Source of the DNA: Alphaproteobacteria bacterium
Lineage (GTDB): Bacteria; Pseudomonadota; Alphaproteobacteria; Rs-D84; CASDRH01
Assembly: GCA_025210155.1 (NCBI GenBank)
Contig: JAOASE010000007.1
Coordinates: 1 to 58,619 of the forward strand
Reading direction: 5' to 3'
Length of the DNA stretch: 58,619 bases
The translations under genes were made by a program, and so were the position numbers. This document shows, in pieces, positions 1 through 58,619 of the stretch. The notes beneath the pieces are model-generated. The model was not told where the DNA came from, made no database searches, and was given only the letters and a program-made list of their open reading frames with translations. Every line of letters starts with the position of its first letter. The first letter of the stretch is position 1.

Positions 1-432
1 GCAGTATTATCAATAACAGCTTGTGAGGGTAATATAGTAAGAAGAGGATACATACCTCATAAAATGGAATTAAAACAACTTCAAGAAGCTAAAACAAAAG
101 CAGACATTAAGAAAATATTAGGAACTCCAACTTTCGTTTCTAGGGCAGATGGAAGTTCTTGGATTTACACTTCATATAAAACTGTTCAAACAGCTTTCCT
201 AAAACCAGAATTTGAAAACTATTACGTTATGAAAATTAAGTTCGACAAAAATGGTAATATAATTTCTAGAACAGTTAGAAACATCAAAGACAAAGAATTT
301 GCTCAAATATCAAATAAAACAACAACTTTCTCAGGTGGAAAAGAAACTACATTCATAAGAGAAGTATTTGGAAATGTTGGTGCTGTTAATCCAGGATTAG
401 CATATAACTCTGACGATGACAATCTGAAATAA
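1..432 (+). CDS. bamE: BamE/SmpA family outer-membrane assembly lipoprotein, 5' end cut by the window
   Basis: The frame is open from base 1, so the gene starts upstream; the first in-frame ATG (64) is internal. The visible part begins with the end of a lipoprotein signal peptide, lipobox LSITAC, with the lipidated Cys at visible residue 8, followed by RRGYIPHK. The mature part has the SmpA/OmlA pattern: a short helix (LKQLQEAKTKADIKKILGTP) then SSWIYTSY and a beta-rich half. BamE is a periplasmic-face lipoprotein of the BAM complex that inserts beta-barrel proteins. A barrel protein encoded at 33977 is a plausible client. Stop TAA. The family call is from motif recognition. Confidence 0.85.
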   Translation, partial: AVLSITACEGNIVRRGYIPHKMELKQLQEAKTKADIKKILGTPTFVSRADGSSWIYTSYKTVQTAFLKPEFENYYVMKIKFDKNGNIISRTVRNIKDKEFAQISNKTTTFSGGKETTFIREVFGNVGAVNPGLAYNSDDDNLK

Positions 433-433
433 A

Positions 434-1027
434 CTATTTCAACTTACAAAACACTAATAAATTCTTTCCGTATTTTCTTTCATCGAGAATGCGGAAATTT
501 TTTTCTAATAATTCTTTTCTGCCAGTTTTAGCATATTCTAAAGAATCGGTAGAAACTACAATCAATAAATCCTCAGATTTCTTCCAATCCATAGAACAGA
601 CTTTGTTTACTAACTTAGCAAGAACATCAGAAGAATAGGGCGGATCACAATATAATAAATCTGCATCAGAATGATTTGCAATCTCAGAAACTACATCAGC
701 ATTAACATAAGAATAACTTCCATCTTCAAGCTGCTCAGAACAGCTATCAAAATTAGTCTTAACAACTTTATAAGCATTCCTATCCATCTCAACACAAACA
801 GCTTTCTTTGCAACATTTTGAGATAATGCTTCTATAGAAACTACACCAGAACCACCAAAACAATCAACCATCTTTTCAAATGGTAGGTCAGCAAACTTAC
901 CACCTCTTAAAACATTAAAAAGTGCTTCTCTTGCTCTTTGACTATTAGGTCTTGTAATCTCAGCTGAAGGAGAAAACAACTTCTTCCCTCTAAGAAAACC
1001 ACTACCAACTTTAATATTCTTTTCCAT
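434..1027 (-). CDS. rsmD: 16S rRNA (guanine966-N2)-methyltransferase RsmD
   Basis: SAM-dependent methyltransferase acting on G966 of 16S rRNA during 30S assembly. Visible motifs: GFLRGKKL near the N-terminus, TRPNSQRAREALFNVL, SAM-binding motif DCFGGSG (about residues 55-61) and catalytic DPPY (128-131). I place the start at the ATG at 1027 because GGAG lies 7 bases upstream; a longer reading from 1045 adds six residues unlike the family. At 197 aa it has the usual length. It converges with bamE (one base between stops) and is divergent from tadA. Stop TAG. Confidence 0.92.
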   Translation of the reverse strand: MEKNIKVGSGFLRGKKLFSPSAEITRPNSQRAREALFNVLRGGKFADLPFEKMVDCFGGSGVVSIEALSQNVAKKAVCVEMDRNAYKVVKTNFDSCSEQLEDGSYSYVNADVVSEIANHSDADLLYCDPPYSSDVLAKLVNKVCSMDWKKSEDLLIVVSTDSLEYAKTGRKELLEKNFRILDERKYGKNLLVFCKLK

Positions 1028-1085
1028 TTGACAGCTCCAATCCAAATATTTATTATAAAGATAAAATAATTAAGGACGCAAAAAA

Positions 1086-1565
1086 ATGCAAGGTAAAACA
1101 TCAAAAATAAATAATAGATATTACATGGAAATAGCACTCAAAGAAGCTAAAAAGGCATTCAAGAAAGATGAAGTGCCTGTGGGCGCCGTTATAGTAAATG
1201 CAGAAAACGGAAAAATAATATCCAAAGCACATAACCTTTGCGAAAAGAAAAACAATCCTACACTGCACGCTGAAATGATAGCTATTAACAAAGCTTGTAA
1301 GAAATTAAAAACAAAAGTCCTTAACAATTGCGAAATCTATATAAGCAAAGAACCTTGCCCTATGTGTGCAACAGCAATAAGCTATGCAAGAATGAAACAC
1401 ATTCATTTCGCTTTAGAAGATGAAAAGGGTGGAGCATTCAATAGCGCTAAATCCAAAAGCATATATGAAAATAATCCAAATTTATTCAAGGTTCCTTTTT
1501 CCTCAGGTGTAATGAAAGAAGAATCAAAAGATCTAATACAATATTTTTTTCAACTAAAAAGATAA
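1086..1565 (+). CDS. tadA: tRNA-specific adenosine deaminase TadA
   Basis: Zinc-dependent deaminase that converts A34 to inosine in tRNA-Arg(ACG). The CDA-fold signature is complete: HAE at residues 61-63 (Zn ligand and catalytic Glu) and PCPMC at 90-94 (two Cys ligands), with NNPTLHAEMIAI and ISYARMKHIHFALED typical of TadA. AAGGA 9 bases before the ATG supports this start. Length 159 aa is normal. The intergenic space with rsmD is about 60 bp and divergent. Guanine deaminase is the main alternative, but the NNPT motif favours TadA. Confidence 0.9.
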   Translation: MQGKTSKINNRYYMEIALKEAKKAFKKDEVPVGAVIVNAENGKIISKAHNLCEKKNNPTLHAEMIAINKACKKLKTKVLNNCEIYISKEPCPMCATAISYARMKHIHFALEDEKGGAFNSAKSKSIYENNPNLFKVPFSSGVMKEESKDLIQYFFQLKR

Positions 1566-1582
1566 AATTCCTAAAAAAACCA

Positions 1583-1610
1583 TTGACATTAGTAAGTGAA
1601 TCATTATTAT
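1583..1610 (+). promoter_or_regulatory. sigma70 promoter of the 6S RNA
   Basis: TTGACA (1583-1588), 16-base spacer, TATTAT (1605-1610). It lies directly after the tadA stop and is followed about 7 bases later by the structured RNA, with no open reading frame downstream. Confidence 0.75.
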
Positions 1611-1614
1611 CTCA

Positions 1615-1775
1615 AGCAGGTAATTATTAAACATTTGCCCGTGCTCCGAGGGCTAGAGAAGAGCAACCCGATAAATAATTTAAATTTTTAAAAAAGTTTC
1701 CGAGGGGCTATTTACTTAGCCCCTAAACTTTCGACCTAACAAAAGCCCTCAAACGTGAGGCGCAAATTTGACATA
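1615..1775 (+). ncRNA. ssrS: 6S RNA (SsrS), RNA polymerase holoenzyme regulator
   Basis: No ORF lies here. The 5' arm ATTTGC...GAGGGCT (about 1633-1653) pairs with the 3' arm AGCCCTC...GCAAAT (about 1744-1769), forming a long closing stem with internal loops. Inside is a wide asymmetric bubble and an apical hairpin, AAGTTT/AAACTT plus GGGGCTA/TAGCCCC (1695-1730). The bubble strands contain CCCGATAA and CCTAAACTTTCGACCTAAC, resembling the CCGATAT and CCTTAAAACTGCGACGAC elements of enterobacterial 6S RNA. Size, own promoter and open-promoter-like architecture fit 6S RNA, which sequesters sigma70-RNA polymerase in stationary phase. The assignment is by eye; no covariance search was run. Confidence 0.65.
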
Positions 1776-1785
1776 TCTTAAATAA

Positions 1786-1814
1786 AAAAGGTGTAGATTA
1801 ATTTCTACACCTTT
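1786..1814. terminator. bidirectional terminator between 6S RNA and the TraT-like gene
   Basis: Perfect hairpin AAAGGTGTAGA/TCTACACCTTT with the loop inside TAGATTAATTTCTA, flanked by A and T tracts. It can serve the 6S RNA on plus and the lipoprotein gene on minus. The same 14-base core is in two other terminators of the window (38075 and 44645). Confidence 0.8.
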
Positions 1815-1838
1815 ATCTTTTACTTAATCTAGTTTAGA

Positions 1839-2486
1839 TTAAAACATTCCTGATAACGATTGAGCAAATTTTTGCTTAATAGTCATAACAGCTTCAGGTA
1901 AGCTAATATTTATTTTGTGAGCACTCATACTCATAGAACTTGTATGAGATCTATTAACTTTATTTTCTACAATTCTAAAATCAGCATTCACATAATAAGT
2001 AGAATCTTCATAACTACTATCAGCTAACAATCCAAGGGCAGCTCCAGCTAATATACCAGTCGCCATAGCAGAATTACTGTTACTTCCTCCTGTAGCTGAA
2101 GAAGTTAGCCCACCAATAGCAGCACCTTGTATAGCTGACTCACTTAAAGAGTCTCTGCCTTTATTATCTCTTAACACAGCTTGTCTTACGTTAACTTGAA
2201 AAACATATGTAGCCGCTTTAGGATCATTTGTAAGTAAGAAACCTTTGCTCATAAGGTTAGCTCTAACAAATCTTTCTAAATCATTGAAATCAGCGTTATC
2301 AGAAGTATTTCTAACATTAACATAAATAACCTTATCGGCATCTGCAATAGGGTCTAGCCAGATAGTCCTAGAAACCTTAGTAGAAGTCTCAAGTTCATTA
2401 GATGAAACTCCAGCTCCAATAGCTGAACAAGAAGCTAATCCTAAAACTGCAATCCCAAGCACAGCATATCTTTTAAATAAATTCAT
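1839..2486 (-). CDS. TraT-like complement-resistance family lipoprotein
   Basis: Signal peptide with lipobox LASC (Cys about residue 20 from the chosen ATG). The mature sequence follows plasmid TraT closely: TKVSRTIWLDPI, VRNTSD, a region predicting the passage of a third strand, two glycine-rich hydrophobic stretches (SAIQGAAIGGLTSSATGG and MATGILAGAALGLLAD), then a YYVNADFRI strand. TraT proteins are surface-exposed outer-membrane lipoproteins giving surface exclusion and serum resistance on F-like plasmids. I see no transfer genes here, so a chromosomal envelope role is likely. The ATG at 2486 is preceded by GGAGGG at 7 bases; a TTG five codons upstream overlaps that site and is rejected. 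215 aa. Confidence 0.8.
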   Translation of the reverse strand: MNLFKRYAVLGIAVLGLASCSAIGAGVSSNELETSTKVSRTIWLDPIADADKVIYVNVRNTSDNADFNDLERFVRANLMSKGFLLTNDPKAATYVFQVNVRQAVLRDNKGRDSLSESAIQGAAIGGLTSSATGGSNSNSAMATGILAGAALGLLADSSYEDSTYYVNADFRIVENKVNRSHTSSMSMSAHKINISLPEAVMTIKQKFAQSLSGMF

Positions 2487-2576
2487 AATAAAACCCTCCA
2501 AATTTTTTTCTTGGTATTTTCAAATACTATACTATATAATATATAAGAAAGGCTCAAATAGCAAGGAGATTAAAAG

Positions 2577-3251
2577 ATGTTTAGATATATAATTAAAATC
2601 ATAGAAAAAGACCAGGTCATAGCAGAAACTATGAAAGGACTTATGCATGAGCTTTTCCCAAAGACAGAGATAGAGCTTCACGAAAGCATGTGTTCAGATT
2701 TCTCTACATGCGAAAGAGGCGTAGTAAACGTATATATGGTTTCCCTAGATGAATTCGAAAAAAGCGACTGTGGAGTTAAATGTATATTCGACAATATCAT
2801 TATTTTCTATGAAGATCCTGCAAAAAAAGAAGAGTTCGAAAAGAAAATCCAAGACTACAGAAAGCACTATTACTTCGTACAAAAGCCATTCCATATCAAT
2901 TCTATATTGAAAATGGGTGAAGGCGCTTTAATGAAGCTAGAAAACCTAAAAGAGTTCGGTGACTACAGAATTAATAAGAAGTATAAAGAAATAGCTTCTA
3001 TAAGAGAAAATAAAATTATCAATATAACAGATAAAGAAATGGAAATCTTAGAATACCTAATCAAAGACAACTTCCGTCCTAAGAGTAAAGAAGAACTTCT
3101 TGAAAACGTATGGGGATATTCTGCAAATATAGAGACGCACACGTTAGAAACATATATTTACAGACTTAGAATGAAAATAGAGCAAGATTCTTCAAATCCT
3201 CAGGTAATCAAAACATCTGAAGATAATAAGTACTATGCGGATATTAAGTAA
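2577..3251 (+). CDS. OmpR/PhoB-type response regulator with a degenerate receiver domain
   Basis: The C-terminal part (about 140-224) is a winged-helix DNA-binding domain with VWGYSANIETHTLETYIYRL, typical of OmpR/PhoB regulators. The N-terminal 120 residues keep the receiver length and the conserved Lys in VQKPFH (K103). The phospho-acceptor position after beta-3 reads VNVYMVSLDEF, with no Asp where one is expected, and the acidic pair near the N-terminus is IIEKD. It may act without classical phosphorylation. AAGGAG upstream supports the start. No histidine kinase is adjacent, so it is an orphan. Target unknown. Confidence 0.75.
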   Translation: MFRYIIKIIEKDQVIAETMKGLMHELFPKTEIELHESMCSDFSTCERGVVNVYMVSLDEFEKSDCGVKCIFDNIIIFYEDPAKKEEFEKKIQDYRKHYYFVQKPFHINSILKMGEGALMKLENLKEFGDYRINKKYKEIASIRENKIINITDKEMEILEYLIKDNFRPKSKEELLENVWGYSANIETHTLETYIYRLRMKIEQDSSNPQVIKTSEDNKYYADIK

Positions 3252-3272
3252 AATAATATATAAGTGCAATTC

Positions 3273-3302
3273 AAAACCTCTGATAACCTCAGGGGTTTTA
3301 TT
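3273..3302 (+). terminator. terminator of the response-regulator gene
   Basis: Hairpin AAAACC-CTGA / TCAG-GGGTTTT followed by TATTTT, starting about 20 bases after the stop. Confidence 0.7.
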
Positions 3303-3320
3303 TTATCAACCACTTTCCTC

Positions 3321-3348
3321 TTGACAAAATTTTATTTTAATCTATATT
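3321..3348 (+). promoter_or_regulatory. promoter of the 3373 small gene
   Basis: TTGACA (3321-3326), 16-base spacer, TATATT (3343-3348). The expected transcript begins only a few bases before AACCTAAAATTT (3356-3367), so this shared leader motif lies at the extreme 5' end of the mRNA. Confidence 0.7.
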
Positions 3349-3372
3349 GTTGAGCAACCTAAAATTTGAAAA

Positions 3373-3618
3373 ATGATGAAATTATTTAATTTTTTAAAGC
3401 AACTGTTTTCAAGAGATAAAAAAAAGAAGGAACAATCTATGGAAGAAATTTCTAAAACTCCAGAAGGTAAGGAATTTATAGAGCAGTTCTTTGTTATAGA
3501 ACCAAGTAGTAATATAAAAACTAAAGAAGATGAAGAGTATGAAAGAGGGCTACGCATAGAAATACAAGCTGCAGCCGCTCAAATAGATCATAGTAAAACA
3601 GTAAAACAACTATTTTAG
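3373..3618 (+). CDS. small charged cytoplasmic protein, unknown
   Basis: 81 aa starting with two consecutive ATGs (3373, 3376). An amphipathic N-terminus (KLFNFLKQLF) is followed by a Lys/Glu-rich body and an Ala-rich helix (RIEIQAAAAQIDH). No signal peptide or membrane segment. There is no Shine-Dalgarno; the leader carries AACCTAAAATTT 6 bases before the ATG, as in many unknown genes of this window. It has its own promoter and terminator, so it is a single-gene unit. I do not recognise the family. Coding potential is supported by the cassette context more than by the sequence. Confidence 0.6.
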   Translation: MMKLFNFLKQLFSRDKKKKEQSMEEISKTPEGKEFIEQFFVIEPSSNIKTKEDEEYERGLRIEIQAAAAQIDHSKTVKQLF

Positions 3619-3629
3619 AATAAGTGTAA

Positions 3630-3657
3630 GAGGCGTAGAAATACGACCTCTTTTTTA
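3630..3657 (+). terminator. terminator of the 3373 gene (GAGG..GTA type)
   Basis: GAGGCGTA (3630-3637), loop GAAA, TACGACCTC, then six T. The T tract runs directly into the next gene's -35 box. Similar hairpins follow other leader-motif genes at 4706, 26107 and 40300. Confidence 0.8.
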
Positions 3658-3685
3658 TTGACAAAAAATAAAACACAGGTATAAT
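3658..3685 (+). promoter_or_regulatory. promoter of the 3766 gene
   Basis: TTGACA (3658-3663), 16-base spacer, TATAAT (3680-3685). It gives an 80-base leader holding a possible small hairpin (TTCTATC/GATAGAA, about 3713-3729). Confidence 0.8.
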
Positions 3686-3765
3686 ATCGGTAATAAATTA
3701 GTAAAGTGAGTTTCTATCAACGGATAGAATAATAAAATTTAAAAGATAAATTAAAGCAAAATAAT

Positions 3766-4686
3766 ATGGAAAGTTTTTATGAATTAATTTCTGTAGTTAA
3801 GTATTTCACTACATTTTTAGAAAATGGTGATGTTTATGCAACTAAAAGATGGTTTAATGATTTTTTAAGTCCAATCCGTATTGGAGGACATACTTACAAG
3901 GTTCTTTTTACATCAGATGACAATCCTACTATTTCAATCTCTGAAAAATATACTTTAGGGTTTGCAATTAAAAGAGGTCATAAAGTAATTTGTGATAGTG
4001 TAAGAAGTTGTGCCTTTGCAATTGCAGCGGGATCTACTGTAGAAAGTAGTGTTAATTCCTATGAAGAATTCACTCCAAGTACAGTAGAAGAGAATGATAA
4101 GGATAAAGAAAAGTTCAATCATCCAACAGCTGTTGCAGTTGCGGAAGAATCAGAAGTAAAAGTATGGCCACATATTGAAGGTGTTTTTATAGGCAGCATT
4201 GCAAATGGTGTTAAGGCTAGAGTTTATACGGAAAGATCTATTTCGGAATCTTATTGTGTTGGAGCAATAGCAGAGGCTGATGGTCATAAAACTTTTGCAA
4301 ATTCTTACGAAGGAGGTACTGCAATATCAAAAAGCTCTCTTGCAATATCTCGTGCCTATACAGGAAATAGTATAGCAATTGCAGAAGATATCGATACCAT
4401 AGCAGAAGCGCATTCTGAAGGAGCCTTAGCTCTTTCGAAAGTAGATGGAGCTTTATTAAGGGCTTATTGTAAAGGTTCTAAAATAAAAGGATCCAAGAGA
4501 GCAGCGGTAGAAATCTATGCTGAAGATGTTTTAATAGAAGGCGTTGAAAAAGAATACATTTTTGATTTAAGCGGTAAGAATAATACCTGTAATAAAAAAA
4601 AGTATTCAGATGTATCTAAGAGATTTAGAGAAATTGGCTCTAATTCACTATACTTAGTTTCATACTTCAAAAGCCTATCGGTATAA
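3766..4686 (+). CDS. putative beta-solenoid/beta-roll repeat protein, cytoplasmic
   Basis: 306 aa with no signal peptide. From about residue 62 to 258 small residues alternate in a loose 7-8 residue rhythm: FAIAAGS, AVAVAEES, VGAIAEAD, GGTAISKS, SLAISRAY, SIAIAEDI, TIAEAHSEG, ALALSKVDG. This resembles left-handed beta-roll head repeats of YadA-type adhesins, but the secretion signal, stalk and anchor are missing. The N-terminal 60 residues (YATKRWFNDFLSP) look globular. No Shine-Dalgarno; promoter at 3658. Not recognised as a named family. It could be phage- or mobile-element-derived, but no such genes are adjacent. Confidence 0.65.
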   Translation: MESFYELISVVKYFTTFLENGDVYATKRWFNDFLSPIRIGGHTYKVLFTSDDNPTISISEKYTLGFAIKRGHKVICDSVRSCAFAIAAGSTVESSVNSYEEFTPSTVEENDKDKEKFNHPTAVAVAEESEVKVWPHIEGVFIGSIANGVKARVYTERSISESYCVGAIAEADGHKTFANSYEGGTAISKSSLAISRAYTGNSIAIAEDIDTIAEAHSEGALALSKVDGALLRAYCKGSKIKGSKRAAVEIYAEDVLIEGVEKEYIFDLSGKNNTCNKKKYSDVSKRFREIGSNSLYLVSYFKSLSV

Positions 4687-4705
4687 AACTGGTAAGATTT
4701 TTAAA

Positions 4706-4742
4706 AGAAAGTGGTTGTAGAAATATGACCTCTTTTTTTTAT
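4706..4742 (+). terminator. terminator of the 3766 gene
   Basis: Imperfect hairpin AGTGGTTGTA/TATGACCTCTTT followed by a run of eight T, of the same GAGG..GTA design as the hairpin at 3630. Confidence 0.6.
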
Positions 4743-4809
4743 ATCAAAATCAAAAAAAACACCCCTAAATCAAAGGGTTAAGTAAATATATTTAAATATT
4801 TGAAAATCC

Positions 4810-4843
4810 AGCATAAAAAAACAAAAAACCCTAATTAGGGTTA
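4810..4843 (-). terminator. terminator of rpmG
   Basis: Read on minus, AACCCTAATTAGGGTT is followed by a long T-rich run. It lies 35 bases after the rpmG stop. Confidence 0.6.
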
Positions 4844-4878
4844 AATTGTTTAATTCTATATAAAATATCTTAAAAGAA

Positions 4879-5049
4879 CTATACTTTAGCTTCTACGAAA
4901 GTTTCGTGCTTTTGAGTCTTTTTATCATATTTTTTGAACTTTAGTTTTTCAGTAGTTCTTTCAGATTTAGGATTTTTCTTTGTAATATAAAAAGTTCCAG
5001 TTTCTGGATTTCTTAATTTAATATGAATTGCATTACCTTTTTTAGCCAT
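4879..5049 (-). CDS. rpmG: 50S ribosomal protein L33
   Basis: 56 aa, beginning MAKKGNAIHIKL and ending FVEAKV, with FYITKKNPKSERT and KYDKKTQKHETF. This is the alphaproteobacterial form of bL33 without zinc-binding Cys pairs. It is a component of the large ribosomal subunit near the E site. Too short for a 60-codon ORF cut-off. The ATG at 5049 is preceded by an AAGAAGGAAT ribosome site. Monocistronic; stop TAG. Confidence 0.95.
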   Translation of the reverse strand: MAKKGNAIHIKLRNPETGTFYITKKNPKSERTTEKLKFKKYDKKTQKHETFVEAKV

Positions 5050-5247
5050 TGTCTAATTCCTTCTTTAACTTTTTTTTCTTATAAGAGCAGGGCGAAAACA
5101 ATACATAAGCCCAATCCTCTAAAGCAATTTCCCGTATAATAATATTTATCACACTAAATTGCAAGCATTTTTTTTACTTTTTTACGATAAAAAAAAGAGG
5201 TATTAGAACGAAGTCCTAAAACCCCTTGATCCATTCCCTTAATCTAA

Positions 5248-5424
5248 TTAAGATTTTGGAGCAATACATTGTACTGGGCAGTTTTCTGCACAAACAGCAC
5301 AATCTTCACATTTTGCTTCATCAATGATGTAGTCGTCGCCGTTAAAAGCTACTGCGCCTACTGGACAAACACTTTCGCAAGTTCCACATTTGATACAAAT
5401 ATCTTGATTAATAACATGAGCCAT
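5248..5424 (-). CDS. 2[4Fe-4S] ferredoxin
   Basis: 58 aa with two full cluster motifs: CIKCGTCESVCP (residues 10-21) and CEDCAVCAENCP (39-50). Each cluster is bound by three Cys of one motif and the last Cys of the other. Small clostridial-type ferredoxins carry low-potential electrons in anaerobic metabolism. A following hairpin (about 5195-5232) with a long T run on minus looks like its terminator. No redox partner gene is adjacent. The opposite-strand frame (5269-5469) is a shadow. Confidence 0.93.
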   Translation of the reverse strand: MAHVINQDICIKCGTCESVCPVGAVAFNGDDYIIDEAKCEDCAVCAENCPVQCIAPKS

Positions 5425-5547
5425 TTTTTTAGTTCCTTATTTTTGTTAAATCTGAGTACAGCATACTAAGATTTAGTTTTAAGTCAATACTTTTTTCTAA
5501 AAGTACCATTCTCTAATATTCAAAGTTTATTTCAACTTTGTAATCTA

Positions 5548-6309
5548 TTAATCTCTTGAAGACATCAATATTCTTAATATAGCTAAGAAGATATTAACGA
5601 AATCAATGAATAAAGACATAGCAGCAAACACAGCTACTTTATCTGCAGTCTCACCTTGACTACCATTAGATAAGTAGAAGTATTTAATCTTTTGTATATC
5701 ATAAGCAATTAAGCCTGAGAATATAAGAACTATAGCGTAAGAATACCAAATACCTAAAGTACTTCCAAAAATCATAGAGAAAATACCAACTAGGAATATT
5801 CCCCACATAGCCATCATCAAGAATGACCCCATAGGTCTTAAGTCTTTTTTAGTATTATAAGCAATCGCCCACATAATAGCTAAATCTAATGTTGTTATAA
5901 GTAACGCTTGTACTGCAACAGCAGGATTAACAGCAACTACAACTGCCATAAGAGCAGAGATAGAGTAACCCATTAATGCAGTAAATCCATAATAAGCATT
6001 CTTAAGTCCTTGAGCAGACATTCTGTTAGCAGAAAAGCTAATCACAAATATAGCAACTAAAGGCAACCAAGGAACAACTTTTCCTAAGCCAGAAACTGCT
6101 ACAGGAACACCGCCTTGCCAAGTATATAAAGCATTAACCCATCCCAATCTGATAGAAAGGTAAGACATTAAAGCCGCAATACCAATACCAGTAGCAAGAT
6201 ACATAAAAACTTTTGTTAAATATTTGTTTAAGCCAATAATATCACTAGACGCATTCGCATCAACGTAATTAGAATATTGAGCTTGGTTTATATTGTTATC
6301 AAATTGCAT
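5548..6309 (-). CDS. Bax inhibitor-1/YccA family membrane protein
   Basis: 253 aa with about seven hydrophobic segments after a polar N-terminus, including LNKYLTKVFMYLATGIGIAA near the start, IMWAIAYNTKKDL, FSGLIAYDIQKIKYFY and the C-terminal FINIFL-like segment VNIFLAILRIL. The conserved YDxQ motif of the family is present (AYDIQKIK). In bacteria the family includes YbhL/YccA, which binds FtsH and modulates proteolysis; BsYetJ is a pH-sensitive Ca2+ leak channel. AGGAGT 7 bases before the ATG sets the start. Monocistronic. Confidence 0.9.
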   Translation of the reverse strand: MQFDNNINQAQYSNYVDANASSDIIGLNKYLTKVFMYLATGIGIAALMSYLSIRLGWVNALYTWQGGVPVAVSGLGKVVPWLPLVAIFVISFSANRMSAQGLKNAYYGFTALMGYSISALMAVVVAVNPAVAVQALLITTLDLAIMWAIAYNTKKDLRPMGSFLMMAMWGIFLVGIFSMIFGSTLGIWYSYAIVLIFSGLIAYDIQKIKYFYLSNGSQGETADKVAVFAAMSLFIDFVNIFLAILRILMSSRD

Positions 6310-6556
6310 AAATTCACTCCTATTTTTTAACTATATAAATATATACTATATAAAAGGGTATAAATCAAGTTTTGAAATAAAATTTTATTAAATAATGCAA
6401 CTCCTTTATTTTCCTAGATAAAACAAAAATCAAGAACTTTTTTTAAGAAAAAATCATTGCCTTTTGAGTAAAAATATTATATATTTCCTTAAACAAAAAA
6501 ATAGAGAAAATAAGAGAAGAGAATTCGTGAAAAAAGGTTTAAAAAGCAAGTATTTC

Positions 6557-8440
6557 ATGTCGCAGAACATTATAAAATCGAGAAATTTCAAATTGTTAAC
6601 AATAGCTACGATTCTATTGTTAAGTATCATCGCATTTCCAAAATCATCAGAGGCAAAAGTAAAAAAGATTAATGCCTATGCTCAAAAAGACGAACTTCCA
6701 AGTTCCGCTCCAAGAGTTTTATATGATAAGGATATTAAGTTATATAGAAAAGCCTTCGCTCTTCAAAAAAACGGAAAAATAGAAGAGGCCGACAAGCTTC
6801 TTAAAAAAGTAGATAACAAAGTTCTTATGGGATATTTCTTATATCACAGATATATGAGTCCTTATTACAAAACTAAATACGCAGAGGCTAAAAACTGGCT
6901 GAATAAATATTCTGACCTTCCAATAGCAAATAAAGTTTACGAACTTGCAAAAATGAAAGCAGGTAAGGGCGCTGACACTAGCGAACTAAAAGTTAATAAA
7001 AAACCAAAAAGATCTAATTTTTATATTAGTGCTGACGCGATTGGTCACGACAGAATTATTAAGAGTTCATACAGACACCTTTCAAGAACAAAAAGAGCTA
7101 AAGCAAAGAAAGTAATAAAAGATTACGAATGGGCTATGAGAAATGGCTATACAAAGAATGCCAAAAGAACTCTTCAAAGCGCAGAGGCTAAAAAATACAT
7201 TACAAAAGGCGACTATCATAGAATGAGCTCAAACCTAGCTCACAAATACTTTATTGATTATAAATACGATGATGCAATCGAATGGGCAAAGAAACCAGCA
7301 GAAAAGTATAATGATGCCAAAGGTAACTGGACTATGGGTCTAGCTCTTTTCCATAACAAAAAATATGATGAAGCAAAAAAATACTTTGTTAGATTAGCAA
7401 AAAACAAAGATACATCTTTAAGTCAAATCTCAGCAGGAGCTTATTGGGCATACAAATCTTTAGAAAAGAAAAAAATAACTATAGACGATGACATAGCAAA
7501 AATAGAAAAAGAAAAAATGGATTACCTTAAGTTTGCATCAAACTATCCAAAAACATTCTATGGCGTGATAGCAAGATACCAACTAGGTATGACTTTAAAC
7601 GATGATTGGTCTACAGAAGAGTTCTCATTCACAAACGCAAAAGAAATTCTTTCTTGGAGAGCTGGAGTTCGTTCTATAGCACTTATGCAAATGGGCTTCA
7701 AACAAGAAGCTATGGCAGAACTAAGATGGCTTATATTCAATAACAAACAAAAGAGCGACGAACTAATCCGTTCAGTTATGATCTTCGCAGAAGTATGTGG
7801 TATGCAAAACCTAGCATTAGGAATTGCTCCATATTTCAAAGATGAAAAAGGTGAGCTTCTTTATACTTCGTATTTATACCCAGAAATCACTCTAGAGGAT
7901 GATAGTGCTTGGAAGATAGATAAAGCCCTTGTACACTCATTTATAAGACAGGAATCTATGTTTAAGAGCAGGGCATCATCATATGTTGGAGCAATAGGTC
8001 TTATGCAACTTATGCCATCAACGGCATCATGGCTTGAAAAAGATAGAAATCTAAGAAGTAAAGAGGGTAGAAGAAAACTTGAAAATCCAAGTTACAATAT
8101 TTACCTAGGGCAAAAATACGTTGGCTATTTACTTAACACTCCACAAGTAAACCAAGACTTGATTAAGTTAATAATATCTTACAATGCTGGCCCTGGTAAT
8201 ATGGATAGATGGACTAAGCGCTACTTCAGAGAATCAGAAATGGAAGATCCATTATTCTTCATAGAATCTATCAGAGCCAAAGAAACTAGAATCCACGTTC
8301 AACGAGTTCTAACAAACCTATGGCACTATAGAGAAAAGTACGGACAAAGAATTCCATCTATAGAAGATCTGATAAACGGAGAATGGGCCAAATATAAGAA
8401 TATGGATTTAAATCTAAAACAAGATTTCCCAAAACAATAA
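6557..8440 (+). CDS. soluble lytic murein transglycosylase (Slt70 type)
   Basis: The long helical N-terminal part has TPR-like repeats (for example KYDDAIEWAKKPAEKYNDAK), forming the superhelical U domain. The C-terminal SLT catalytic domain has FIRQESMFKSRA with catalytic Glu near residue 466, GAIGLMQLMPSTA, and SYNAGPGN. It cleaves MurNAc-GlcNAc bonds with 1,6-anhydro product in the periplasm. A signal peptide (TIATILLLSIIAFPKSSEA) follows the chosen ATG. No upstream Shine-Dalgarno is clear; a GTG at 6527 and a TTG at 6464 are in frame and cannot be excluded. 627 aa. Confidence 0.9.
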   Translation: MSQNIIKSRNFKLLTIATILLLSIIAFPKSSEAKVKKINAYAQKDELPSSAPRVLYDKDIKLYRKAFALQKNGKIEEADKLLKKVDNKVLMGYFLYHRYMSPYYKTKYAEAKNWLNKYSDLPIANKVYELAKMKAGKGADTSELKVNKKPKRSNFYISADAIGHDRIIKSSYRHLSRTKRAKAKKVIKDYEWAMRNGYTKNAKRTLQSAEAKKYITKGDYHRMSSNLAHKYFIDYKYDDAIEWAKKPAEKYNDAKGNWTMGLALFHNKKYDEAKKYFVRLAKNKDTSLSQISAGAYWAYKSLEKKKITIDDDIAKIEKEKMDYLKFASNYPKTFYGVIARYQLGMTLNDDWSTEEFSFTNAKEILSWRAGVRSIALMQMGFKQEAMAELRWLIFNNKQKSDELIRSVMIFAEVCGMQNLALGIAPYFKDEKGELLYTSYLYPEITLEDDSAWKIDKALVHSFIRQESMFKSRASSYVGAIGLMQLMPSTASWLEKDRNLRSKEGRRKLENPSYNIYLGQKYVGYLLNTPQVNQDLIKLIISYNAGPGNMDRWTKRYFRESEMEDPLFFIESIRAKETRIHVQRVLTNLWHYREKYGQRIPSIEDLINGEWAKYKNMDLNLKQDFPKQ

Positions 8441-8441
8441 A

Positions 8442-8472
8442 AAAGGCTTCCCACAAGGGAAGCTCTTCTTTA
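8442..8472. terminator. convergent bidirectional terminator
   Basis: GGCTTCCC-ACAA-GGGAAGCTC with A-rich flank on the left and TTCTTTATTTT on the right. It serves the transglycosylase on plus and, overlapping its last codons, the hexapeptide-repeat gene on minus. Confidence 0.8.
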
Positions 8473-9255
8473 TTTTACATAGGTTTTATTGTCTAGGATA
8501 ATAGTACCATCAGGAATATTTTGATCTGCTACAACAGTAACATTATTACCGATAGTAACATTTTTCCCGATTATACAATTTTCACCAATAGTAGAGTTGT
8601 TACCAATGGAAGTTCTTTCTCGAATGATAGTATTATTCAAAATTTTGGTTCCGGCTCCAACCCTTACATAAGAATCTAATATTGTTTTTTCACCGATTTC
8701 GGTTCTGTTTGATAGAGTAGAGTCTACTATATCAACGAACTTACCAATATTAGCTCCAGCACCAATTTTACAACACGCTCCAACTTTAGCCATAGCCTGT
8801 ATTGTTGCTCCTGCGGCGATATCTAAAAAGATATCTAAGAATGCACCCGCAACAACAGTTGTAAGCTTACCTTCTTCTTCCCGAAAGTAGCAGCCTCTGG
8901 CAAAAAATGAAGGCACGCCAAGAAATCGAACATTTTTAAATTCAATAAAATTCTTGATTAATTCTGGTTTAGCAAGAAAATCATGCCATGGTTTAGGATC
9001 CATAACTTTAGCAAAGCTACCAATTCCTGTCCATGTCAATGACATTTTACTGCGCACCCATTCCAACTGAAGAAGTTCATCAGTATTAAGAGCTTTAAAA
9101 CCATCCTTTTCAATCAGCTCAAGAAAGAAATATACTGATCTCATGGTTTTAAGTTTGTCTACATCTGAAGAAGACAGTTTTTTATCACCAATCTTCTCTT
9201 TTAAATTATATGCATCTAATATTGTTTTTAAATGCGAAGTTTTTTCATTATTCAT
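8470..9255 (-). CDS. left-handed beta-helix (hexapeptide repeat) protein, putative sugar acyl/nucleotidyltransferase
   Basis: The C-terminal half (about residues 115-255) has hexapeptide repeats: AGATIQAMAKVGACCKIGAG, ANIGKFVDIV, ERTSIGNNSTIGENCIIG, KNVTIGNNVTV. This is the fold of acyltransferases and of GlmU-like C-terminal domains. The first 110 residues are not recognised (LEWVRSKMSLTW, DPKPWHDFL). The ATG at 9255 has no Shine-Dalgarno but a leader TTTAAACTTAATT, a variant of the motif shared by unknown genes here; a TTG 9 codons upstream lies at the likely transcription start. 261 aa. Substrate unknown. Confidence 0.7.
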   Translation of the reverse strand: MNNEKTSHLKTILDAYNLKEKIGDKKLSSSDVDKLKTMRSVYFFLELIEKDGFKALNTDELLQLEWVRSKMSLTWTGIGSFAKVMDPKPWHDFLAKPELIKNFIEFKNVRFLGVPSFFARGCYFREEEGKLTTVVAGAFLDIFLDIAAGATIQAMAKVGACCKIGAGANIGKFVDIVDSTLSNRTEIGEKTILDSYVRVGAGTKILNNTIIRERTSIGNNSTIGENCIIGKNVTIGNNVTVVADQNIPDGTIILDNKTYVK

Positions 9256-9324
9256 AATTAAGTTTAAATTATTATTATACAATAATATTTATATAGCAAT
9301 AAACACAACCAAGAGTCAAATAAA

Positions 9325-9351
9325 AAAGCCCCGCAATAAAAGCAGGGCATT
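9325..9351 (-). terminator. terminator of the pilin-like gene
   Basis: Read on minus, GCCCTGCTTTTATTGCGGGGC is an imperfect hairpin followed by six T. It lies about 25 bases beyond the stop. Confidence 0.7.
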
Positions 9352-9374
9352 TATTAAGTATATTAAAATAGAAC

Positions 9375-9845
9375 TTATTCTATATATCTAAGAGTGATAT
9401 CTGAAGTACCTGTATCAACACAATTAACATCTATACTTTCAGCTTCTCTCCAACCCAAAGATTTAGCGAAGTGACAATCTGCTTCTTCATCAAGGAATAT
9501 AGTAATTTCAAAATAATCGCTATCTTGACCTTCTAGTTCATATCCAGGATCAGTACCCATAGCATTAAAAGAATCCATAATTTGAGCATCTACGAAAGCA
9601 CTTTCAAAACTCATTTGTTTTCCAGTAGGATTAGTCGCTACCCAATAACCAAATTCATCAGGTAAGGTTAATGACCTAACATGACTAACAATTTCAGCCA
9701 CTTCAGATTTTAAATTATTTCCTTTAATTCTTCTATTAGCAGAGTTAAATGCTGTAACACCTAAAACAGTAATAATAGACATAATAGCTAGAACACCTAG
9801 CATTTCGATCAAAGAACGACCTTTTTCATTTTTAATAGATAACAT
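9375..9845 (-). CDS. type IV pilin-like prepilin
   Basis: Class III signal: a short charged leader MLSIKNEKG, then RSLIEMLGVLAIMSIITVLGV. The cleavage site is after Gly9, with Glu at mature position 5, followed by a 20-residue hydrophobic helix. Arg instead of Phe at +1 is unusual. The globular part has two Cys (CHF, NCVD) that could form the pilin D-region disulfide. 156 aa. AAAGGAG 8 bases before the ATG at 9845 fixes the start. It has its own promoter (about TTGATT-N17-TATAAT on minus, 9875-9905) and sits behind the terminator of the Cys-rich operon. Its processing enzyme is probably the peptidase at 17793. Confidence 0.8.
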   Translation of the reverse strand: MLSIKNEKGRSLIEMLGVLAIMSIITVLGVTAFNSANRRIKGNNLKSEVAEIVSHVRSLTLPDEFGYWVATNPTGKQMSFESAFVDAQIMDSFNAMGTDPGYELEGQDSDYFEITIFLDEEADCHFAKSLGWREAESIDVNCVDTGTSDITLRYIE

Positions 9846-9957
9846 CTTAGTTACTCCTTTTTTATTTCTATAACACATTATAAATCAAATTAGCAACCAA
9901 ATCAAATGATATTTTGAATTTTTAAGATGACTATTTAACTATTAGGATTAAAAAGAA

Positions 9958-9984
9958 AATCCCCACTCAATAGAGCAGGGAATT
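9958..9984 (-). terminator. terminator at the end of the Cys-rich operon
   Basis: Read on minus, TCCCTGCTC-TATT-GAGTGGGGA followed by TTTTCTTTTT. It separates the 10013 gene from the pilin-like gene. Confidence 0.75.
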
Positions 9985-10012
9985 ATTAAAATAGTCTTTC
10001 AGCTTTTGCCGT

Positions 10013-12583
10013 TTAAAACATATCATACTCCAACTTAATTCTCTCACCTTCGTTAGCAATCACACCTTCAACAGCAGAAGCATTTTGATTAGTAATAACA
10101 CATTTACCTTCAATAAGCTCTTTGTTTTGGCTATTTTGCATAACAGCTTGAGTGATTTGAAGTCCACCTTGCATAACATTGTTTAATCCGCTTTTTCTAG
10201 TATCTCTAGCATCAGAAATATTAGAAGAGTAAGATTTTTTATCTTTTTCAAGATTAATCAATCCTTGTTTAGCAGCATTATACTCAGCCATATCAGCTTT
10301 ATATTTTTGTTGATACAGAACTAATCTTCTTTGAAGTTTCTTCATATCTTTTTGCATTTCAGCATCCCCATCATTCATACAAGCTTTATAATCAGCCATT
10401 ACACTTTTTCCGTCTTCAGCAGGATTAAAGTCAGATTTAATCTTCCCATTATCATAGACGCTTTGTTTAACATAATCACGACATAAGTTCATAAGGAATG
10501 CACCCATATCATTATATTCATTTCCACCATCTCTAGTCCAAATAACTTGTCTTCCTGTTTTGATAGAGAAGGCTGCAATAGCTAAAGATTTTTCAATACA
10601 ATTTTCATCTTTATTATTAGCGCTATTACAATGAGATAAATCAATAGCACCATTTTCATCATCCATATCAACAGGATTTTGTCTATCCCAAACTTCACTT
10701 TCATAAGTTTGATAAGTTTTCATATTCATACCAAGTCTACCAGCAGAACCAGAGTGTCTTTCTAAACAAGAATAATATTTTTCTTCTGCAGTTAAGAATA
10801 ACTCATATTTAGCTTTTTCATCATCTCCAGCTTTAGCATTTAACCAATTACTATCAGCAGTTCTATAAGCTGTTAAGTGAGCTTCACAAGCAGTGGCCGC
10901 ATCACCAGTTAAAGAAACTTGAGCATCTTTAAGATCTTTTCTTTTGGCCATTAATTGACCTCTATAAGAATCTTCGAAAGCAACCCATTTACCACCAGCA
11001 GAAGAACATTCTGACTCATTGTAAACATAACCTTTTTTAGCTTTAGCATAACCTTTTTTCTTAGTGTCGCCAACTTTAGCAGTTTTTCTAAAAGATATAC
11101 CTGATTTTTTAACAAGACATTGATCAAATCTAATTTCAGCATCTGCCCATAGATCATTACCAAATTCATCATTATCTACGAAACCTCTATCTAAGAACAT
11201 TTTAACTCTTTCAAAATCACCTTTAGCATTCTTTAATAGTTTTTCATATTGAGTCTTATCAGCTGTTTTTATTTTTCTACCACCACAGTTCGTCATTTCA
11301 GAACCATCTTTAGCAATACAAAGACCATTATTTTTAGCACAAGACTCTGCCGTTTTAGGTCTAGCAACTTTATCACACATTTCACCTTCCATGAATGCTT
11401 TTTCTTTAACTTCAGAGGCCTTAACACCAGCAGTAGCAGCACTTACACCACCAATTAACACGTCAATAGATCCATTAATCAATTGGCTCATAGCAGCACC
11501 ATCATGTTTCATCTTAACTTTATAAGTCATTTTATCTTCTGATAAATTAAAGTTTTCTCTAGAACACAACATTCTTGAATTTTGACCTAAGAAGAACTTA
11601 AGAGGGTAGTATTTACCTTTTGAAACATTCACACCTTCAGGAGTAGTAGCACCCTTTTGTAAAGGACCATAACCAATATACACAGGACATTTACCAGAAG
11701 CATCTCTATAAGAAGTTAATCTTTCATATTTGTAATAACCATCAGAACCATAAGCAAACATCTTTCTTTCACAAGAATCTATCTCTTTAGGTTTAGAATA
11801 ATTTTGCATAGTAGGGTGGCTTACAGGACATTTTACAGCACCATCTTTAATTTCAGGTTTAACAGCAACCCCTCTAACGTCTATACAATATTTATCTTGA
11901 TAAACATAAGAAGGAGTTTCAGTATCAGTATTTAAATCAATACAGTCAGAAACAACAACACTTTCATCAGGATTAACAGTTTCAGCAACCTCTATATCCC
12001 AGTCAACAACAGATAACTCAGCTTCAGAAGTGTTAACTCTAGATTTTTTATAAAGATATTTTACTCTATGAGAAGTTTCTTTATCTTTTGCACCGGCAAA
12101 CAATTCTTCATCAGTAAAGCTTGAATTAATATTACCACAAGCAGATAAGAAAGTTTTATTCATATCATTTAGGAAATCATACAAAGCTCTAGTTCCATGA
12201 CCAGTTTCTTCTAACTCTTCTTCACAAGAAGATGATAGTAAAGAATACGCCGCTGAAGTATCGAAACATTTTCCATAAGGATTTCCGAAACCTTCACAAT
12301 ATCTAGCAGCACATTTTTTGGCAACTCTCTTACCCTTAGAAGAACTATAATCTTTTTTAAGACAATCTTCATCATCACTATCACATTCATCGTCTTCGTC
12401 ATCTTCATCATCAGTAGATGTTGTTGATGTAGAAGAAAAAGGTGAATACACATTCGTAGTAGGTGCATTTGTATAAGGAACTGTAACTTTACCTCTAGCT
12501 ACAACATCTTTCATATTAAACGAAAATAGTGCAACAAAACAAAGAGTTAAGAACAGCATAAAATTAAAAGATTTTTTAGTCAT
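10013..12583 (-). CDS. large secreted Cys-rich paralogue 5 of the 10-18 kb operon
   Basis: 856 aa, the largest of five related genes. N-terminal hydrophobic signal (SFNMKDVVA, then RGKVTVP), a Ser/Asp-rich acidic linker (DDEDDEDDECDSDDEDC), then motif CAARYCEGFGNPYGKCF matching the CM..xC...KCF motif of its neighbours. The family signature LGQNSRMLCSRENFN is near residue 340. It then has an extra Cys- and Lys-rich segment absent from the smaller paralogues, and ends with CVITNQN....EGERIKLEYDMF, the family C-terminal signature. AAGGGAAA upstream is a weak ribosome site. Last gene of the operon. Function unknown; probably envelope or surface. Confidence 0.75.
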   Translation of the reverse strand: MTKKSFNFMLFLTLCFVALFSFNMKDVVARGKVTVPYTNAPTTNVYSPFSSTSTTSTDDEDDEDDECDSDDEDCLKKDYSSSKGKRVAKKCAARYCEGFGNPYGKCFDTSAAYSLLSSSCEEELEETGHGTRALYDFLNDMNKTFLSACGNINSSFTDEELFAGAKDKETSHRVKYLYKKSRVNTSEAELSVVDWDIEVAETVNPDESVVVSDCIDLNTDTETPSYVYQDKYCIDVRGVAVKPEIKDGAVKCPVSHPTMQNYSKPKEIDSCERKMFAYGSDGYYKYERLTSYRDASGKCPVYIGYGPLQKGATTPEGVNVSKGKYYPLKFFLGQNSRMLCSRENFNLSEDKMTYKVKMKHDGAAMSQLINGSIDVLIGGVSAATAGVKASEVKEKAFMEGEMCDKVARPKTAESCAKNNGLCIAKDGSEMTNCGGRKIKTADKTQYEKLLKNAKGDFERVKMFLDRGFVDNDEFGNDLWADAEIRFDQCLVKKSGISFRKTAKVGDTKKKGYAKAKKGYVYNESECSSAGGKWVAFEDSYRGQLMAKRKDLKDAQVSLTGDAATACEAHLTAYRTADSNWLNAKAGDDEKAKYELFLTAEEKYYSCLERHSGSAGRLGMNMKTYQTYESEVWDRQNPVDMDDENGAIDLSHCNSANNKDENCIEKSLAIAAFSIKTGRQVIWTRDGGNEYNDMGAFLMNLCRDYVKQSVYDNGKIKSDFNPAEDGKSVMADYKACMNDGDAEMQKDMKKLQRRLVLYQQKYKADMAEYNAAKQGLINLEKDKKSYSSNISDARDTRKSGLNNVMQGGLQITQAVMQNSQNKELIEGKCVITNQNASAVEGVIANEGERIKLEYDMF

Positions 12584-12663
12584 GATAAATATTTCCCTTT
12601 TTTATATCCCATATAGGTGCAATTATAGCACAATTTCAACTTCAAAACAAATGTTTTCGTAAG

Positions 12664-13902
12664 TTAATAAATCCATTCAATCTTAACAGTATTTTCTTCC
12701 GGAATTATTTCATTTCCAAACTCACAAACACCGTAAATTTGATCTGCGGATCTCTCCATTTCCTTTTGATTTATAGAAGATTCAACTATGCCACCTACAC
12801 CAGTAGCAACTCCCTCAAAACTATCCATATCAAGGTAAACTTCACCTTCAGAACTATAAGAAGAATAATCTTTTTCGGCTGCTCTTTTTGCTCTCTCAAA
12901 CGAAGCATCTGTTTTATAATCTTCTCTTAAAACGTCAATCTTAGCATCAGCTTTAGCCTGTACTTTTCTTCTTCTATTTACTTCTTTTTCAATATCTGCT
13001 AAGTTCGAATCAGAGGTAAAAGCCCCTTTATCATCTCCTAAAGCCTCCAAAGCTTCCGCCTTTTTCTTTTTACCACTTTTAAAACCACTCAAATCAATGC
13101 TTGATGCCATATTGATAGCAGCTAAACCTGTTTGAACAGATCCCATAATAACAGCCATCTTATGTCCAGTATCATCAACTTTTTCTCTCTTAATACCTAA
13201 TCCAAAAGTCTCATATCCACACATAAATCTTTTACCAACTGTAAACCACTTCTCAGCTATTTCTCCATCTCTTTTATAAGTAACTTTATATTCACAAGTA
13301 TCCTTATCTTCTTTCCATTTACCACCACCATCAGCACATAAAGAAACTTTTCTTTTCTTAATCATCTTAGCAACTTCGTCTTCCAAAGCAACAACATCAA
13401 AACTCTCAGAAATATCATTTTCCTCAACAGCTTCTAAAAAAGCAGATTCAAATTTATATTTATTAAAACATCCTAAATACATAGGAGCAGAACTACCAGC
13501 AGAGCAAATATCTTGCATAGTTTTTTTAATTTGCTTAAATTCCTCACTAGACTCCATATCAACTGGGCTAACTAAAACATCTTCAGCACCCTCAACAACA
13601 CTTTCAGACTGAACCACAACACCAGAATCGGTATCTACAACAGTTTGCGAAGAAGTCTCTAACTGTTCACTAGTAGCATTTAATTGTTCCTGTAATTTAC
13701 TCAAAGAATCGTTAGAAGAGGGTGTAGTAACTTCATTACCTGCAAAAGGGTTGACCACTTCAGCAGATGCCGGTGTAGCAACTTGATTGCCTGCGGTTCT
13801 AACTCGTCTACCTCTCGCAGCAAAAGAATGTTTAGCAAAACTATTAATGACAAATAGCTCAGCAACTAACATAACAGAAACTATCTTTCTTGAAACTCTC
13901 AT
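12664..13902 (-). CDS. secreted Cys-rich paralogue 4
   Basis: 412 aa. N-terminal signal (RKIVSVMLVAELFVINSFAKHSFA), then ARGRRVRTAGNQVATPAS, which matches the RGRMRREVSNTVATPAP start of paralogue 3. Family motifs: ICSAGSSAPMYLGCF, CADGGGKWKEDKDTCEYKV, TVGKRFMCGYETFGL, and the C-terminal YGVCEFGNEIIPEENTVKI-EWIY. The first N-terminal Cys repeat of paralogues 1-3 is missing. AGGGAGG 6 bases before the ATG. 63 bases follow paralogue 3. Unknown function. Confidence 0.75.
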   Translation of the reverse strand: MRVSRKIVSVMLVAELFVINSFAKHSFAARGRRVRTAGNQVATPASAEVVNPFAGNEVTTPSSNDSLSKLQEQLNATSEQLETSSQTVVDTDSGVVVQSESVVEGAEDVLVSPVDMESSEEFKQIKKTMQDICSAGSSAPMYLGCFNKYKFESAFLEAVEENDISESFDVVALEDEVAKMIKKRKVSLCADGGGKWKEDKDTCEYKVTYKRDGEIAEKWFTVGKRFMCGYETFGLGIKREKVDDTGHKMAVIMGSVQTGLAAINMASSIDLSGFKSGKKKKAEALEALGDDKGAFTSDSNLADIEKEVNRRRKVQAKADAKIDVLREDYKTDASFERAKRAAEKDYSSYSSEGEVYLDMDSFEGVATGVGGIVESSINQKEMERSADQIYGVCEFGNEIIPEENTVKIEWIY

Positions 13903-13965
13903 AAAATCCTCCCTAAATATCTAAGAAAAATATATCATTTTTTATAAATCAAATCAAACTAAAAG

Positions 13966-15489
13966 TTAAAACTTATAAAAATCTTTCCACATTAAAGTCA
14001 TGACTTGACCTTCTTGAGCTACCATCTGCCCATTCACCCAACAAGACCCTTTAGCTCTAACTTCAACAGAGTATTTTTCTATAGCACTATACTTTTTAAT
14101 ATCAGCAATTCCATTAGTAATGTCTCCAGCAGCAGATAAAATATTTCCAACGCCACCCATTGCAGCACCAACTCCAGCACCAGCAAGAGCTCCTACAGTT
14201 GCACCAGTGCCACCACTAGTAGCACTTGCGGCTTTCCCAGTAACTTCAGCAACCTCTCCAACATTTTTTTTAAGCTTTTCATTACCACTTGCAGAAACAG
14301 CGACATTAGCCAAACTTGTACCTACAGCAGCATAGCTAGAAACTTTTGCAGTCTTATCAATAACACTTAAAGTCTTAGCATATTTAGCGCTATCGGCAAA
14401 TTTCTGAAGTTTTGTAGCTTTATCAGCGGCTTTAGCAGCAGCATCTATACCTTTCGAAGCTGAATTTGCAGCAGTACTCGCAGCATTTCCACCAGGAGTA
14501 GCAACATTGGCAACAGCAGCAACTAACTGCACACCACCATTAATAGTGTCAGCGTAAGCACGGTTTTTCATTTTCTTAGCATTCTGCTTGGCAATAGACT
14601 TAACTACAGGAGTTTCTGTACCAAAATATTCTTGAGAACACATAATTGTATCACCCATCTTAAAAGTCATCTCCTTAAGAGGTTTTTCAGAAGTAACACC
14701 ATAAGATACTTTAACATCACACCCATAAGGATCATCAGCCGTAGAAGCATGTCCTAAATCAGCACAAAAGTCTTGCATTCTAACTTTCATAGAATTAACA
14801 AAATACTCTTTTAATCCAAGGTTACTATGACTTTTAGCAATAATATGAGAGCACTCATTAAGCAAAACCTCTGCCTCATCTAGATCAAAACATTTAACAA
14901 AAGGAACATAATCAGGCATTCCTTTATCTCCCTTGCAAACAGGTTCCATACAAGCTTCCAACTGTTTCAACTCATCATAAATAGTTGGTTCAACTTCAGG
15001 GTTCTTAGCTGCCCACCCAACACAATCAGACTGAGAAGTTATAGCAAAAGAATTTTTCAAACCACTTTCCATGCCAGAACATTTATCTAAAATAGCCTTA
15101 CACTGCGTCTCAGAATATTGAAGTAATTCAATACCTTCCTTAACCATATAACCATCTAAATCATAAAACTGAGCTAGTTCACCATTATCTTTATTCATAT
15201 TTAATGCTGAGGCCGAACAAGAACAAGCTCCCTTAACATCATCTTGTATACAATATTTATTCATACACATAGAATAAAACAGTTCACAACTTTCAGAGTT
15301 AACCAAATAACCTGGTATCCCAATAAGCTCCATAACCTTATCTTTTTCAGGTTGTATAACCGGGGCAGGGGTAGCAACAGTGTTGGAAACTTCTCTTCTC
15401 ATTCTACCTCTAGGAGCTGCTATAACAGTGCTAACCAAAATAGCAAAAGCACTAACTCCAACAAATAAACTTAAAACTTTTTTATTCAT
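13966..15489 (-). CDS. secreted Cys-rich paralogue 3 with glycine-zipper segment
   Basis: 507 aa. Signal peptide ends near VIAAPRG. First Cys repeat SCELFYSMCMNKYC...CSCS (about 66-92), second repeat ACMEPVCKGD...VKCF, third CADLGH...GCDVKVSYG, then KMGDTIMCSQEYFGT. A long Ala/Gly-rich hydrophobic region follows (NAASTAANSASKGIDAAAKA; GATVGALAGAGVGAAMGGVG), a glycine-zipper-like segment that may insert in a membrane or oligomerise. Ends with CWVNGQMVAQEGQVMTLMW. GGGAGAG before the ATG. 18 bases after paralogue 2, so co-transcribed. Confidence 0.78.
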   Translation of the reverse strand: MNKKVLSLFVGVSAFAILVSTVIAAPRGRMRREVSNTVATPAPVIQPEKDKVMELIGIPGYLVNSESCELFYSMCMNKYCIQDDVKGACSCSASALNMNKDNGELAQFYDLDGYMVKEGIELLQYSETQCKAILDKCSGMESGLKNSFAITSQSDCVGWAAKNPEVEPTIYDELKQLEACMEPVCKGDKGMPDYVPFVKCFDLDEAEVLLNECSHIIAKSHSNLGLKEYFVNSMKVRMQDFCADLGHASTADDPYGCDVKVSYGVTSEKPLKEMTFKMGDTIMCSQEYFGTETPVVKSIAKQNAKKMKNRAYADTINGGVQLVAAVANVATPGGNAASTAANSASKGIDAAAKAADKATKLQKFADSAKYAKTLSVIDKTAKVSSYAAVGTSLANVAVSASGNEKLKKNVGEVAEVTGKAASATSGGTGATVGALAGAGVGAAMGGVGNILSAAGDITNGIADIKKYSAIEKYSVEVRAKGSCWVNGQMVAQEGQVMTLMWKDFYKF

Positions 15490-15507
15490 ATTGAATTCTC
15501 TCCCAAA

Positions 15508-16758
15508 TTATTCAATCCAATTTAATTTAAACTTCGCACCTTCCTGTATAATAGGTCTTTGATCCATAAAACAAAATAGGTTGTTCTTAGAAGTATCTAT
15601 AATCTTCTTACTTTGCTCATTCAATTGCTCAGTTCTTACCATAGCATTCATAATACCACTAACAGCAAACAAAGAAGAACTCAATCCAGATGAAACCATA
15701 TTCACAGTTCTCATACCTTTTTGAAATCCTGTAGCGGTATCAGTAACTTTCTTACCAGTCTCTGCTGCAGCTTCTGCAACTTTATTAGCAGCCTTACTAG
15801 CCTCAGCAGCTGAAACTATACCACCAACAGTATTTGCAACAGCTCCTGTAATACTTATATAGCTTCCAACAACTCTAATTTTCTCACTTTGTATCAAAGC
15901 CTTTTGCAATTTAGCAGTATTATCTTTAACCTTAGCAACGGTATTAAATCCTGCCTCAGTACAATCTATAATATCACCAATCCCAAACATTCTAGTAGCA
16001 AATATCTTCATACCAGTTTCTTGAGTCTGAGCAACGTCTTGGGCATCTCTTTGTCTAGCATTGTTTGGCTTATAATATCCAAACGCAATCTCTACTTTAC
16101 ATTCACCAGCATTATTAGCTGCATTAACAATTTGCCCAGAATCAATTCTATCGCAATAAACTCTTTTAACATTTCCCATATCAGATAAGAATTCTTCCTT
16201 AAGCTCCATTAACTGACCAGGAGAATCGGCATGGGCAGAACAATGATTTCCAACTTTATTAATAGCATCAGCAGTAAAACACTTAGTAAACTGTAAATCA
16301 GGATCCTTTCCCTCAGAACACAAAGGTTTCATACAAGATTTAAATTTCTCATATCTACCAAAATAAGAATCTTCAGCGGCCTTTTGCAAATTGGTCTTAA
16401 TATTTCCCAAAGCTAATTGAGCGCAGTCATTATCCATAGCCATTTTATACTCTGAAACAATCTTTCTCTTAAGAGTAGGGCATTGATTTAATAAAGAAGC
16501 ACATTCTTGTTTTTGCTTAACATAAACAGAATATCCAATAGGTTTGATATCTGCTCGTTTATCTTCAGGTATATTTTGTTCGGCCATAGAAGAACAACCA
16601 CATCTTCCAAAACCATCGTTATAACATTGTAAATTCATACATCTATCATAAAGTCTCTTACAATCACTATTTTCTATATTATTCAGGTCTATAGCAAAAG
16701 ATTTGTTCGCAATAAAACAAGAAGATAAAATAGATAAAGTTAAAATAAATTTTTTCAT
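15508..16758 (-). CDS. secreted Cys-rich paralogue 2
   Basis: 416 aa with a clear signal peptide (FILTLSILSSCFIANKSFA, then IDLNN). Cys repeats: DCKRLYDRCMNLQCYNDG...CGCS, SCMKPLCSEGKDPD...TKCF, YCDRI...GECKVEIAFGY, then GIGDIIDCTEAGFN. A hydrophobic Ala/Gly region precedes the C-terminal signature CFMDQRPIIQEGAKFKLNWIE. Its ATG overlaps the TAA of paralogue 1 by one base (TAATG), with GGAGGT upstream, so translation is probably coupled. Function unknown. Confidence 0.78.
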   Translation of the reverse strand: MKKFILTLSILSSCFIANKSFAIDLNNIENSDCKRLYDRCMNLQCYNDGFGRCGCSSMAEQNIPEDKRADIKPIGYSVYVKQKQECASLLNQCPTLKRKIVSEYKMAMDNDCAQLALGNIKTNLQKAAEDSYFGRYEKFKSCMKPLCSEGKDPDLQFTKCFTADAINKVGNHCSAHADSPGQLMELKEEFLSDMGNVKRVYCDRIDSGQIVNAANNAGECKVEIAFGYYKPNNARQRDAQDVAQTQETGMKIFATRMFGIGDIIDCTEAGFNTVAKVKDNTAKLQKALIQSEKIRVVGSYISITGAVANTVGGIVSAAEASKAANKVAEAAAETGKKVTDTATGFQKGMRTVNMVSSGLSSSLFAVSGIMNAMVRTEQLNEQSKKIIDTSKNNLFCFMDQRPIIQEGAKFKLNWIE

Positions 16759-17771
16759 TATTGATCCATACCTCCAATAATAAACATATCACCTTCTTCA
16801 GCAACTTGCTGATCATTCATAAAACAAGCACCTCTTTTTGCAAGGGTAATTCTATTCATTTCTTTAACCGTATTAGCAGCCATTTCTGTAGTCATAGCAG
16901 CAGCATTAATAATCATAGTAACAATATTAGGAATGGCCTTAACGACATTCACAACACCTTTAACAGAAGTAACAATAGCATCTAAGAAAAAAGTGCTTTT
17001 CTCTTTTCTAGTACCAAGGTCTACATCAAAGTAATTTTGAGCACACTCAACTACTTCACCCATAACAAATTCTTTTCTTTTCTTAACAGTCTTCATATTT
17101 TCAGCCCTGAATTCTACCATGAAAGAACACTTCATTGTATTATTATCGAAAATAGCCCCGGGATTATCCATGCAAAAATTAAATTGAGCCTTTCTAATCT
17201 CATCATACATTTCAGCTTTAATAGTAAACGGAGTAGAGGACTTAGCCAAAACATCTTCACATTTTTTCTCTAGAATTTCCATTTTATAAGGCTTCCAACA
17301 GTTTATATATTGTGGAGCATCTGGATTAGTAGGGTCAGCGCATTGTTCTCTCATGCAGTTTCTATAAAACTTATAATGGTAACCATAGTTCTCACCTTTA
17401 GCTTTACTAGAAAGATAACTCTGTATATTAGCAACAGCTTGAACATTCTTAGCATCTATTTGGAATGCTAACTCAAACATATCTCTTTTATGTCTATCCT
17501 TTATAGAAAAGGTACACATAGCATTCGCATAATTAAATAACTCCCTACCTTTTCTTAATTTAGCACCATTAACATTTACATACTCATTTCCCTTATAATC
17601 TTTATTGCAAGCTAAAATGCCGTTACCATCGGTAACAGCGTTATTACAAAATTCCTTAACGCACTTATAAAAAGTATTGTACTCCTCATCAGCCACATTC
17701 ATCGCAAAAGCCACTGATGAAACTAAAGAAATAGCAATAGAAACAATTCCCAATTTAAAAAGCTTAATCAT
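16758..17771 (-). CDS. secreted Cys-rich paralogue 1
   Basis: 337 aa, the smallest family member. Signal peptide MIKLFKLGIVSIAISLVSS-VAFA. Cys repeats: FYKCVKEFCNNAV (C37, C42), FYRNCMREQCADP...YINCW, FCMDNPG...KCSFMVEF, then FVMGEVVECAQNYFDV. A hydrophobic stretch (IVTMIINAAAMTTEMAANTV) leads to the C-terminal signature CFMNDQQVAEEGDMFII. AAGGGGGAG before the ATG. First structural gene behind the prepilin peptidase (21 bases). The regular Cys pairs suggest disulfides formed in the periplasm. No named family recognised. Confidence 0.78.
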   Translation of the reverse strand: MIKLFKLGIVSIAISLVSSVAFAMNVADEEYNTFYKCVKEFCNNAVTDGNGILACNKDYKGNEYVNVNGAKLRKGRELFNYANAMCTFSIKDRHKRDMFELAFQIDAKNVQAVANIQSYLSSKAKGENYGYHYKFYRNCMREQCADPTNPDAPQYINCWKPYKMEILEKKCEDVLAKSSTPFTIKAEMYDEIRKAQFNFCMDNPGAIFDNNTMKCSFMVEFRAENMKTVKKRKEFVMGEVVECAQNYFDVDLGTRKEKSTFFLDAIVTSVKGVVNVVKAIPNIVTMIINAAAMTTEMAANTVKEMNRITLAKRGACFMNDQQVAEEGDMFIIGGMDQ

Positions 17772-17792
17772 AAAATCTCCCCCTTTATAGTT

Positions 17793-18602
17793 TTAAGCCA
17801 AAACACCATATGCAAATATGCTCAACAATGATAATAAAGCAAACGGAGCATAAGGTAAATATCTCATTCTAAGTACCAAAGACGCCATAGCAAAATAAAC
17901 GATTGATACTATTATCAAATAAGGAAAATAAGTAAACCCAAGTAAAGCACCCAAGAAAATCAATAGCTTAAGATCTCCGCCACCAAACCCATCAGGGTAT
18001 TTCTTGTATGTAATAACAGTTAGAATGATACAAAGTAAATAAGCATAAATGGAACACATAGCACTATTTAAAACAGAAGGTGATGTATAATGTAAAATTC
18101 CAGCCAACAATTTAGAATTGTTAGCAACAACATCAATAGTAGTCAAATCTACATAATATCCTTTTAAAGCCACAAAAAGAAAAGTAACCAATATAGCAGG
18201 GAAAGAAATCAAATCCGGTATCAAACAAAACTTTCTATCAATCTCTGAGATAAGAAATATCATATAAGCAAGAATTAAAAACACAATAACTAGAGGTAAA
18301 AACAAAGAATCTATAGCTAGATACATATTATAAGAAAGAGCCGCAAAAACAGACCCTAAAATAAGATGTCTAAACAATCTTTTTCTAAGCATTTTAGCTC
18401 TAACATCCATCCAGTATTTTCTACCAGATATCTTCTTGTTTTTCATAAGCTTTTTCCATCCCTTATATTTTAAAATAAGCTCGGCATTTGTATATCCGAA
18501 CATCCTAACTATATAAGAGCCAAAACACTCCATTTTAAAGCCTAAATAAAACGGCAATAATGCAAAAAAAATAAAACCTAATATATCGCAAAATAAACTC
18601 AT
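17793..18602 (-). CDS. prepilin peptidase (type IV prepilin / TadV-PilD family)
   Basis: Integral membrane aspartyl protease that removes the leader of type IV prepilins. About seven hydrophobic segments, with SEIDRKFCLIPDLISFP (D122, D130) and GFGGGDLKLL (D210) in the places of the two catalytic aspartates. The N-terminal CxxC methylase domain of classical PilD is not seen; instead there is a basic loop (KKLMKNKKISGRKYW). The start is uncertain: ATG at 18602 has GGA 10 bases upstream, and 18611 or a TTG at 18641 are possible. First gene of the Cys-rich operon, which implies that the operon builds or decorates a pilin-based structure. Confidence 0.88.
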   Translation of the reverse strand: MSLFCDILGFIFFALLPFYLGFKMECFGSYIVRMFGYTNAELILKYKGWKKLMKNKKISGRKYWMDVRAKMLRKRLFRHLILGSVFAALSYNMYLAIDSLFLPLVIVFLILAYMIFLISEIDRKFCLIPDLISFPAILVTFLFVALKGYYVDLTTIDVVANNSKLLAGILHYTSPSVLNSAMCSIYAYLLCIILTVITYKKYPDGFGGGDLKLLIFLGALLGFTYFPYLIIVSIVYFAMASLVLRMRYLPYAPFALLSLLSIFAYGVLA

Positions 18603-18626
18603 ATCACACATTCCAAATAAATAATA

Positions 18627-18700
18627 TTGACAGTTACCCAATCATTCTATATAATTCTCATATCAATTAATATTCTAACACAATTTCGTTAACAAGACAA
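18627..18700. promoter_or_regulatory. divergent promoters of gcrA and of the prepilin peptidase operon
   Basis: Plus: TTGACA (18627-18632), 17-base spacer, TATAAT (18650-18655), directed to gcrA. Minus: TTGTCT (18695-18700), 17-base spacer, TAGAAT (18672-18677), directed to the peptidase and Cys-rich genes. The two overlap back to back within 75 bases, so a regulator bound here could affect both. Confidence 0.7.
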
Positions 18701-18723
18701 ATTAAAAATGAAAGATATTTCTA

Positions 18724-19338
18724 ATGAAAAATAATAGCTGGACAGACAAAAAAGTTGAAAAATTAAAAAAGTACTTAGCAAAGGGACTTACTACTTCAGA
18801 AATAGGTAAAAAGTTAGACCTTTCTAAGAATGCTGTTATAGGAAAAATTCATAGATTAAAACTTAACGAAACTATTAAAAAAGAGACTCCTGCTAAAAAG
18901 CCTAGTCTATTCAAGAGCTTATCTATTAAAAAAACTCCTGAAAAAACAGCGAAGAAAGCATCTCCAAAAGCTAAAAAAGAAGGTACTAAAAAAGCTACTA
19001 AAGCAAAAACTTTAGAACTTCCTCTAGGTGAAGCTCCAGCTAAAGAAGCTAAAAAGGCAGTTAAAAAAACTACTAAATCTACTAAAAAAGAAACTACTTC
19101 TGAAGAAAAAGAAATCAAAGTTATTGAAAAGCCTGCTACTAAAAAAGCATCAGCTCCTGCTTCTACAGGCAAAGGCTATAAACTTCAAGATATCGGTTTT
19201 AATATGTGTAAATGGCCACTAGAAGAGGGTGACGAAGACGGTAACTTCTTATTCTGTGGATGCCAAACTGAAGATAAAAAACAATATTGCGCTGAACACC
19301 TTGCAGAAGCTTATGTTCAACAGGACGATAAAAAGTAG
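18724..19338 (+). CDS. gcrA: GcrA family cell-cycle regulator
   Basis: The N-terminal 45 residues are the GcrA helix-turn-helix: SWTDKKVEKLKKYLAKGLTT then SEIGKKLDLSKNAVIGKIHR. The C-terminus has the sigma70-binding part: MCKWPLEEGD, FCGCQTE, YCAEHLAEAY. Between them lies an unusually long Lys/Ala/Thr-rich linker (about 50-150). GcrA binds RNA polymerase sigma70 and stimulates promoters with CcrM-methylated GANTC sites; it is confined to Alphaproteobacteria, which anchors the taxonomy of this window. 204 aa against about 170 in Caulobacter; the linker explains the difference. Stop TAG. Confidence 0.95.
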   Translation: MKNNSWTDKKVEKLKKYLAKGLTTSEIGKKLDLSKNAVIGKIHRLKLNETIKKETPAKKPSLFKSLSIKKTPEKTAKKASPKAKKEGTKKATKAKTLELPLGEAPAKEAKKAVKKTTKSTKKETTSEEKEIKVIEKPATKKASAPASTGKGYKLQDIGFNMCKWPLEEGDEDGNFLFCGCQTEDKKQYCAEHLAEAYVQQDDKK

Positions 19339-19358
19339 TTTTTCTAAACAATTTTCTT

Positions 19359-19387
19359 TTGACCTTTATTGTTTTTTATAGTATAAT
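19359..19387 (+). promoter_or_regulatory. promoter of the 19429-rodZ operon
   Basis: TTGACC (19359-19364), 17-base spacer, TATAAT (19382-19387), 42 bases before the ATG. Confidence 0.75.
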
Positions 19388-19428
19388 ACACTCATATTTA
19401 CAAATTAGTAAAGCGTGGGAAAGACACT

Positions 19429-21777
19429 ATGGATAACAAAAAAATTGAAAAATGGACGATGGACGAAAAGACATCGTTAGATAAGTTTGTATATAAATCA
19501 AATGATGTAGACTTTGAAGCTTTTTACTTGCCTAACAACAAAGTTCAACCAATATTTGTCATAGACCACAAGATTTCAGACGAAGTTATAGATCCTATTC
19601 TAATTATCAATCCAGATGAAACTGATAAAGAAAGAAAATGGGATAGACTTCTTTCAGAAAAATACAACGTTAATCCAATGAACGTTCGTCCTAAGAAAAA
19701 TAATAAATATCTAAAACTAGACGTTATCTATAAAGGCTTAAATCTATATAGAGATTATGTAGAAATGCCTGATCAAAGAATTGCTAATAAAATAGAGCAT
19801 AACAAATTAACAGAATTATTAAAAGTATGTAAAGAAAGATTAGATTTCTTACATCTTGATCTTAAAAGAGCTACTTCTACAAAGGGAACAAGTGCAAAAA
19901 CACTTAAGAATCTAGAAGATCACTTAGAAAGAGTTAAAATCAAACTTAAAAAGATTGAAGAAAATCCAAAGATAGAAGGGTTCACTGCTAAAGAAGAAAG
20001 AGAAAGAAGTAAAATCTTTGAATTAGAAGATAAAATTAAATCTGCTAAAAGAAGAATTAAAAGAGCAGAGAAGAGAGAAGCTGAAAATCAAGAAAAGATT
20101 GAAGTTATCAAAGAGCAAATCAAAAAAATTGAAGATAGAGTTAAAAAGATTAAGCCTGCTGACGAGACTATTCAACCAGAAGCAAAGGCATCTCATACTA
20201 TTGCTGAAACAGTAACTGAAACTGTTGAAAAAATAGAGAAAAAAATTGAGGAAAAACTTCACAACTTAACTCATCATAAAGAAGATAAAAAAGAAGCGAA
20301 AGCTGAAAAGAAAGAAGTTCAAGAAGTTAAGCTTACAATTGATGTTCCTAATAAAAAAGTAGAAGAAGAGGAAATTAAACTAGAAATAGAGCATAAAAAA
20401 CCTCTTAAAATACAACATCAAGAAACTTTCCCTAAGGACAAGTTTGCTACAAAAGAAGAGTTAAAAGAAACTCACAAAAATATTGATGCAACTAAAAAAG
20501 ATGTTCACTTTACTAAAAAGGATATAGAACATACTAAAAAAGAAATCACTTCTCTTAAAAAAGAAATTAAAGTTGTAGCTGAAAAGAAACATAAAGTTCT
20601 TGCAGCAGAAGGTAAAGAAGATAAGAAAAAAGCATTCAGTCATCTTCTAACAATATTACTACTATTATTCATCTCTATAGCTTTATTTGTTTTCCTAAAC
20701 AGAGAGCATATGCAAAAAACTAGAGTTAAACCTCAAAACATAGAAGTTGTTAACGAAGATCTTAATAAAAATTTCGAAGACATGGATAGTCTAGAAAGAG
20801 AAAATAGAATCTATTTCAACAACCAATCTGTAAAAAAAATAAGAGTATCTACAGGAACTAGAACAGAAAGATTAGTAGACGCGCCTATGAAACCAGTTGA
20901 AGCTCCTTATGGTAAATACGAAGCTCCTGAAGAAACTCAAGAAGTTATCAGAGAAGATAAAGCAGAAAAACTAGACGCTAGAATGAATATCTTCAGCAGA
21001 AAACTTAAAGAACTTAAAGATGCTCAAAAAGCTGCTAAACCTCATCATGTAGAAGAAAATCATGATCATAAAGAAGTAGTTCTTTCTGAAGACGAGGCAA
21101 AGAAAAGCGTTCTTAAAGTTATCATTCCTGTTAAAGAAGAAAGCCATATAGAAAACAAAACAGTTATTAGAGAGGCTTCTCATTCTGAAGAAAGATATGA
21201 AGAGGAAGTTATTGAAGAAACTGAAGAAGTTTATGTTGCTGATCTAGGAAGAGAAACTCCAGAAGAATTCCAAGAACAACCTATGGAAGTTCCTCTTGCA
21301 ACTGTACAAGAACAAACTTTCAAGAAAGATCTTATCGAATTCAAGAAACTTATTGGCTTCGACGAAGAAAAATACGTAAGAGTATTCAGCCTAATGAAAA
21401 TATCTTACGAAAAAAGAGATCTTGGTACTTTCAAACTTTACTATAAAGAAGTAGAAAGAATGAACTACGAATGGGAAGTTATTAAAAACAAATTCATGGA
21501 AGAGTTCTATTACATTCACAGCGATATGGAAAGTACTCCTGGAGAAAATGAAGAATATGTTATCAGCAGATTTATAATTGATAGCTATATCGAAGATTTC
21601 CAAAGATACTACAATGCTGTAACAAGAGAAACACCTAACTTCATTAATCCAGAATTACTAAGAGAGATGAAGTTACATACTGTAAATCCTTACAGATACA
21701 GAAATGCTAATGAAAAATTAGATTTAATGCTTAGAGCATTAGAAGAAATTAATTTAAAACAACAACCAATCTTATAG
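19429..21777 (+). CDS. large single-pass coiled-coil membrane protein, unknown
   Basis: 782 aa. Residues 1-120 form a globular, mildly acidic domain (DVDFEAFYLPNN, PILIINPDETDKERKWD). About 120-400 is Lys/Glu-rich coiled coil (KLKKIEENPK, KIKSAKRRIKRAEKREAENQ, repeated THKNIDATKKDVHFTKKDIE). One membrane segment follows at about 402-424 (HLLTILLLLFISIALFVFL). The C-terminal 360 residues are acidic and end in a helical region. Predicted orientation: coiled coil in the cytoplasm, acidic domain outside. It precedes rodZ by three bases, so it is probably part of a cell-shape or division assembly. No family recognised. Stop TAG. Confidence 0.8.
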   Translation: MDNKKIEKWTMDEKTSLDKFVYKSNDVDFEAFYLPNNKVQPIFVIDHKISDEVIDPILIINPDETDKERKWDRLLSEKYNVNPMNVRPKKNNKYLKLDVIYKGLNLYRDYVEMPDQRIANKIEHNKLTELLKVCKERLDFLHLDLKRATSTKGTSAKTLKNLEDHLERVKIKLKKIEENPKIEGFTAKEERERSKIFELEDKIKSAKRRIKRAEKREAENQEKIEVIKEQIKKIEDRVKKIKPADETIQPEAKASHTIAETVTETVEKIEKKIEEKLHNLTHHKEDKKEAKAEKKEVQEVKLTIDVPNKKVEEEEIKLEIEHKKPLKIQHQETFPKDKFATKEELKETHKNIDATKKDVHFTKKDIEHTKKEITSLKKEIKVVAEKKHKVLAAEGKEDKKKAFSHLLTILLLLFISIALFVFLNREHMQKTRVKPQNIEVVNEDLNKNFEDMDSLERENRIYFNNQSVKKIRVSTGTRTERLVDAPMKPVEAPYGKYEAPEETQEVIREDKAEKLDARMNIFSRKLKELKDAQKAAKPHHVEENHDHKEVVLSEDEAKKSVLKVIIPVKEESHIENKTVIREASHSEERYEEEVIEETEEVYVADLGRETPEEFQEQPMEVPLATVQEQTFKKDLIEFKKLIGFDEEKYVRVFSLMKISYEKRDLGTFKLYYKEVERMNYEWEVIKNKFMEEFYYIHSDMESTPGENEEYVISRFIIDSYIEDFQRYYNAVTRETPNFINPELLREMKLHTVNPYRYRNANEKLDLMLRALEEINLKQQPIL

Positions 21778-21780
21778 GGG

Positions 21781-23046
21781 ATGAAAATGGTAGAAAAAGC
21801 AAAAAGTAAAAAAAGTAAAAATACTGCTGCTAAAAAAACAGCTTCAAAAATAGCTCTTAAAAAAGCTGCTGCTAAGAAGGAAATTATGGAAAAAATCGCT
21901 AAGCAGGCTGAAGAAATAAAACAAGAAGCTGTAGCACTAGAAGTTGCTACAGAAAATGAAGTTGCTCAAGAAACGACAGAAGCTCCTAAAGAAGAAAAAG
22001 CTGCTCCTATAGTTATAGACGATACAGCAAACACAGAAGATTTCGTAGTTAAAATGAAAATGGAAAACGGAGTTGTATGCGATGTAGAAGAAGTTAAACC
22101 TTCTTGCGGAAGCATCTTAAAAGAAAAAAGATTAGAGAAAAACGTTTCTATAAAAGAAATTTCATCTTCTCTTATGATTAAAAGTTCTTACCTAGAAGCT
22201 CTTGAAGATGATAACATGGATGAAATCCCAGGTAAAACATATGTATATGGCTACATTAGAGCATATGCTAATTACTTAGGTCTAGATGACAACGAATTAA
22301 TCAATATCTACAAAGACTCTATCTCAGAAACATCTGAAGAAACTAAAGAAGAAATTGTAGAAAGACAATACCAAAACATAGAAAAGAACGGCTTATACAT
22401 GAAAATGTTGTTCCTAGTTCTTGGTGTCTTAGCATTCACATCTCTTTCCCTATATGGTTACAATATGTATACTCAAAAGAAAGCGGATGAAGCTAGAGAA
22501 GCTATGAATGAAAAAATCTTACAAGATCTAATGTCTGAAGAAGATAATCTAATAGAAGCTATGAACCAAGAAGCTATGTTAGAAGGCGGAATTGAAGTTC
22601 AAGAAGGTGAGGTATTACCAACTGAAGAAGGAATTGAAACTTCAGAAGAAGTAGTTACAGACGAAGCAACAATTACTCCTGAAGAAACTAAAGAAGAAGC
22701 TACTCCAATTTCAAGCGTAAGAAGAGATATTCAAATGATAGCTACAGGCTCTGTTTGGATTAAACTTAAAGAAGGTGGTAAGTACGAATACTCTCACGTA
22801 GAAAAAATGGATATAGGCGGCGGAAACGACGTTTTCGAAACACTTTTAAGAAAAGGTGAAAACAGCCAATTACCAACTCTAGAAGAAAACAAAGTATATT
22901 ACCTTACAATCGGTAACATAGAAAATACTAAAGTTATCTTAAACGGCCAAGAACTAGAGTTAAGAGAAGCTAAACAAACTGCAATCTTTAACATCAGATT
23001 AGACACAACTAAAGATATTAAAGAACAACTTAAAAGAAGAATTTAA
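21781..23046 (+). CDS. rodZ: RodZ-like cytoskeletal membrane protein
   Basis: 421 aa. An Ala/Lys-rich N-terminal tail of about 110 residues, then the RodZ HTH (GSILKEKRLEKNVSIKEISS, LEALEDDNMDEIPGKTYVYG, YIRAYANYLGLD; about 111-180), one membrane segment (MLFLVLGVLAFTSLSLYGY, about 207-226), an acidic linker and a C-terminal DUF4115-like beta domain (IATGSVWIKLKEGG, NGQELELREA). RodZ links MreB filaments to the elongasome. The long N-terminal extension is atypical. The start is three bases after the previous stop, with AGGGG before it. In many alphaproteobacteria ispG follows; here it is absent and hisS comes next. Confidence 0.88.
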   Translation: MKMVEKAKSKKSKNTAAKKTASKIALKKAAAKKEIMEKIAKQAEEIKQEAVALEVATENEVAQETTEAPKEEKAAPIVIDDTANTEDFVVKMKMENGVVCDVEEVKPSCGSILKEKRLEKNVSIKEISSSLMIKSSYLEALEDDNMDEIPGKTYVYGYIRAYANYLGLDDNELINIYKDSISETSEETKEEIVERQYQNIEKNGLYMKMLFLVLGVLAFTSLSLYGYNMYTQKKADEAREAMNEKILQDLMSEEDNLIEAMNQEAMLEGGIEVQEGEVLPTEEGIETSEEVVTDEATITPEETKEEATPISSVRRDIQMIATGSVWIKLKEGGKYEYSHVEKMDIGGGNDVFETLLRKGENSQLPTLEENKVYYLTIGNIENTKVILNGQELELREAKQTAIFNIRLDTTKDIKEQLKRRI

Positions 23047-23069
23047 TATCCTCTTTAAGAAAAATAGAA

Positions 23070-23097
23070 AGATCCTAAGAAATTAGGGTCTTTTTTA
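23070..23097 (+). terminator. terminator of the rodZ operon
   Basis: GATCCTAA-GAAA-TTAGGGTC followed by six T, 25 bases after the rodZ stop. Confidence 0.85.
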
Positions 23098-23167
23098 ATT
23101 TCTACTCCATCAAAATTTCATTGAATTTTCAAAAGAAATACCATATAATAATCAAAGTTTTAATGCT

Positions 23168-23310
23168 TCGTAAAAAATTCTTACAATAATTTTGTGCGAA
23201 GTATGTTGAAATAAATTTCAATTTTTTTGAGTGTATAAATAATACATGATAAAAAATTTACAATTGATATTTCAACTTTAATTCGTGCAAAAGGAGAAGC
23301 AAGAAATGAG
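23168..23310. repeat. dispersed repeat element, copy A (upstream of hisS)
   Basis: About 140 bases resembling 57719-57871. Both copies begin TCGTAAAAAA, have TTACAAnnATTTTGTGCGA, and end TCGTGCAAAAG. The segment between TTTTGTGCGA (23190-23199) and TCGTGCAAAA (23283-23292) is 103 bases here and 105 in copy B. These two ends are complementary as RNA if two G-U pairs are allowed. GTTGAAAT and ATTTCAAC form a further inner inverted pair here. The right end supplies the hisS ribosome site. Confidence 0.6.
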
Positions 23311-24646
23311 TAAAGTAATCGCTAAACCAATGTCAGGTTTCCAAGAATTATCTCTAAAGAAGCAAATAATTTTTGATAAAATAAAGAGAACTATAGAAAA
23401 AACTTTCGAAGAAGAAGGCTTTTTTTCAATAGATACTCCTGCTATCGAAAGATGGGAAGTTCTTAATGGTAAAGGTGGAGAAGAAAATCAAAAGCTTATT
23501 TACAAAATAGATAAAGACACTCCTCAAGGACTTAGATTTGACCTTACAGTACCATTCGCTAGATACGTAGCAAATAACCTTAACGATTTACCAATGCCAT
23601 TCCCTCGTTACCAAATAGGTAAAGTATATAGAGGCGAAAGAGCCCAAGCAGGTCGTTTCAGAGAATTTTACCAATGCGACATAGACATAGCTGCCCCAGT
23701 AGAAAGATTAGGGAAAGGTAGTAGTAATAGAATTTTATTAACTCTAGCAAATACTTTAAAAAATATTTTAGAAAATACCTCTATTTTAAAAAAACAATTT
23801 AACTTTGAAATTCTTGTAGGACACAGAGCTATTTTAAATCAATTTTTTGAAGAAAATAATTTATCAGACAAATCAACGAAAATTCTTCAAATAATAGATG
23901 ATATTAAAAAGATAGGCGAAGAAAAAGTTTGCGAAAAACTAAAAGAAATAGATTTATCTGATGAGGATATTAAAAAAACAATTAACTTGATTAATTGCTC
24001 ATCTATAAATGATTTAAAATCATTTTCTTGGAAAAATATAGAGAATATAAAACCTTTTATAGAAGAATTAGAATATGTGATAAAAAGTAATAATAAAGCA
24101 GTGTTAGATCTTTCAATCACTAGAGGATTAGATTATTATACAGGAATTGTGTTCGAAACATTCATAGAAGGAGAACTTTCTAAATATGGTTCTATGATGA
24201 GTGGTGGTCAATACGATGGACTTATCAATACATTTTTACCAAATCAAAATATAGGTGGAATAGGGGGGTCTATAGGTCTATCTCGTCTATTTGATATTTT
24301 AGATAAAGAAGATTTATTTAAAGATATTCATTTATATGAATTTGGTTTTATTTGCGAACTTACAGGTGAAAAAATAGAAGAAGGTTTTGATTTTTCAAAA
24401 TCTCATGAAATTTTTGAAGAAGCTGAAGCTATAATTAAAAAAGAGTTAAAAGAATTCAGAAAAACTAGTAGTTTTACATCAAATACAAACAAAATCTATA
24501 AAAAATATAGTAAAAACATCCCTGTTATCCTAATACTTGAAAACAATGAATTCAAAGTTAAAAATATGCTTTCTAACGAACAAGAAGTATTTACTAACAA
24601 AGAAGATGCTATTTCAAAAGCAAAAGAACTTCTTGCTAAATTATAG
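23306..24646 (+). CDS. hisS: histidyl-tRNA synthetase
   Basis: 446 aa class II synthetase charging tRNA-His. Motif 1/2 region: DTPAIERWEVLNGKGGEE, YRGERAQAGRFREFYQCDID; HisA motif GLDYYTGIVFET; motif 3 GGIGGSIGLSRLF. GGAG 10 bases before the ATG at 23306 fixes the start; a GTG seven codons upstream is rejected. Oddity: the first 135 codons use C-ended codons like neighbouring highly expressed genes, but from about 23705 the gene turns AT-rich with TTA/AAT/TTT codons, and the C-terminal anticodon-binding domain is poorly conserved. It may be mosaic. prfA follows at 68 bases. Confidence 0.9.
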   Translation: MSKVIAKPMSGFQELSLKKQIIFDKIKRTIEKTFEEEGFFSIDTPAIERWEVLNGKGGEENQKLIYKIDKDTPQGLRFDLTVPFARYVANNLNDLPMPFPRYQIGKVYRGERAQAGRFREFYQCDIDIAAPVERLGKGSSNRILLTLANTLKNILENTSILKKQFNFEILVGHRAILNQFFEENNLSDKSTKILQIIDDIKKIGEEKVCEKLKEIDLSDEDIKKTINLINCSSINDLKSFSWKNIENIKPFIEELEYVIKSNNKAVLDLSITRGLDYYTGIVFETFIEGELSKYGSMMSGGQYDGLINTFLPNQNIGGIGGSIGLSRLFDILDKEDLFKDIHLYEFGFICELTGEKIEEGFDFSKSHEIFEEAEAIIKKELKEFRKTSSFTSNTNKIYKKYSKNIPVILILENNEFKVKNMLSNEQEVFTNKEDAISKAKELLAKL

Positions 24647-24714
24647 CTTTTTCCCTTTACAATCTAGCACAAATAAATAAACTATGAAAAGATTTTAAAA
24701 TACAGGAAAAAGAA

Positions 24715-25797
24715 ATGTCAGTAGAAAAAAGTAAATTCGACCTAAAACTAGAACAAGTAAAAGAAAAATTACAAACCTTAGAAGATAAACTTTCTCAAGG
24801 TATTGATGACAATAAAGAATTCGCAAAAACATCTAAAGAATATTCCGATCTAAAGCCAGTTGTAGAAGCTATAGACGAATACTTCACTACAAAATCTAAC
24901 ATGGAACAAGCTCAAGAACTTCTTAAAGATCCTGAAATGAAAGAGCTTGCTGAAATGGAATACCACGAAGCTAAACACCAACTACCTGAAATGGAAGACA
25001 AAATCAAAATCATGCTTCTACCAAAAGACGAAGCCGACGAAAAGAACGCTATCTTAGAAATCAGAGCTGGTACTGGTGGAGACGAAGCAGCCTTGTTCGC
25101 AGGTAACTTATTAGAAATGTATAGAGGCCTAGCAACAAATAAAGGTTGGAGATTTGAAATCACAAACGTAAACGAAGCTGAAGTTGGTGGCGTAAAAGAA
25201 GCCATTGTAGAAATCAGCGGACAAAACGTTTTCTCACAATTGAAATATGAATCTGGTGTACACAGAGTACAAAGAGTTCCAGAAACAGAAACACAGGGTA
25301 GGGTACATACTTCTGCCGCTACAGTAGCAGTTATGCCTGAAGCAGAAGACATCGATATCCAAATAGACCCTAAAGATTTAAGAATTGATACTTTCAGAGC
25401 ATCTGGTGCTGGTGGACAACACGTTAACAAAACAGAATCTGCTGTAAGAATAACTCACATTCCTACTAACACAGTAGCAGAATGCCAGGACGGACGTTCT
25501 CAGCTTGCCAATAAAGATAAAGCTATGAAAACTCTTAAAGCAAGAATTTACGACGCTGAAAGACAAAAACAAGAACAAGCAAGAGCGGCTGACAGAAAGT
25601 CTAAAGTAGGTACAGGTGATAGATCTGCTCGTATCAGAACATATAACTACCCTCAAGGTAGAATATCTGAGCACAGAATTAACCTTACTCTATATAAGTT
25701 AGACGACGCTCTAGCCGGAGGTCCTGCACTTCAAGAAATTATAGATGCTCTTACAGCCGAAGAAAATCTTGAAAAGCTAGCAAACTTAGAAGCATAA
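24715..25797 (+). CDS. prfA: peptide chain release factor 1
   Basis: 360 aa. GGQ at residues 233-235 triggers peptidyl-tRNA hydrolysis. The codon-recognition tripeptide is PET in RVPETETQGRVHTS, the PxT motif of RF1, which reads UAA and UAG. Those are the only stop codons used in this window. AGGAAA precedes the ATG. The usual downstream prmC (methylating the GGQ glutamine) is absent here; the next gene is a small unknown. Confidence 0.96.
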   Translation: MSVEKSKFDLKLEQVKEKLQTLEDKLSQGIDDNKEFAKTSKEYSDLKPVVEAIDEYFTTKSNMEQAQELLKDPEMKELAEMEYHEAKHQLPEMEDKIKIMLLPKDEADEKNAILEIRAGTGGDEAALFAGNLLEMYRGLATNKGWRFEITNVNEAEVGGVKEAIVEISGQNVFSQLKYESGVHRVQRVPETETQGRVHTSAATVAVMPEAEDIDIQIDPKDLRIDTFRASGAGGQHVNKTESAVRITHIPTNTVAECQDGRSQLANKDKAMKTLKARIYDAERQKQEQARAADRKSKVGTGDRSARIRTYNYPQGRISEHRINLTLYKLDDALAGGPALQEIIDALTAEENLEKLANLEA

Positions 25798-25823
25798 AAA
25801 GCTTTTAAAACAAAGAGTATAAG

Positions 25824-25852
25824 GGAGTTCATTATGAGCTCCTTTCTTTTAT
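25824..25852 (+). terminator. terminator of hisS-prfA
   Basis: GGGAGTTCAT-TATGAGCTCCT hairpin followed by TTCTTTT. Confidence 0.8.
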
Positions 25853-25935
25853 AAGAGTACTTTCTCCTTGACTCTTTCAACTTCAAATCTAATAATTATA
25901 TAAAGATCTACATATAAATCCCTAAATCAAGCACT

Positions 25936-26097
25936 ATGATTTCAAACGAAGAAATACTTAATTTTATAGGTAATTACTTTGAAGAAATCTGCTTAACTAT
26001 GACTATAATTTTTGTAAATATAATCATAACCATCATAGCAGTTTCAAAAAGATCCTATAAAAAATTACTAAAATTAATAGAAAAATATAAAAAATAG
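25936..26097 (+). CDS. small single-pass membrane protein (53 aa)
   Basis: Too short for the usual cut-off. MISNEEILNFIGNYFEEI is followed by one strong membrane segment (MTIIFVNIIITIIAV) and a basic tail KRSYKKLLKLIEKYKK, giving an N-out/C-in topology by the positive-inside rule. Promoter TTGACT-N16-TAATAA at about 25868-25895. No Shine-Dalgarno; leader AAATCCCTAAATC resembles the TTTAAACCTAAA motif of other unknown genes. Stop TAG followed by a hairpin of the GAGG..GTA type (26107-26135). Unknown function. Confidence 0.5.
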   Translation: MISNEEILNFIGNYFEEICLTMTIIFVNIIITIIAVSKRSYKKLLKLIEKYKK

Positions 26098-26106
26098 ACA
26101 AAAAAG

Positions 26107-26135
26107 AGGGTGTAAAAAACAACTTCTTTTTTTAT
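26107..26135 (+). terminator. terminator of the 25936 small gene
   Basis: GAGGGTGT-AAAAA-ACAACTTC followed by seven T; related to the hairpins at 3630 and 4706. Confidence 0.65.
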
Positions 26136-26219
26136 GAAAAAACCGCAGAAAACAAAGGTTTTTACAACCTTTTTCTATATAAACCAATCCCAAAAATAAC
26201 ATTTTTCACACTTTTTTTC

Positions 26220-26247
26220 TTGACAAATATATTATTTATGTTATATT
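26220..26247 (+). promoter_or_regulatory. promoter of the 26342 membrane gene
   Basis: TTGACA (26220-26225), 16-base spacer, TATATT (26242-26247). The run CTTTTTTTCTTGACAAATAT is nearly identical to the promoters at 55905 and 56712. The leader has a hairpin TGCCCT...AGGGCA (26281-26308), then TTAAACCTAAAAAATT before the ATG. Confidence 0.75.
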
Positions 26248-26341
26248 TTTAATATATAAAGATACAATGTAAACAAAATATGCCCTGACTAACAAAATAG
26301 AGAAGGGCACTACAAAATCGTTAAACCTAAAAAATTAAGAT

Positions 26342-26905
26342 ATGAATTACTTTAATTTAAAAAACGCAAAATTAGCTCTGTTTCTAACAACAGTTTTCTT
26401 CTACATAATTTCATTATTTTTCTGGTACGTTGGAATTCACTTCAATAATGAAGCCTTTTCAACCCCAACATACATAACAATAGTATCGCTGATATTATTT
26501 GTAATGCTATGGATACCTGATGAAATCAGTTTCAAGCCACTTGGAATAAAAGATGAAGAAATGAGTGTAGGGATATTAATGTGGTGGCCAATAGCTGCTG
26601 CATTTGCTTTAAGCATTGATTGGTTAATCAAAGATTATGAAGCTCACGTACCATATTACTTAGTTCAGTTATATGGAGTAGTTAGGTTCATTCTAATAGG
26701 TATAAACTTTAAGAAAAAGAAGATTGGATTTAAAAAGAAATCTTTTTGTAAAAATTCTAAAATCTATTTAATAACAGATTTAATAGTTGTTGCACTTTTC
26801 TTAATGTTAGCAATCAATAGAGACAGTAGATATCTCGTTGACCTTGCTATAATAGGTTTACCTATGGTTCTTGCTTGGAGAAATTTACTTTCCGGGCGAG
26901 TTTAA
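26342..26905 (+). CDS. polytopic membrane protein, unknown
   Basis: 187 aa with about six hydrophobic segments: LALFLTTVFFYIISLFFWYV, YITIVSLILFVMLWIP, ILMWWPIAAAFALSI, YYLVQLYGVVRFILIGI, IYLITDLIVVALFLML, and a shorter C-terminal one. A basic loop KKKKIGFKKKSFCKN is probably cytoplasmic. No Shine-Dalgarno; leader motif AAACCTAA (26323-26330) 12 bases before the ATG. It has its own promoter and an AGAAG/CTTCT terminator (about 26922-26962). No recognised family and no neighbours suggesting a role. Confidence 0.7.
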   Translation: MNYFNLKNAKLALFLTTVFFYIISLFFWYVGIHFNNEAFSTPTYITIVSLILFVMLWIPDEISFKPLGIKDEEMSVGILMWWPIAAAFALSIDWLIKDYEAHVPYYLVQLYGVVRFILIGINFKKKKIGFKKKSFCKNSKIYLITDLIVVALFLMLAINRDSRYLVDLAIIGLPMVLAWRNLLSGRV

Positions 26906-27322
26906 TCGAAAGATATTTAAAAGAAGAGGCTGTGGATCACAAATCCCAGCTTCTTTTTTTATGTCAAAATATCACTTAGAGCAACACATAAACCACTTCT
27001 AAAAATTATTAAAATTCACAATTTTCACACAAGCATAAAATTAACACATCCATACCTCTATAAAATAAGAGAGAAAAATCCATCAATATTTTTGTCGCAT
27101 AATATATATTATGTATTAAAAAGCTCACAAAAAGCAGGGAATCGAATAAATAGAAACCAGAAACACAATTAAGAATTAATTACATATATTATACATATTT
27201 TTTTATTACAAACAACAAAAAGAAACTTTCCTTTTAAAAATCATTTGTTATAATATAACGCAAAAAGGAATTAAAGGAAGCTCTTCTTGCTTACCAGAAT
27301 TAAAAATGAAAAGGAAAAAATC
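26906..27322. other. 417-base intergenic region before gpmI
   Basis: Contains the terminator of the membrane gene (GAAGAGGCTG...CAGCTTC plus seven T, 26922-26962), a perfect 16-base palindrome CATAATATATATTATG near 27099-27114, and a TATAAT box (27250-27255) that may drive gpmI. I see no ORF with a ribosome site and no clear RNA structure. Confidence 0.5.
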
Positions 27323-28834
27323 ATGAGCAAAGTTTTACTATGCATCCTAGACGGCGTTGGAATATACAAAGACTACGAAGGAAACGCATACACACATTCA
27401 AACACACCTAACTTAGACAGAATATTTTCATCTAATCCCTACTCTCACATAGAAGCTTCTGGCGAATTTGTAGGTCTTCCAGCTGGTCAAATGGGTAACT
27501 CTGAAGTTGGACACATGAATATAGGTGCTGGACGTGTTGTAGAGCAATTATTACCAAGAATCGAAAATTCCATCAAAAACAACAGCCTAAAAGACGACAA
27601 AAACCTTGAAAAATTAGTAGAAAAAACAAAGGCTTCAGGCGATTTAATTAATGTAATGGGCTTGTTATCTAGTGGCGGTATACACTCGCATATAAGACAC
27701 ATAACATATCTTTGCCAAACCCTTGCTGACAAAGGCTTACAAGTGAATTTACACGTTGTTACAGACGGTAGAGATACACCTCAAGAATCAGCTATAGAAT
27801 TCATAAAAGAGTTCGAAGATGCTACATCATCAAATGAAAACATCAAAATAGCAACTCTTTCAGGTCGTTTCTACGCAATGGACAGAAACAATAACCAAGA
27901 CAGAACTGACTTAACTCACGATACACTTCTTGGTAAAAAATCAGATGCTAAAAGATATACTACGGCAACTGAAGCAATAGAAGCATCATACAAAGAAGGT
28001 GTTACTGACGAATTTGTAGTACCATGCTTAATCGGAGATTACGAAGGCATGAAAGATGGAGAATCATTCATATTCGCAAATTTCCGTTCAGACAGAGCTA
28101 GACAAATCTGCTCAAAATTCCTAAACAGCAAAGATATTAAATTATCCGCACTAGCTGGTATGGCAGACTACTCAGCAGAACTAAGCAAATCCCTAATCAC
28201 TCTATTCCCTGATTTAGAAATTAAAAAGACATTAGGTGAAGTAGTTGCTGAAAATGGATTAAGCCAACTTAGAATCGCTGAAACTGAAAAATATGCACAC
28301 GTAACTTTCTTCCTTAACGGTGGAGAAGAAACAGAATTCAAAAACGAAGATAGAATTCTTGTAGAATCTCCAAGAGTAGAAACTTACGACCAAGCACCTG
28401 ACATGTCTGCAAAAGAAATTACTGAAAAACTTACAGCTGATTTAGATACTCAAAAACACGACGTAATCATTCTAAACTATGCAAACGGTGATATGCTAGG
28501 CCACACAGGAAATATGGATGCAACAGAGCAATCTGTAGAAACTGTAGATGCTTGCGTTGCAGAACTAGAAAAGAAATGTAAAGAAAATGGCTACCATTTA
28601 ATGATCACAGCAGATCACGGTAACTGCGAAATCATGATTAACGAAGAAACTGGTAAACCTCACACTGCTCATACTTGCAATGTAGTTCCATTTTCTATCA
28701 TAGAGCCAACTGAAAACAAAGAAATCAAATCTCTTTCAGAAGGCGCTTTATGTGACGTAGCTCCTACAATTCTAGAAATAGTAGGTATCACGCAACCAAC
28801 TGAAATGACTGGAAAATCTTTAATCAAAAAATAA
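27323..28834 (+). CDS. gpmI: 2,3-bisphosphoglycerate-independent phosphoglycerate mutase
   Basis: 503 aa, converts 3- to 2-phosphoglycerate with two Mn2+. Metal-binding CILDGVGI near the start, phosphoserine motif GQMGNSEVGH (Ser60), DGRDTPQESA, GRFYAMDRN, NYANGDMLGHTG and ADHGNCE. The ATG at 27323 has AAAAGGA upstream; a TTG 12 codons earlier is rejected. Together with eno (32499) it covers lower glycolysis. Cofactor-independent enzymes are common in bacteria with anaerobic or fermentative metabolism. Confidence 0.96.
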   Translation: MSKVLLCILDGVGIYKDYEGNAYTHSNTPNLDRIFSSNPYSHIEASGEFVGLPAGQMGNSEVGHMNIGAGRVVEQLLPRIENSIKNNSLKDDKNLEKLVEKTKASGDLINVMGLLSSGGIHSHIRHITYLCQTLADKGLQVNLHVVTDGRDTPQESAIEFIKEFEDATSSNENIKIATLSGRFYAMDRNNNQDRTDLTHDTLLGKKSDAKRYTTATEAIEASYKEGVTDEFVVPCLIGDYEGMKDGESFIFANFRSDRARQICSKFLNSKDIKLSALAGMADYSAELSKSLITLFPDLEIKKTLGEVVAENGLSQLRIAETEKYAHVTFFLNGGEETEFKNEDRILVESPRVETYDQAPDMSAKEITEKLTADLDTQKHDVIILNYANGDMLGHTGNMDATEQSVETVDACVAELEKKCKENGYHLMITADHGNCEIMINEETGKPHTAHTCNVVPFSIIEPTENKEIKSLSEGALCDVAPTILEIVGITQPTEMTGKSLIKK

Positions 28835-28869
28835 ATGATTAAGTTTCTAAAATTAAAGAGTGGGACCTC

Positions 28870-29172
28870 TTAATAAGACCCCACTCTATTTTTATAGCTA
28901 TTTTTTAAAAACAAGAGATAGATTCCTATCCAACTCTTACCACGCGTCGAAAATCCCTCTCTTTTTTCCATCTCTCTTACTCTTTCTACTAGAATTCTTA
29001 ACTGTAATAACAAACTTGCTATAGCAGCTAAAAACATAACTATCGAAATTACAATCGCTATATCAACTATCTTAATTAAAAAGCAAAACCCAACAACTGG
29101 AGCGCCAACAATAACTATAGACATAGTAAAAATAGACCATCTAAGAGCATCTCTTATGCTAAATCTTTTCAT
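28870..29172 (-). CDS. small two-TM membrane protein, unknown
   Basis: 100 aa. Basic N-terminus MKRFSIRDALRW, two membrane segments (FTMSIVIVGAPVVGFCFLI; VDIAIVISIVMFLAAIASLL), then a charged amphipathic region (RILVERVREMEKREGF). No Shine-Dalgarno. Minus-strand promoter TTGATT-N17-TAGAAT (about 29218-29247), with leader ATTTAAACCTAAAAC (29186-29200) 14 bases before the ATG. First of three similar-size two-TM genes in tandem (29288, 29656), each apparently separate. Unknown function. Confidence 0.6.
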   Translation of the reverse strand: MKRFSIRDALRWSIFTMSIVIVGAPVVGFCFLIKIVDIAIVISIVMFLAAIASLLLQLRILVERVREMEKREGFSTRGKSWIGIYLLFLKNSYKNRVGSY

Positions 29173-29287
29173 AAATTAATTTGTTTTAGGTTTAAATTTT
29201 CCTCTGAGGGAACATTCTAGTTTCAAAACAATAATAAATCAAGAAATAAATCCTAAATATAAAAAAAGGAGGCAAAACTGCCCCTCC

Positions 29288-29545
29288 CTACCACAAATTT
29301 TCTTTAAAAATTGAAAAAACAATCAACTTATGCGAAAAAGAATTAATAAAAAATAAAAGAAAAGCACAAAAGCCAACTTCTATCCACCCATAAAAAGGCA
29401 TATTAACGTTCTTAACAATAAAAATTATCCTCAAGATAGATAAAACTACAAGTAATAACATAAGAATAAGATATTTATCAGCTCTTTTCTCTGTTTCACC
29501 CATATGCTTTAAAAGCTTAAGCTCCATCTCTTTAATTTTCTTCAT
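29288..29545 (-). CDS. small two-TM membrane protein, unknown
   Basis: 85 aa. Charged N-terminal helix MKKIKEMELKLLKHMGETEK, then two membrane segments (YLILMLLLVVLSILRIIFIV; WIEVGFCAFLLFFINSF). The order charged helix then TM pair is the reverse of the 28870 product. Promoter TTGACA-N17-TACTTT on minus; leader AAAACCAAAATCTAACC before the ATG, a looser version of the shared motif; no Shine-Dalgarno. Stop TAG. Unknown. Confidence 0.55.
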   Translation of the reverse strand: MKKIKEMELKLLKHMGETEKRADKYLILMLLLVVLSILRIIFIVKNVNMPFYGWIEVGFCAFLLFFINSFSHKLIVFSIFKENLW

Positions 29546-29655
29546 AATTGGTTAGATTTTGGTTTTTAAAAATATACTTAGGAAAAAAGTACTACCGACC
29601 TATGGAAATGTCAAATAAAAAAGCCACTTCCATAAGAAAGCGGCTATTAAAAATT

Positions 29656-29877
29656 TTATTTTTTCCAATAATTACAATCCTTTATATATACATAGGCCTT
29701 TTGTAATGTTAACTTTTCAGATCTATCTAGACCTTTTGAAAAGAAACCTATATTTAACATTAGAAACAATGAAACGAAAAGTGAAAACAAGCCAAATTGC
29801 TCCATAACAATTGATACAATCATTAAAAATGAAATTGCAAACTTAGAAAAAACGTAGATTTTTAAATTTCTATCCAT
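29656..29877 (-). CDS. small two-TM membrane protein, unknown
   Basis: 73 aa from the ATG at 29877 (MDRNLKIYVFSKF). Two membrane segments (FAISFLMIVSIVMEQFGLF and LFVSLFLMLNIGFF) and a polar C-terminus with YVYIKDCNYWKK. An upstream in-frame start at 29937 would place the promoter inside the gene, so it is rejected. Leader TTTTTTAAACACCCAGAT lies just before the ATG. Unknown. Confidence 0.5.
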   Translation of the reverse strand: MDRNLKIYVFSKFAISFLMIVSIVMEQFGLFSLFVSLFLMLNIGFFSKGLDRSEKLTLQKAYVYIKDCNYWKK

Positions 29878-30002
29878 ATCTGGGTGTTTAAAAAATAATT
29901 TAAGATGTAAACATATTTTAAAACCCCAAAAAATCAAGTAAAAAAAGAAAAAGCTCCCAAATTAATGAAAGCTTCCTCCTCTATTTCATGTAATATTAAC
30001 AA

Positions 30003-30446
30003 CTAAAATGGAATTTCATCATCAATATCATCTACATCTGCTGATTTAGCATTAAAACCACCATTATCAGATGAACCACCCATAGAAGATCCACCATCTC
30101 TACCATCTAACATAATAAGAGTAGCATTAAAATTAGAAAGAACAACTTCTGTTGTATATTTATCTACGCCTGAAGCATCTTGCCATTTTCTAGTTCTTAA
30201 TTGACCTTCAACATAAACTTTACTTCCTTTATGAAGATATCTTTCACAAACATCTGCAAGACCTTGAGAGAACACAACAACTCTATGCCATTCAGTTCTT
30301 TCTTGTCTTTCACCAGACTTATCTTTCCAAGATTCAGATGTTGCTACTGTAAAAGAAACAATCTTATTTCCATCTTGTGAATTTCTAACTTCAGGTTCAG
30401 CTCCTAAGTTACCAACTAAAGTAACTTTATTAACACTTCCCACCAT
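30003..30446 (-). CDS. ssb: single-stranded DNA-binding protein
   Basis: 147 aa. OB-fold start MVGSVNKVTLVGNLGAEPEV, TEWHRVVVF, YVEGQLRTRKWQD, then a Gly/Ser-rich linker and the acidic tip DDEIPF, which docks partner proteins. Coats ssDNA in replication and repair. The ATG at 30446 has AAGGAG 7 bases upstream; three extra codons from 30455 are rejected. Monocistronic. Stop TAG. Confidence 0.96.
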   Translation of the reverse strand: MVGSVNKVTLVGNLGAEPEVRNSQDGNKIVSFTVATSESWKDKSGERQERTEWHRVVVFSQGLADVCERYLHKGSKVYVEGQLRTRKWQDASGVDKYTTEVVLSNFNATLIMLDGRDGGSSMGGSSDNGGFNAKSADVDDIDDEIPF

Positions 30447-30696
30447 TTTACGCACTCCTTACTTCTACGACTCTATTTTTCTTATTCAGTAAACCAATAA
30501 ATCAACCAAATAAATTTTAATAAATCAACTATAGCAATATACAAAAATTATTCAAGCAAAAAAGCTCTAAAAAAAATAAAATTTCCAATAAAAAAACTCT
30601 ATAAGAAATAGTGCCGTCCAAAGCCCAATTCAATTCCTTATAGAGTTTCATTTAATCCAACGTAATTCAATTTTTTTTTCATAACATCACAAATTT

Positions 30697-30819
30697 TTAT
30701 GCTTTAACTTTTTTACCAAATAAAGGTTTAACAATATAGGGATATATCACTAACATATAGAGAGTTCCCAAAGCAATAAAAGCCGCGACTGCTATTCCAA
30801 AAATCTTTTCAAATTCCAT
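30697..30819 (-). CDS. 40-aa single-pass membrane microprotein
   Basis: MEFEKIFGIAVAAFIALGTL then YMLVIYPYIVKPLFGKKVKA: one membrane segment with a basic C-terminus. Support is contextual: an excellent minus-strand promoter (30859-30887), a leader with AAACCTAAACAC (about 30827-30838) before the ATG as in other unknown genes, and no competing frame. No Shine-Dalgarno. It could be a regulator of a membrane complex; nothing shows which. Confidence 0.5.
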   Translation of the reverse strand: MEFEKIFGIAVAAFIALGTLYMLVIYPYIVKPLFGKKVKA

Positions 30820-30858
30820 GACATAAGTGTTTAGGTTTATAGATAAATTTATAAAGGA

Positions 30859-30887
30859 ATTATATCACAATTTTAATTCCATGTCAA
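30859..30887 (-). promoter_or_regulatory. promoter of the 40-aa microprotein gene
   Basis: Consensus TTGACA (30882-30887), 17-base spacer, TATAAT (30859-30864) read on minus. A perfect sigma70 promoter for such a small gene suggests a high level of transcription. Confidence 0.85.
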
Positions 30888-30899
30888 ATACACCTAATT

Positions 30900-31781
30900 T
30901 TAGTGATGTCTGTGCAGCCATTTATGATGATGGTGGTGTTCTTTTTTCTTGCTTTTATGCTCAGCCATAAATATACCACCAAGAACAATCACAACACCTA
31001 ACATTTGTTGGAAAGTAAATAAATTTCCAAAAATAAAGTAGTCCCAAATTAAAACCAATGGAGGTAACATCATAGTAGCAGGAATAACTACATGAATTGG
31101 CAACTCAACAATAGCTTTAGAAACAACAAATTTAGCAATTAAAGTTCCATAAAGAAGAACCCACAAGAATGAGAATATAGCTATATCAGAAATATTTCTC
31201 ACGGCTTCAACCTGACCAGTTTCAAAGAAGTAAGATATTATAGATGCTCCTATACCAATAGTAAGAAATCTTCCAAGTAATAACTCCCCTACTTCAAGCT
31301 TTACCTTTTTAATAATATTAACATTAATTCCAGCCATAAAAGACGCTAACAAAGGAATATATAATAAATGGGAATTATCTAAAGAAACATTACTAGTAAC
31401 CAAGAATAGTCCAGCAAAAGCTCCTAAAACCCCTGTTGCCTCTCTTCTACTCATCTTCTCATTAAAAATAAAAGTTGCCAAGAATATAGAAAATGGAACT
31501 TCCGAAATCAAATTGACTATACCAGGAGAAAATATCTTAAAGCTGTAAAAGAACAAAGATATAGTAACTAAAGAAATGGCACCTGAAAAAAAGTTCTTTT
31601 TTAAATTCTCTTTTTTTAATCTAAAGAAAAATGACATAGCTAAAGCAGCTATTAAGAATCGCACTCCTAAAAAGAACATAGTTGGCAACTCATTCAAACC
31701 TAATTTAATTGCAATAGGTGTAAAAGAATTAAATATCATGGCCACAAATAATATAATCATTAACTTTTTATTTTTATCCAT
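30900..31781 (-). CDS. EamA/DMT-superfamily transporter with a His-rich tail
   Basis: 293 aa with ten membrane segments in two EamA-like halves (MIILFVAMIFNSFTPIAIKL at the start; FSFLWVLLYGTLIAKFVVSK, VIPATMMLPPLVLIWDYF and MLGVVIVLGGIFMAE in the second half). DMT transporters export metabolites such as amino acids or nucleobases; substrate cannot be told. The C-terminus KSKKKEHHHHHKWLHRHH carries eight His in 18 residues, a possible metal-binding tail. AAGGAGA precedes the ATG, so it belongs to the housekeeping style. Confidence 0.85.
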   Translation of the reverse strand: MDKNKKLMIILFVAMIFNSFTPIAIKLGLNELPTMFFLGVRFLIAALAMSFFFRLKKENLKKNFFSGAISLVTISLFFYSFKIFSPGIVNLISEVPFSIFLATFIFNEKMSRREATGVLGAFAGLFLVTSNVSLDNSHLLYIPLLASFMAGINVNIIKKVKLEVGELLLGRFLTIGIGASIISYFFETGQVEAVRNISDIAIFSFLWVLLYGTLIAKFVVSKAIVELPIHVVIPATMMLPPLVLIWDYFIFGNLFTFQQMLGVVIVLGGIFMAEHKSKKKEHHHHHKWLHRHH

Positions 31782-31894
31782 AACGAATCTCCTTCATAAT
31801 AAAAATCTCACACGAATTATACCACAAAAACAACCATTTAGAAAGTATTAATAATAAAAAAAGCGATGCCTTTTAGACACCACTTTTAAAAATT

Positions 31895-32374
31895 TTAATA
31901 CTCAAAATAATCATTTAAGATTTTAGTAATATTTTCAGTCATTTTTAATGAACTAGATTTTTCATCTTCCTCTGTAGGTAAAATAGCCCCCAAACCTTTA
32001 AAGTTAATTTCCTTCACAATATCTTGAATACCATCTTTAGTTATCAAAACAGATTTAAACTCATAATTAAAACCAAATTTATCATGAATTTCCTTTAGTG
32101 TCAAAAAAAGATTATAAATCAAGCCTTTATCAAAAGCCTTATCAATTATAAAATCCTGTACTTTAGACTTTAAAACTCCAGATCCGGAAAATTCCCATTT
32201 TTTATAATCTTCTTCATGCTCAGAATATTTCAAAGAAAATAGTTCTTTAAACGGATTTTTAGAATTGCCCCCACTCCCATCTTTCTTTTTCAAAAAATAC
32301 ATTGATAAAGACGATGTTACCCGAAGCGCATCACAACCATTATCCCACAATGGCTTAAGATTTATTTTTTTCAT
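31895..32374 (-). CDS. cytoplasmic protein, unknown (159 aa)
   Basis: No signal peptide or membrane segment. MKKINLKPLWDNGCDALRVT, then a mixed charged sequence ending KMTENITKILNDYFEY. Promoter TTGTAA-N17-TAGTCT on minus, an AT-rich leader with TTCGTTTAAAAATTAA, no Shine-Dalgarno. Downstream hairpin at about 31858-31890. Not recognised. Confidence 0.6.
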   Translation of the reverse strand: MKKINLKPLWDNGCDALRVTSSLSMYFLKKKDGSGGNSKNPFKELFSLKYSEHEEDYKKWEFSGSGVLKSKVQDFIIDKAFDKGLIYNLFLTLKEIHDKFGFNYEFKSVLITKDGIQDIVKEINFKGLGAILPTEEDEKSSSLKMTENITKILNDYFEY

Positions 32375-32498
32375 AATTTATTTATTAAAATATTAATTTT
32401 TAAACGAACAATAAATAAAGACTAAAACATAAAATTTATATTTACAATAAAAAAGCCCCACAAATCGTGAGGCTCTAAAATATAATCCAAAGATCTAA

Positions 32499-33800
<1,302 letters not shown>

Positions 33801-33976
33801 TTATTAATTGTTATAACAGTAAGAGAATATACTCCAAAAATATGAAATTTCAACAGTTTTATTCAAAAAAATTAAAAAATATTTTTTTCCCAATAAAAAA
33901 CTTTTTTCCTAGCCATTTTTATGTTATACTGTAGGGAGAAATAAGATAAAAAGAATCTTTTATGGGAAGAGAAAAT

Positions 33977-35587
33977 ATGAAAAAAATTTCGTTTTTTACA
34001 GTACTTACATCTATTGCTGGAGCAAGTGTGTTTTCATCAACTTCTAATGCCTACGAATATAGAACTGGCGAAGGTAAGCCAATCTACTACGATATGTTAG
34101 AAAATGAATATAATAATTCATTCAGCTTTGCTACATGCGACGAAAACGACTCTGACTGCAAATTAGACAGAGCTCCTAAGATCAAACTTAAACCAACTGT
34201 AAAAACTTCTTCAAGAAAAGTAAGATATACTAGCAACAACAGACAATTTCAATCTGGTCAAACAAAATCACAAAGCGCTGCAGTTTTTCAACCAAAAGCA
34301 CAACCAGTTATGACACAACCTACTATCCAACCATCATATGAGCTAGGCCCACTAGAATCGGCATTCGAAATTGCTCACCCTGAAAATGGATGGGAAGGTA
34401 GCTTAAACTATTTCACAGGTACAAGTCACTTTGAATTTACAACCTCTACAAATTCAAAACTTAAATGGTTAAATATGGATACTTCTGGAGTAGAATTAAA
34501 CTTAAGAAAATATTGGACAAGCGGTAGAGACAATCAATACTTCTTAGATCTATCTCTTGCTAAAGGTTCTACTGATACAGATTATACAACAGACGACGAC
34601 ATCACTAACCCATTAGTAGTGTTCTCTGCAGGTACAGGTGATGGTGAGTTAAACGACTATAAAATCGGTTTTGGTTATAAAAGTAAAAGACAAATCCTAG
34701 GCTTCGACACTAGATATGTATTTGGTTTCAAAAGAAAAAATATGGATCTACAAATGTTAGGACATCAACAACCTGTTACTAAATACTTAACAAGCTGTAC
34801 TAATCACGTTAGCGACAGTAGTGGCGCAATTCCTGATATCAAGCTTTCAGATGGAAGTACTGTTGGCGGACTATGTCAATATACATTTAATGCTAATACA
34901 AGCATTGAAGGGTTCTTAAGTCCTGAAAATATTGAATATAGAGATACTGACGGCGACGGAGATTTCGACGTATACAAAGATTATAACTCTACTCCTGTAG
35001 CATCACCTAATTATGTAGGAGATTCATCTATAACGGTTTACATCCCTCTTGGAAACTTAATACAAAAAGAAGATGAAGAATATGAAATTCAAGAAGTATA
35101 CTTTACTACAGATTCAAAAGCACAACACGGTATGATAGACATGAACAATGCTCAAATGAATGATACATTCGGCGGCTATGCATTTACCAATGATATTACT
35201 AAACCAAATGAACCAACTCAAATATATGACGTAACTTGGGATGGTATCTACGCCGGTATAGAATTAGAAAAAGCATTATCTATGAGAGATTATCTTAAGT
35301 TTTATGCAGAAGTATTCTATGGTAAATATACTGCAGACGGAAACTGGCCAGCAAGAGGATTAACTTTCGAAGACGAAGCTAGTTCAGCTACAGGATTTAC
35401 TTTCTCAGCAGAATATAACTATATATTACAAAATAACGTTACTCTTTTTGCAGGATGGACTTATGATTACCTAGAAGCAAAAGATGGCGACACTACTTAT
35501 GCAGATGGTTCAGTAACAGAAAATCTAATTGACGAAGCATTCTGGAAATATAACGGATTTAAATTTGGACTTAAAGCAGGATTTTAA
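33977..35587 (+). CDS. outer-membrane beta-barrel protein
   Basis: 536 aa from the ATG at 33977 (GGGAAGAG upstream; the in-frame ATG at 33962 overlaps it). Signal peptide SFFTVLTSIAGASVFSSTSN-A, then a Cys pair (CDENDSDC) and a Pro/Gln linker. From residue 120 on it has alternating amphipathic strands (YKIGFGYKSKRQILGFDTRY, YLKFYAEVFYGKYT, FTFSAEYNYILQNNVTLFAG), ending NGFKFGLKAGF with the terminal Phe of BAM substrates. An acidic DTDGDGDFDVYKD loop may bind Ca2+. Pore or surface function unknown. A lipoprotein gene follows 17 bases later. Confidence 0.82.
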   Translation: MKKISFFTVLTSIAGASVFSSTSNAYEYRTGEGKPIYYDMLENEYNNSFSFATCDENDSDCKLDRAPKIKLKPTVKTSSRKVRYTSNNRQFQSGQTKSQSAAVFQPKAQPVMTQPTIQPSYELGPLESAFEIAHPENGWEGSLNYFTGTSHFEFTTSTNSKLKWLNMDTSGVELNLRKYWTSGRDNQYFLDLSLAKGSTDTDYTTDDDITNPLVVFSAGTGDGELNDYKIGFGYKSKRQILGFDTRYVFGFKRKNMDLQMLGHQQPVTKYLTSCTNHVSDSSGAIPDIKLSDGSTVGGLCQYTFNANTSIEGFLSPENIEYRDTDGDGDFDVYKDYNSTPVASPNYVGDSSITVYIPLGNLIQKEDEEYEIQEVYFTTDSKAQHGMIDMNNAQMNDTFGGYAFTNDITKPNEPTQIYDVTWDGIYAGIELEKALSMRDYLKFYAEVFYGKYTADGNWPARGLTFEDEASSATGFTFSAEYNYILQNNVTLFAGWTYDYLEAKDGDTTYADGSVTENLIDEAFWKYNGFKFGLKAGF

Positions 35588-35604
35588 AAGGAGAGAAAAA
35601 CAAA

Positions 35605-36279
35605 ATGAAACTAAATAAATTCGCATTAGTATTAAGTGTTTTAACATTAACATCATGTCAACAATTACAAAACACTTTCACAAACACAAATAACAAAGCC
35701 AACTTTACAAATGGCCCTACTTCTGAAGTACCATATTCATTTTCAAACTTCTCAGATGTTCCTATTCCAGAAGAATCTAGCATGGTAGTAGAAAAAACAA
35801 GAGTATTTGGTGAAAAAGACGAATGGGTTGGAACTCTATATCTAAACTCTCCATTCACTCTAAGCAACGTATTTAACTTCTACTCTTCTCAAATGGAAGA
35901 ATTTGATTGGAAAAAACTTTCTGTAATTAGAGGTGGTGAAACTATCCTTACATATATCCAAGAAGATAGAATCGCTACAATCTTCATAGAAGAAACATCT
36001 CTATCAGGAACAAACATCTCTTTCACAGTATCACCTATTCCAAATGATATAAGAAAAATGTTCGCTCCTAAAGAAGAAGCTAATAAAGAAACTGTTATAA
36101 AAGAAGAAATCAAAACTGAAGGTGCTCTAGAAATAGAAACTGAAGAAGTTGAAGAAAAATTTCACAATCCAGGTGCATTAAATATAGAAGAAACACCTGC
36201 GGTTGAAGAAGCCCCTTCTACAAACTCTAGTGAAAACAATGGGTTATCAAATGAAGAGAAAGATTTCTTTAATTTTTAA
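35605..36279 (+). CDS. lipoprotein co-transcribed with the barrel protein
   Basis: 224 aa. Lipobox TLTSC at Cys18. The mature part has VPIPEESSMVVEKTRVFGEK, WVGTLYLNSPFTLSNVFNFY and a beta-rich core, then a Glu-rich tail repeating the phrase HNPGALNIEE/EGALEIETEE. It is 17 bases behind the barrel gene with AAAAGGAGAG before the ATG, which implies a shared role. Family not named. Confidence 0.75.
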   Translation: MKLNKFALVLSVLTLTSCQQLQNTFTNTNNKANFTNGPTSEVPYSFSNFSDVPIPEESSMVVEKTRVFGEKDEWVGTLYLNSPFTLSNVFNFYSSQMEEFDWKKLSVIRGGETILTYIQEDRIATIFIEETSLSGTNISFTVSPIPNDIRKMFAPKEEANKETVIKEEIKTEGALEIETEEVEEKFHNPGALNIEETPAVEEAPSTNSSENNGLSNEEKDFFNF

Positions 36280-36360
36280 ATAAAAAAATCCAAAGAAAAC
36301 AATGGTTTTTACAAAAAAGACTTGAACTAAAAAAGATTATATTATAGTCTATTATGCAAT

Positions 36361-37650
36361 ATGATAAATATTAAGAATAAAATAAAAAAGCTTTTTAGCA
36401 AAAAAGAATTCATTATCAAAAAGAACGATGAATTTGTAACTTATACCTTAAGCTCTAAGTTTCAGGTATTTATTTCTTTATTATTTATTATAATGACAGC
36501 ATCTCTAGGCATGACTTCTTACATGTACTTCTCAAATAAGTTTGCAATAGAAAACTCTATCGAAATGAAGAAATTAACTCAAAAAAAGATAGAAAACACT
36601 ATTATCAAAACAAAAGTATATAAAGAAGAGTTCGATAACGTTGTAAAAAAACTAAAAGCTTTCAACAAAAAAACTATTAAAAAATTAGAAAAAACAGAAC
36701 AACTTTCTGAAAAAGAAAAAGCTCAACTTGAAAAAGAGCTATATCTAATAGACGTAAACCAACAATATTTATCAGAAAAACTTGAAAACTTCTTTGAAAA
36801 TGAAGTTTCTAATGAAGAAGAAATTATCCAAACAAGTAAATATAAATTAGATAAAGCAATCGTACAAAGAAACATAGCTTGGAAAGAAAGAAAAGAGATT
36901 AAAAAGAAAAATGAAGAGATCATTGAAAAAATGTATCAATTCCAAGACGTTCAAAGTGAGCTACTAGAAAGACTTGAATTCATAACAGATACTGAAACTC
37001 AAGACGTAGAAAAAATGCTTAACAAGATAGATAGAACTCTTGGTGAACTTGGTATCAAAAACAGAAAAACTCTTGGTAAAAAAGCAAAAGAAGCTAATGA
37101 AGGAAAAGGTGGATTATATTATCCTGTAAATGACATAGAAATAGACAACTCTGAAGAAAACAAGATGATAAACAATCTTTCTAAAAAAATCAAAAGTGTA
37201 GAAGATCTTCAAACAGTTATAAAAGAATTACCTTTAGGCCCTCCTCTAAAACGTATGAGTATATCTTCTAAATTTGGTGTTAGAAACGATCCATTTAATG
37301 AAGTAAAAAAAGGTATGCATAAAGGAATCGACTATAGAGGAAAAATAGGAGATCCAATTTATTCTACAGGATCAGGTAAAGTTTTAAAAGCCAGAGATAG
37401 ACATGGTTACGGCCTTTCAGTTGAAATAGACTATGGATTAGGTTTCGTAGGCATATTTGCCCATTTAAACAAAATAAACGTAAAAGAAGGTGATTTCGTT
37501 GAAGTTGGTGACGTAATCGGTGAACTTGGTAACACTGGTAGATCAACAGGCCCTCACCTACACTACGAATTAAAATACAAAAATCGTGCATTCAACCCGT
37601 ACAGATTTACAAAAGCTAAAACTCTAGAAGAAATGACTACTGTAAACTAG
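36361..37650 (+). CDS. M23 (LytM-type) zinc metallopeptidase with coiled coil
   Basis: 429 aa. A membrane segment near residues 36-56 (VFISLLFIIMTASLGMTSYM), a long coiled coil (60-280), then the M23 domain: MHKGIDYRG (H320, D324), GYGLSVEIDYGLGFVGIFAH and GPHLHYELK (H399, H401) give an intact Zn site, so it should cleave peptidoglycan peptide cross-links. It has no Shine-Dalgarno; a likely promoter (TTGAAC-N17-TAGTCT, about 36323-36351) puts the mRNA start nearly at the ATG. bactofilin follows 9 bases later. M23-bactofilin pairs shape cells in Helicobacter and Caulobacter relatives. Confidence 0.9.
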   Translation: MINIKNKIKKLFSKKEFIIKKNDEFVTYTLSSKFQVFISLLFIIMTASLGMTSYMYFSNKFAIENSIEMKKLTQKKIENTIIKTKVYKEEFDNVVKKLKAFNKKTIKKLEKTEQLSEKEKAQLEKELYLIDVNQQYLSEKLENFFENEVSNEEEIIQTSKYKLDKAIVQRNIAWKERKEIKKKNEEIIEKMYQFQDVQSELLERLEFITDTETQDVEKMLNKIDRTLGELGIKNRKTLGKKAKEANEGKGGLYYPVNDIEIDNSEENKMINNLSKKIKSVEDLQTVIKELPLGPPLKRMSISSKFGVRNDPFNEVKKGMHKGIDYRGKIGDPIYSTGSGKVLKARDRHGYGLSVEIDYGLGFVGIFAHLNKINVKEGDFVEVGDVIGELGNTGRSTGPHLHYELKYKNRAFNPYRFTKAKTLEEMTTVN

Positions 37651-37659
37651 GAAAAGTAA

Positions 37660-38046
37660 ATGTTAGGCATAAAAAAAGATTTCTATACTACATCATTAAT
37701 CAATATGAAAACAGAAATAACTGGTAATATTAAGTCTGAAGGCGAAATAGTTATTAACGGCCTTATTAACGGAAATATCACTGGTAATGAGATACATATT
37801 GGTAAGTCTGGTATGGTTAAAGGAAAAATCATTGGTGAAAAGATTATCGTAGAAGGTAGATGCGAAGGCAACATAGAAGCTAAATCAATTCTTCTTAAAC
37901 CTAGTGCAAAGATCTTCGGAGATGTATACCACGATAAAATTTCAATTGAAACTGGTGCTCAAATAAATGGTAAATTAAGAGAAAAGAAATTCTTAAGCCA
38001 AGAGAAAAAAACTAAAACTACTACAAAAAGCAAAGCTAAAAAGTAA
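37660..38046 (+). CDS. bactofilin
   Basis: 128 aa. The DUF583 beta-helix core is clear: GEIVINGLINGNITGNEIHI, GMVKGKIIGEKIIVEGRCEG, KIFGDVYHDKISIETGAQIN-GKL. Bactofilins polymerise without nucleotide into cytoskeletal filaments at the membrane and scaffold envelope enzymes. The N-terminal tail (LGIKKDFYTTS) is short and the C-terminus is Lys-rich. AGGAAAAG before the ATG. Operon with the M23 peptidase it probably positions. Confidence 0.95.
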   Translation: MLGIKKDFYTTSLINMKTEITGNIKSEGEIVINGLINGNITGNEIHIGKSGMVKGKIIGEKIIVEGRCEGNIEAKSILLKPSAKIFGDVYHDKISIETGAQINGKLREKKFLSQEKKTKTTTKSKAKK

Positions 38047-38500
38047 TAGTTAAAACATAAAATTCACAATAGTTTAGATTAATTTCTAAACTATTTTTTT
38101 ATCTAACCTCCTCTCATTTCATTCATAAAAAACATAATTTCCTAAACACACAAAAAACCAAGCAAAAACAAAGAAATTTAAATTGAATCAATATATAATA
38201 TAAACAAAGTTAACCATCTAATAAGACTCATTTTTTTATTCAAAAACAAACTTAAAAATATATAGACACACATAAAATTCCTCAAAAACTCAAGAATAGC
38301 AAGGAACAGCATGAATCAAAACTTAACTCAAACAAAGCTAAAACACTGAAAAGACTCCCTTTCTTGACTCAAAAACCATCTTTGGAAAACAAATTTATAC
38401 CAACATTTAAAAAACCTTTATTTTTACAATAAAAATTGTTATAATTTCAACGTTAAGACATCATAAAGCAATATTCAAACATTATAAGGAAATATCTTTC
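38047..38500. other. 454-base intergenic region between bactofilin and rpiB
   Basis: Starts with a terminator (AGTTTAGA/TCTAAACT, 38071-38092, then seven T) that has the TAGATTAATTTCTA core. Near the right end lies TATAAT (38441-38446), probably for rpiB. The middle is AT-rich without a standard ORF. A 51-codon frame from 38311 with an AAGGA site is open only if TGA is read as sense; I do not call it. Confidence 0.5.
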
Positions 38501-38938
38501 ATGAAAAACAACACTATCGCAATAGCTTCAGATCACAGAGGCTATAAACTAAAACAAAACCTAATAAAATGGTTAGAAAAAAACGATTATGATATTATAG
38601 ACTTTGGCACTTCTAGCGAAAAAAGAGTTGATTATCCAGATTACACAAAAAATCTATGTGAATGGATGAAATCCAACCCTAAAGGAAGAGGTATAGTTAT
38701 TTGTGGCAACGGAATAGGACAAAGTATCTTTTCAAACAGATTTAAACACATAAGAGCTGCCCTACTTTATTCTAAAAAAGTGGCAAGAGATGCAAGAATA
38801 CATAACGATACAAACGTAGCCGTTTTAGGAGCTGAAAGCTTTAGATTTTCAAAACAAAAAAAGATGCTAGAAATCTTTTTCAAAACAGAAAAATCTCCAG
38901 ACCCTAAGTATAAAAGATGTATTAAAAAAATATCATAA
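38501..38938 (+). CDS. rpiB: ribose-5-phosphate isomerase B
   Basis: 145 aa. ASDHRGYKLKQNL at the N-terminus and VDYPDYTKNLCEWM, then VICGNGIGQSIFSN with catalytic Cys68 in the CGxGxG signature, and HNDTNVAVLGAESF. Interconverts ribose-5-P and ribulose-5-P in the pentose phosphate pathway. The usual CGTGIGMSI is CGNGIGQSI here; sugar specificity could therefore be altered (LacAB-type allose/galactose isomerases are related). AAGGAAA upstream. Confidence 0.9.
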   Translation: MKNNTIAIASDHRGYKLKQNLIKWLEKNDYDIIDFGTSSEKRVDYPDYTKNLCEWMKSNPKGRGIVICGNGIGQSIFSNRFKHIRAALLYSKKVARDARIHNDTNVAVLGAESFRFSKQKKMLEIFFKTEKSPDPKYKRCIKKIS

Positions 38939-39059
38939 ATACAGAGACTTAAAAAACAAAGGAAGAATCTTTTCTTTAACAATAAAATTTTTATTAAATT
39001 TTTTGCTTTAAAAACAAAAAAGAATCCTTAAAATAAAAGAAAAACAAAGGAGCAAAACA

Positions 39060-39668
39060 ATGAGCAGATTTCAAGGCACTAAAACTGAAAAAAATATCCT
39101 AACTGCATTCGCAGGTGAATCTCAAGCAAGAAACAAATACGATATGTTCGCAAGCATCGCTAAAAAAGAAGGCTACGTACAAATCCAAGCTGTATTTGAA
39201 GAAACTGCAAGACACGAAAAAGAACACGCTAAAAGATTATTCAAATTTTTAGACAGCGGTCAACCAGTAGAATTCACTGGCGTAGAATTCCCAGCAGGTT
39301 GCCTAGGCGACACAGCTGCTAACCTAAAAGAAGCTGCTGCAGGTGAAAACGAAGAATACGAACACATGTACCCAGAATTCGCTAAAATAGCAAGAGAAGA
39401 AGGCTTTGAAGACGTTGCCCTAGCAATGGAAGGTATCGCTATAGCTGAAAGATACCACGAAGCAAGATATCTTAAATTATTAGAAACTCTTGAAAAAGGC
39501 GAAATGTTCAAAGACGGCGACAAAGTTGTTTGGAGATGTAGAAACTGTGGTCACTTACACACAGCTGACAAAGCACCAGAAGTTTGCCCAGCATGTGCAC
39601 ACAAAAAACCACACTTCGAAAGATTAAATAGCATTGACGATATCAAAGTAGATTTCCCAACTAGCTAA
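39060..39668 (+). CDS. rubrerythrin
   Basis: 202 aa. The ferritin-like four-helix domain has the diiron Glu motifs (AFAGESQARNKY; FEETARHEKEHA; AERYHEARY) and the C-terminal rubredoxin domain has CRNCGH and CPACAH, binding one Fe. Reduces hydrogen peroxide to water in anaerobes and microaerophiles. AAGGAG 9 bases before the ATG. Codon bias is very strong, suggesting high expression. Its likely electron donor, a rubredoxin or ferredoxin, is not adjacent. Confidence 0.96.
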   Translation: MSRFQGTKTEKNILTAFAGESQARNKYDMFASIAKKEGYVQIQAVFEETARHEKEHAKRLFKFLDSGQPVEFTGVEFPAGCLGDTAANLKEAAAGENEEYEHMYPEFAKIAREEGFEDVALAMEGIAIAERYHEARYLKLLETLEKGEMFKDGDKVVWRCRNCGHLHTADKAPEVCPACAHKKPHFERLNSIDDIKVDFPTS

Positions 39669-39728
39669 AATCTTCACAAAAGATATTAAAATAAGGAGCG
39701 TATTAATTTACACTCCTTATTATTTCCT

Positions 39729-40211
39729 TCAATTTAATTTACCAAAATCTAATCCTTGAGATTTAATCCCAGCATCCATCATATCCATAATACTTCTCAT
39801 AAATATAGGATTCTTTAAATCTTTCTCCGACCTAAAATCAAAATCATCCGGATAAGAATACTTAAAGAAATACCAAACCGACATAGAAGATTTAACCTCC
39901 AAGTTCCCAAATTCATCAATTTCTTTAACTTCCAATATAGATAAATCCGATATAGAAAATTCATCAAAAATTTTCTGATACTTGTCTATGTTCGCTTTCA
40001 AATCAAGTATAAATTCTTTAGCCCACTTCTTATCAGAACAAATCTTAGGCAAATTAGGACCTACAGTCCCAATCATTTTCTGTAAATTCAAAAGATTTAT
40101 TCCCAAAGTAACAAAGGAATCAAAAGATTTATTTCCACTATTCAAAATAGTATCAATAGATAAAATACTCTTTTCTATAATCTTAACTAATTTCTCAATT
40201 TTTTTATTCAT
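39729..40211 (-). CDS. helical cytoplasmic protein, unknown (160 aa)
   Basis: Mostly helical with MNKKIEKLVKIIEKSILSID, NLPKICSDKKWAKEFILDLK and a C-terminal DFDFRSEKDLKNPIFMRSIM. No signal peptide. Promoter TTGAAT-N17-TAATAT on minus; leader TTGTTTAAACCTATATTTGC (40213-40232) immediately before the ATG and no Shine-Dalgarno, one of the clearest cases of the shared leader. Adjacent to another unknown in the same orientation (40339). Not recognised. Confidence 0.6.
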   Translation of the reverse strand: MNKKIEKLVKIIEKSILSIDTILNSGNKSFDSFVTLGINLLNLQKMIGTVGPNLPKICSDKKWAKEFILDLKANIDKYQKIFDEFSISDLSILEVKEIDEFGNLEVKSSMSVWYFFKYSYPDDFDFRSEKDLKNPIFMRSIMDMMDAGIKSQGLDFGKLN

Positions 40212-40299
40212 GCAAATATAGGTTTAAACAATATATTAGGAATATATTATTAACTTTAAAAACAAAATTCAAGAAGATTCATATAGTTACAAAAAAAGA

Positions 40300-40320
40300 G
40301 GTTGTATAACAACCTCTCCT
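40300..40320 (-). terminator. terminator of the 40339 gene (GAGG..GTT type)
   Basis: Read on minus, GAGGTTGTTATACAACCTC is a perfect hairpin followed by seven T. The same design as the plus-strand hairpins at 3630, 4706 and 26107. Confidence 0.8.
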
Positions 40321-40338
40321 TCCAATTCGTTTCCCAAA

Positions 40339-40875
40339 TTATGCCCTATTAAAAACATTGTCTGGAATAGGACTATCAATTGCCTTAAAGAATTCTTCTG
40401 TTTTGATAAAATCCTTCCAATATTTATTCCCAACAAGCTCTTGGGAAAAAGGATAGGCTGTCATCGAGCTAGAAACAACACAAATTGGGCTGTTAATACT
40501 AAACTTTAACCTATCGAAATCTTTAATTGTAACCTCTTCTAAAAGAGATTTAGCTTTTTTCAAATTATCTTTAATTTCGGAAGACTCTTTTTTTCTCTCC
40601 TTCAAGGAAACCATTCCTCGCCCAAGAGAAACATAATCATCAAAATTAATACACTTACCAGCTAAAACAATAGCATTCATAAATTTTTCGAAATCAATAA
40701 CTTTTTCAATCATCAGGTTTAAATTTAACGGAGAAAAACACTCCAATTCAACATTTAAAATTTTTTTCACAACTATAAGATAATAATCTTCAAGAAATAA
40801 ATCAAGGATTTTTTCCAATTTTATTTTTTTATCAACACAAAACAAATTACAATCTAAAATAATAATTTTTTTCAA
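40339..40875 (-). CDS. cytoplasmic protein, unknown (178 aa), TTG start
   Basis: Begins TTGAAAAAAATTATT (MKKIIILDCNLFCVD), so the start codon is TTG; no ATG lies nearby in frame. Sequence is mixed helical with a Cys-containing beta-like N-terminus and YWKDFIKTEEFFKAIDSPIP near the end. No signal peptide. No Shine-Dalgarno; leader contains TGTCCTAAATTTTATATG. Divergent from murF with about 57 bases between. Not recognised. Confidence 0.6.
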   Translation of the reverse strand: MKKIIILDCNLFCVDKKIKLEKILDLFLEDYYLIVVKKILNVELECFSPLNLNLMIEKVIDFEKFMNAIVLAGKCINFDDYVSLGRGMVSLKERKKESSEIKDNLKKAKSLLEEVTIKDFDRLKFSINSPICVVSSSMTAYPFSQELVGNKYWKDFIKTEEFFKAIDSPIPDNVFNRA

Positions 40876-40932
40876 TTTACATATAGAACAAATTCATATA
40901 AAATTTAGGACAAAGAATAAGGGAAAAGAATT

Positions 40933-42363
40933 ATGTTAAAATTTACCATAAAAGAAATAATAGAAGCTCTAAAAGACAACTTCAAAGGAGATATAAATCT
41001 ATATAAAGACAATTTCAATCATGAAATAAAATTACTATCAACTGACTCTCGCGAAGCTGCATCTAACGAAACTTGTTTCATAGCCCTTAAAGGTAAAAGA
41101 GCCGACGACCAAGAAGTAAATGCCCACAGATTTGTAGAAGGAGCATTAAATAATGGTTCATACGCAATAGTATCAGAAGACTTCCCTAACCTTTCAGAAG
41201 ACAAACAAAAACAACTTATAAGAGTTAAAGATACTATAGATGCTTTCGGTCAGATAGGAAATCTACACAGACAACAATTCAAAGGCAAACTAATAGGAAT
41301 AACAGGAAGTTCAGGAAAAACTTCTACTAAAGACATGCTTAAAACAATATTACTAAGCTTCGGTAAAACATATGCCACACCTAAAAACCTTAACTCTCAA
41401 TTAGGAGTACCCCAATGCCTTATAGATATGACTAAAGAGAATTACGACTATGCAATCATTGAAATGGGTATGTCTGGCATAGGCGAAATGAAAAAACTAA
41501 CTTCATACACGCAACCAGATATCGCAATAGCAATAAACGTATACCCTATGCACCTAGAATTCTTCAAAAGTATAAAATCTATAGCTGCTGAAAAAGCTTC
41601 AATATTTGAAGGACTTAAAGACAATGGAATAGCAATATATAATGCTGACAGCCAATGCGCAGATATTCTATCAGAAGGAGCTCAAGAACATAACAACTTC
41701 AAAAGTTACGGAAGAAAAGGAAGCGACATAAGTTTAATATCAGAAGAAGATACTATTTTAACAATCAAAACTTCTTCAAACGAAACCATCTCATATGAGA
41801 TACCTGAAAACAACCTTGCATTCAAATATAACTCTATGAGTACTATGTGTATATGCCAAGCTCTTGGTCTACCACTAAAAGAAATCTCTAAAAAATATAA
41901 AGAAATTAGATCATCTGATGGACGTGGAAAAATTAAAAATTTTACAATAAACGAAACAAAAAACATAAAAATAATAGATGAGTCTTACGGTGGCGGGCAT
42001 GCTGAAGCCATGATAATAGGCTTAACAAGACTTCAAAACAAAGCTTCTAAAGGAAGAAAAATAGCTATCATAGGAAATATGGCTGAACTAGGAATAGCGA
42101 CCGAAGAAGAACATAAAAAAGTTGGACAATTCATAAACACAATGAAACTAGATAAAATTATACTTATCGGCGAAAATACTAAAATAATTCAAAACGAATT
42201 AGATAAAAATAAAACAGATATAACAACGTTTTATGACAAAATAGATGAATTACTTCCTAACATAGAAAACAACCTTCAAAACAATGATCTTGTATTCATA
42301 AAGGGGGCCCACTACTCTTCCCAAGTTTGGAAAATAATAGATAAATTTGAAACAACAAAATAA
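40933..42363 (+). CDS. murF: UDP-N-acetylmuramoyl-tripeptide--D-Ala-D-Ala ligase
   Basis: 476 aa Mur ligase adding the D-Ala-D-Ala dipeptide to the peptidoglycan precursor, ATP-dependent, in the cytoplasm. N-terminal substrate domain (LLSTDSREAASNETCFIALK), ATP loop GITGSSGKTSTKD (about 125-137), TPKNLNSQLGVP, EMGMSGIGEMKKLT, and a C-terminal Rossmann domain (IAIIGNMAELG). No mur/fts cluster is adjacent, unlike the usual dcw arrangement. GGGAAAAG before the ATG. Confidence 0.93.
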   Translation: MLKFTIKEIIEALKDNFKGDINLYKDNFNHEIKLLSTDSREAASNETCFIALKGKRADDQEVNAHRFVEGALNNGSYAIVSEDFPNLSEDKQKQLIRVKDTIDAFGQIGNLHRQQFKGKLIGITGSSGKTSTKDMLKTILLSFGKTYATPKNLNSQLGVPQCLIDMTKENYDYAIIEMGMSGIGEMKKLTSYTQPDIAIAINVYPMHLEFFKSIKSIAAEKASIFEGLKDNGIAIYNADSQCADILSEGAQEHNNFKSYGRKGSDISLISEEDTILTIKTSSNETISYEIPENNLAFKYNSMSTMCICQALGLPLKEISKKYKEIRSSDGRGKIKNFTINETKNIKIIDESYGGGHAEAMIIGLTRLQNKASKGRKIAIIGNMAELGIATEEEHKKVGQFINTMKLDKIILIGENTKIIQNELDKNKTDITTFYDKIDELLPNIENNLQNNDLVFIKGAHYSSQVWKIIDKFETTK

Positions 42364-42376
42364 ACTCAAAAGCTTA

Positions 42377-43024
42377 CTAACTTGTAAGCTTTTTTTCTTC
42401 CTTGTTAAAAAATCTAAATAAGATTTCGGCACATATTATACCAAGCAAACTTCCTGCTATAACATCAGACAAATAATGAGCCCTCAATATAAGCCTACTA
42501 AAAGCAACTAATGTAGCAAATGAATAAGCAAATATTTTAATAACCCTAGACGTCTTCCCATCAACATAAAACAATAATAATAAAATCGTTACAAAAGTAA
42601 ATATTGAGGAACTATGCCCTGATGGGAATGAAGAATTAGAATATCCAACTCCCAAAAATGGTTCAAAACCAAAGTTCCCACATTTCAAATATTCTTTAAA
42701 CCTATACCTTCCAATAGCAAACTTAAATAACTGAACTATCAAACCACTAGATAAAATAACCTTCAACTGTAAGATAAACTTAAATTTAAGTTCTCTCAAA
42801 GAAGTCTTAAAAATTAAGTAATTCAAAAGATAAACCACCACTGTTATAGCAAACATATATAATGGTTCTGCAAAATCATTTAAAAATTTATAAACATAAT
42901 ATATATTACTAGTCATATACTTTTTTAAAAACATAGCAAAACTTAAATCCACATAACAAAATAAAAATATAAAACAACAACTTAATAAAAATAATACCCC
43001 TAAAAACTTGAGATTTTTATACAT
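42377..43024 (-). CDS. PAP2-family membrane phosphatase
   Basis: 215 aa, about six membrane segments. The three PAP2 motifs are KFAIGRYRF (normally KxxxxxxRP; the Pro is replaced by Phe), FPSGHSSS with catalytic His, and SRLILRAHYLSD. Members remove phosphate from lipids such as phosphatidate or undecaprenyl pyrophosphate in the periplasm. GGAG before the ATG. It shares a unit with the 54-aa gene 24 bases upstream. The substrate cannot be determined. Stop TAG. Confidence 0.85.
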   Translation of the reverse strand: MYKNLKFLGVLFLLSCCFIFLFCYVDLSFAMFLKKYMTSNIYYVYKFLNDFAEPLYMFAITVVVYLLNYLIFKTSLRELKFKFILQLKVILSSGLIVQLFKFAIGRYRFKEYLKCGNFGFEPFLGVGYSNSSFPSGHSSSIFTFVTILLLLFYVDGKTSRVIKIFAYSFATLVAFSRLILRAHYLSDVIAGSLLGIICAEILFRFFNKEEKKLTS

Positions 43025-43048
43025 AACAACTCTCCAAAATTTAATTAA

Positions 43049-43213
43049 TTAAAAAAATTTATAAAACCTATCTAAAAAAGTTTTATCACCAGAATTAACC
43101 AAAACCATATCCATAAAATATGCAATAAAAGCCAATGGTATAAGCACCAAAGCTAAAACAAATAATAAATTACCCTTTATTAAAAGTAGTAATACCTTCA
43201 TTTTCATATACAT
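43049..43213 (-). CDS. 54-aa membrane peptide upstream of the PAP2 phosphatase
   Basis: MYMKMKVLLLLIKG, one strong membrane segment (NLLFVLALVLIPLAFIAYFM), and a short tail GDKTFLDRFYKFF. AAGGAG 6 bases before the ATG at 43213 is a good ribosome site, which makes translation likely. Its stop lies 24 bases before the phosphatase ATG, so the two are probably co-transcribed. Could be a small partner subunit. Confidence 0.6.
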   Translation of the reverse strand: MYMKMKVLLLLIKGNLLFVLALVLIPLAFIAYFMDMVLVNSGDKTFLDRFYKFF

Positions 43214-43324
43214 TAATAATCTCCTTACTTTTATACTTGCAAAAACATATTGAAATAAAATGAAATAGATGTAAAATCGATTTTAATAAAATTAGTAATA
43301 ATTTTTTATAAAAGGAATTCGTCA

Positions 43325-44083
43325 ATGACAAAAATTTGGAACAAATACCCATTCCATAAATTCATAAAAGAGAACTATTCTTATATGATTATCCTAATAA
43401 CTTGTTTTCTAACAGAAATCTTTATAAAAGTATCTGACTATCTAGAAGATCCAAGTTACAACAAGATAGAACAATTATTACATGCCTTTGAAATACCTAT
43501 GTTTATCCTTTCATATATATTCATTGAAAACAAAATCAAACACGTAATAAAAAATAAATTTATTAAAGCTATCTCTATAATATCAATTATATCTATAGTC
43601 TTCTGCTCTATGCAACTAGCCTTTTTTCACTTTATAGGATACGAAGAAAACTTCGATATAAAAAGTGAGGTATTATTAGAAAGCACAGAAATATTCTTTT
43701 TCCTATCAATGGTAGCATTAATAAACTTCATAAATAAAAAATTCCTTCTATCACACATATTAGAAGGAGATAGAGGTTTCCTTGCAAAAATACCTGAACA
43801 TAAAAGAGATAGTATATTTATGATAAAATCAAACGAAAACTATATTGAAGTATTCTTCGAAGATAAAATAGAAACTATTAATTACAGATTAAAAGATGCA
43901 ATTAAAGAAATGCCTGCTAATATGGGAATACAAATTCATAAATCATACTGGATCAACAAATCATACTTCAAAGAAATTTCTAAAAAGAATAATAAAAATT
44001 ACATAACATTAACAAACAGCTTAGAAATTCCAATAGGAGGAACTTTCTTAGCTTTAATAAAAGAAAATTTTAAAAAAATATAA
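43325..44083 (+). CDS. membrane-bound LytTR-domain transcription regulator
   Basis: 252 aa. Four membrane segments (YMIILITCFLTEIFIKV; MFILSYIFIENKI; AISIISIISIVFCSMQLAFF; FFFLSMVALINFINK) are followed by a LytTR DNA-binding domain (about 155-250: DSIFMIKSNENYIEVFFEDK, INYRLKDAIKEMPANMGIQI, HKSYWIN). It probably senses a membrane or envelope signal directly, without a kinase. AAAGGAATT upstream. Divergent from the PAP2 unit, which it might regulate. The closest known designs are four-TM LytTR regulators in alphaproteobacteria. Confidence 0.85.
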   Translation: MTKIWNKYPFHKFIKENYSYMIILITCFLTEIFIKVSDYLEDPSYNKIEQLLHAFEIPMFILSYIFIENKIKHVIKNKFIKAISIISIISIVFCSMQLAFFHFIGYEENFDIKSEVLLESTEIFFFLSMVALINFINKKFLLSHILEGDRGFLAKIPEHKRDSIFMIKSNENYIEVFFEDKIETINYRLKDAIKEMPANMGIQIHKSYWINKSYFKEISKKNNKNYITLTNSLEIPIGGTFLALIKENFKKI

Positions 44084-44087
44084 AAAA

Positions 44088-44281
44088 TAGAGCCTTGGAA
44101 CTTTTTCCAAGACTCTATCTAAACGCTGACTGATAATTAGCAAGAAGGTTGTTGTCCCATTACCTACATTTCCCCCTCTGCTACGGACTTTACACTATTC
44201 AAAAAAAACTTTTTAACTACTATTTTAAAACAATATTTTAAAAATAGATCAGCAACGCAATAACTTTTACATGTTTGGTTT
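44088..44281 (-). ncRNA. orphan structured RNA of about 190 nt
   Basis: No ORF. On minus it has a promoter (44288-44315), a closing stem in which CGTTGCTGAT (about 44247-44256) pairs with ATCAG-T-CAGCG (about 44123-44133) with one bulge, a hairpin CTATTTT/AAAATAG (44221-44246), and a compact core. In the core GTCC pairs GGGAC, and AGCAGAGG could pair with CCTTCTTGCT. It ends in a strong terminator AGAGTCTTGGAA/TTCCAAGGCTCT followed by ATTTTTTAT on minus (44088-44121). Not 6S, tmRNA, SRP or RNase P by their consensus cores, as far as I can judge. The family is unknown to me. Confidence 0.55.
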
Positions 44282-44287
44282 ATTAGG

Positions 44288-44315
44288 AATATAAACAATT
44301 AAAATATAAAATCAA
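44288..44315 (-). promoter_or_regulatory. promoter of the orphan RNA
   Basis: TTGATT (44310-44315), 16-base spacer, TATATT (44288-44293), read on minus. Confidence 0.6.
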
Positions 44316-44339
44316 GATAAAAAATAAAGATTAACAGTT

Positions 44340-44517
44340 AAAGAAAGGAAAAATTACAAGGATTTATGAAAAAAATGTAAAAAAACAAAAAATGGGTATT
44401 GAAACTTTTCCGTATTCAAAGTTAATGAGGAGCGGGTCTAGCGACGAATTATACAAAGAAAGGAAAAATTACAAGGAGTTACAAAAAATATTAAAAAAAA
44501 TGCATTTAGGGTATTGA
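44340..44517 (+). repeat. tandem duplication of the tRNA-Gly upstream region (115-base period)
   Basis: AAAGAAAGGAAAAATTACAA-GGA occurs at 44340-44362 and 44455-44477, and GGGTATTGA at 44394-44402 and 44509-44517; both pairs are 115 bases apart. The right copy leads into the tRNA-Gly promoter. The left copy leads into GAGGAGCGGGTCTAGCGACGA, which could be the remnant of a lost tRNA gene. Confidence 0.65.
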
Positions 44518-44541
44518 CTTTCGAAAAAGAATCCATATAAT
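44514..44541 (+). promoter_or_regulatory. promoter of tRNA-Gly
   Basis: TTGACT (44514-44519), 16-base spacer, TATAAT (44536-44541), 13 bases before the mature tRNA. Confidence 0.85.
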
Positions 44542-44554
44542 AACACCATATTAA

Positions 44555-44631
44555 GCGAATGTAGCTCAGTTGGCTAGAGCGCAACCTTGCCAAGGTTGAG
44601 GTCGAGGGTTCGAGCCCCTTCATTCGCTCCA
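44555..44631 (+). tRNA. tRNA-Gly (anticodon GCC)
   Basis: Complete cloverleaf: acceptor GCGAATG/CATTCGC, D arm GCTC..GAGC, anticodon stem CAACC/GGTTG around TTGCCAA (anticodon GCC), T arm with GGTTCGAGCCC, discriminator T and encoded CCA. The opposite-strand ORF starting MERMKGLEPSTST is the usual antisense artefact of this tRNA. Confidence 0.97.
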
Positions 44632-44640
44632 AAATTTCAA

Positions 44641-44668
44641 AAGATAGATTAATTTCTATCTTTTTTTA
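44641..44668 (+). terminator. terminator of tRNA-Gly
   Basis: AAGATAGA/TCTATCTT with the TAGATTAATTTCTA core (44645-44658), followed by seven T. Confidence 0.85.
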
Positions 44669-44698
44669 TTTAACACAATAATATAACTAATAATATTC

Positions 44699-45508
44699 CT
44701 AAAACATAGCTAAACTTATAGCCATTACTAACATACCTGAAAACAATCCTAAGATTGATAAATGATGCTTTCCATATTCTCTAGACGCAGGCAACAACTC
44801 ATCAAAAGATATATAAACCATAATTCCGGCAATTCCAGCAAATACAAACCCAAGCAAAATATCATTCAAAAATGGTCTAAGTATCGCATAACCTATCAAA
44901 GCTCCAACAGGTTCTGCTAAGCCAGATAAAAATGAATAGTAAAACGCCTTTTTCCTATCTCCTGTAGCATAAAATATAGGAACTGATACAGATATCCCTT
45001 CCGGAATATTATGTATTGCTATAGCAAAAGCTATGGAAATAGCTAAATTAGGGTCATGAAAAGCAGACATAAAAGTTGCAAATCCCTCAGGAAAATTATG
45101 TAAAGCCAATGCTAAAGCTGTAAACAAACCAATTCTCATCAACTTTCTACTATCTTTTCTACCTACTTTCAATGCATTAAGCTTTTTCTGATTCTTTTCA
45201 AATTCATGAGGATTTTCTATATTTGGTATAATCATATCTATAAATGCAGTTAATAAAACACCAAAGAAAAAAGCTCCAACAGTTATCCACTCAGATAAAT
45301 TACCTCCTAAATTATTAGAAATAATATGCTGAGCCTCAGGTAGCATTTCAACCAAAGAAACATAAATCATAACCCCTGCTGAGAATCCCAAAGAAACAGA
45401 TAAAAATTTAATATTAGCCTTCTTTATAAAAAAAGCTATAGAAGAGCCTATTCCCGTAGAAAGCCCTGCAAATAAAGTTAGTAAAAATGCAAACCAAAAA
45501 GTATTCAT
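44699..45508 (-). CDS. ZIP-family divalent metal transporter (ZupT-like)
   Basis: 269 aa, about eight membrane segments. Metal-binding motifs HNFPEGFATF and HNIPEGISVSVP lie in two central helices, with EMLPEA early and FLSGLAEPVGALIGY late, all as in ZupT. A variable cytoplasmic loop (ENPHEFEKNQKKLNALKVGR) separates TM3 and TM4. Imports zinc, and probably iron or manganese, into the cytoplasm. No Shine-Dalgarno is evident before the ATG. No Fur/Zur-like operator recognised. Stop TAG. Confidence 0.92.
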   Translation of the reverse strand: MNTFWFAFLLTLFAGLSTGIGSSIAFFIKKANIKFLSVSLGFSAGVMIYVSLVEMLPEAQHIISNNLGGNLSEWITVGAFFFGVLLTAFIDMIIPNIENPHEFEKNQKKLNALKVGRKDSRKLMRIGLFTALALALHNFPEGFATFMSAFHDPNLAISIAFAIAIHNIPEGISVSVPIFYATGDRKKAFYYSFLSGLAEPVGALIGYAILRPFLNDILLGFVFAGIAGIMVYISFDELLPASREYGKHHLSILGLFSGMLVMAISLAMF

Positions 45509-45623
45509 AACAAAATAATATCAAATTTTAACCATAAAATCTATAATTTTTAAAACATTAAGTTTGAAACTTTCAATCTAATATTCTAAACTAACAGCAA
45601 TTATAAACATTAAACAAATAAGA

Positions 45624-45998
45624 ATGGAAACAAATATAAACATTAAAGGTTTAATTATTGAAATTTCCTTTACATATGAAGATGGTAAAAAAGTTTCATA
45701 CTACTCTCTATACTTAATTAGAAAAACTTTCTCAAACCTTATCAAATATTTGGTATATGTAGATGAAAAAGATCAAGTTTTCTTTAAAATCTACTATGAT
45801 GTAGGCATTGATGACTATATATTAACTGAATATTTCGAAAGTGGATTAAAAGTAAATGGTTCTTATGTAAGCGAAGAAGAATTTAACGAAAATATTGAAA
45901 GTAAGAGATTTCGACCAGAGGAAACCGCGGCATTTAAGGAATTAATTAAAAAATTAAAGTCTAAAGAAGCCATTCCAGAAACAAATGAAAAAATTTAA
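45624..45998 (+). CDS. cytoplasmic protein, unknown (124 aa)
   Basis: Beta-rich first half (NIKGLIIEISFTYEDGKKVS, YYSLYLIRKTFSNLIKYLVY) and a charged helical C-terminus. No signal peptide. Promoter TTGAAA-N17-TAAACT at about 45565-45594; no Shine-Dalgarno; leader with AATTATAAACATTAAACAAA. Hairpin AAGCTTCTC/GAGAGGCTTTTT at 46007-46031 terminates it. Not recognised. Confidence 0.6.
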   Translation: METNINIKGLIIEISFTYEDGKKVSYYSLYLIRKTFSNLIKYLVYVDEKDQVFFKIYYDVGIDDYILTEYFESGLKVNGSYVSEEEFNENIESKRFRPEETAAFKELIKKLKSKEAIPETNEKI

Positions 45999-46131
45999 AA
46001 CACCTAAAGCTTCTCTAACGAGAGGCTTTTTATTTAAACAAAATAAAATATTGACAAATAAAATTTTAATACTATTATTAACCCCAGACTCAATTTAAAA
46101 CAATTTAAATTTAAACCTATACATTGATTTT

Positions 46132-46440
46132 ATGAAAAGTTTAAACGTTCGAGCTACGAAAGTGTTATTATCATTATTAGCCATAACTATCATGGCATGT
46201 GTTAATACCCCTGCTTCAGCTGCTAATATAAGCACTGAACAGCAAATAGAAAATTCTTTTTATTCAAGACCTAAGAAAAAAAGAAATAATAGCAAACGTA
46301 AAAAACATAAGATTAAGAAAGTAAAAAGAAAAAACTCCAGAGTTAGTCCTAGAAAAAAGAGTAACAAAACAGGAAAAGTAAAACACAAACCCTGCAGGAG
46401 TTCCAAACATAGAAATTATGATATGTTTGGCAAAAAGTAA
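46132..46440 (+). CDS. small secreted very basic protein
   Basis: 102 aa. Hydrophobic leader VLLSLLAITIMACVNTPASA, cleavable at ASA-A, or a lipobox at IMAC. The mature part has about 40% Lys/Arg (RPKKKRNNSKRKKHKIKKVK, VSPRKKSNKTGKVKHKPCRS). Promoter TTGACA-N16-TATTAT (46051-46078); leader AATTTAAACCTATAC (46109-46123), no Shine-Dalgarno. Terminator CGCCC..GGGGCG at 46449-46474. Similar in design to the 55509 product. Possible roles include DNA or surface binding, or antimicrobial action; none is shown. Confidence 0.6.
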   Translation: MKSLNVRATKVLLSLLAITIMACVNTPASAANISTEQQIENSFYSRPKKKRNNSKRKKHKIKKVKRKNSRVSPRKKSNKTGKVKHKPCRSSKHRNYDMFGKK

Positions 46441-46631
46441 CAAATCAACGCCCTTCTCCTATGAGGGGCGTTTTTAAATAATAAAACACCTATCAAAAGT
46501 TTCATTACAAATCACAAATAATTATAAATTAAACTCTTATCATAAAATCATAAAAAATTAAAAACCCTTTGATTTAATTCTAAATTTTTGATAAACTTTT
46601 CTTATGGGGAAAATAAAAGAGGATTAAAATC

Positions 46632-47486
46632 ATGAAAAATAGAATTATGATAACTGCCTTAGTCAGTCTAACTTTTACAACTAATAGTTTGTATGCTTCT
46701 GAAACTCCAACAGATTTAGAGATCAATAAAAGTATAGAAAAAAAAGAAAATCTTCCTTTCGCAATAAACAACACAGTAAAAGAAAGAGATAATAGCAAGA
46801 GGGATATGATTGTCCAAGTATATGGAGAAGGTATCGACGAAAGTGGAAAAATAGTAGATACTAGAAAAAAACATAAAGAAATAAAAACGATCAATAATAA
46901 CCGCGCCTTCAAAAACATCTATAAAAACAATCACAAAAAATATCTTTCCGACAAAAAATACGAAATTGAATATGAGATCAACGATCCTAATAAAGTTAAA
47001 AAAGTAACTAAATTCAAAAAACTAGAAAAAAATGAAGATAATAAAAACATTGAATGGGTGCCAACTAGCTCAGACAGATTAATAAAGGATGATACTTACA
47101 GAGAAGGAGAAATAAAATCCGTATATGAAGGCGAAGACAAAAAATCTCAGAAAGTAATAAATAAATTCCAAAAAATAGAAGATAAAAGAATCTCTCAATC
47201 TTATTCAACCGAAATAAAAAGCAAATTTAACGAAATCGCCATAAAACAGGATACTAGAGGAAAAATAGTTGAACTAAAAAATCTTCAATCAGAAATCAAT
47301 AATAATCCTGAAATTTCAAATTCCGACAAGAAAAAACTTCTTAGAAAAACAAAACAAGAAATCAAATTCACTAAAAAAAATCTAATAGATAAAAAAGTTA
47401 GAGATATGAATTGTAAAAATAAAAAAACAGGTAAAGAAAAAAGGCGATGCAAAAAACAAGCTAGAGCTGAAATAAAATCTTTATAA
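46632..47486 (+). CDS. secreted charged protein, unknown (284 aa)
   Basis: Signal peptide RIMITALVSLTFTTNSLYAS, then a soluble, Lys/Glu/Asn-rich, mostly helical sequence. A repeated flavour is seen in VKKVTKFKKLEK and QKVINKFQKIED. Two Cys are near the C-terminus (MNCKNKKTGKEKRRCKKQAR), probably one disulfide. It has a Shine-Dalgarno (AGAGGA 8 bases before the ATG), unlike its neighbours. Terminator at 47494. Not recognised. Confidence 0.7.
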   Translation: MKNRIMITALVSLTFTTNSLYASETPTDLEINKSIEKKENLPFAINNTVKERDNSKRDMIVQVYGEGIDESGKIVDTRKKHKEIKTINNNRAFKNIYKNNHKKYLSDKKYEIEYEINDPNKVKKVTKFKKLEKNEDNKNIEWVPTSSDRLIKDDTYREGEIKSVYEGEDKKSQKVINKFQKIEDKRISQSYSTEIKSKFNEIAIKQDTRGKIVELKNLQSEINNNPEISNSDKKKLLRKTKQEIKFTKKNLIDKKVRDMNCKNKKTGKEKRRCKKQARAEIKSL

Positions 47487-47493
47487 AAAATAA

Positions 47494-47526
47494 AAGGGGC
47501 CAATTTTCCGATATTAGCCCCTTTTT
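47494..47526. terminator. bidirectional terminator
   Basis: GGGGC-AAT ... AT-TT-GCCCC stem with AAAA on the left and TTTTT on the right, at the end of the 46632 gene. Confidence 0.75.
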
Positions 47527-47601
47527 CCCGAATAGTCGGAAACTATGAAAACCTTCCCTACGCGTTTCACAGCCTCCTGGAGTCTGCCCCCCTGTCATAT
47601 T
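47527..47601. other. GC-richer structured spacer of unknown role
   Basis: Contains two mutually exclusive hairpins, CCGA-ATAG-TCGG and ATAGT-CGGAA-ACTAT (47529-47549), and a palindromic hairpin CAG-C-CTC-CTG-GAG-T-CTG (47570-47586), then CCCCCC. Composition differs from the AT-rich surroundings. No ORF. It may be the 3' region of the leucine-rich gene on minus, or a small RNA. Confidence 0.4.
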
Positions 47602-48042
47602 TTAACTTACTTCAACGGTATCTTCACCGACTGAAATAAGGCTCAAATTAGGATTGTTCTTCCGAATTAATTTTTTTAAACTCAAAGGACAAATAACCTT
47701 CTCCAGCTTTTTGTTATAAGAAACATTAAGGCTTTTGATTTTATTTTCATCCAAATTCAAAACTTTTAATTTTTTCAGATATTTAATCCCAGGCATATCT
47801 TTTACTTTAATGCCGGAATTAGATAAATCCAAAACTTCAGCTTCCTGAATGCTTTCTATAGTGAAAACTCCAGGATAGTTTTTCTGAGAAAACTCCACAA
47901 GTAAGGTAAGTTCCTTAACTTTAATAGAATTATCTACTTGATTAATACTTTCATTCTCAAGAGGTTTTGAATTCTCTTTTCGAATACTGCTATGCCCTAC
48001 AAGAGAGATACACAACAACAATAAAAAAATAATTTTTTTCAT
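47602..48042 (-). CDS. secreted leucine-rich-repeat-like protein
   Basis: 146 aa. Signal peptide KKIIFLLLLCISLVGHSS, then from about residue 60 LRR-like turns: AEVLDLSNSGIKVKDMPGIK, LKKLKVLNLDENKIKSLNVS, KKLEKVICP. Two or three repeats, short for the fold. Promoter TTGACA-N17-TATAAA on minus (about 48085-48114); leader GTTTAACTAAACAAAATA, no Shine-Dalgarno. LRR proteins mediate protein contacts; target unknown. Confidence 0.65.
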   Translation of the reverse strand: MKKIIFLLLLCISLVGHSSIRKENSKPLENESINQVDNSIKVKELTLLVEFSQKNYPGVFTIESIQEAEVLDLSNSGIKVKDMPGIKYLKKLKVLNLDENKIKSLNVSYNKKLEKVICPLSLKKLIRKNNPNLSLISVGEDTVEVS

Positions 48043-48152
48043 GGTATATTTTGTTTAGTTAAACTTCAAATCTTATTTATAATAAATTTATACACTCTCA
48101 ACAATTATTTGTCAAGTAAAAATGTCAAAAAAATATTTTTTATCCTCTTATT

Positions 48153-48180
48153 TTGACTTTCAAAAACAAATCCTTATAAT
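48153..48180 (+). promoter_or_regulatory. promoter of pheA
   Basis: TTGACT (48153-48158), 16-base spacer, TATAAT (48175-48180), 26 bases before the ATG. Confidence 0.8.
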
Positions 48181-48206
48181 AAAACCTCAAAAGAAAGGAA
48201 ACTTTA

Positions 48207-49031
48207 ATGAGTAAAATAGCATATCAAGGCACAACCGGCGCCTATTCTAACGCAATCTGTATAAAATCACACCCAGAACACGAAGCAATTGGGTTTAATT
48301 CCTTTCAAGACTGCTTTAACGCCCTTTCAAACAAAGAGGTAGATATAGCGATGATACCTGTAAGAAACTCCATAACTGGTAGAGTTTCCGAATCTCATAT
48401 AATACTTCCAAAACTAGAAGGGCTAGAAATAGTCAAAGAAATAAAATTTGCTATTAATCACTGCCTTTTAGGAAATAAAGATAGTTCCCTAGAAAGCATC
48501 CAAAGAGTATATTCACATCCTCAAGCACTTATGCAATGTAAAAAACATATTGAAGATATCGCTGCAAGCCCTAAAACCTTCTCAGACACAGCTGAAGCTG
48601 CTCAATATATAAAAGGTAAAGGAAACAATGAAGCAGCATCTGTATCATCAGAAATATGCGCTGAACTATATGACCTAAAAATCCTAGCAAAAAACTTTCA
48701 AGACAAAGCTGGTAACGCAACTACATTCTTCGTATTCAAAAGAAAAAATGGAAACACTCCAGAATTTGATAACACGAAATCATATACATCTTCTATAATA
48801 CTAACAACTAAGGAAGGTCATTCTCAATTATACAAAGCATTAGGAGCCTTCGCTAACCACAATATAAATCTAACAAACATAGAAAACTTTACTGGCGGAC
48901 AATATGCAAAGTTTTTCCTATCATTCGAAGGACACATCAACGAAGAAAATTGTAAAAAATGTCTAGAAGATCTAAAAGAACTTTCTCAAGAAATAAAAAT
49001 ACTAGGCTCTTACGAAACTATCGAAATATAA
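48207..49031 (+). CDS. pheA: prephenate dehydratase
   Basis: 274 aa, converts prephenate to phenylpyruvate in phenylalanine synthesis. N-terminal PDT domain (KIAYQGTTGAYSNAI, DIAMIPVRNSITGRV, VYSHPQALMQCKKH, EAASVSSEICAELY) and C-terminal ACT domain (LYKALGAFANHNINLTNIEN). Two motifs deviate: the catalytic TRF triad reads TTF (GNATTFFVF), and the Phe-binding ESRP region reads ENFTGGQYA, so activity or feedback may differ. AAAGGAAA before the ATG. No other aromatic genes are adjacent. Confidence 0.88.
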   Translation: MSKIAYQGTTGAYSNAICIKSHPEHEAIGFNSFQDCFNALSNKEVDIAMIPVRNSITGRVSESHIILPKLEGLEIVKEIKFAINHCLLGNKDSSLESIQRVYSHPQALMQCKKHIEDIAASPKTFSDTAEAAQYIKGKGNNEAASVSSEICAELYDLKILAKNFQDKAGNATTFFVFKRKNGNTPEFDNTKSYTSSIILTTKEGHSQLYKALGAFANHNINLTNIENFTGGQYAKFFLSFEGHINEENCKKCLEDLKELSQEIKILGSYETIEI

Positions 49032-49057
49032 AAAAGCTCCCAACTGGGAGCCTCTTT

Positions 49058-49573
49058 TTAATCTTTAACATTCAAACTTAAAAACCTATCAAAATAGATC
49101 GTATAATTGTTTTCAGGAATATCATCCATAGTATAGATTTCTTTAGACGGTGTACTACCTCTATAAGACTCTCCATATTTTTTTAAAATAATTTTAGAAG
49201 ATTTTTTTTCATCCAACTTATCACTAATATCTATTCCCTTAACTGACGGAACAACGTCAACAACCTCTTCTATTTCATTATCAGACTGCTTCAAACCAAC
49301 CAAGCTGTTTTCCTCTAAATCATAAATTTCTTCTATTAGCATTAATTTTTCAACGGAAACTTCATCAAGATAAGGCTCAACAAAGTTTATTAAATCTTTT
49401 TGAAGCTCATCTATAACAATAGAATAATCATCACTATTAGAATAATTCTTTAAAAGATTTGTCATATTCATATCAAGTTCTTTCAAACTTTCTTCATCCA
49501 AAAGAAACAAATCTATAGGTATTAACATATTAGGACTTTGAAATTCCTCTTCTGCTATTAATTTTTTATCCAT
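49058..49573 (-). CDS. acidic cytoplasmic protein, unknown (171 aa)
   Basis: Begins MDKKLIAEEEFQSPNMLIP. Strongly acidic and helical (LLDEESLKELDMNMTNLLKN, IEEIYDLEENSLVG), with a basic C-terminal tail (KIILKKYGESYRGS). GGGGAG 4 bases before the ATG at 49573 supports this start over the one six codons upstream. Its terminator overlaps that of pheA (CCCAACTGGGAG). Composition resembles the 52037 product, but I see no alignable motif. Confidence 0.6.
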   Translation of the reverse strand: MDKKLIAEEEFQSPNMLIPIDLFLLDEESLKELDMNMTNLLKNYSNSDDYSIVIDELQKDLINFVEPYLDEVSVEKLMLIEEIYDLEENSLVGLKQSDNEIEEVVDVVPSVKGIDISDKLDEKKSSKIILKKYGESYRGSTPSKEIYTMDDIPENNYTIYFDRFLSLNVKD

Positions 49574-49756
49574 TATCTCCCCTTTTCCCATTCTCCATAA
49601 TAAAAAATATCAGAAAATCAAATAAATGTCAAAGTCTTTCCAAAAAAGGATTAAAAACCTAAGGTTTCTAGGGATTTAAAGCACAACCTCTAAAACTATA
49701 AATAATAGAAAAAATGATTTTTTAAAAAAATCCCCGAACAAATCGAGGATTTTATA

Positions 49757-50935
<1,179 letters not shown>

Positions 50936-51092
50936 TTATATAAGATTATTAATACGAAGTGATTATACTCCCATCCAAAAATATAGCAATAAAAAAAGCC
51001 TAACCCTCGGACAAAGGTTAGACTTAAAACTTAGTATGAGCAATATACCAGTTGTTTTATCAATAACTATTTTATAAACTTAATAAGGATCG

Positions 51093-51299
51093 TTATCCTT
51101 TATTATCTTCTTGATCGAAACTACCTGTTCCACCATAATTTTTATAAAAAGGCACTTTTCTTTTGTGCTCGGCATCATAACTGTCAAATCCAAAAGAATT
51201 ACCTTTAGGATCTTCTTTTTGAAAGGCATGTTGCCCAACAATACCGATAAACACATCTGCATTTGCAAAAGCAAAACTTGAAGTCGTTTGATTTCTCAT
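51093..51299 (-). CDS. small soluble protein, unknown (68 aa)
   Basis: MRNQTTSSFAFANADVFIGI then VGQHAFQKEDPKGNSFGFDS, polar and Gly/Asn-rich. Chosen over the overlapping frame at 51080-51274 because the upstream DNA has a promoter (TTGACA-N16-TAGATT on minus, about 51352-51380) and the leader TAGTTTAAACCTAAAAAAC (51309-51327) directed to the ATG at 51299. No Shine-Dalgarno. Not recognised; ribosomally made peptide or toxin-like roles cannot be judged. Confidence 0.5.
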   Translation of the reverse strand: MRNQTTSSFAFANADVFIGIVGQHAFQKEDPKGNSFGFDSYDAEHKRKVPFYKNYGGTGSFDQEDNKG

Positions 51300-51741
51300 A
51301 ACTCTATTGTTTTTTAGGTTTAAACTATATTAACAATATCAAATCTACTCCTTTTATATGAAATGTCAATGAATAAAAATATATTCCTATCAAAACACAA
51401 CTTTAAGACAATGTATTAAAAAAGCCCCTCTTTAAAAATAAAAGGGGACTCTAACATTAATCTAATCTATTAAATCTATCTTATGAAAAGAAAATTCAAA
51501 AATACAACAATAAAAACATTATATCATAATTATATATCCTATACAAACGAAAAAAGGCCCCTACTATTAAATAGTAGAAGCCCTTTCCCTTTTTTTTAAC
51601 CTTAATATGAAAAATGCCCCTTGACATCTCCTTCAAAAATATTTGTACAAAACAATTATAACATATAATATAAAATATACAAATAAAAAAAGACCTCTTT
51701 AAAAAAAGAAGTCCTTTAAACTAACCTAAAATATAAAAAAA
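51300..51741. other. 442-base intergenic region with terminators and a promoter
   Basis: Holds the promoter/leader of the 51093 gene; a hairpin CCTACTATT-AAAT-AGTAG near 51558-51583 flanked by A and T tracts, probably a bidirectional terminator; a minus promoter-like TTGTAT-N16-TATAAT near 51655-51685 leading to GAAGGAG (51632-51638) without a credible ORF; and a hairpin of AAAGAGGTC/GACTTCTTT type at 51692-51715. Confidence 0.45.
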
Positions 51742-51912
51742 TTAATTCAGCTGTGATAATTTTGCAGCAACATACTGCGGATCCTCGTTAGGATCATCCC
51801 ACAACCGTCTTAAAATATCATCTTCGGAGCTTGCCTCAACAGGAATTACTCCTTTTTCTTGCTGTTCGTGTATATGTATTACTACATCACAATGTTTTTC
51901 AAAATTTCCCAT
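51742..51912 (-). CDS. small acidic protein, unknown (56 aa)
   Basis: MGNFEKHCDVVIHIHEQQEK then GVIPVEASSEDDILRRLWDD and PNEDPQYVAAKLSQLN. Too short for a 60-codon cut-off. The leader ATGATTTAAACCTGATTTTG (51913-51932) directly precedes the ATG, matching the motif of other unknown genes, and a TATAAT-like box is upstream (about 51950). A cytoplasmic, helical, acidic peptide. No Shine-Dalgarno. Not recognised. Confidence 0.5.
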   Translation of the reverse strand: MGNFEKHCDVVIHIHEQQEKGVIPVEASSEDDILRRLWDDPNEDPQYVAAKLSQLN

Positions 51913-52036
51913 CAAAATCAGGTTTAAATCATTAATAATAACACAACTCTATAATATTAAACAAAAAATTGCAAGAAAAAAGAGCTCTGTCAATAAAACA
52001 AAGCTCAGTTTCCCCCTTTTACAGTATAGCCTACTA

Positions 52037-53587
52037 CTATTCAACTATACTATTTCCACCCTTAGCCCTTTCGGCTATTTTATCACCAGACATAAGATTT
52101 TCCCCTTCAGCCTGATTAAACTCTTCTTCAAAATTATCCTCACCTTCAATAACATCTAAACCACTATAATAATATAACATATCATAAGATTTAGTCTCTA
52201 TATCATTCTCTTTATTGAAATCCTCTATTTCCTTTCTATTAATCTTTTCTTCTTCTTCAACTCTTTCTTCCATAGTTCTAATCATAGCATAAAGAGAATT
52301 ATCCCTTTGTGCTAAATCTATAAATAAATCTGAAGTCTCCTTAGTCCTAACTTTATCATCTAAAATTAAAGTATTAATTAATTTACCCTCAACACAATAT
52401 ATAGCAGAACCACTTTCATAAGGTAATAAGCACTCTTGTAATTTTAAATATTCTTTTTTATCACTATCATAAAGCCCCTTGATTTTATTAACCGCAAATT
52501 CATTAAAATCATTTCTTAATATGTCGGCAACCTCTTCATATTCACCTGGATTATTACTATCTACAAAACTCAATAACTCTTTATCTTTCTGAACCTTAAA
52601 CTTCCATAAAACAGATAACACCTTATAATTAACACTGCTTCTAGACATATAGGTTTCTTGACCATTAGAAATACTATCCTCTATAATAGAATATATACAA
52701 AAATCCTTTAAATATTTATCACATTCTAAACAAAACTCGTCTGATGTATATTCAGATAAAGTAGAAAGTCTCATTTTAACTTCAATAAAATACTTATCAA
52801 TATTCTTAAACATATAATCTAAAAACTTTTGCTCAAGCATATTAATAATATCTATTTTTCTATCTTTATCAAAAAGATGATTAAAAGTAAATCTCAATAA
52901 ATTTTTAAAATCATCCAAACTAGAATCTTCTAAAGAAAACTCTTCCCAAAGATCATCTATCCTTTTATCTAGTATAGAATGTCCCCTATCACTAGCATTA
53001 AAAAGATCTTTAACTGAAAGAATCAAAGCTAACTTATCCAATTCAAACTCTTCAACATTTTCCTCTATAAAATCCAAAGATTTATTTTTAATATCAGCCA
53101 ATAATTCCTCTTGAATCTTTGTATTTCTAATAGGAGCAACATAATTATCAATATCTCTATCTAACTTATCGTCAACACTTTCAAAAACAGGAGCATCTTC
53201 ATTACCTAAAAATGCAAGTGAATAATCATAATTATCCCAAAAACCCACATAATACCTTTGATCCAAAACATCTATAACTTCATTCTTTAGACTAGGATCA
53301 TCAATCCAATTAGCAAGAGCATACTTTCTTCTTTTGAAATCATCTTCATCAGCTGTATTATCCGCTTCTTCTTCCTTCTCAATATCCTTTAACTTAGAAA
53401 CAATAGCATTATCTACTTGATCAGCAACATCAACCAAAACATATCTTTGTATACTAGCCATCTCCCCCTTAAATTCAGGAGTATCAATATTTTCTTTTTT
53501 TATATCCGATAATAAATTTCGCAAGATTAATTCTGGAATATTTAATCCTTCAGAATTATTTTCACTAGAATATCTTTCTTCAGTCAT
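52037..53587 (-). CDS. large acidic cytoplasmic protein, unknown (516 aa)
   Basis: Highly acidic, mainly helical, no signal peptide. Phrases: NIPELILRNLLSDIKKENID, RRKYALANWIDDPSLKNEVI, SLDFIEENVEEFELDKLALI, DKRIDDLWEEFSLED, YNKxxx-free central part, and an acidic tail EGEDNFEEEFNQAEGENLMS. Repeated short helical units of similar size suggest an alpha-solenoid, but I see no named repeat. AAGGATCC before the ATG is a weak ribosome site. Lies in the queA-tgt accessory stretch. Stop TAG. Confidence 0.65.
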   Translation of the reverse strand: MTEERYSSENNSEGLNIPELILRNLLSDIKKENIDTPEFKGEMASIQRYVLVDVADQVDNAIVSKLKDIEKEEEADNTADEDDFKRRKYALANWIDDPSLKNEVIDVLDQRYYVGFWDNYDYSLAFLGNEDAPVFESVDDKLDRDIDNYVAPIRNTKIQEELLADIKNKSLDFIEENVEEFELDKLALILSVKDLFNASDRGHSILDKRIDDLWEEFSLEDSSLDDFKNLLRFTFNHLFDKDRKIDIINMLEQKFLDYMFKNIDKYFIEVKMRLSTLSEYTSDEFCLECDKYLKDFCIYSIIEDSISNGQETYMSRSSVNYKVLSVLWKFKVQKDKELLSFVDSNNPGEYEEVADILRNDFNEFAVNKIKGLYDSDKKEYLKLQECLLPYESGSAIYCVEGKLINTLILDDKVRTKETSDLFIDLAQRDNSLYAMIRTMEERVEEEEKINRKEIEDFNKENDIETKSYDMLYYYSGLDVIEGEDNFEEEFNQAEGENLMSGDKIAERAKGGNSIVE

Positions 53588-53838
53588 GACAAGGATCCTT
53601 TTTCATAAAAGTTTTTCTCCTCACAATCATTTATAGAACTATAAAATAGAAGTGTCAATTAAAATATAAATTTTAAAATAAAACTAAACTTTTCTCTTGA
53701 AAAACCAAAACGAATCAGTAGTATATCCCTACTAAATAACTTTAAACATATATTCCTATTTATTAAAATGTTAATAAATAGTACTAAATATTAAACAACA
53801 AACTACAAGTACGATTTAAACCTAAAATTTAAAAAAGA

Positions 53839-54534
53839 ATGAAAGTTAGAAAAACATTAGTAAGCATCATTGTGTTAATATTCCTAAGTCTTTCTGGATT
53901 ATACTCTCAAAGATATACTCCAATAGAACTTAAAAAAGTAACACATCTAAAAGAAATTAAAAATCTATACCAATATGGTGATTTCGATAAAAAAGAAGAA
54001 TATAAAAATCTTATGTGTTTTACGGTAAAAGACTTTGTACTTATTTTTGATAGGTTTGAAAAGAAAAATCCTAAAACATTCTATTTCTTTAACAGCACAA
54101 ATGGAGAATTAATCTTCAACAGCAAAGAAAATAAGATTAACTTTATAGGATCTTTTATTGATGAACACAAAAAAATACACCTTCTATTTAAGGATAAAAA
54201 GGATAAAATGTTTATGTATAATGGTGAAGATGAGTTAACCGAACTCTCTCTACCAACACACATAACCAATCCTAAACCTGTTACAATTATAGACGAAGAA
54301 ATACTCTGGACAGATGGAAGGACTTTTAAAGTTTATAAAGGAAAACACGCTATTTCTGGTGTTAGAGCTAAAATAAAGAGATCCATCTATAGCTTAGAAC
54401 TTGGAGATCTTAAAGAAAACTTCTACTCTGCCTTAAGAGGTAGTGAGGGTTTTGGCTTTAAAGAGAAAAAAGAATACGCTGAAAAATTATTCTCAATCAA
54501 AAAATCAGCTGAAAAATATGGAATTGATTTCTAA
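53839..54534 (+). CDS. secreted tandem-family protein A
   Basis: 231 aa. Signal peptide LVSIIVLIFLSLSGLYS-QRY. Shares a module order with the next genes: LKEIKNL near the start, a strand motif FTVKDFVLIFDR, a FNSTNGELIFN hairpin, NPKPVTIIDEEILWTDGR and a C-terminal KKSAEKYGIDF. Leader ATTTAAACCTAAAATTTAAA (53814-53833) just before the ATG; no Shine-Dalgarno. Terminator GCCTCC/GGGGGC at about 54590-54608. The beta-strand-rich body may form a small sheet or half propeller. Function unknown; first member of a family in 53.8-57.6 kb. Confidence 0.7.
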   Translation: MKVRKTLVSIIVLIFLSLSGLYSQRYTPIELKKVTHLKEIKNLYQYGDFDKKEEYKNLMCFTVKDFVLIFDRFEKKNPKTFYFFNSTNGELIFNSKENKINFIGSFIDEHKKIHLLFKDKKDKMFMYNGEDELTELSLPTHITNPKPVTIIDEEILWTDGRTFKVYKGKHAISGVRAKIKRSIYSLELGDLKENFYSALRGSEGFGFKEKKEYAEKLFSIKKSAEKYGIDF

Positions 54535-54711
54535 TCAACGAAGATTTTGAGGGATAAATACCCTCCTACTAATTTTTTTCACAGTCTGAAGCCTCCTAAC
54601 GGGGGCTTCTATCTTTTTATATCCCTGTACAAAAATACTTATTGACAAACAATTTGCCATAATCTAAAATTGTCGAGTAAAAACAATGTAAACCACCTAA
54701 AATTTATATAA

Positions 54712-55398
54712 ATGAAAAGTAAAATAACATTATTAATTTCATTAGTCCTTATATCGTTAACATCCTTTGCCCAACAGAAAGAAACTCTGGAAGTAAAAGA
54801 TATTAAAAATCTAATTGATTTAAAAGACGGTGAACTAAGGAAAAAAGAAATTGTAAAAGGATTAAGATGTATATCCATAAAAGATTACACCCTAGTCTTT
54901 AAAGATAGCTTTTTTGATATGTCTGTATTCGATACAGAAAGCGGAGAATTTTTATTTAACACACAAAAACCTGTAGCAGAAGCCTCAGGCAAGAAAACCG
55001 GTAAATTAAAATATATCGGCAGCTTAATTTCCAATAACGGAGATGTAAGCATTCTTTTTGTGAATAAAAAGAACGAAATGAGCCTATATTCCAAAAATAA
55101 ACTAAAGGCCATTACCCCTCCTGAAAACATCAAAAATCCCCTACCTTTAACAGTATTCAATAATGAAATTATATGGTGCGATCATATTTCAAAACAAGTT
55201 TTCTATAATGGAGAGCCGATGAAATACGTATCATGCAAACTAGAACGAACTCTTTTCAGCATAATTCCTGAAAATTTAGATACTAACTTTAGATATATGT
55301 ATCAAGGAGATTATAATGAGAAGCGAGAGCTATCAAAAAAAATAAAGTTAGCACATAGTCTTTCCATAGAGCATGGTGAAGATATTGCATTAAACTAA
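54712..55398 (+). CDS. secreted tandem-family protein B
   Basis: 228 aa. Signal peptide ending SLTSFA-QQKE, a Bacteroidota-like cleavage context. Family modules: VKDIKNLIDL, ISIKDYTLVFKD, VFDTESGEFLFN, YIGSLISNNGDVSILFVNKK, IKNPLPLTVFNNEIIWCD, and C-terminal AHSLSIEHGEDI. Promoter TTGACA-N17-TAAAAT (54642-54670); leader AACCACCTAAAATTTATATA (54691-54710); no Shine-Dalgarno. Terminator at about 55417-55440. Paralogue of A and C by these modules. Confidence 0.7.
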   Translation: MKSKITLLISLVLISLTSFAQQKETLEVKDIKNLIDLKDGELRKKEIVKGLRCISIKDYTLVFKDSFFDMSVFDTESGEFLFNTQKPVAEASGKKTGKLKYIGSLISNNGDVSILFVNKKNEMSLYSKNKLKAITPPENIKNPLPLTVFNNEIIWCDHISKQVFYNGEPMKYVSCKLERTLFSIIPENLDTNFRYMYQGDYNEKRELSKKIKLAHSLSIEHGEDIALN

Positions 55399-55508
55399 CT
55401 TTTCAAAAAAATTAAAGTCCCATCTTGGGGCTTTTTTTTATTTTATTGACAAAAAAAGAAATAAACGTAGTATATGAAGAAATTAAAAAATTTAAACCTC
55501 TTTTACAT

Positions 55509-55829
55509 ATGAAACAATTATTAATAATTCTTATACTGCTACTGATTGGTATAAGTCCTGCCATTTCTAGCGAAACTTTCTCTTTAAATAATAATAGTAT
55601 AAGCTATTTCGGAGATAAACCTCCTAAAAGAGATAAAAAAAAGGCTGGAAATGGAGCTATAAGTTGCACAGCCCGAGAAAACTATAACTTCTTTAAAAAT
55701 CCTAAAAGATTTAAAAAAAGAAAACGTTATCAGTTTAATAAACTTCAAAAAAGTAAAGTACTTAGAAGAAAAAAACGGCTCAAAGCAATGAGATCCAAAA
55801 ATTATCGAACAAGACATAAGAAAGTATAA
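55509..55829 (+). CDS. small secreted very basic protein
   Basis: 106 aa from the ATG at 55509. Signal peptide MKQLLIILILLLIGISPAIS-S, a short neutral stretch, then a Lys/Arg-rich body (NPKRFKKRKRYQFNKLQKSK, VLRRKKRLKAMRSKNYRTRH). An in-frame start at 55425 would include the promoter (TTGACA-N16-TAGTAT, 55446-55473), so it is rejected. Leader AATTTAAACCTCTTTTACAT precedes the ATG. Similar design to the 46132 product. Terminator at 55855-55882. Unknown role. Confidence 0.6.
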   Translation: MKQLLIILILLLIGISPAISSETFSLNNNSISYFGDKPPKRDKKKAGNGAISCTARENYNFFKNPKRFKKRKRYQFNKLQKSKVLRRKKRLKAMRSKNYRTRHKKV

Positions 55830-55854
55830 TAATACTTCCCAAGTCTAAAAAAAA

Positions 55855-55882
55855 GCTCTCCTCCCCGGAGGGCTTATTTTTT
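55855..55882 (+). terminator. terminator of the 55509 gene
   Basis: GCTCTCC-TCCC-GGAGGGC followed by TTATTTTTT. Confidence 0.75.
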
Positions 55883-55904
55883 ACCCAAATCCCTACCCTA
55901 GACC

Positions 55905-55937
55905 CTTTTTTCTTGACAAATATATTTTATTATACTA
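55905..55937 (+). repeat. 33-base exact duplicated promoter, copy 1 (gene C)
   Basis: CTTTTTTCTTGACAAATATA plus the following 13 bases TTTTATTATACTA, identical to 56712-56744. It carries TTGACA (55913-55918). With TATGTT (55936-55941) at 17 bases it forms the promoter of gene C. Confidence 0.85.
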
Positions 55938-55985
55938 TGTTATTGTCAAGAAACGTTTAATTAGTAAACCCTTAAATCACATAAA

Positions 55986-56654
55986 ATGAAAAAATTAATA
56001 GCATTTACATCGTTGCTATGCCTTTTAGCAATTAATAGTTCGTTTGCAAAAACAAACATTAATAAAATCAAAAATCTAAAAGACATAAATGGAAAATACG
56101 AAACTGGAGATTTCCAAAAATACCAAGTTCGTAACGGAATTGAAATAACCGTCATCAAAGAATTCACCATTTTAAATGACCGTAATGACGAATACAATGA
56201 TAGATTTGCCTATGTATTTGATACAGAAAGCGGGGATCTACTTTTTAAGAAAGATCACCTATCACATTGTTTCACTTCTGACCAGGGCGAAGTTTTCCTT
56301 TGTTTTAAGAAAAAAGAGAATTACCTTATTATCTCTAAAAACAACAAAGAAGAAGTCACCCCTTACAAAATTGGTAAATACGATTTCGGTCTACCCGTTG
56401 GAAAAGCCGGCAATCAATTCATTTGGAATCACATTAATAGAGAAAACTATTTACAAAGGATTTCTATTAATGGACAAACTCTGGATAAAATCGAATTAGA
56501 ATCTGACAGCTCCCTACTAAAATTTTATTTAGAAGACGCTGAAATAAACGGATCCTTCGATTTTGGACTTTCCTGCGATCAAAAAAATAAAGAAATTGCT
56601 GAAATGTTTTTAGCTATAAACGAAAATGCCAATGAATTTGGCGTTAACTGGTAA
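55986..56654 (+). CDS. secreted tandem-family protein C
   Basis: 222 aa. Signal peptide FTSLLCLLAINSSFA-KTN. Family modules: INKIKNLKDINGKYETGDFQ (matching the KEIKNL..GDF of A), ITVIKEFTILNDR, YVFDTESGDLLFKK, FGLPVGKAGNQFIWNHI, and C-terminal AINENANEFGVNW. Leader TTAGTAAACCCTTAAATCAC before the ATG; no Shine-Dalgarno; promoter in the exact repeat at 55905. Unknown function. Confidence 0.7.
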   Translation: MKKLIAFTSLLCLLAINSSFAKTNINKIKNLKDINGKYETGDFQKYQVRNGIEITVIKEFTILNDRNDEYNDRFAYVFDTESGDLLFKKDHLSHCFTSDQGEVFLCFKKKENYLIISKNNKEEVTPYKIGKYDFGLPVGKAGNQFIWNHINRENYLQRISINGQTLDKIELESDSSLLKFYLEDAEINGSFDFGLSCDQKNKEIAEMFLAINENANEFGVNW

Positions 56655-56711
56655 ATTTTTCATATTTTATTTCTCCCTGATACATTAATTTGTTGATGGG
56701 AGTTTTTTTAT

Positions 56712-56744
56712 CTTTTTTCTTGACAAATATATTTTATTATACTA
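56712..56744 (+). repeat. 33-base exact duplicated promoter, copy 2 (gene D)
   Basis: Identical to 55905-55937. TTGACA at 56720-56725, 17-base spacer, TAAAAT at 56743-56748. Neighbouring coding sequences have diverged strongly, so the exact match is notable. Confidence 0.85.
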
Positions 56745-56778
56745 AAATCCTGTCATAAACCTAGTAAAATTTAAAAAA

Positions 56779-57600
56779 ATGAAAAATTTAAACATCACTT
56801 TGGCAACAACAATCATTATTGTTTTAACATTATTATCAACCTCTTGTGGTAGCCGATCAGGCAAAAGACAAGTAGAAATGGAAAAGCGAAGGATTGAACA
56901 AGCCGAACTAAAAAAGTTAAGAGAAAAGTTTACAGCCGACAGTATTGCCAACGCAGAGCTTGAGGCAGAAGAAAGAGAAACCGCCCGATTACACGAGATA
57001 TCAATAAAAATTGATTCTCTGAAAAAATTTGGTTACGAAAAAAACTCAATCAAAGAATTTGAAGACCGTGAAATTCATATAGATGATTACACTATCATTA
57101 GTAAACCATTCAATGAATACTACACTCTTCTTTTTGAAGGAAATAAATTTGTTAACCTAATCAACGGGAATCTGAAAAAATTCTATTCAAATGACGAAGT
57201 ATTTCTTTATTGGACATTCGCCAAAAATGGTGATCGTAAAATAAAGATACATTCTAAATCCTACAAAGGGTTAATTAAACTTCCTGTTTACGGAGAAGAC
57301 ACTTATGTCTCTTATCCTGTCGGAAAAATAAAGAATGACTTTATATATAGAATTTATGGAGAAACTTCAGATTTAATATATAAGGGAAAACAAATAGTTA
57401 TAAACCATGGTTCTTCTTTCGACATTAATTCCGGGAAATTTATCATTGAAGGAAATAAAACCTTCAATGAAGATGGTACCGAAGATAGTAATTACGACTT
57501 TGGACCAGATTGGACAAGACAAGAAAGTAACTTACTTGCCTCCCAATTAATGGCTATTAATAACAATATAGAGCTAATAGAAGTTCTAGCCATTAAGTAG
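56779..57600 (+). CDS. lipoprotein tandem-family member D with coiled coil
   Basis: 273 aa. Lipobox LLSTSC-GS with Cys at about residue 23, a charged coiled coil (KRQVEMEKRRIEQAELKKLR, IANAELEAEERETARLHEIS), then the family body: IHIDDYTIISKP, FVNLINGNLKKFYSND, YVSYPVGKIKNDFIYRIYGE, YDFGPDW, and a C-terminal LMAINNNIELIEV. The lipid anchor differs from the soluble A-C. Leader AAACCTAGTAAAATTTAAAA (56758-56777), no Shine-Dalgarno. Bacteroidota-like lipoprotein style. Stop TAG. Confidence 0.7.
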   Translation: MKNLNITLATTIIIVLTLLSTSCGSRSGKRQVEMEKRRIEQAELKKLREKFTADSIANAELEAEERETARLHEISIKIDSLKKFGYEKNSIKEFEDREIHIDDYTIISKPFNEYYTLLFEGNKFVNLINGNLKKFYSNDEVFLYWTFAKNGDRKIKIHSKSYKGLIKLPVYGEDTYVSYPVGKIKNDFIYRIYGETSDLIYKGKQIVINHGSSFDINSGKFIIEGNKTFNEDGTEDSNYDFGPDWTRQESNLLASQLMAINNNIELIEVLAIK

Positions 57601-57624
57601 GCAATCTTATCTTAACATAAAAAG

Positions 57625-57650
57625 ACCTCCCATAAGGAGGTTTTTTTATT
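57625..57650 (+). terminator. terminator of gene D
   Basis: ACCTCC-CATAA-GGAGGT followed by seven T. Confidence 0.85.
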
Positions 57651-57718
57651 TCTCAAATCTTAATATTTACAAAAATTTTATCTAATTATCAAATAAACAA
57701 GTATTTTGCTTAAGATTT

Positions 57719-57871
57719 TCGTAAAAAACGAAATAATATCTTTACAAGTATTTTGTGCGAGTAGATGAAAAAATGATTGAAATTTTTGATATTGTGTATA
57801 ACAAATACTCAATTGTCGAAAATTAAAATTATTTCTTTCGATTAATCGTGCAAAAGACGAAGTAAAGAACT
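57719..57871. repeat. dispersed repeat element, copy B (over the queA 3' end)
   Basis: Resembles 23168-23310. TTTTGTGCGA at 57751-57760 and TCGTGCAAAA at 57846-57855, 105 bases overall. The right part lies inside the last codons of queA (minus). A hairpin TTTCGT-AAAA-ACGAAA is at 57716-57733. Confidence 0.6.
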
Positions 57872-58583
57872 ATCTCCATACGAATAAAACCTGTACCCAT
57901 TCTCTATAGCGTGACTATATGCCGCCTTCATCTCATCAACCCCTGCAAAAGCAGATACCAACATCATTAACGTAGACTTAGGCAAGTGAAAATTAGTCAT
58001 TAAATAATCAGCCGTCTTAAACTCATATCCAGGAGTAATGAAAATATCTGTTTCACCTTCAAACTCATCCATTCTACCAGTCTCTTGATTAACAGCACTC
58101 TCTAACAATCTTAAAGACGTAGTTCCTACACCTATAACCTTACCACCGTTATCCTTTACAGAATTAATCTTATCAGCAGCTTCCTTAGTAATAACACCAT
58201 ACTCAGAATGCATTTTATGCTCATCTAAATTCTCAGTCTTAACCGGTTGGAAAGTACCAGCCCCAACATGCAAAGTAATATAAAGAACATCTACACCACG
58301 AGCCTTAACCTCTTCTAACAATTCCGGCGTCCAATGTAATCCAGCTGTAGGAGCTGCAACACTACCATCATTCTTAGCATATACCGTTTGATAAGTATCT
58401 TTATCTTCAGTGGTTTGTTCTCTCTTTATATAAGGAGGTAAAGGCATTTCACCTAACTTTTCAAACCAGTCATACATAACTGCCCCACCTTCATTAAATC
58501 TAAACAGAACACCACTCTCATCATCCTTAGCAACAACTTCTGCATAAAAAGCCCAATCCTCAGAATCAAATACTATTCTATCC
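57842..58583 (-). CDS. queA: S-adenosylmethionine:tRNA ribosyltransferase-isomerase, N-terminus missing
   Basis: C-terminal 246 residues of about 350. Adds the epoxycyclopentane of queuosine to preQ1-tRNA using SAM. Visible: MPLPPYIKREQTTEDKDTYQ, AAPTAGLHWTPELL, YITLHVGAGTFQPVKTE, MHSEYGVI, GVGTTSLRLLESA, TNFHLPKSTLMMLVSAFAG, YRFYSYGDSSLL. The apparent start beyond 58583 is adapter sequence: residues GSELCIRV of the naive ORF are artificial. Its usual partner tgt is at 49757. Confidence 0.95.
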
Positions 58584-58619
58584 CTGACTCTTATACACAA
58601 CTCCGAGCCCACGAGACGC
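58584..58619. other. sequencing adapter remnant (Nextera read-2 / Tn5 mosaic end)
   Basis: 58584-58617 matches the 34-base Nextera read-2 adapter (mosaic end CTGTCTCTTATACACATCT then CCGAGCCCACGAGAC) with two T-to-A differences; GC at 58618-58619 would be the start of the index or noise. GC content jumps here. Not biological sequence. Confidence 0.9.

What the first reader, a model, noticed from the sequence alone, without database searches (positions are those of the whole stretch)
9375..18602. Prepilin-peptidase operon with five tandem Cys-rich secreted paralogues: candidate undescribed surface system
Seen: five consecutive minus-strand genes (17771, 16758, 15489, 13902, 12583 starts), all secreted, share an order of motifs: CM-xxx-C...KCF; C...C-x-V-x-(Y/F); M/LG-xxxx-C-xxx-(Y/N)F; a hydrophobic Ala/Gly stretch; and a C-terminal C...G/QxxxxEG...W-like end. 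One pair overlaps TAATG. The first gene of the unit is a prepilin peptidase with both catalytic Asp, and a pilin-like gene follows. Known: such peptidases process type IV pilins and Tad pilins, which need ATPase and platform proteins, not seen here. Inference: the five proteins are accessory or structural parts of a pilin-based surface fibre, expanded by tandem duplication.
Basis: partly seen in the sequence, partly recalled or inferred. Interest (0 to 1): 0.82.

Follow-up and report, generated by a model that had tools for sequence, protein, structure and literature searches.

The report
Order-specific disulfide-rich secreted protein operon
A reduced-genome gut bacterium carries a five-gene tandem family of secreted, cysteine-rich proteins that occurs in every sampled member of its order and nowhere else sampled, sits in its own family and one other behind the cell's only pilin-cutting enzyme, and may help its pilus or surface contact other cells.

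Summary
Downstream of a prepilin peptidase with both catalytic Asp lie five secreted, Cys-rich proteins. Four (A-D) are clear paralogues; the fifth (E, 856 aa) is a strongly diverged paralogue with large insertions, shown by three colinear profile matches (0 of 1000 shuffles each). The last gene of the reported interval, a pilin, is a separate transcription unit behind a strong terminator. The Cys family has no Pfam, NCBIfam, PHROG or PDB relative and no fold match. It occurs in 142 of 142 sampled genomes of the order (20 of 20 genera) and in none of the several hundred other Pseudomonadota sampled. Peptidase-A-B-C-D order is conserved in one other family; in the largest family the Cys genes lie elsewhere, and three unrelated secreted genes follow the peptidase. 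Mostly even Cys numbers and a DsbA-like protein support disulfide folding. Best reading: Sec-exported, disulfide-bonded surface or periplasmic proteins functionally coupled to the type IVb pilus. The coupling is inferred, not shown; part of the linkage could be conserved synteny.

The parts
18724..19338 (+). gcrA, divergent neighbour; anchors the locus in f1, f3 and f5
   Evidence: PF07750 E 5e-28; divergent gcrA-peptidase pair seen in f1, f3 and f5 loci
17793..18602 (-). prepilin peptidase (A24), likely ATG start at 18602; open frame reaches 18641 (TTG)
   Evidence: PF01478 over cut-off; catalytic Asp invariant in alignment of 10 homologues
16758..17771 (-). Cys-family paralogue A, 337 aa
   Evidence: blastp/hhalign paralogy; tree groups it with f3 A, support 85/93; AF2 mean pLDDT 76.5
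15508..16758 (-). Cys-family paralogue B, 416 aa; overlaps A by 1 base
   Evidence: same position as B in f3
13966..15489 (-). Cys-family paralogue C, 507 aa
   Evidence: tree 92/87 with f3 C
12664..13902 (-). Cys-family paralogue D, 412 aa
   Evidence: tree 90/73 with f3 D
10013..12583 (-). Cys-family paralogue E, 856 aa, strongly diverged with long insertions; not found by sequence search in 141 other genomes of the order
   Evidence: profile blocks vs shuffles; search
9960..9981 (-). intrinsic terminator ending the unit after E
9877..9905 (-). promoter-like site for the pilin (TTGATT-17-TATAAT)
   Evidence: consensus match only
9375..9845 (-). type IV pilin, separate transcription unit; likely start 9845 (open frame to 9878)
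   Evidence: PF07963 18.0 bits, E 0.002, below cut-off; NCBIfam pilin models; about 18 further pilin matches in the genome

Best explanation
A-E are Sec-exported, disulfide-folded proteins of a family restricted to one order of reduced-genome gut Alphaproteobacteria. They work as surface or periplasmic accessory proteins of the order's type IVb pilus. The peptidase made first in the operon matures the dispersed pilins, the motor operon elsewhere builds the pilus, and A-E fold in the periplasm and act at the outer face (secretin/tip/contact zone), probably in attachment to partner cells. Shown: paralogy, conserved gene order, order restriction in the samples, presence of the pilus motor, peptidase and pilins, and Cys numbers that are mostly even. 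Inferred: disulfides, co-transcription, location, physical contact with the pilus, role in attachment.
For: Only PF01478 gene in the genome lies first in the operon. Peptidase-A-B-C-D order conserved in f3, with gaps under 200 bp in 9 of 9 f1/f3 genomes. Orthogroups A, C and D are each recovered with the window's copy. In f5 three unrelated secreted proteins follow the same gcrA-divergent peptidase, so secreted genes occupy this slot twice. In two f3 genomes a family member lies directly beside a pilin (L100, L108). Type IVb motor operon: TcpQ, PilN secretin, PilO, PilP, ATPase, platform; ATPase and platform families in 40 of 41 genomes each. Mature Cys count even in 24 of 27 f3 members and 5 of 5 here; DsbA-like family in 19 of 21 genomes. 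A type IVb pilus that works with a secreted operon protein is known (TcpF; PMC9565799), and type IV pili drive host contact in reduced-genome episymbionts (PMC12206443, title and abstract).
Against: In f5 the best Cys-family locus is not beside the peptidase (0 of 21). The flanking block gcrA-coiled coil-(rodZ-like)-hisS-prfA is conserved too, so linkage may be plain synteny. The motor operon is on another contig. No pilin signal in A-E. No fold match to any pilus protein. Co-occurrence is uninformative because the whole order has both. DsbB not found (0 of 21).
Confidence: 0.42

Rival explanations
1. The Cys family is a general envelope or surface family with its own job. It sits behind the peptidase only because this compact genome keeps its gene order in f1 and f3.
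For: Wider block gcrA-coiled coil-hisS-prfA also conserved; f5 keeps gcrA-peptidase but has its best Cys-family locus elsewhere; family order-wide whatever its place.
Against: Secreted proteins follow the peptidase in f1, f3 and again, unrelated ones, in f5; two f3 members sit beside pilins.
Confidence: 0.33
2. A-E are cargo of the type IVb pilus, exported through its secretin as TcpF is in the cholera pilus, and act as soluble colonisation factors.
For: TcpF precedent: operon-encoded soluble protein secreted through minor pilin binding (PMC9565799, abstract); A-E have signal peptides and no pilin motif.
Against: TcpF is encoded within its pilus operon; here the pilus motor is on another contig. 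Hydrophobic Gly/Ala segments are unusual for soluble cargo. No sequence or fold match.
Confidence: 0.14
3. A-E are contact effectors whose variable hydrophobic helical segment inserts into a partner cell's membrane.
For: In the A model the beta-strands of the C-terminal part are interrupted by a low-confidence helical segment; its length varies between paralogues. The order, if it is Rs-D84, is proposed to live on other cells (PMC12306168).
Against: Hydropathy 1.2-1.6 in most, below usual TM values; no immunity gene; found in all members of the order rather than patchily.
Confidence: 0.07

Closest known systems
Type IVb pilus of the R64/TCP kind (PilN-PilO-PilP-PilQ-PilR, TcpQ)
   Same: This genome has the secretin, PilO, a weak PilP, ATPase, platform, a TcpQ-domain protein, A24 peptidase and many pilins.
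   Different: Genes are scattered; peptidase is next to gcrA and a new Cys-rich family instead of in the pilus operon; no named type IVb system matches A-E.
TcpF-type T4bP-dependent secreted proteins
   Same: Secreted, non-pilin proteins associated with type IVb pilus genes (PMC9565799).
   Different: Here a tandem family of 4-5 with 6-26 mature Cys, encoded with the peptidase and not with the motor; no sequence or fold similarity found.
Tad pilus tip (minor pilin) complexes of Myxococcus
   Same: Idea of several secreted subunits customising a pilus for contact; prepilin peptidase linked to tip maturation (PMC12075869, abstract and section list).
   Different: Those are minor pilins on a Tad pilus; A-E have no pilin signal and the motor here is type IVb.
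TraN-like Cys-rich conjugation proteins (from memory)
   Same: Secreted, many conserved Cys, contact function.
   Different: No Pfam match over a cut-off for A-E.

Membership tests
Type IVb pilus (genome level) | PilN-type secretin | tested here: met
   TIGR02520 E 2e-65 (below its curated cut-off), PF00263 over cut-off
Type IVb pilus (genome level) | PilO (PF06864) and TcpQ (PF10671) | tested here: met
   E 1e-13 and 3e-16, both over cut-off
Type IVb pilus (genome level) | Extension ATPase and platform protein | tested here: met
   PF00437 E 2e-68, PF00482 E 9e-19, adjacent genes
Type IVb pilus (genome level) | Prepilin peptidase and prepilins | tested here: met
Type IVb pilus (genome level) | A filament is made | not testable with these tools
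   needs microscopy
A-E as pilins | Type III signal G-[x]-S-[LM]-I-E-hydrophobic | tested here: not met
   Ordinary Sec-type N-termini; no N_methyl hit
Tad pilus | TadA-type ATPase with single-domain TadB/TadC platform proteins | tested here: not met
   ATPase is GspE/PilB-like (TadA model only E 1e-11) and the platform is one two-domain protein
TraN or any Pfam/NCBIfam/PHROG family | Profile match | tested here: not met
   No curated family over its cut-off for A-E; scans of 31 family members gave no consistent family
Known fold | Foldseek match to PDB or BFVD | tested here: not met
   No match at E <= 0.001; C model is low confidence
GTDB order Rs-D84 | Taxonomic assignment | not testable with these tools
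   Genome sizes 0.5-1.1 Mb, gut/termite MAG titles and one dominant genus fit the published description (PMC12306168); inference only

The most novel reading that the evidence does not exclude
A-D(E) form a previously undescribed, order-defining extracellular complex with a new fold (Cys-rich helical domain plus a beta-domain interrupted by a hydrophobic helical segment) that, with the type IVb pilus, is the contact apparatus by which these reduced-genome bacteria hold on to and feed from partner cells.
Probability: 0.2. Interest if true: 0.82.

Novelty: new variant of a known kind. Interest (0 to 1): 0.6.

Why it matters
A published survey of the order Rs-D84 (PMC12306168), to which this genome probably belongs, reports no pili or named surface apparatus for it and suggests that its members obtain metabolites from other cells by unknown connections. 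If the assignment is right, this work adds a type IVb pilus motor in nearly every genome examined and a secreted protein family found in every genome sampled and in no outgroup sampled. Together they are concrete candidates for the contact machinery. The family has no known relative or fold and is well suited to structure work.

Tried and rejected
Pfam, NCBIfam and PHROGs scans of A-E and PDB sequence search: nothing of note. Plasmid and phage collections with C: no match. Foldseek of the A model (PDB, viral) and C model (PDB): nothing significant. Tad pilus: rejected on ATPase and platform type. The 320-330-aa T2SSE hits in relatives as a pilus retraction ATPase: read as VirB11 by eye, one with a VirB10-like gene nearby; no family scan was run on them. 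The two Cys-rich proteins at the end of contig C3 as further family members: not supported by hhalign. f5 genes X, Y, Z as distant relatives of A-D: not supported. DsbB search: absent.

Full report
What is there. On the minus strand, 18602 to 10013, lie a prepilin peptidase and five secreted Cys-rich proteins A (337 aa), B (416), C (507), D (412) and E (856). Gaps are 21, -1, 18, 63 and 80 bases. After E stands a clear intrinsic terminator (stem 9981-9960 followed by TTTTCTTTTT, -14.6 kcal/mol, z -3.9). A promoter-like site and the pilin's own ribosome site follow, so the pilin (likely 9845-9375) is a separate unit. Upstream, divergent, is gcrA.

Paralogy. A-D find each other by blastp and by profile. 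E finds nothing alone, but three colinear blocks match profiles that hold no E, 0 of 1000 shuffles reaching any of the three with profile A5. The core of the family is CM...C......CF, C, C...V.YG, G....C....F, then a Gly/Ala-rich hydrophobic stretch, and G.C...NG....E.....W at the end (alignments A4-A6).

Distribution. A profile of A-D type proteins matches 142 of 142 genomes and 20 of 20 genera of the order at E <= 0.001. In 135 of the 142 the best E-value is below 1e-10; the weak ones include the three f6 genomes. The same profile matches none of 380 other genomes in the class sample and none of 396 other genomes in the phylum sample; these two samples overlap in part. E was found only in this genome. 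Named relatives are uncultured gut and termite-gut Alphaproteobacteria MAGs.

Gene order. In f3 genomes the order gcrA <- -> peptidase-A-B-C-D recurs, and a tree places the window's A, C and D with their positional counterparts (85/93, 92/87, 90/73; B unresolved). The duplications are therefore older than the split of f1 and f3. Gaps between peptidase and first Cys gene are under 200 bases in 9 of 9 f1/f3 genomes where both were found, but the best Cys-family hit is on another contig or more than 100 kb away in 21 of 21 f5 genomes. In f5 the peptidase stays beside gcrA but is followed by three other secreted genes, X, Y and Z, which show no sequence relation to A-D. The slot behind the peptidase thus holds secreted proteins in both lineages, which argues for a link. 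On the other hand the upstream block is conserved as well, which argues for plain synteny.

The pilus. The window lacks a motor, but the genome has one on contig C6 (L128): TcpQ-domain protein, PilN-type secretin, PilO, weak PilP, ATPase, platform protein. ATPase and platform families are in 40 of 41 genomes each, pilins in 41 of 41, and the peptidase in 36 of 41, 33 of 34 of the more complete ones.

Disulfides. Cys counts of the mature proteins are even in 24 of 27 f3 members and in all five here, and many differences between orthologues are by two (signal peptides cut by a simple rule, related sequences not independent). One odd case is cut by a contig end. A DsbA-like family is present in 19 of 21 genomes; DsbB was not found in any.

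Structure. AlphaFold2 gives a good model for A (mean pLDDT 76.5; 135 residues at 90 or more): a helical Cys-rich N-terminal part and a beta part whose last strands come after a low-confidence helical segment. C is weaker (67.8) but shows the same order of elements. No PDB or viral fold matches.

Mechanism. The best reading is accessory proteins of the type IVb pilus, exported by Sec, folded with disulfides, acting at the cell surface. The link to the pilus is inferred from genome position only. The strongest rival is an independent surface family kept in place by synteny; cargo and membrane-inserting readings are less likely. Co-occurrence cannot separate them because the whole order has both parts.

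Noticed in passing
G000 C1:6641-8251, C3:2788-4302, C3:18-1178 (cut), C4:38787-41959 (two genes), C11:37897-39450, C5:27366-28469 (cut): At least six very large pilins (about 370-540 aa, 16-26 Cys), plus a cut frame C3:18-1178 (34 Cys) that lacks the pilin start and looks like the rear part of another: an ordinary pilin domain, a linker and Cys-pair repeats, suggestive of PilV-like tip adhesins.
   Followed up: partly
G000, whole genome: 19 pilin matches in this genome against 1-3 in each of 40 relatives.
   Followed up: partly
L134:6646-9594 (G000 C3:80645-83593): Two further Cys-rich secreted proteins in tandem, followed by two pilins at a contig end; not members of the A-E family by hhalign.
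   Followed up: partly
L142:9415-13578 and f5 counterparts in L182-L190: In f5 the gcrA-linked peptidase is followed by three conserved secreted genes of unknown family (X about 300, Y 358-499, Z about 590 aa), two with long Ala-rich hydrophobic regions.
   Followed up: partly
21 genomes of the order: DsbA-like protein present but no DsbB found although secreted proteins are rich in Cys; how DsbA is reoxidised is open.
   Followed up: no
L177-L179: Most relatives have a second T2SSE-family protein of about 320-330 aa, read by eye as VirB11, one with a VirB10-like gene nearby; this genome has only the pilus ATPase match.
   Followed up: partly
window 18627-18655: A perfect sigma-70 consensus (TTGACA-17-TATAAT) on the plus strand between the peptidase and gcrA.
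   Followed up: no
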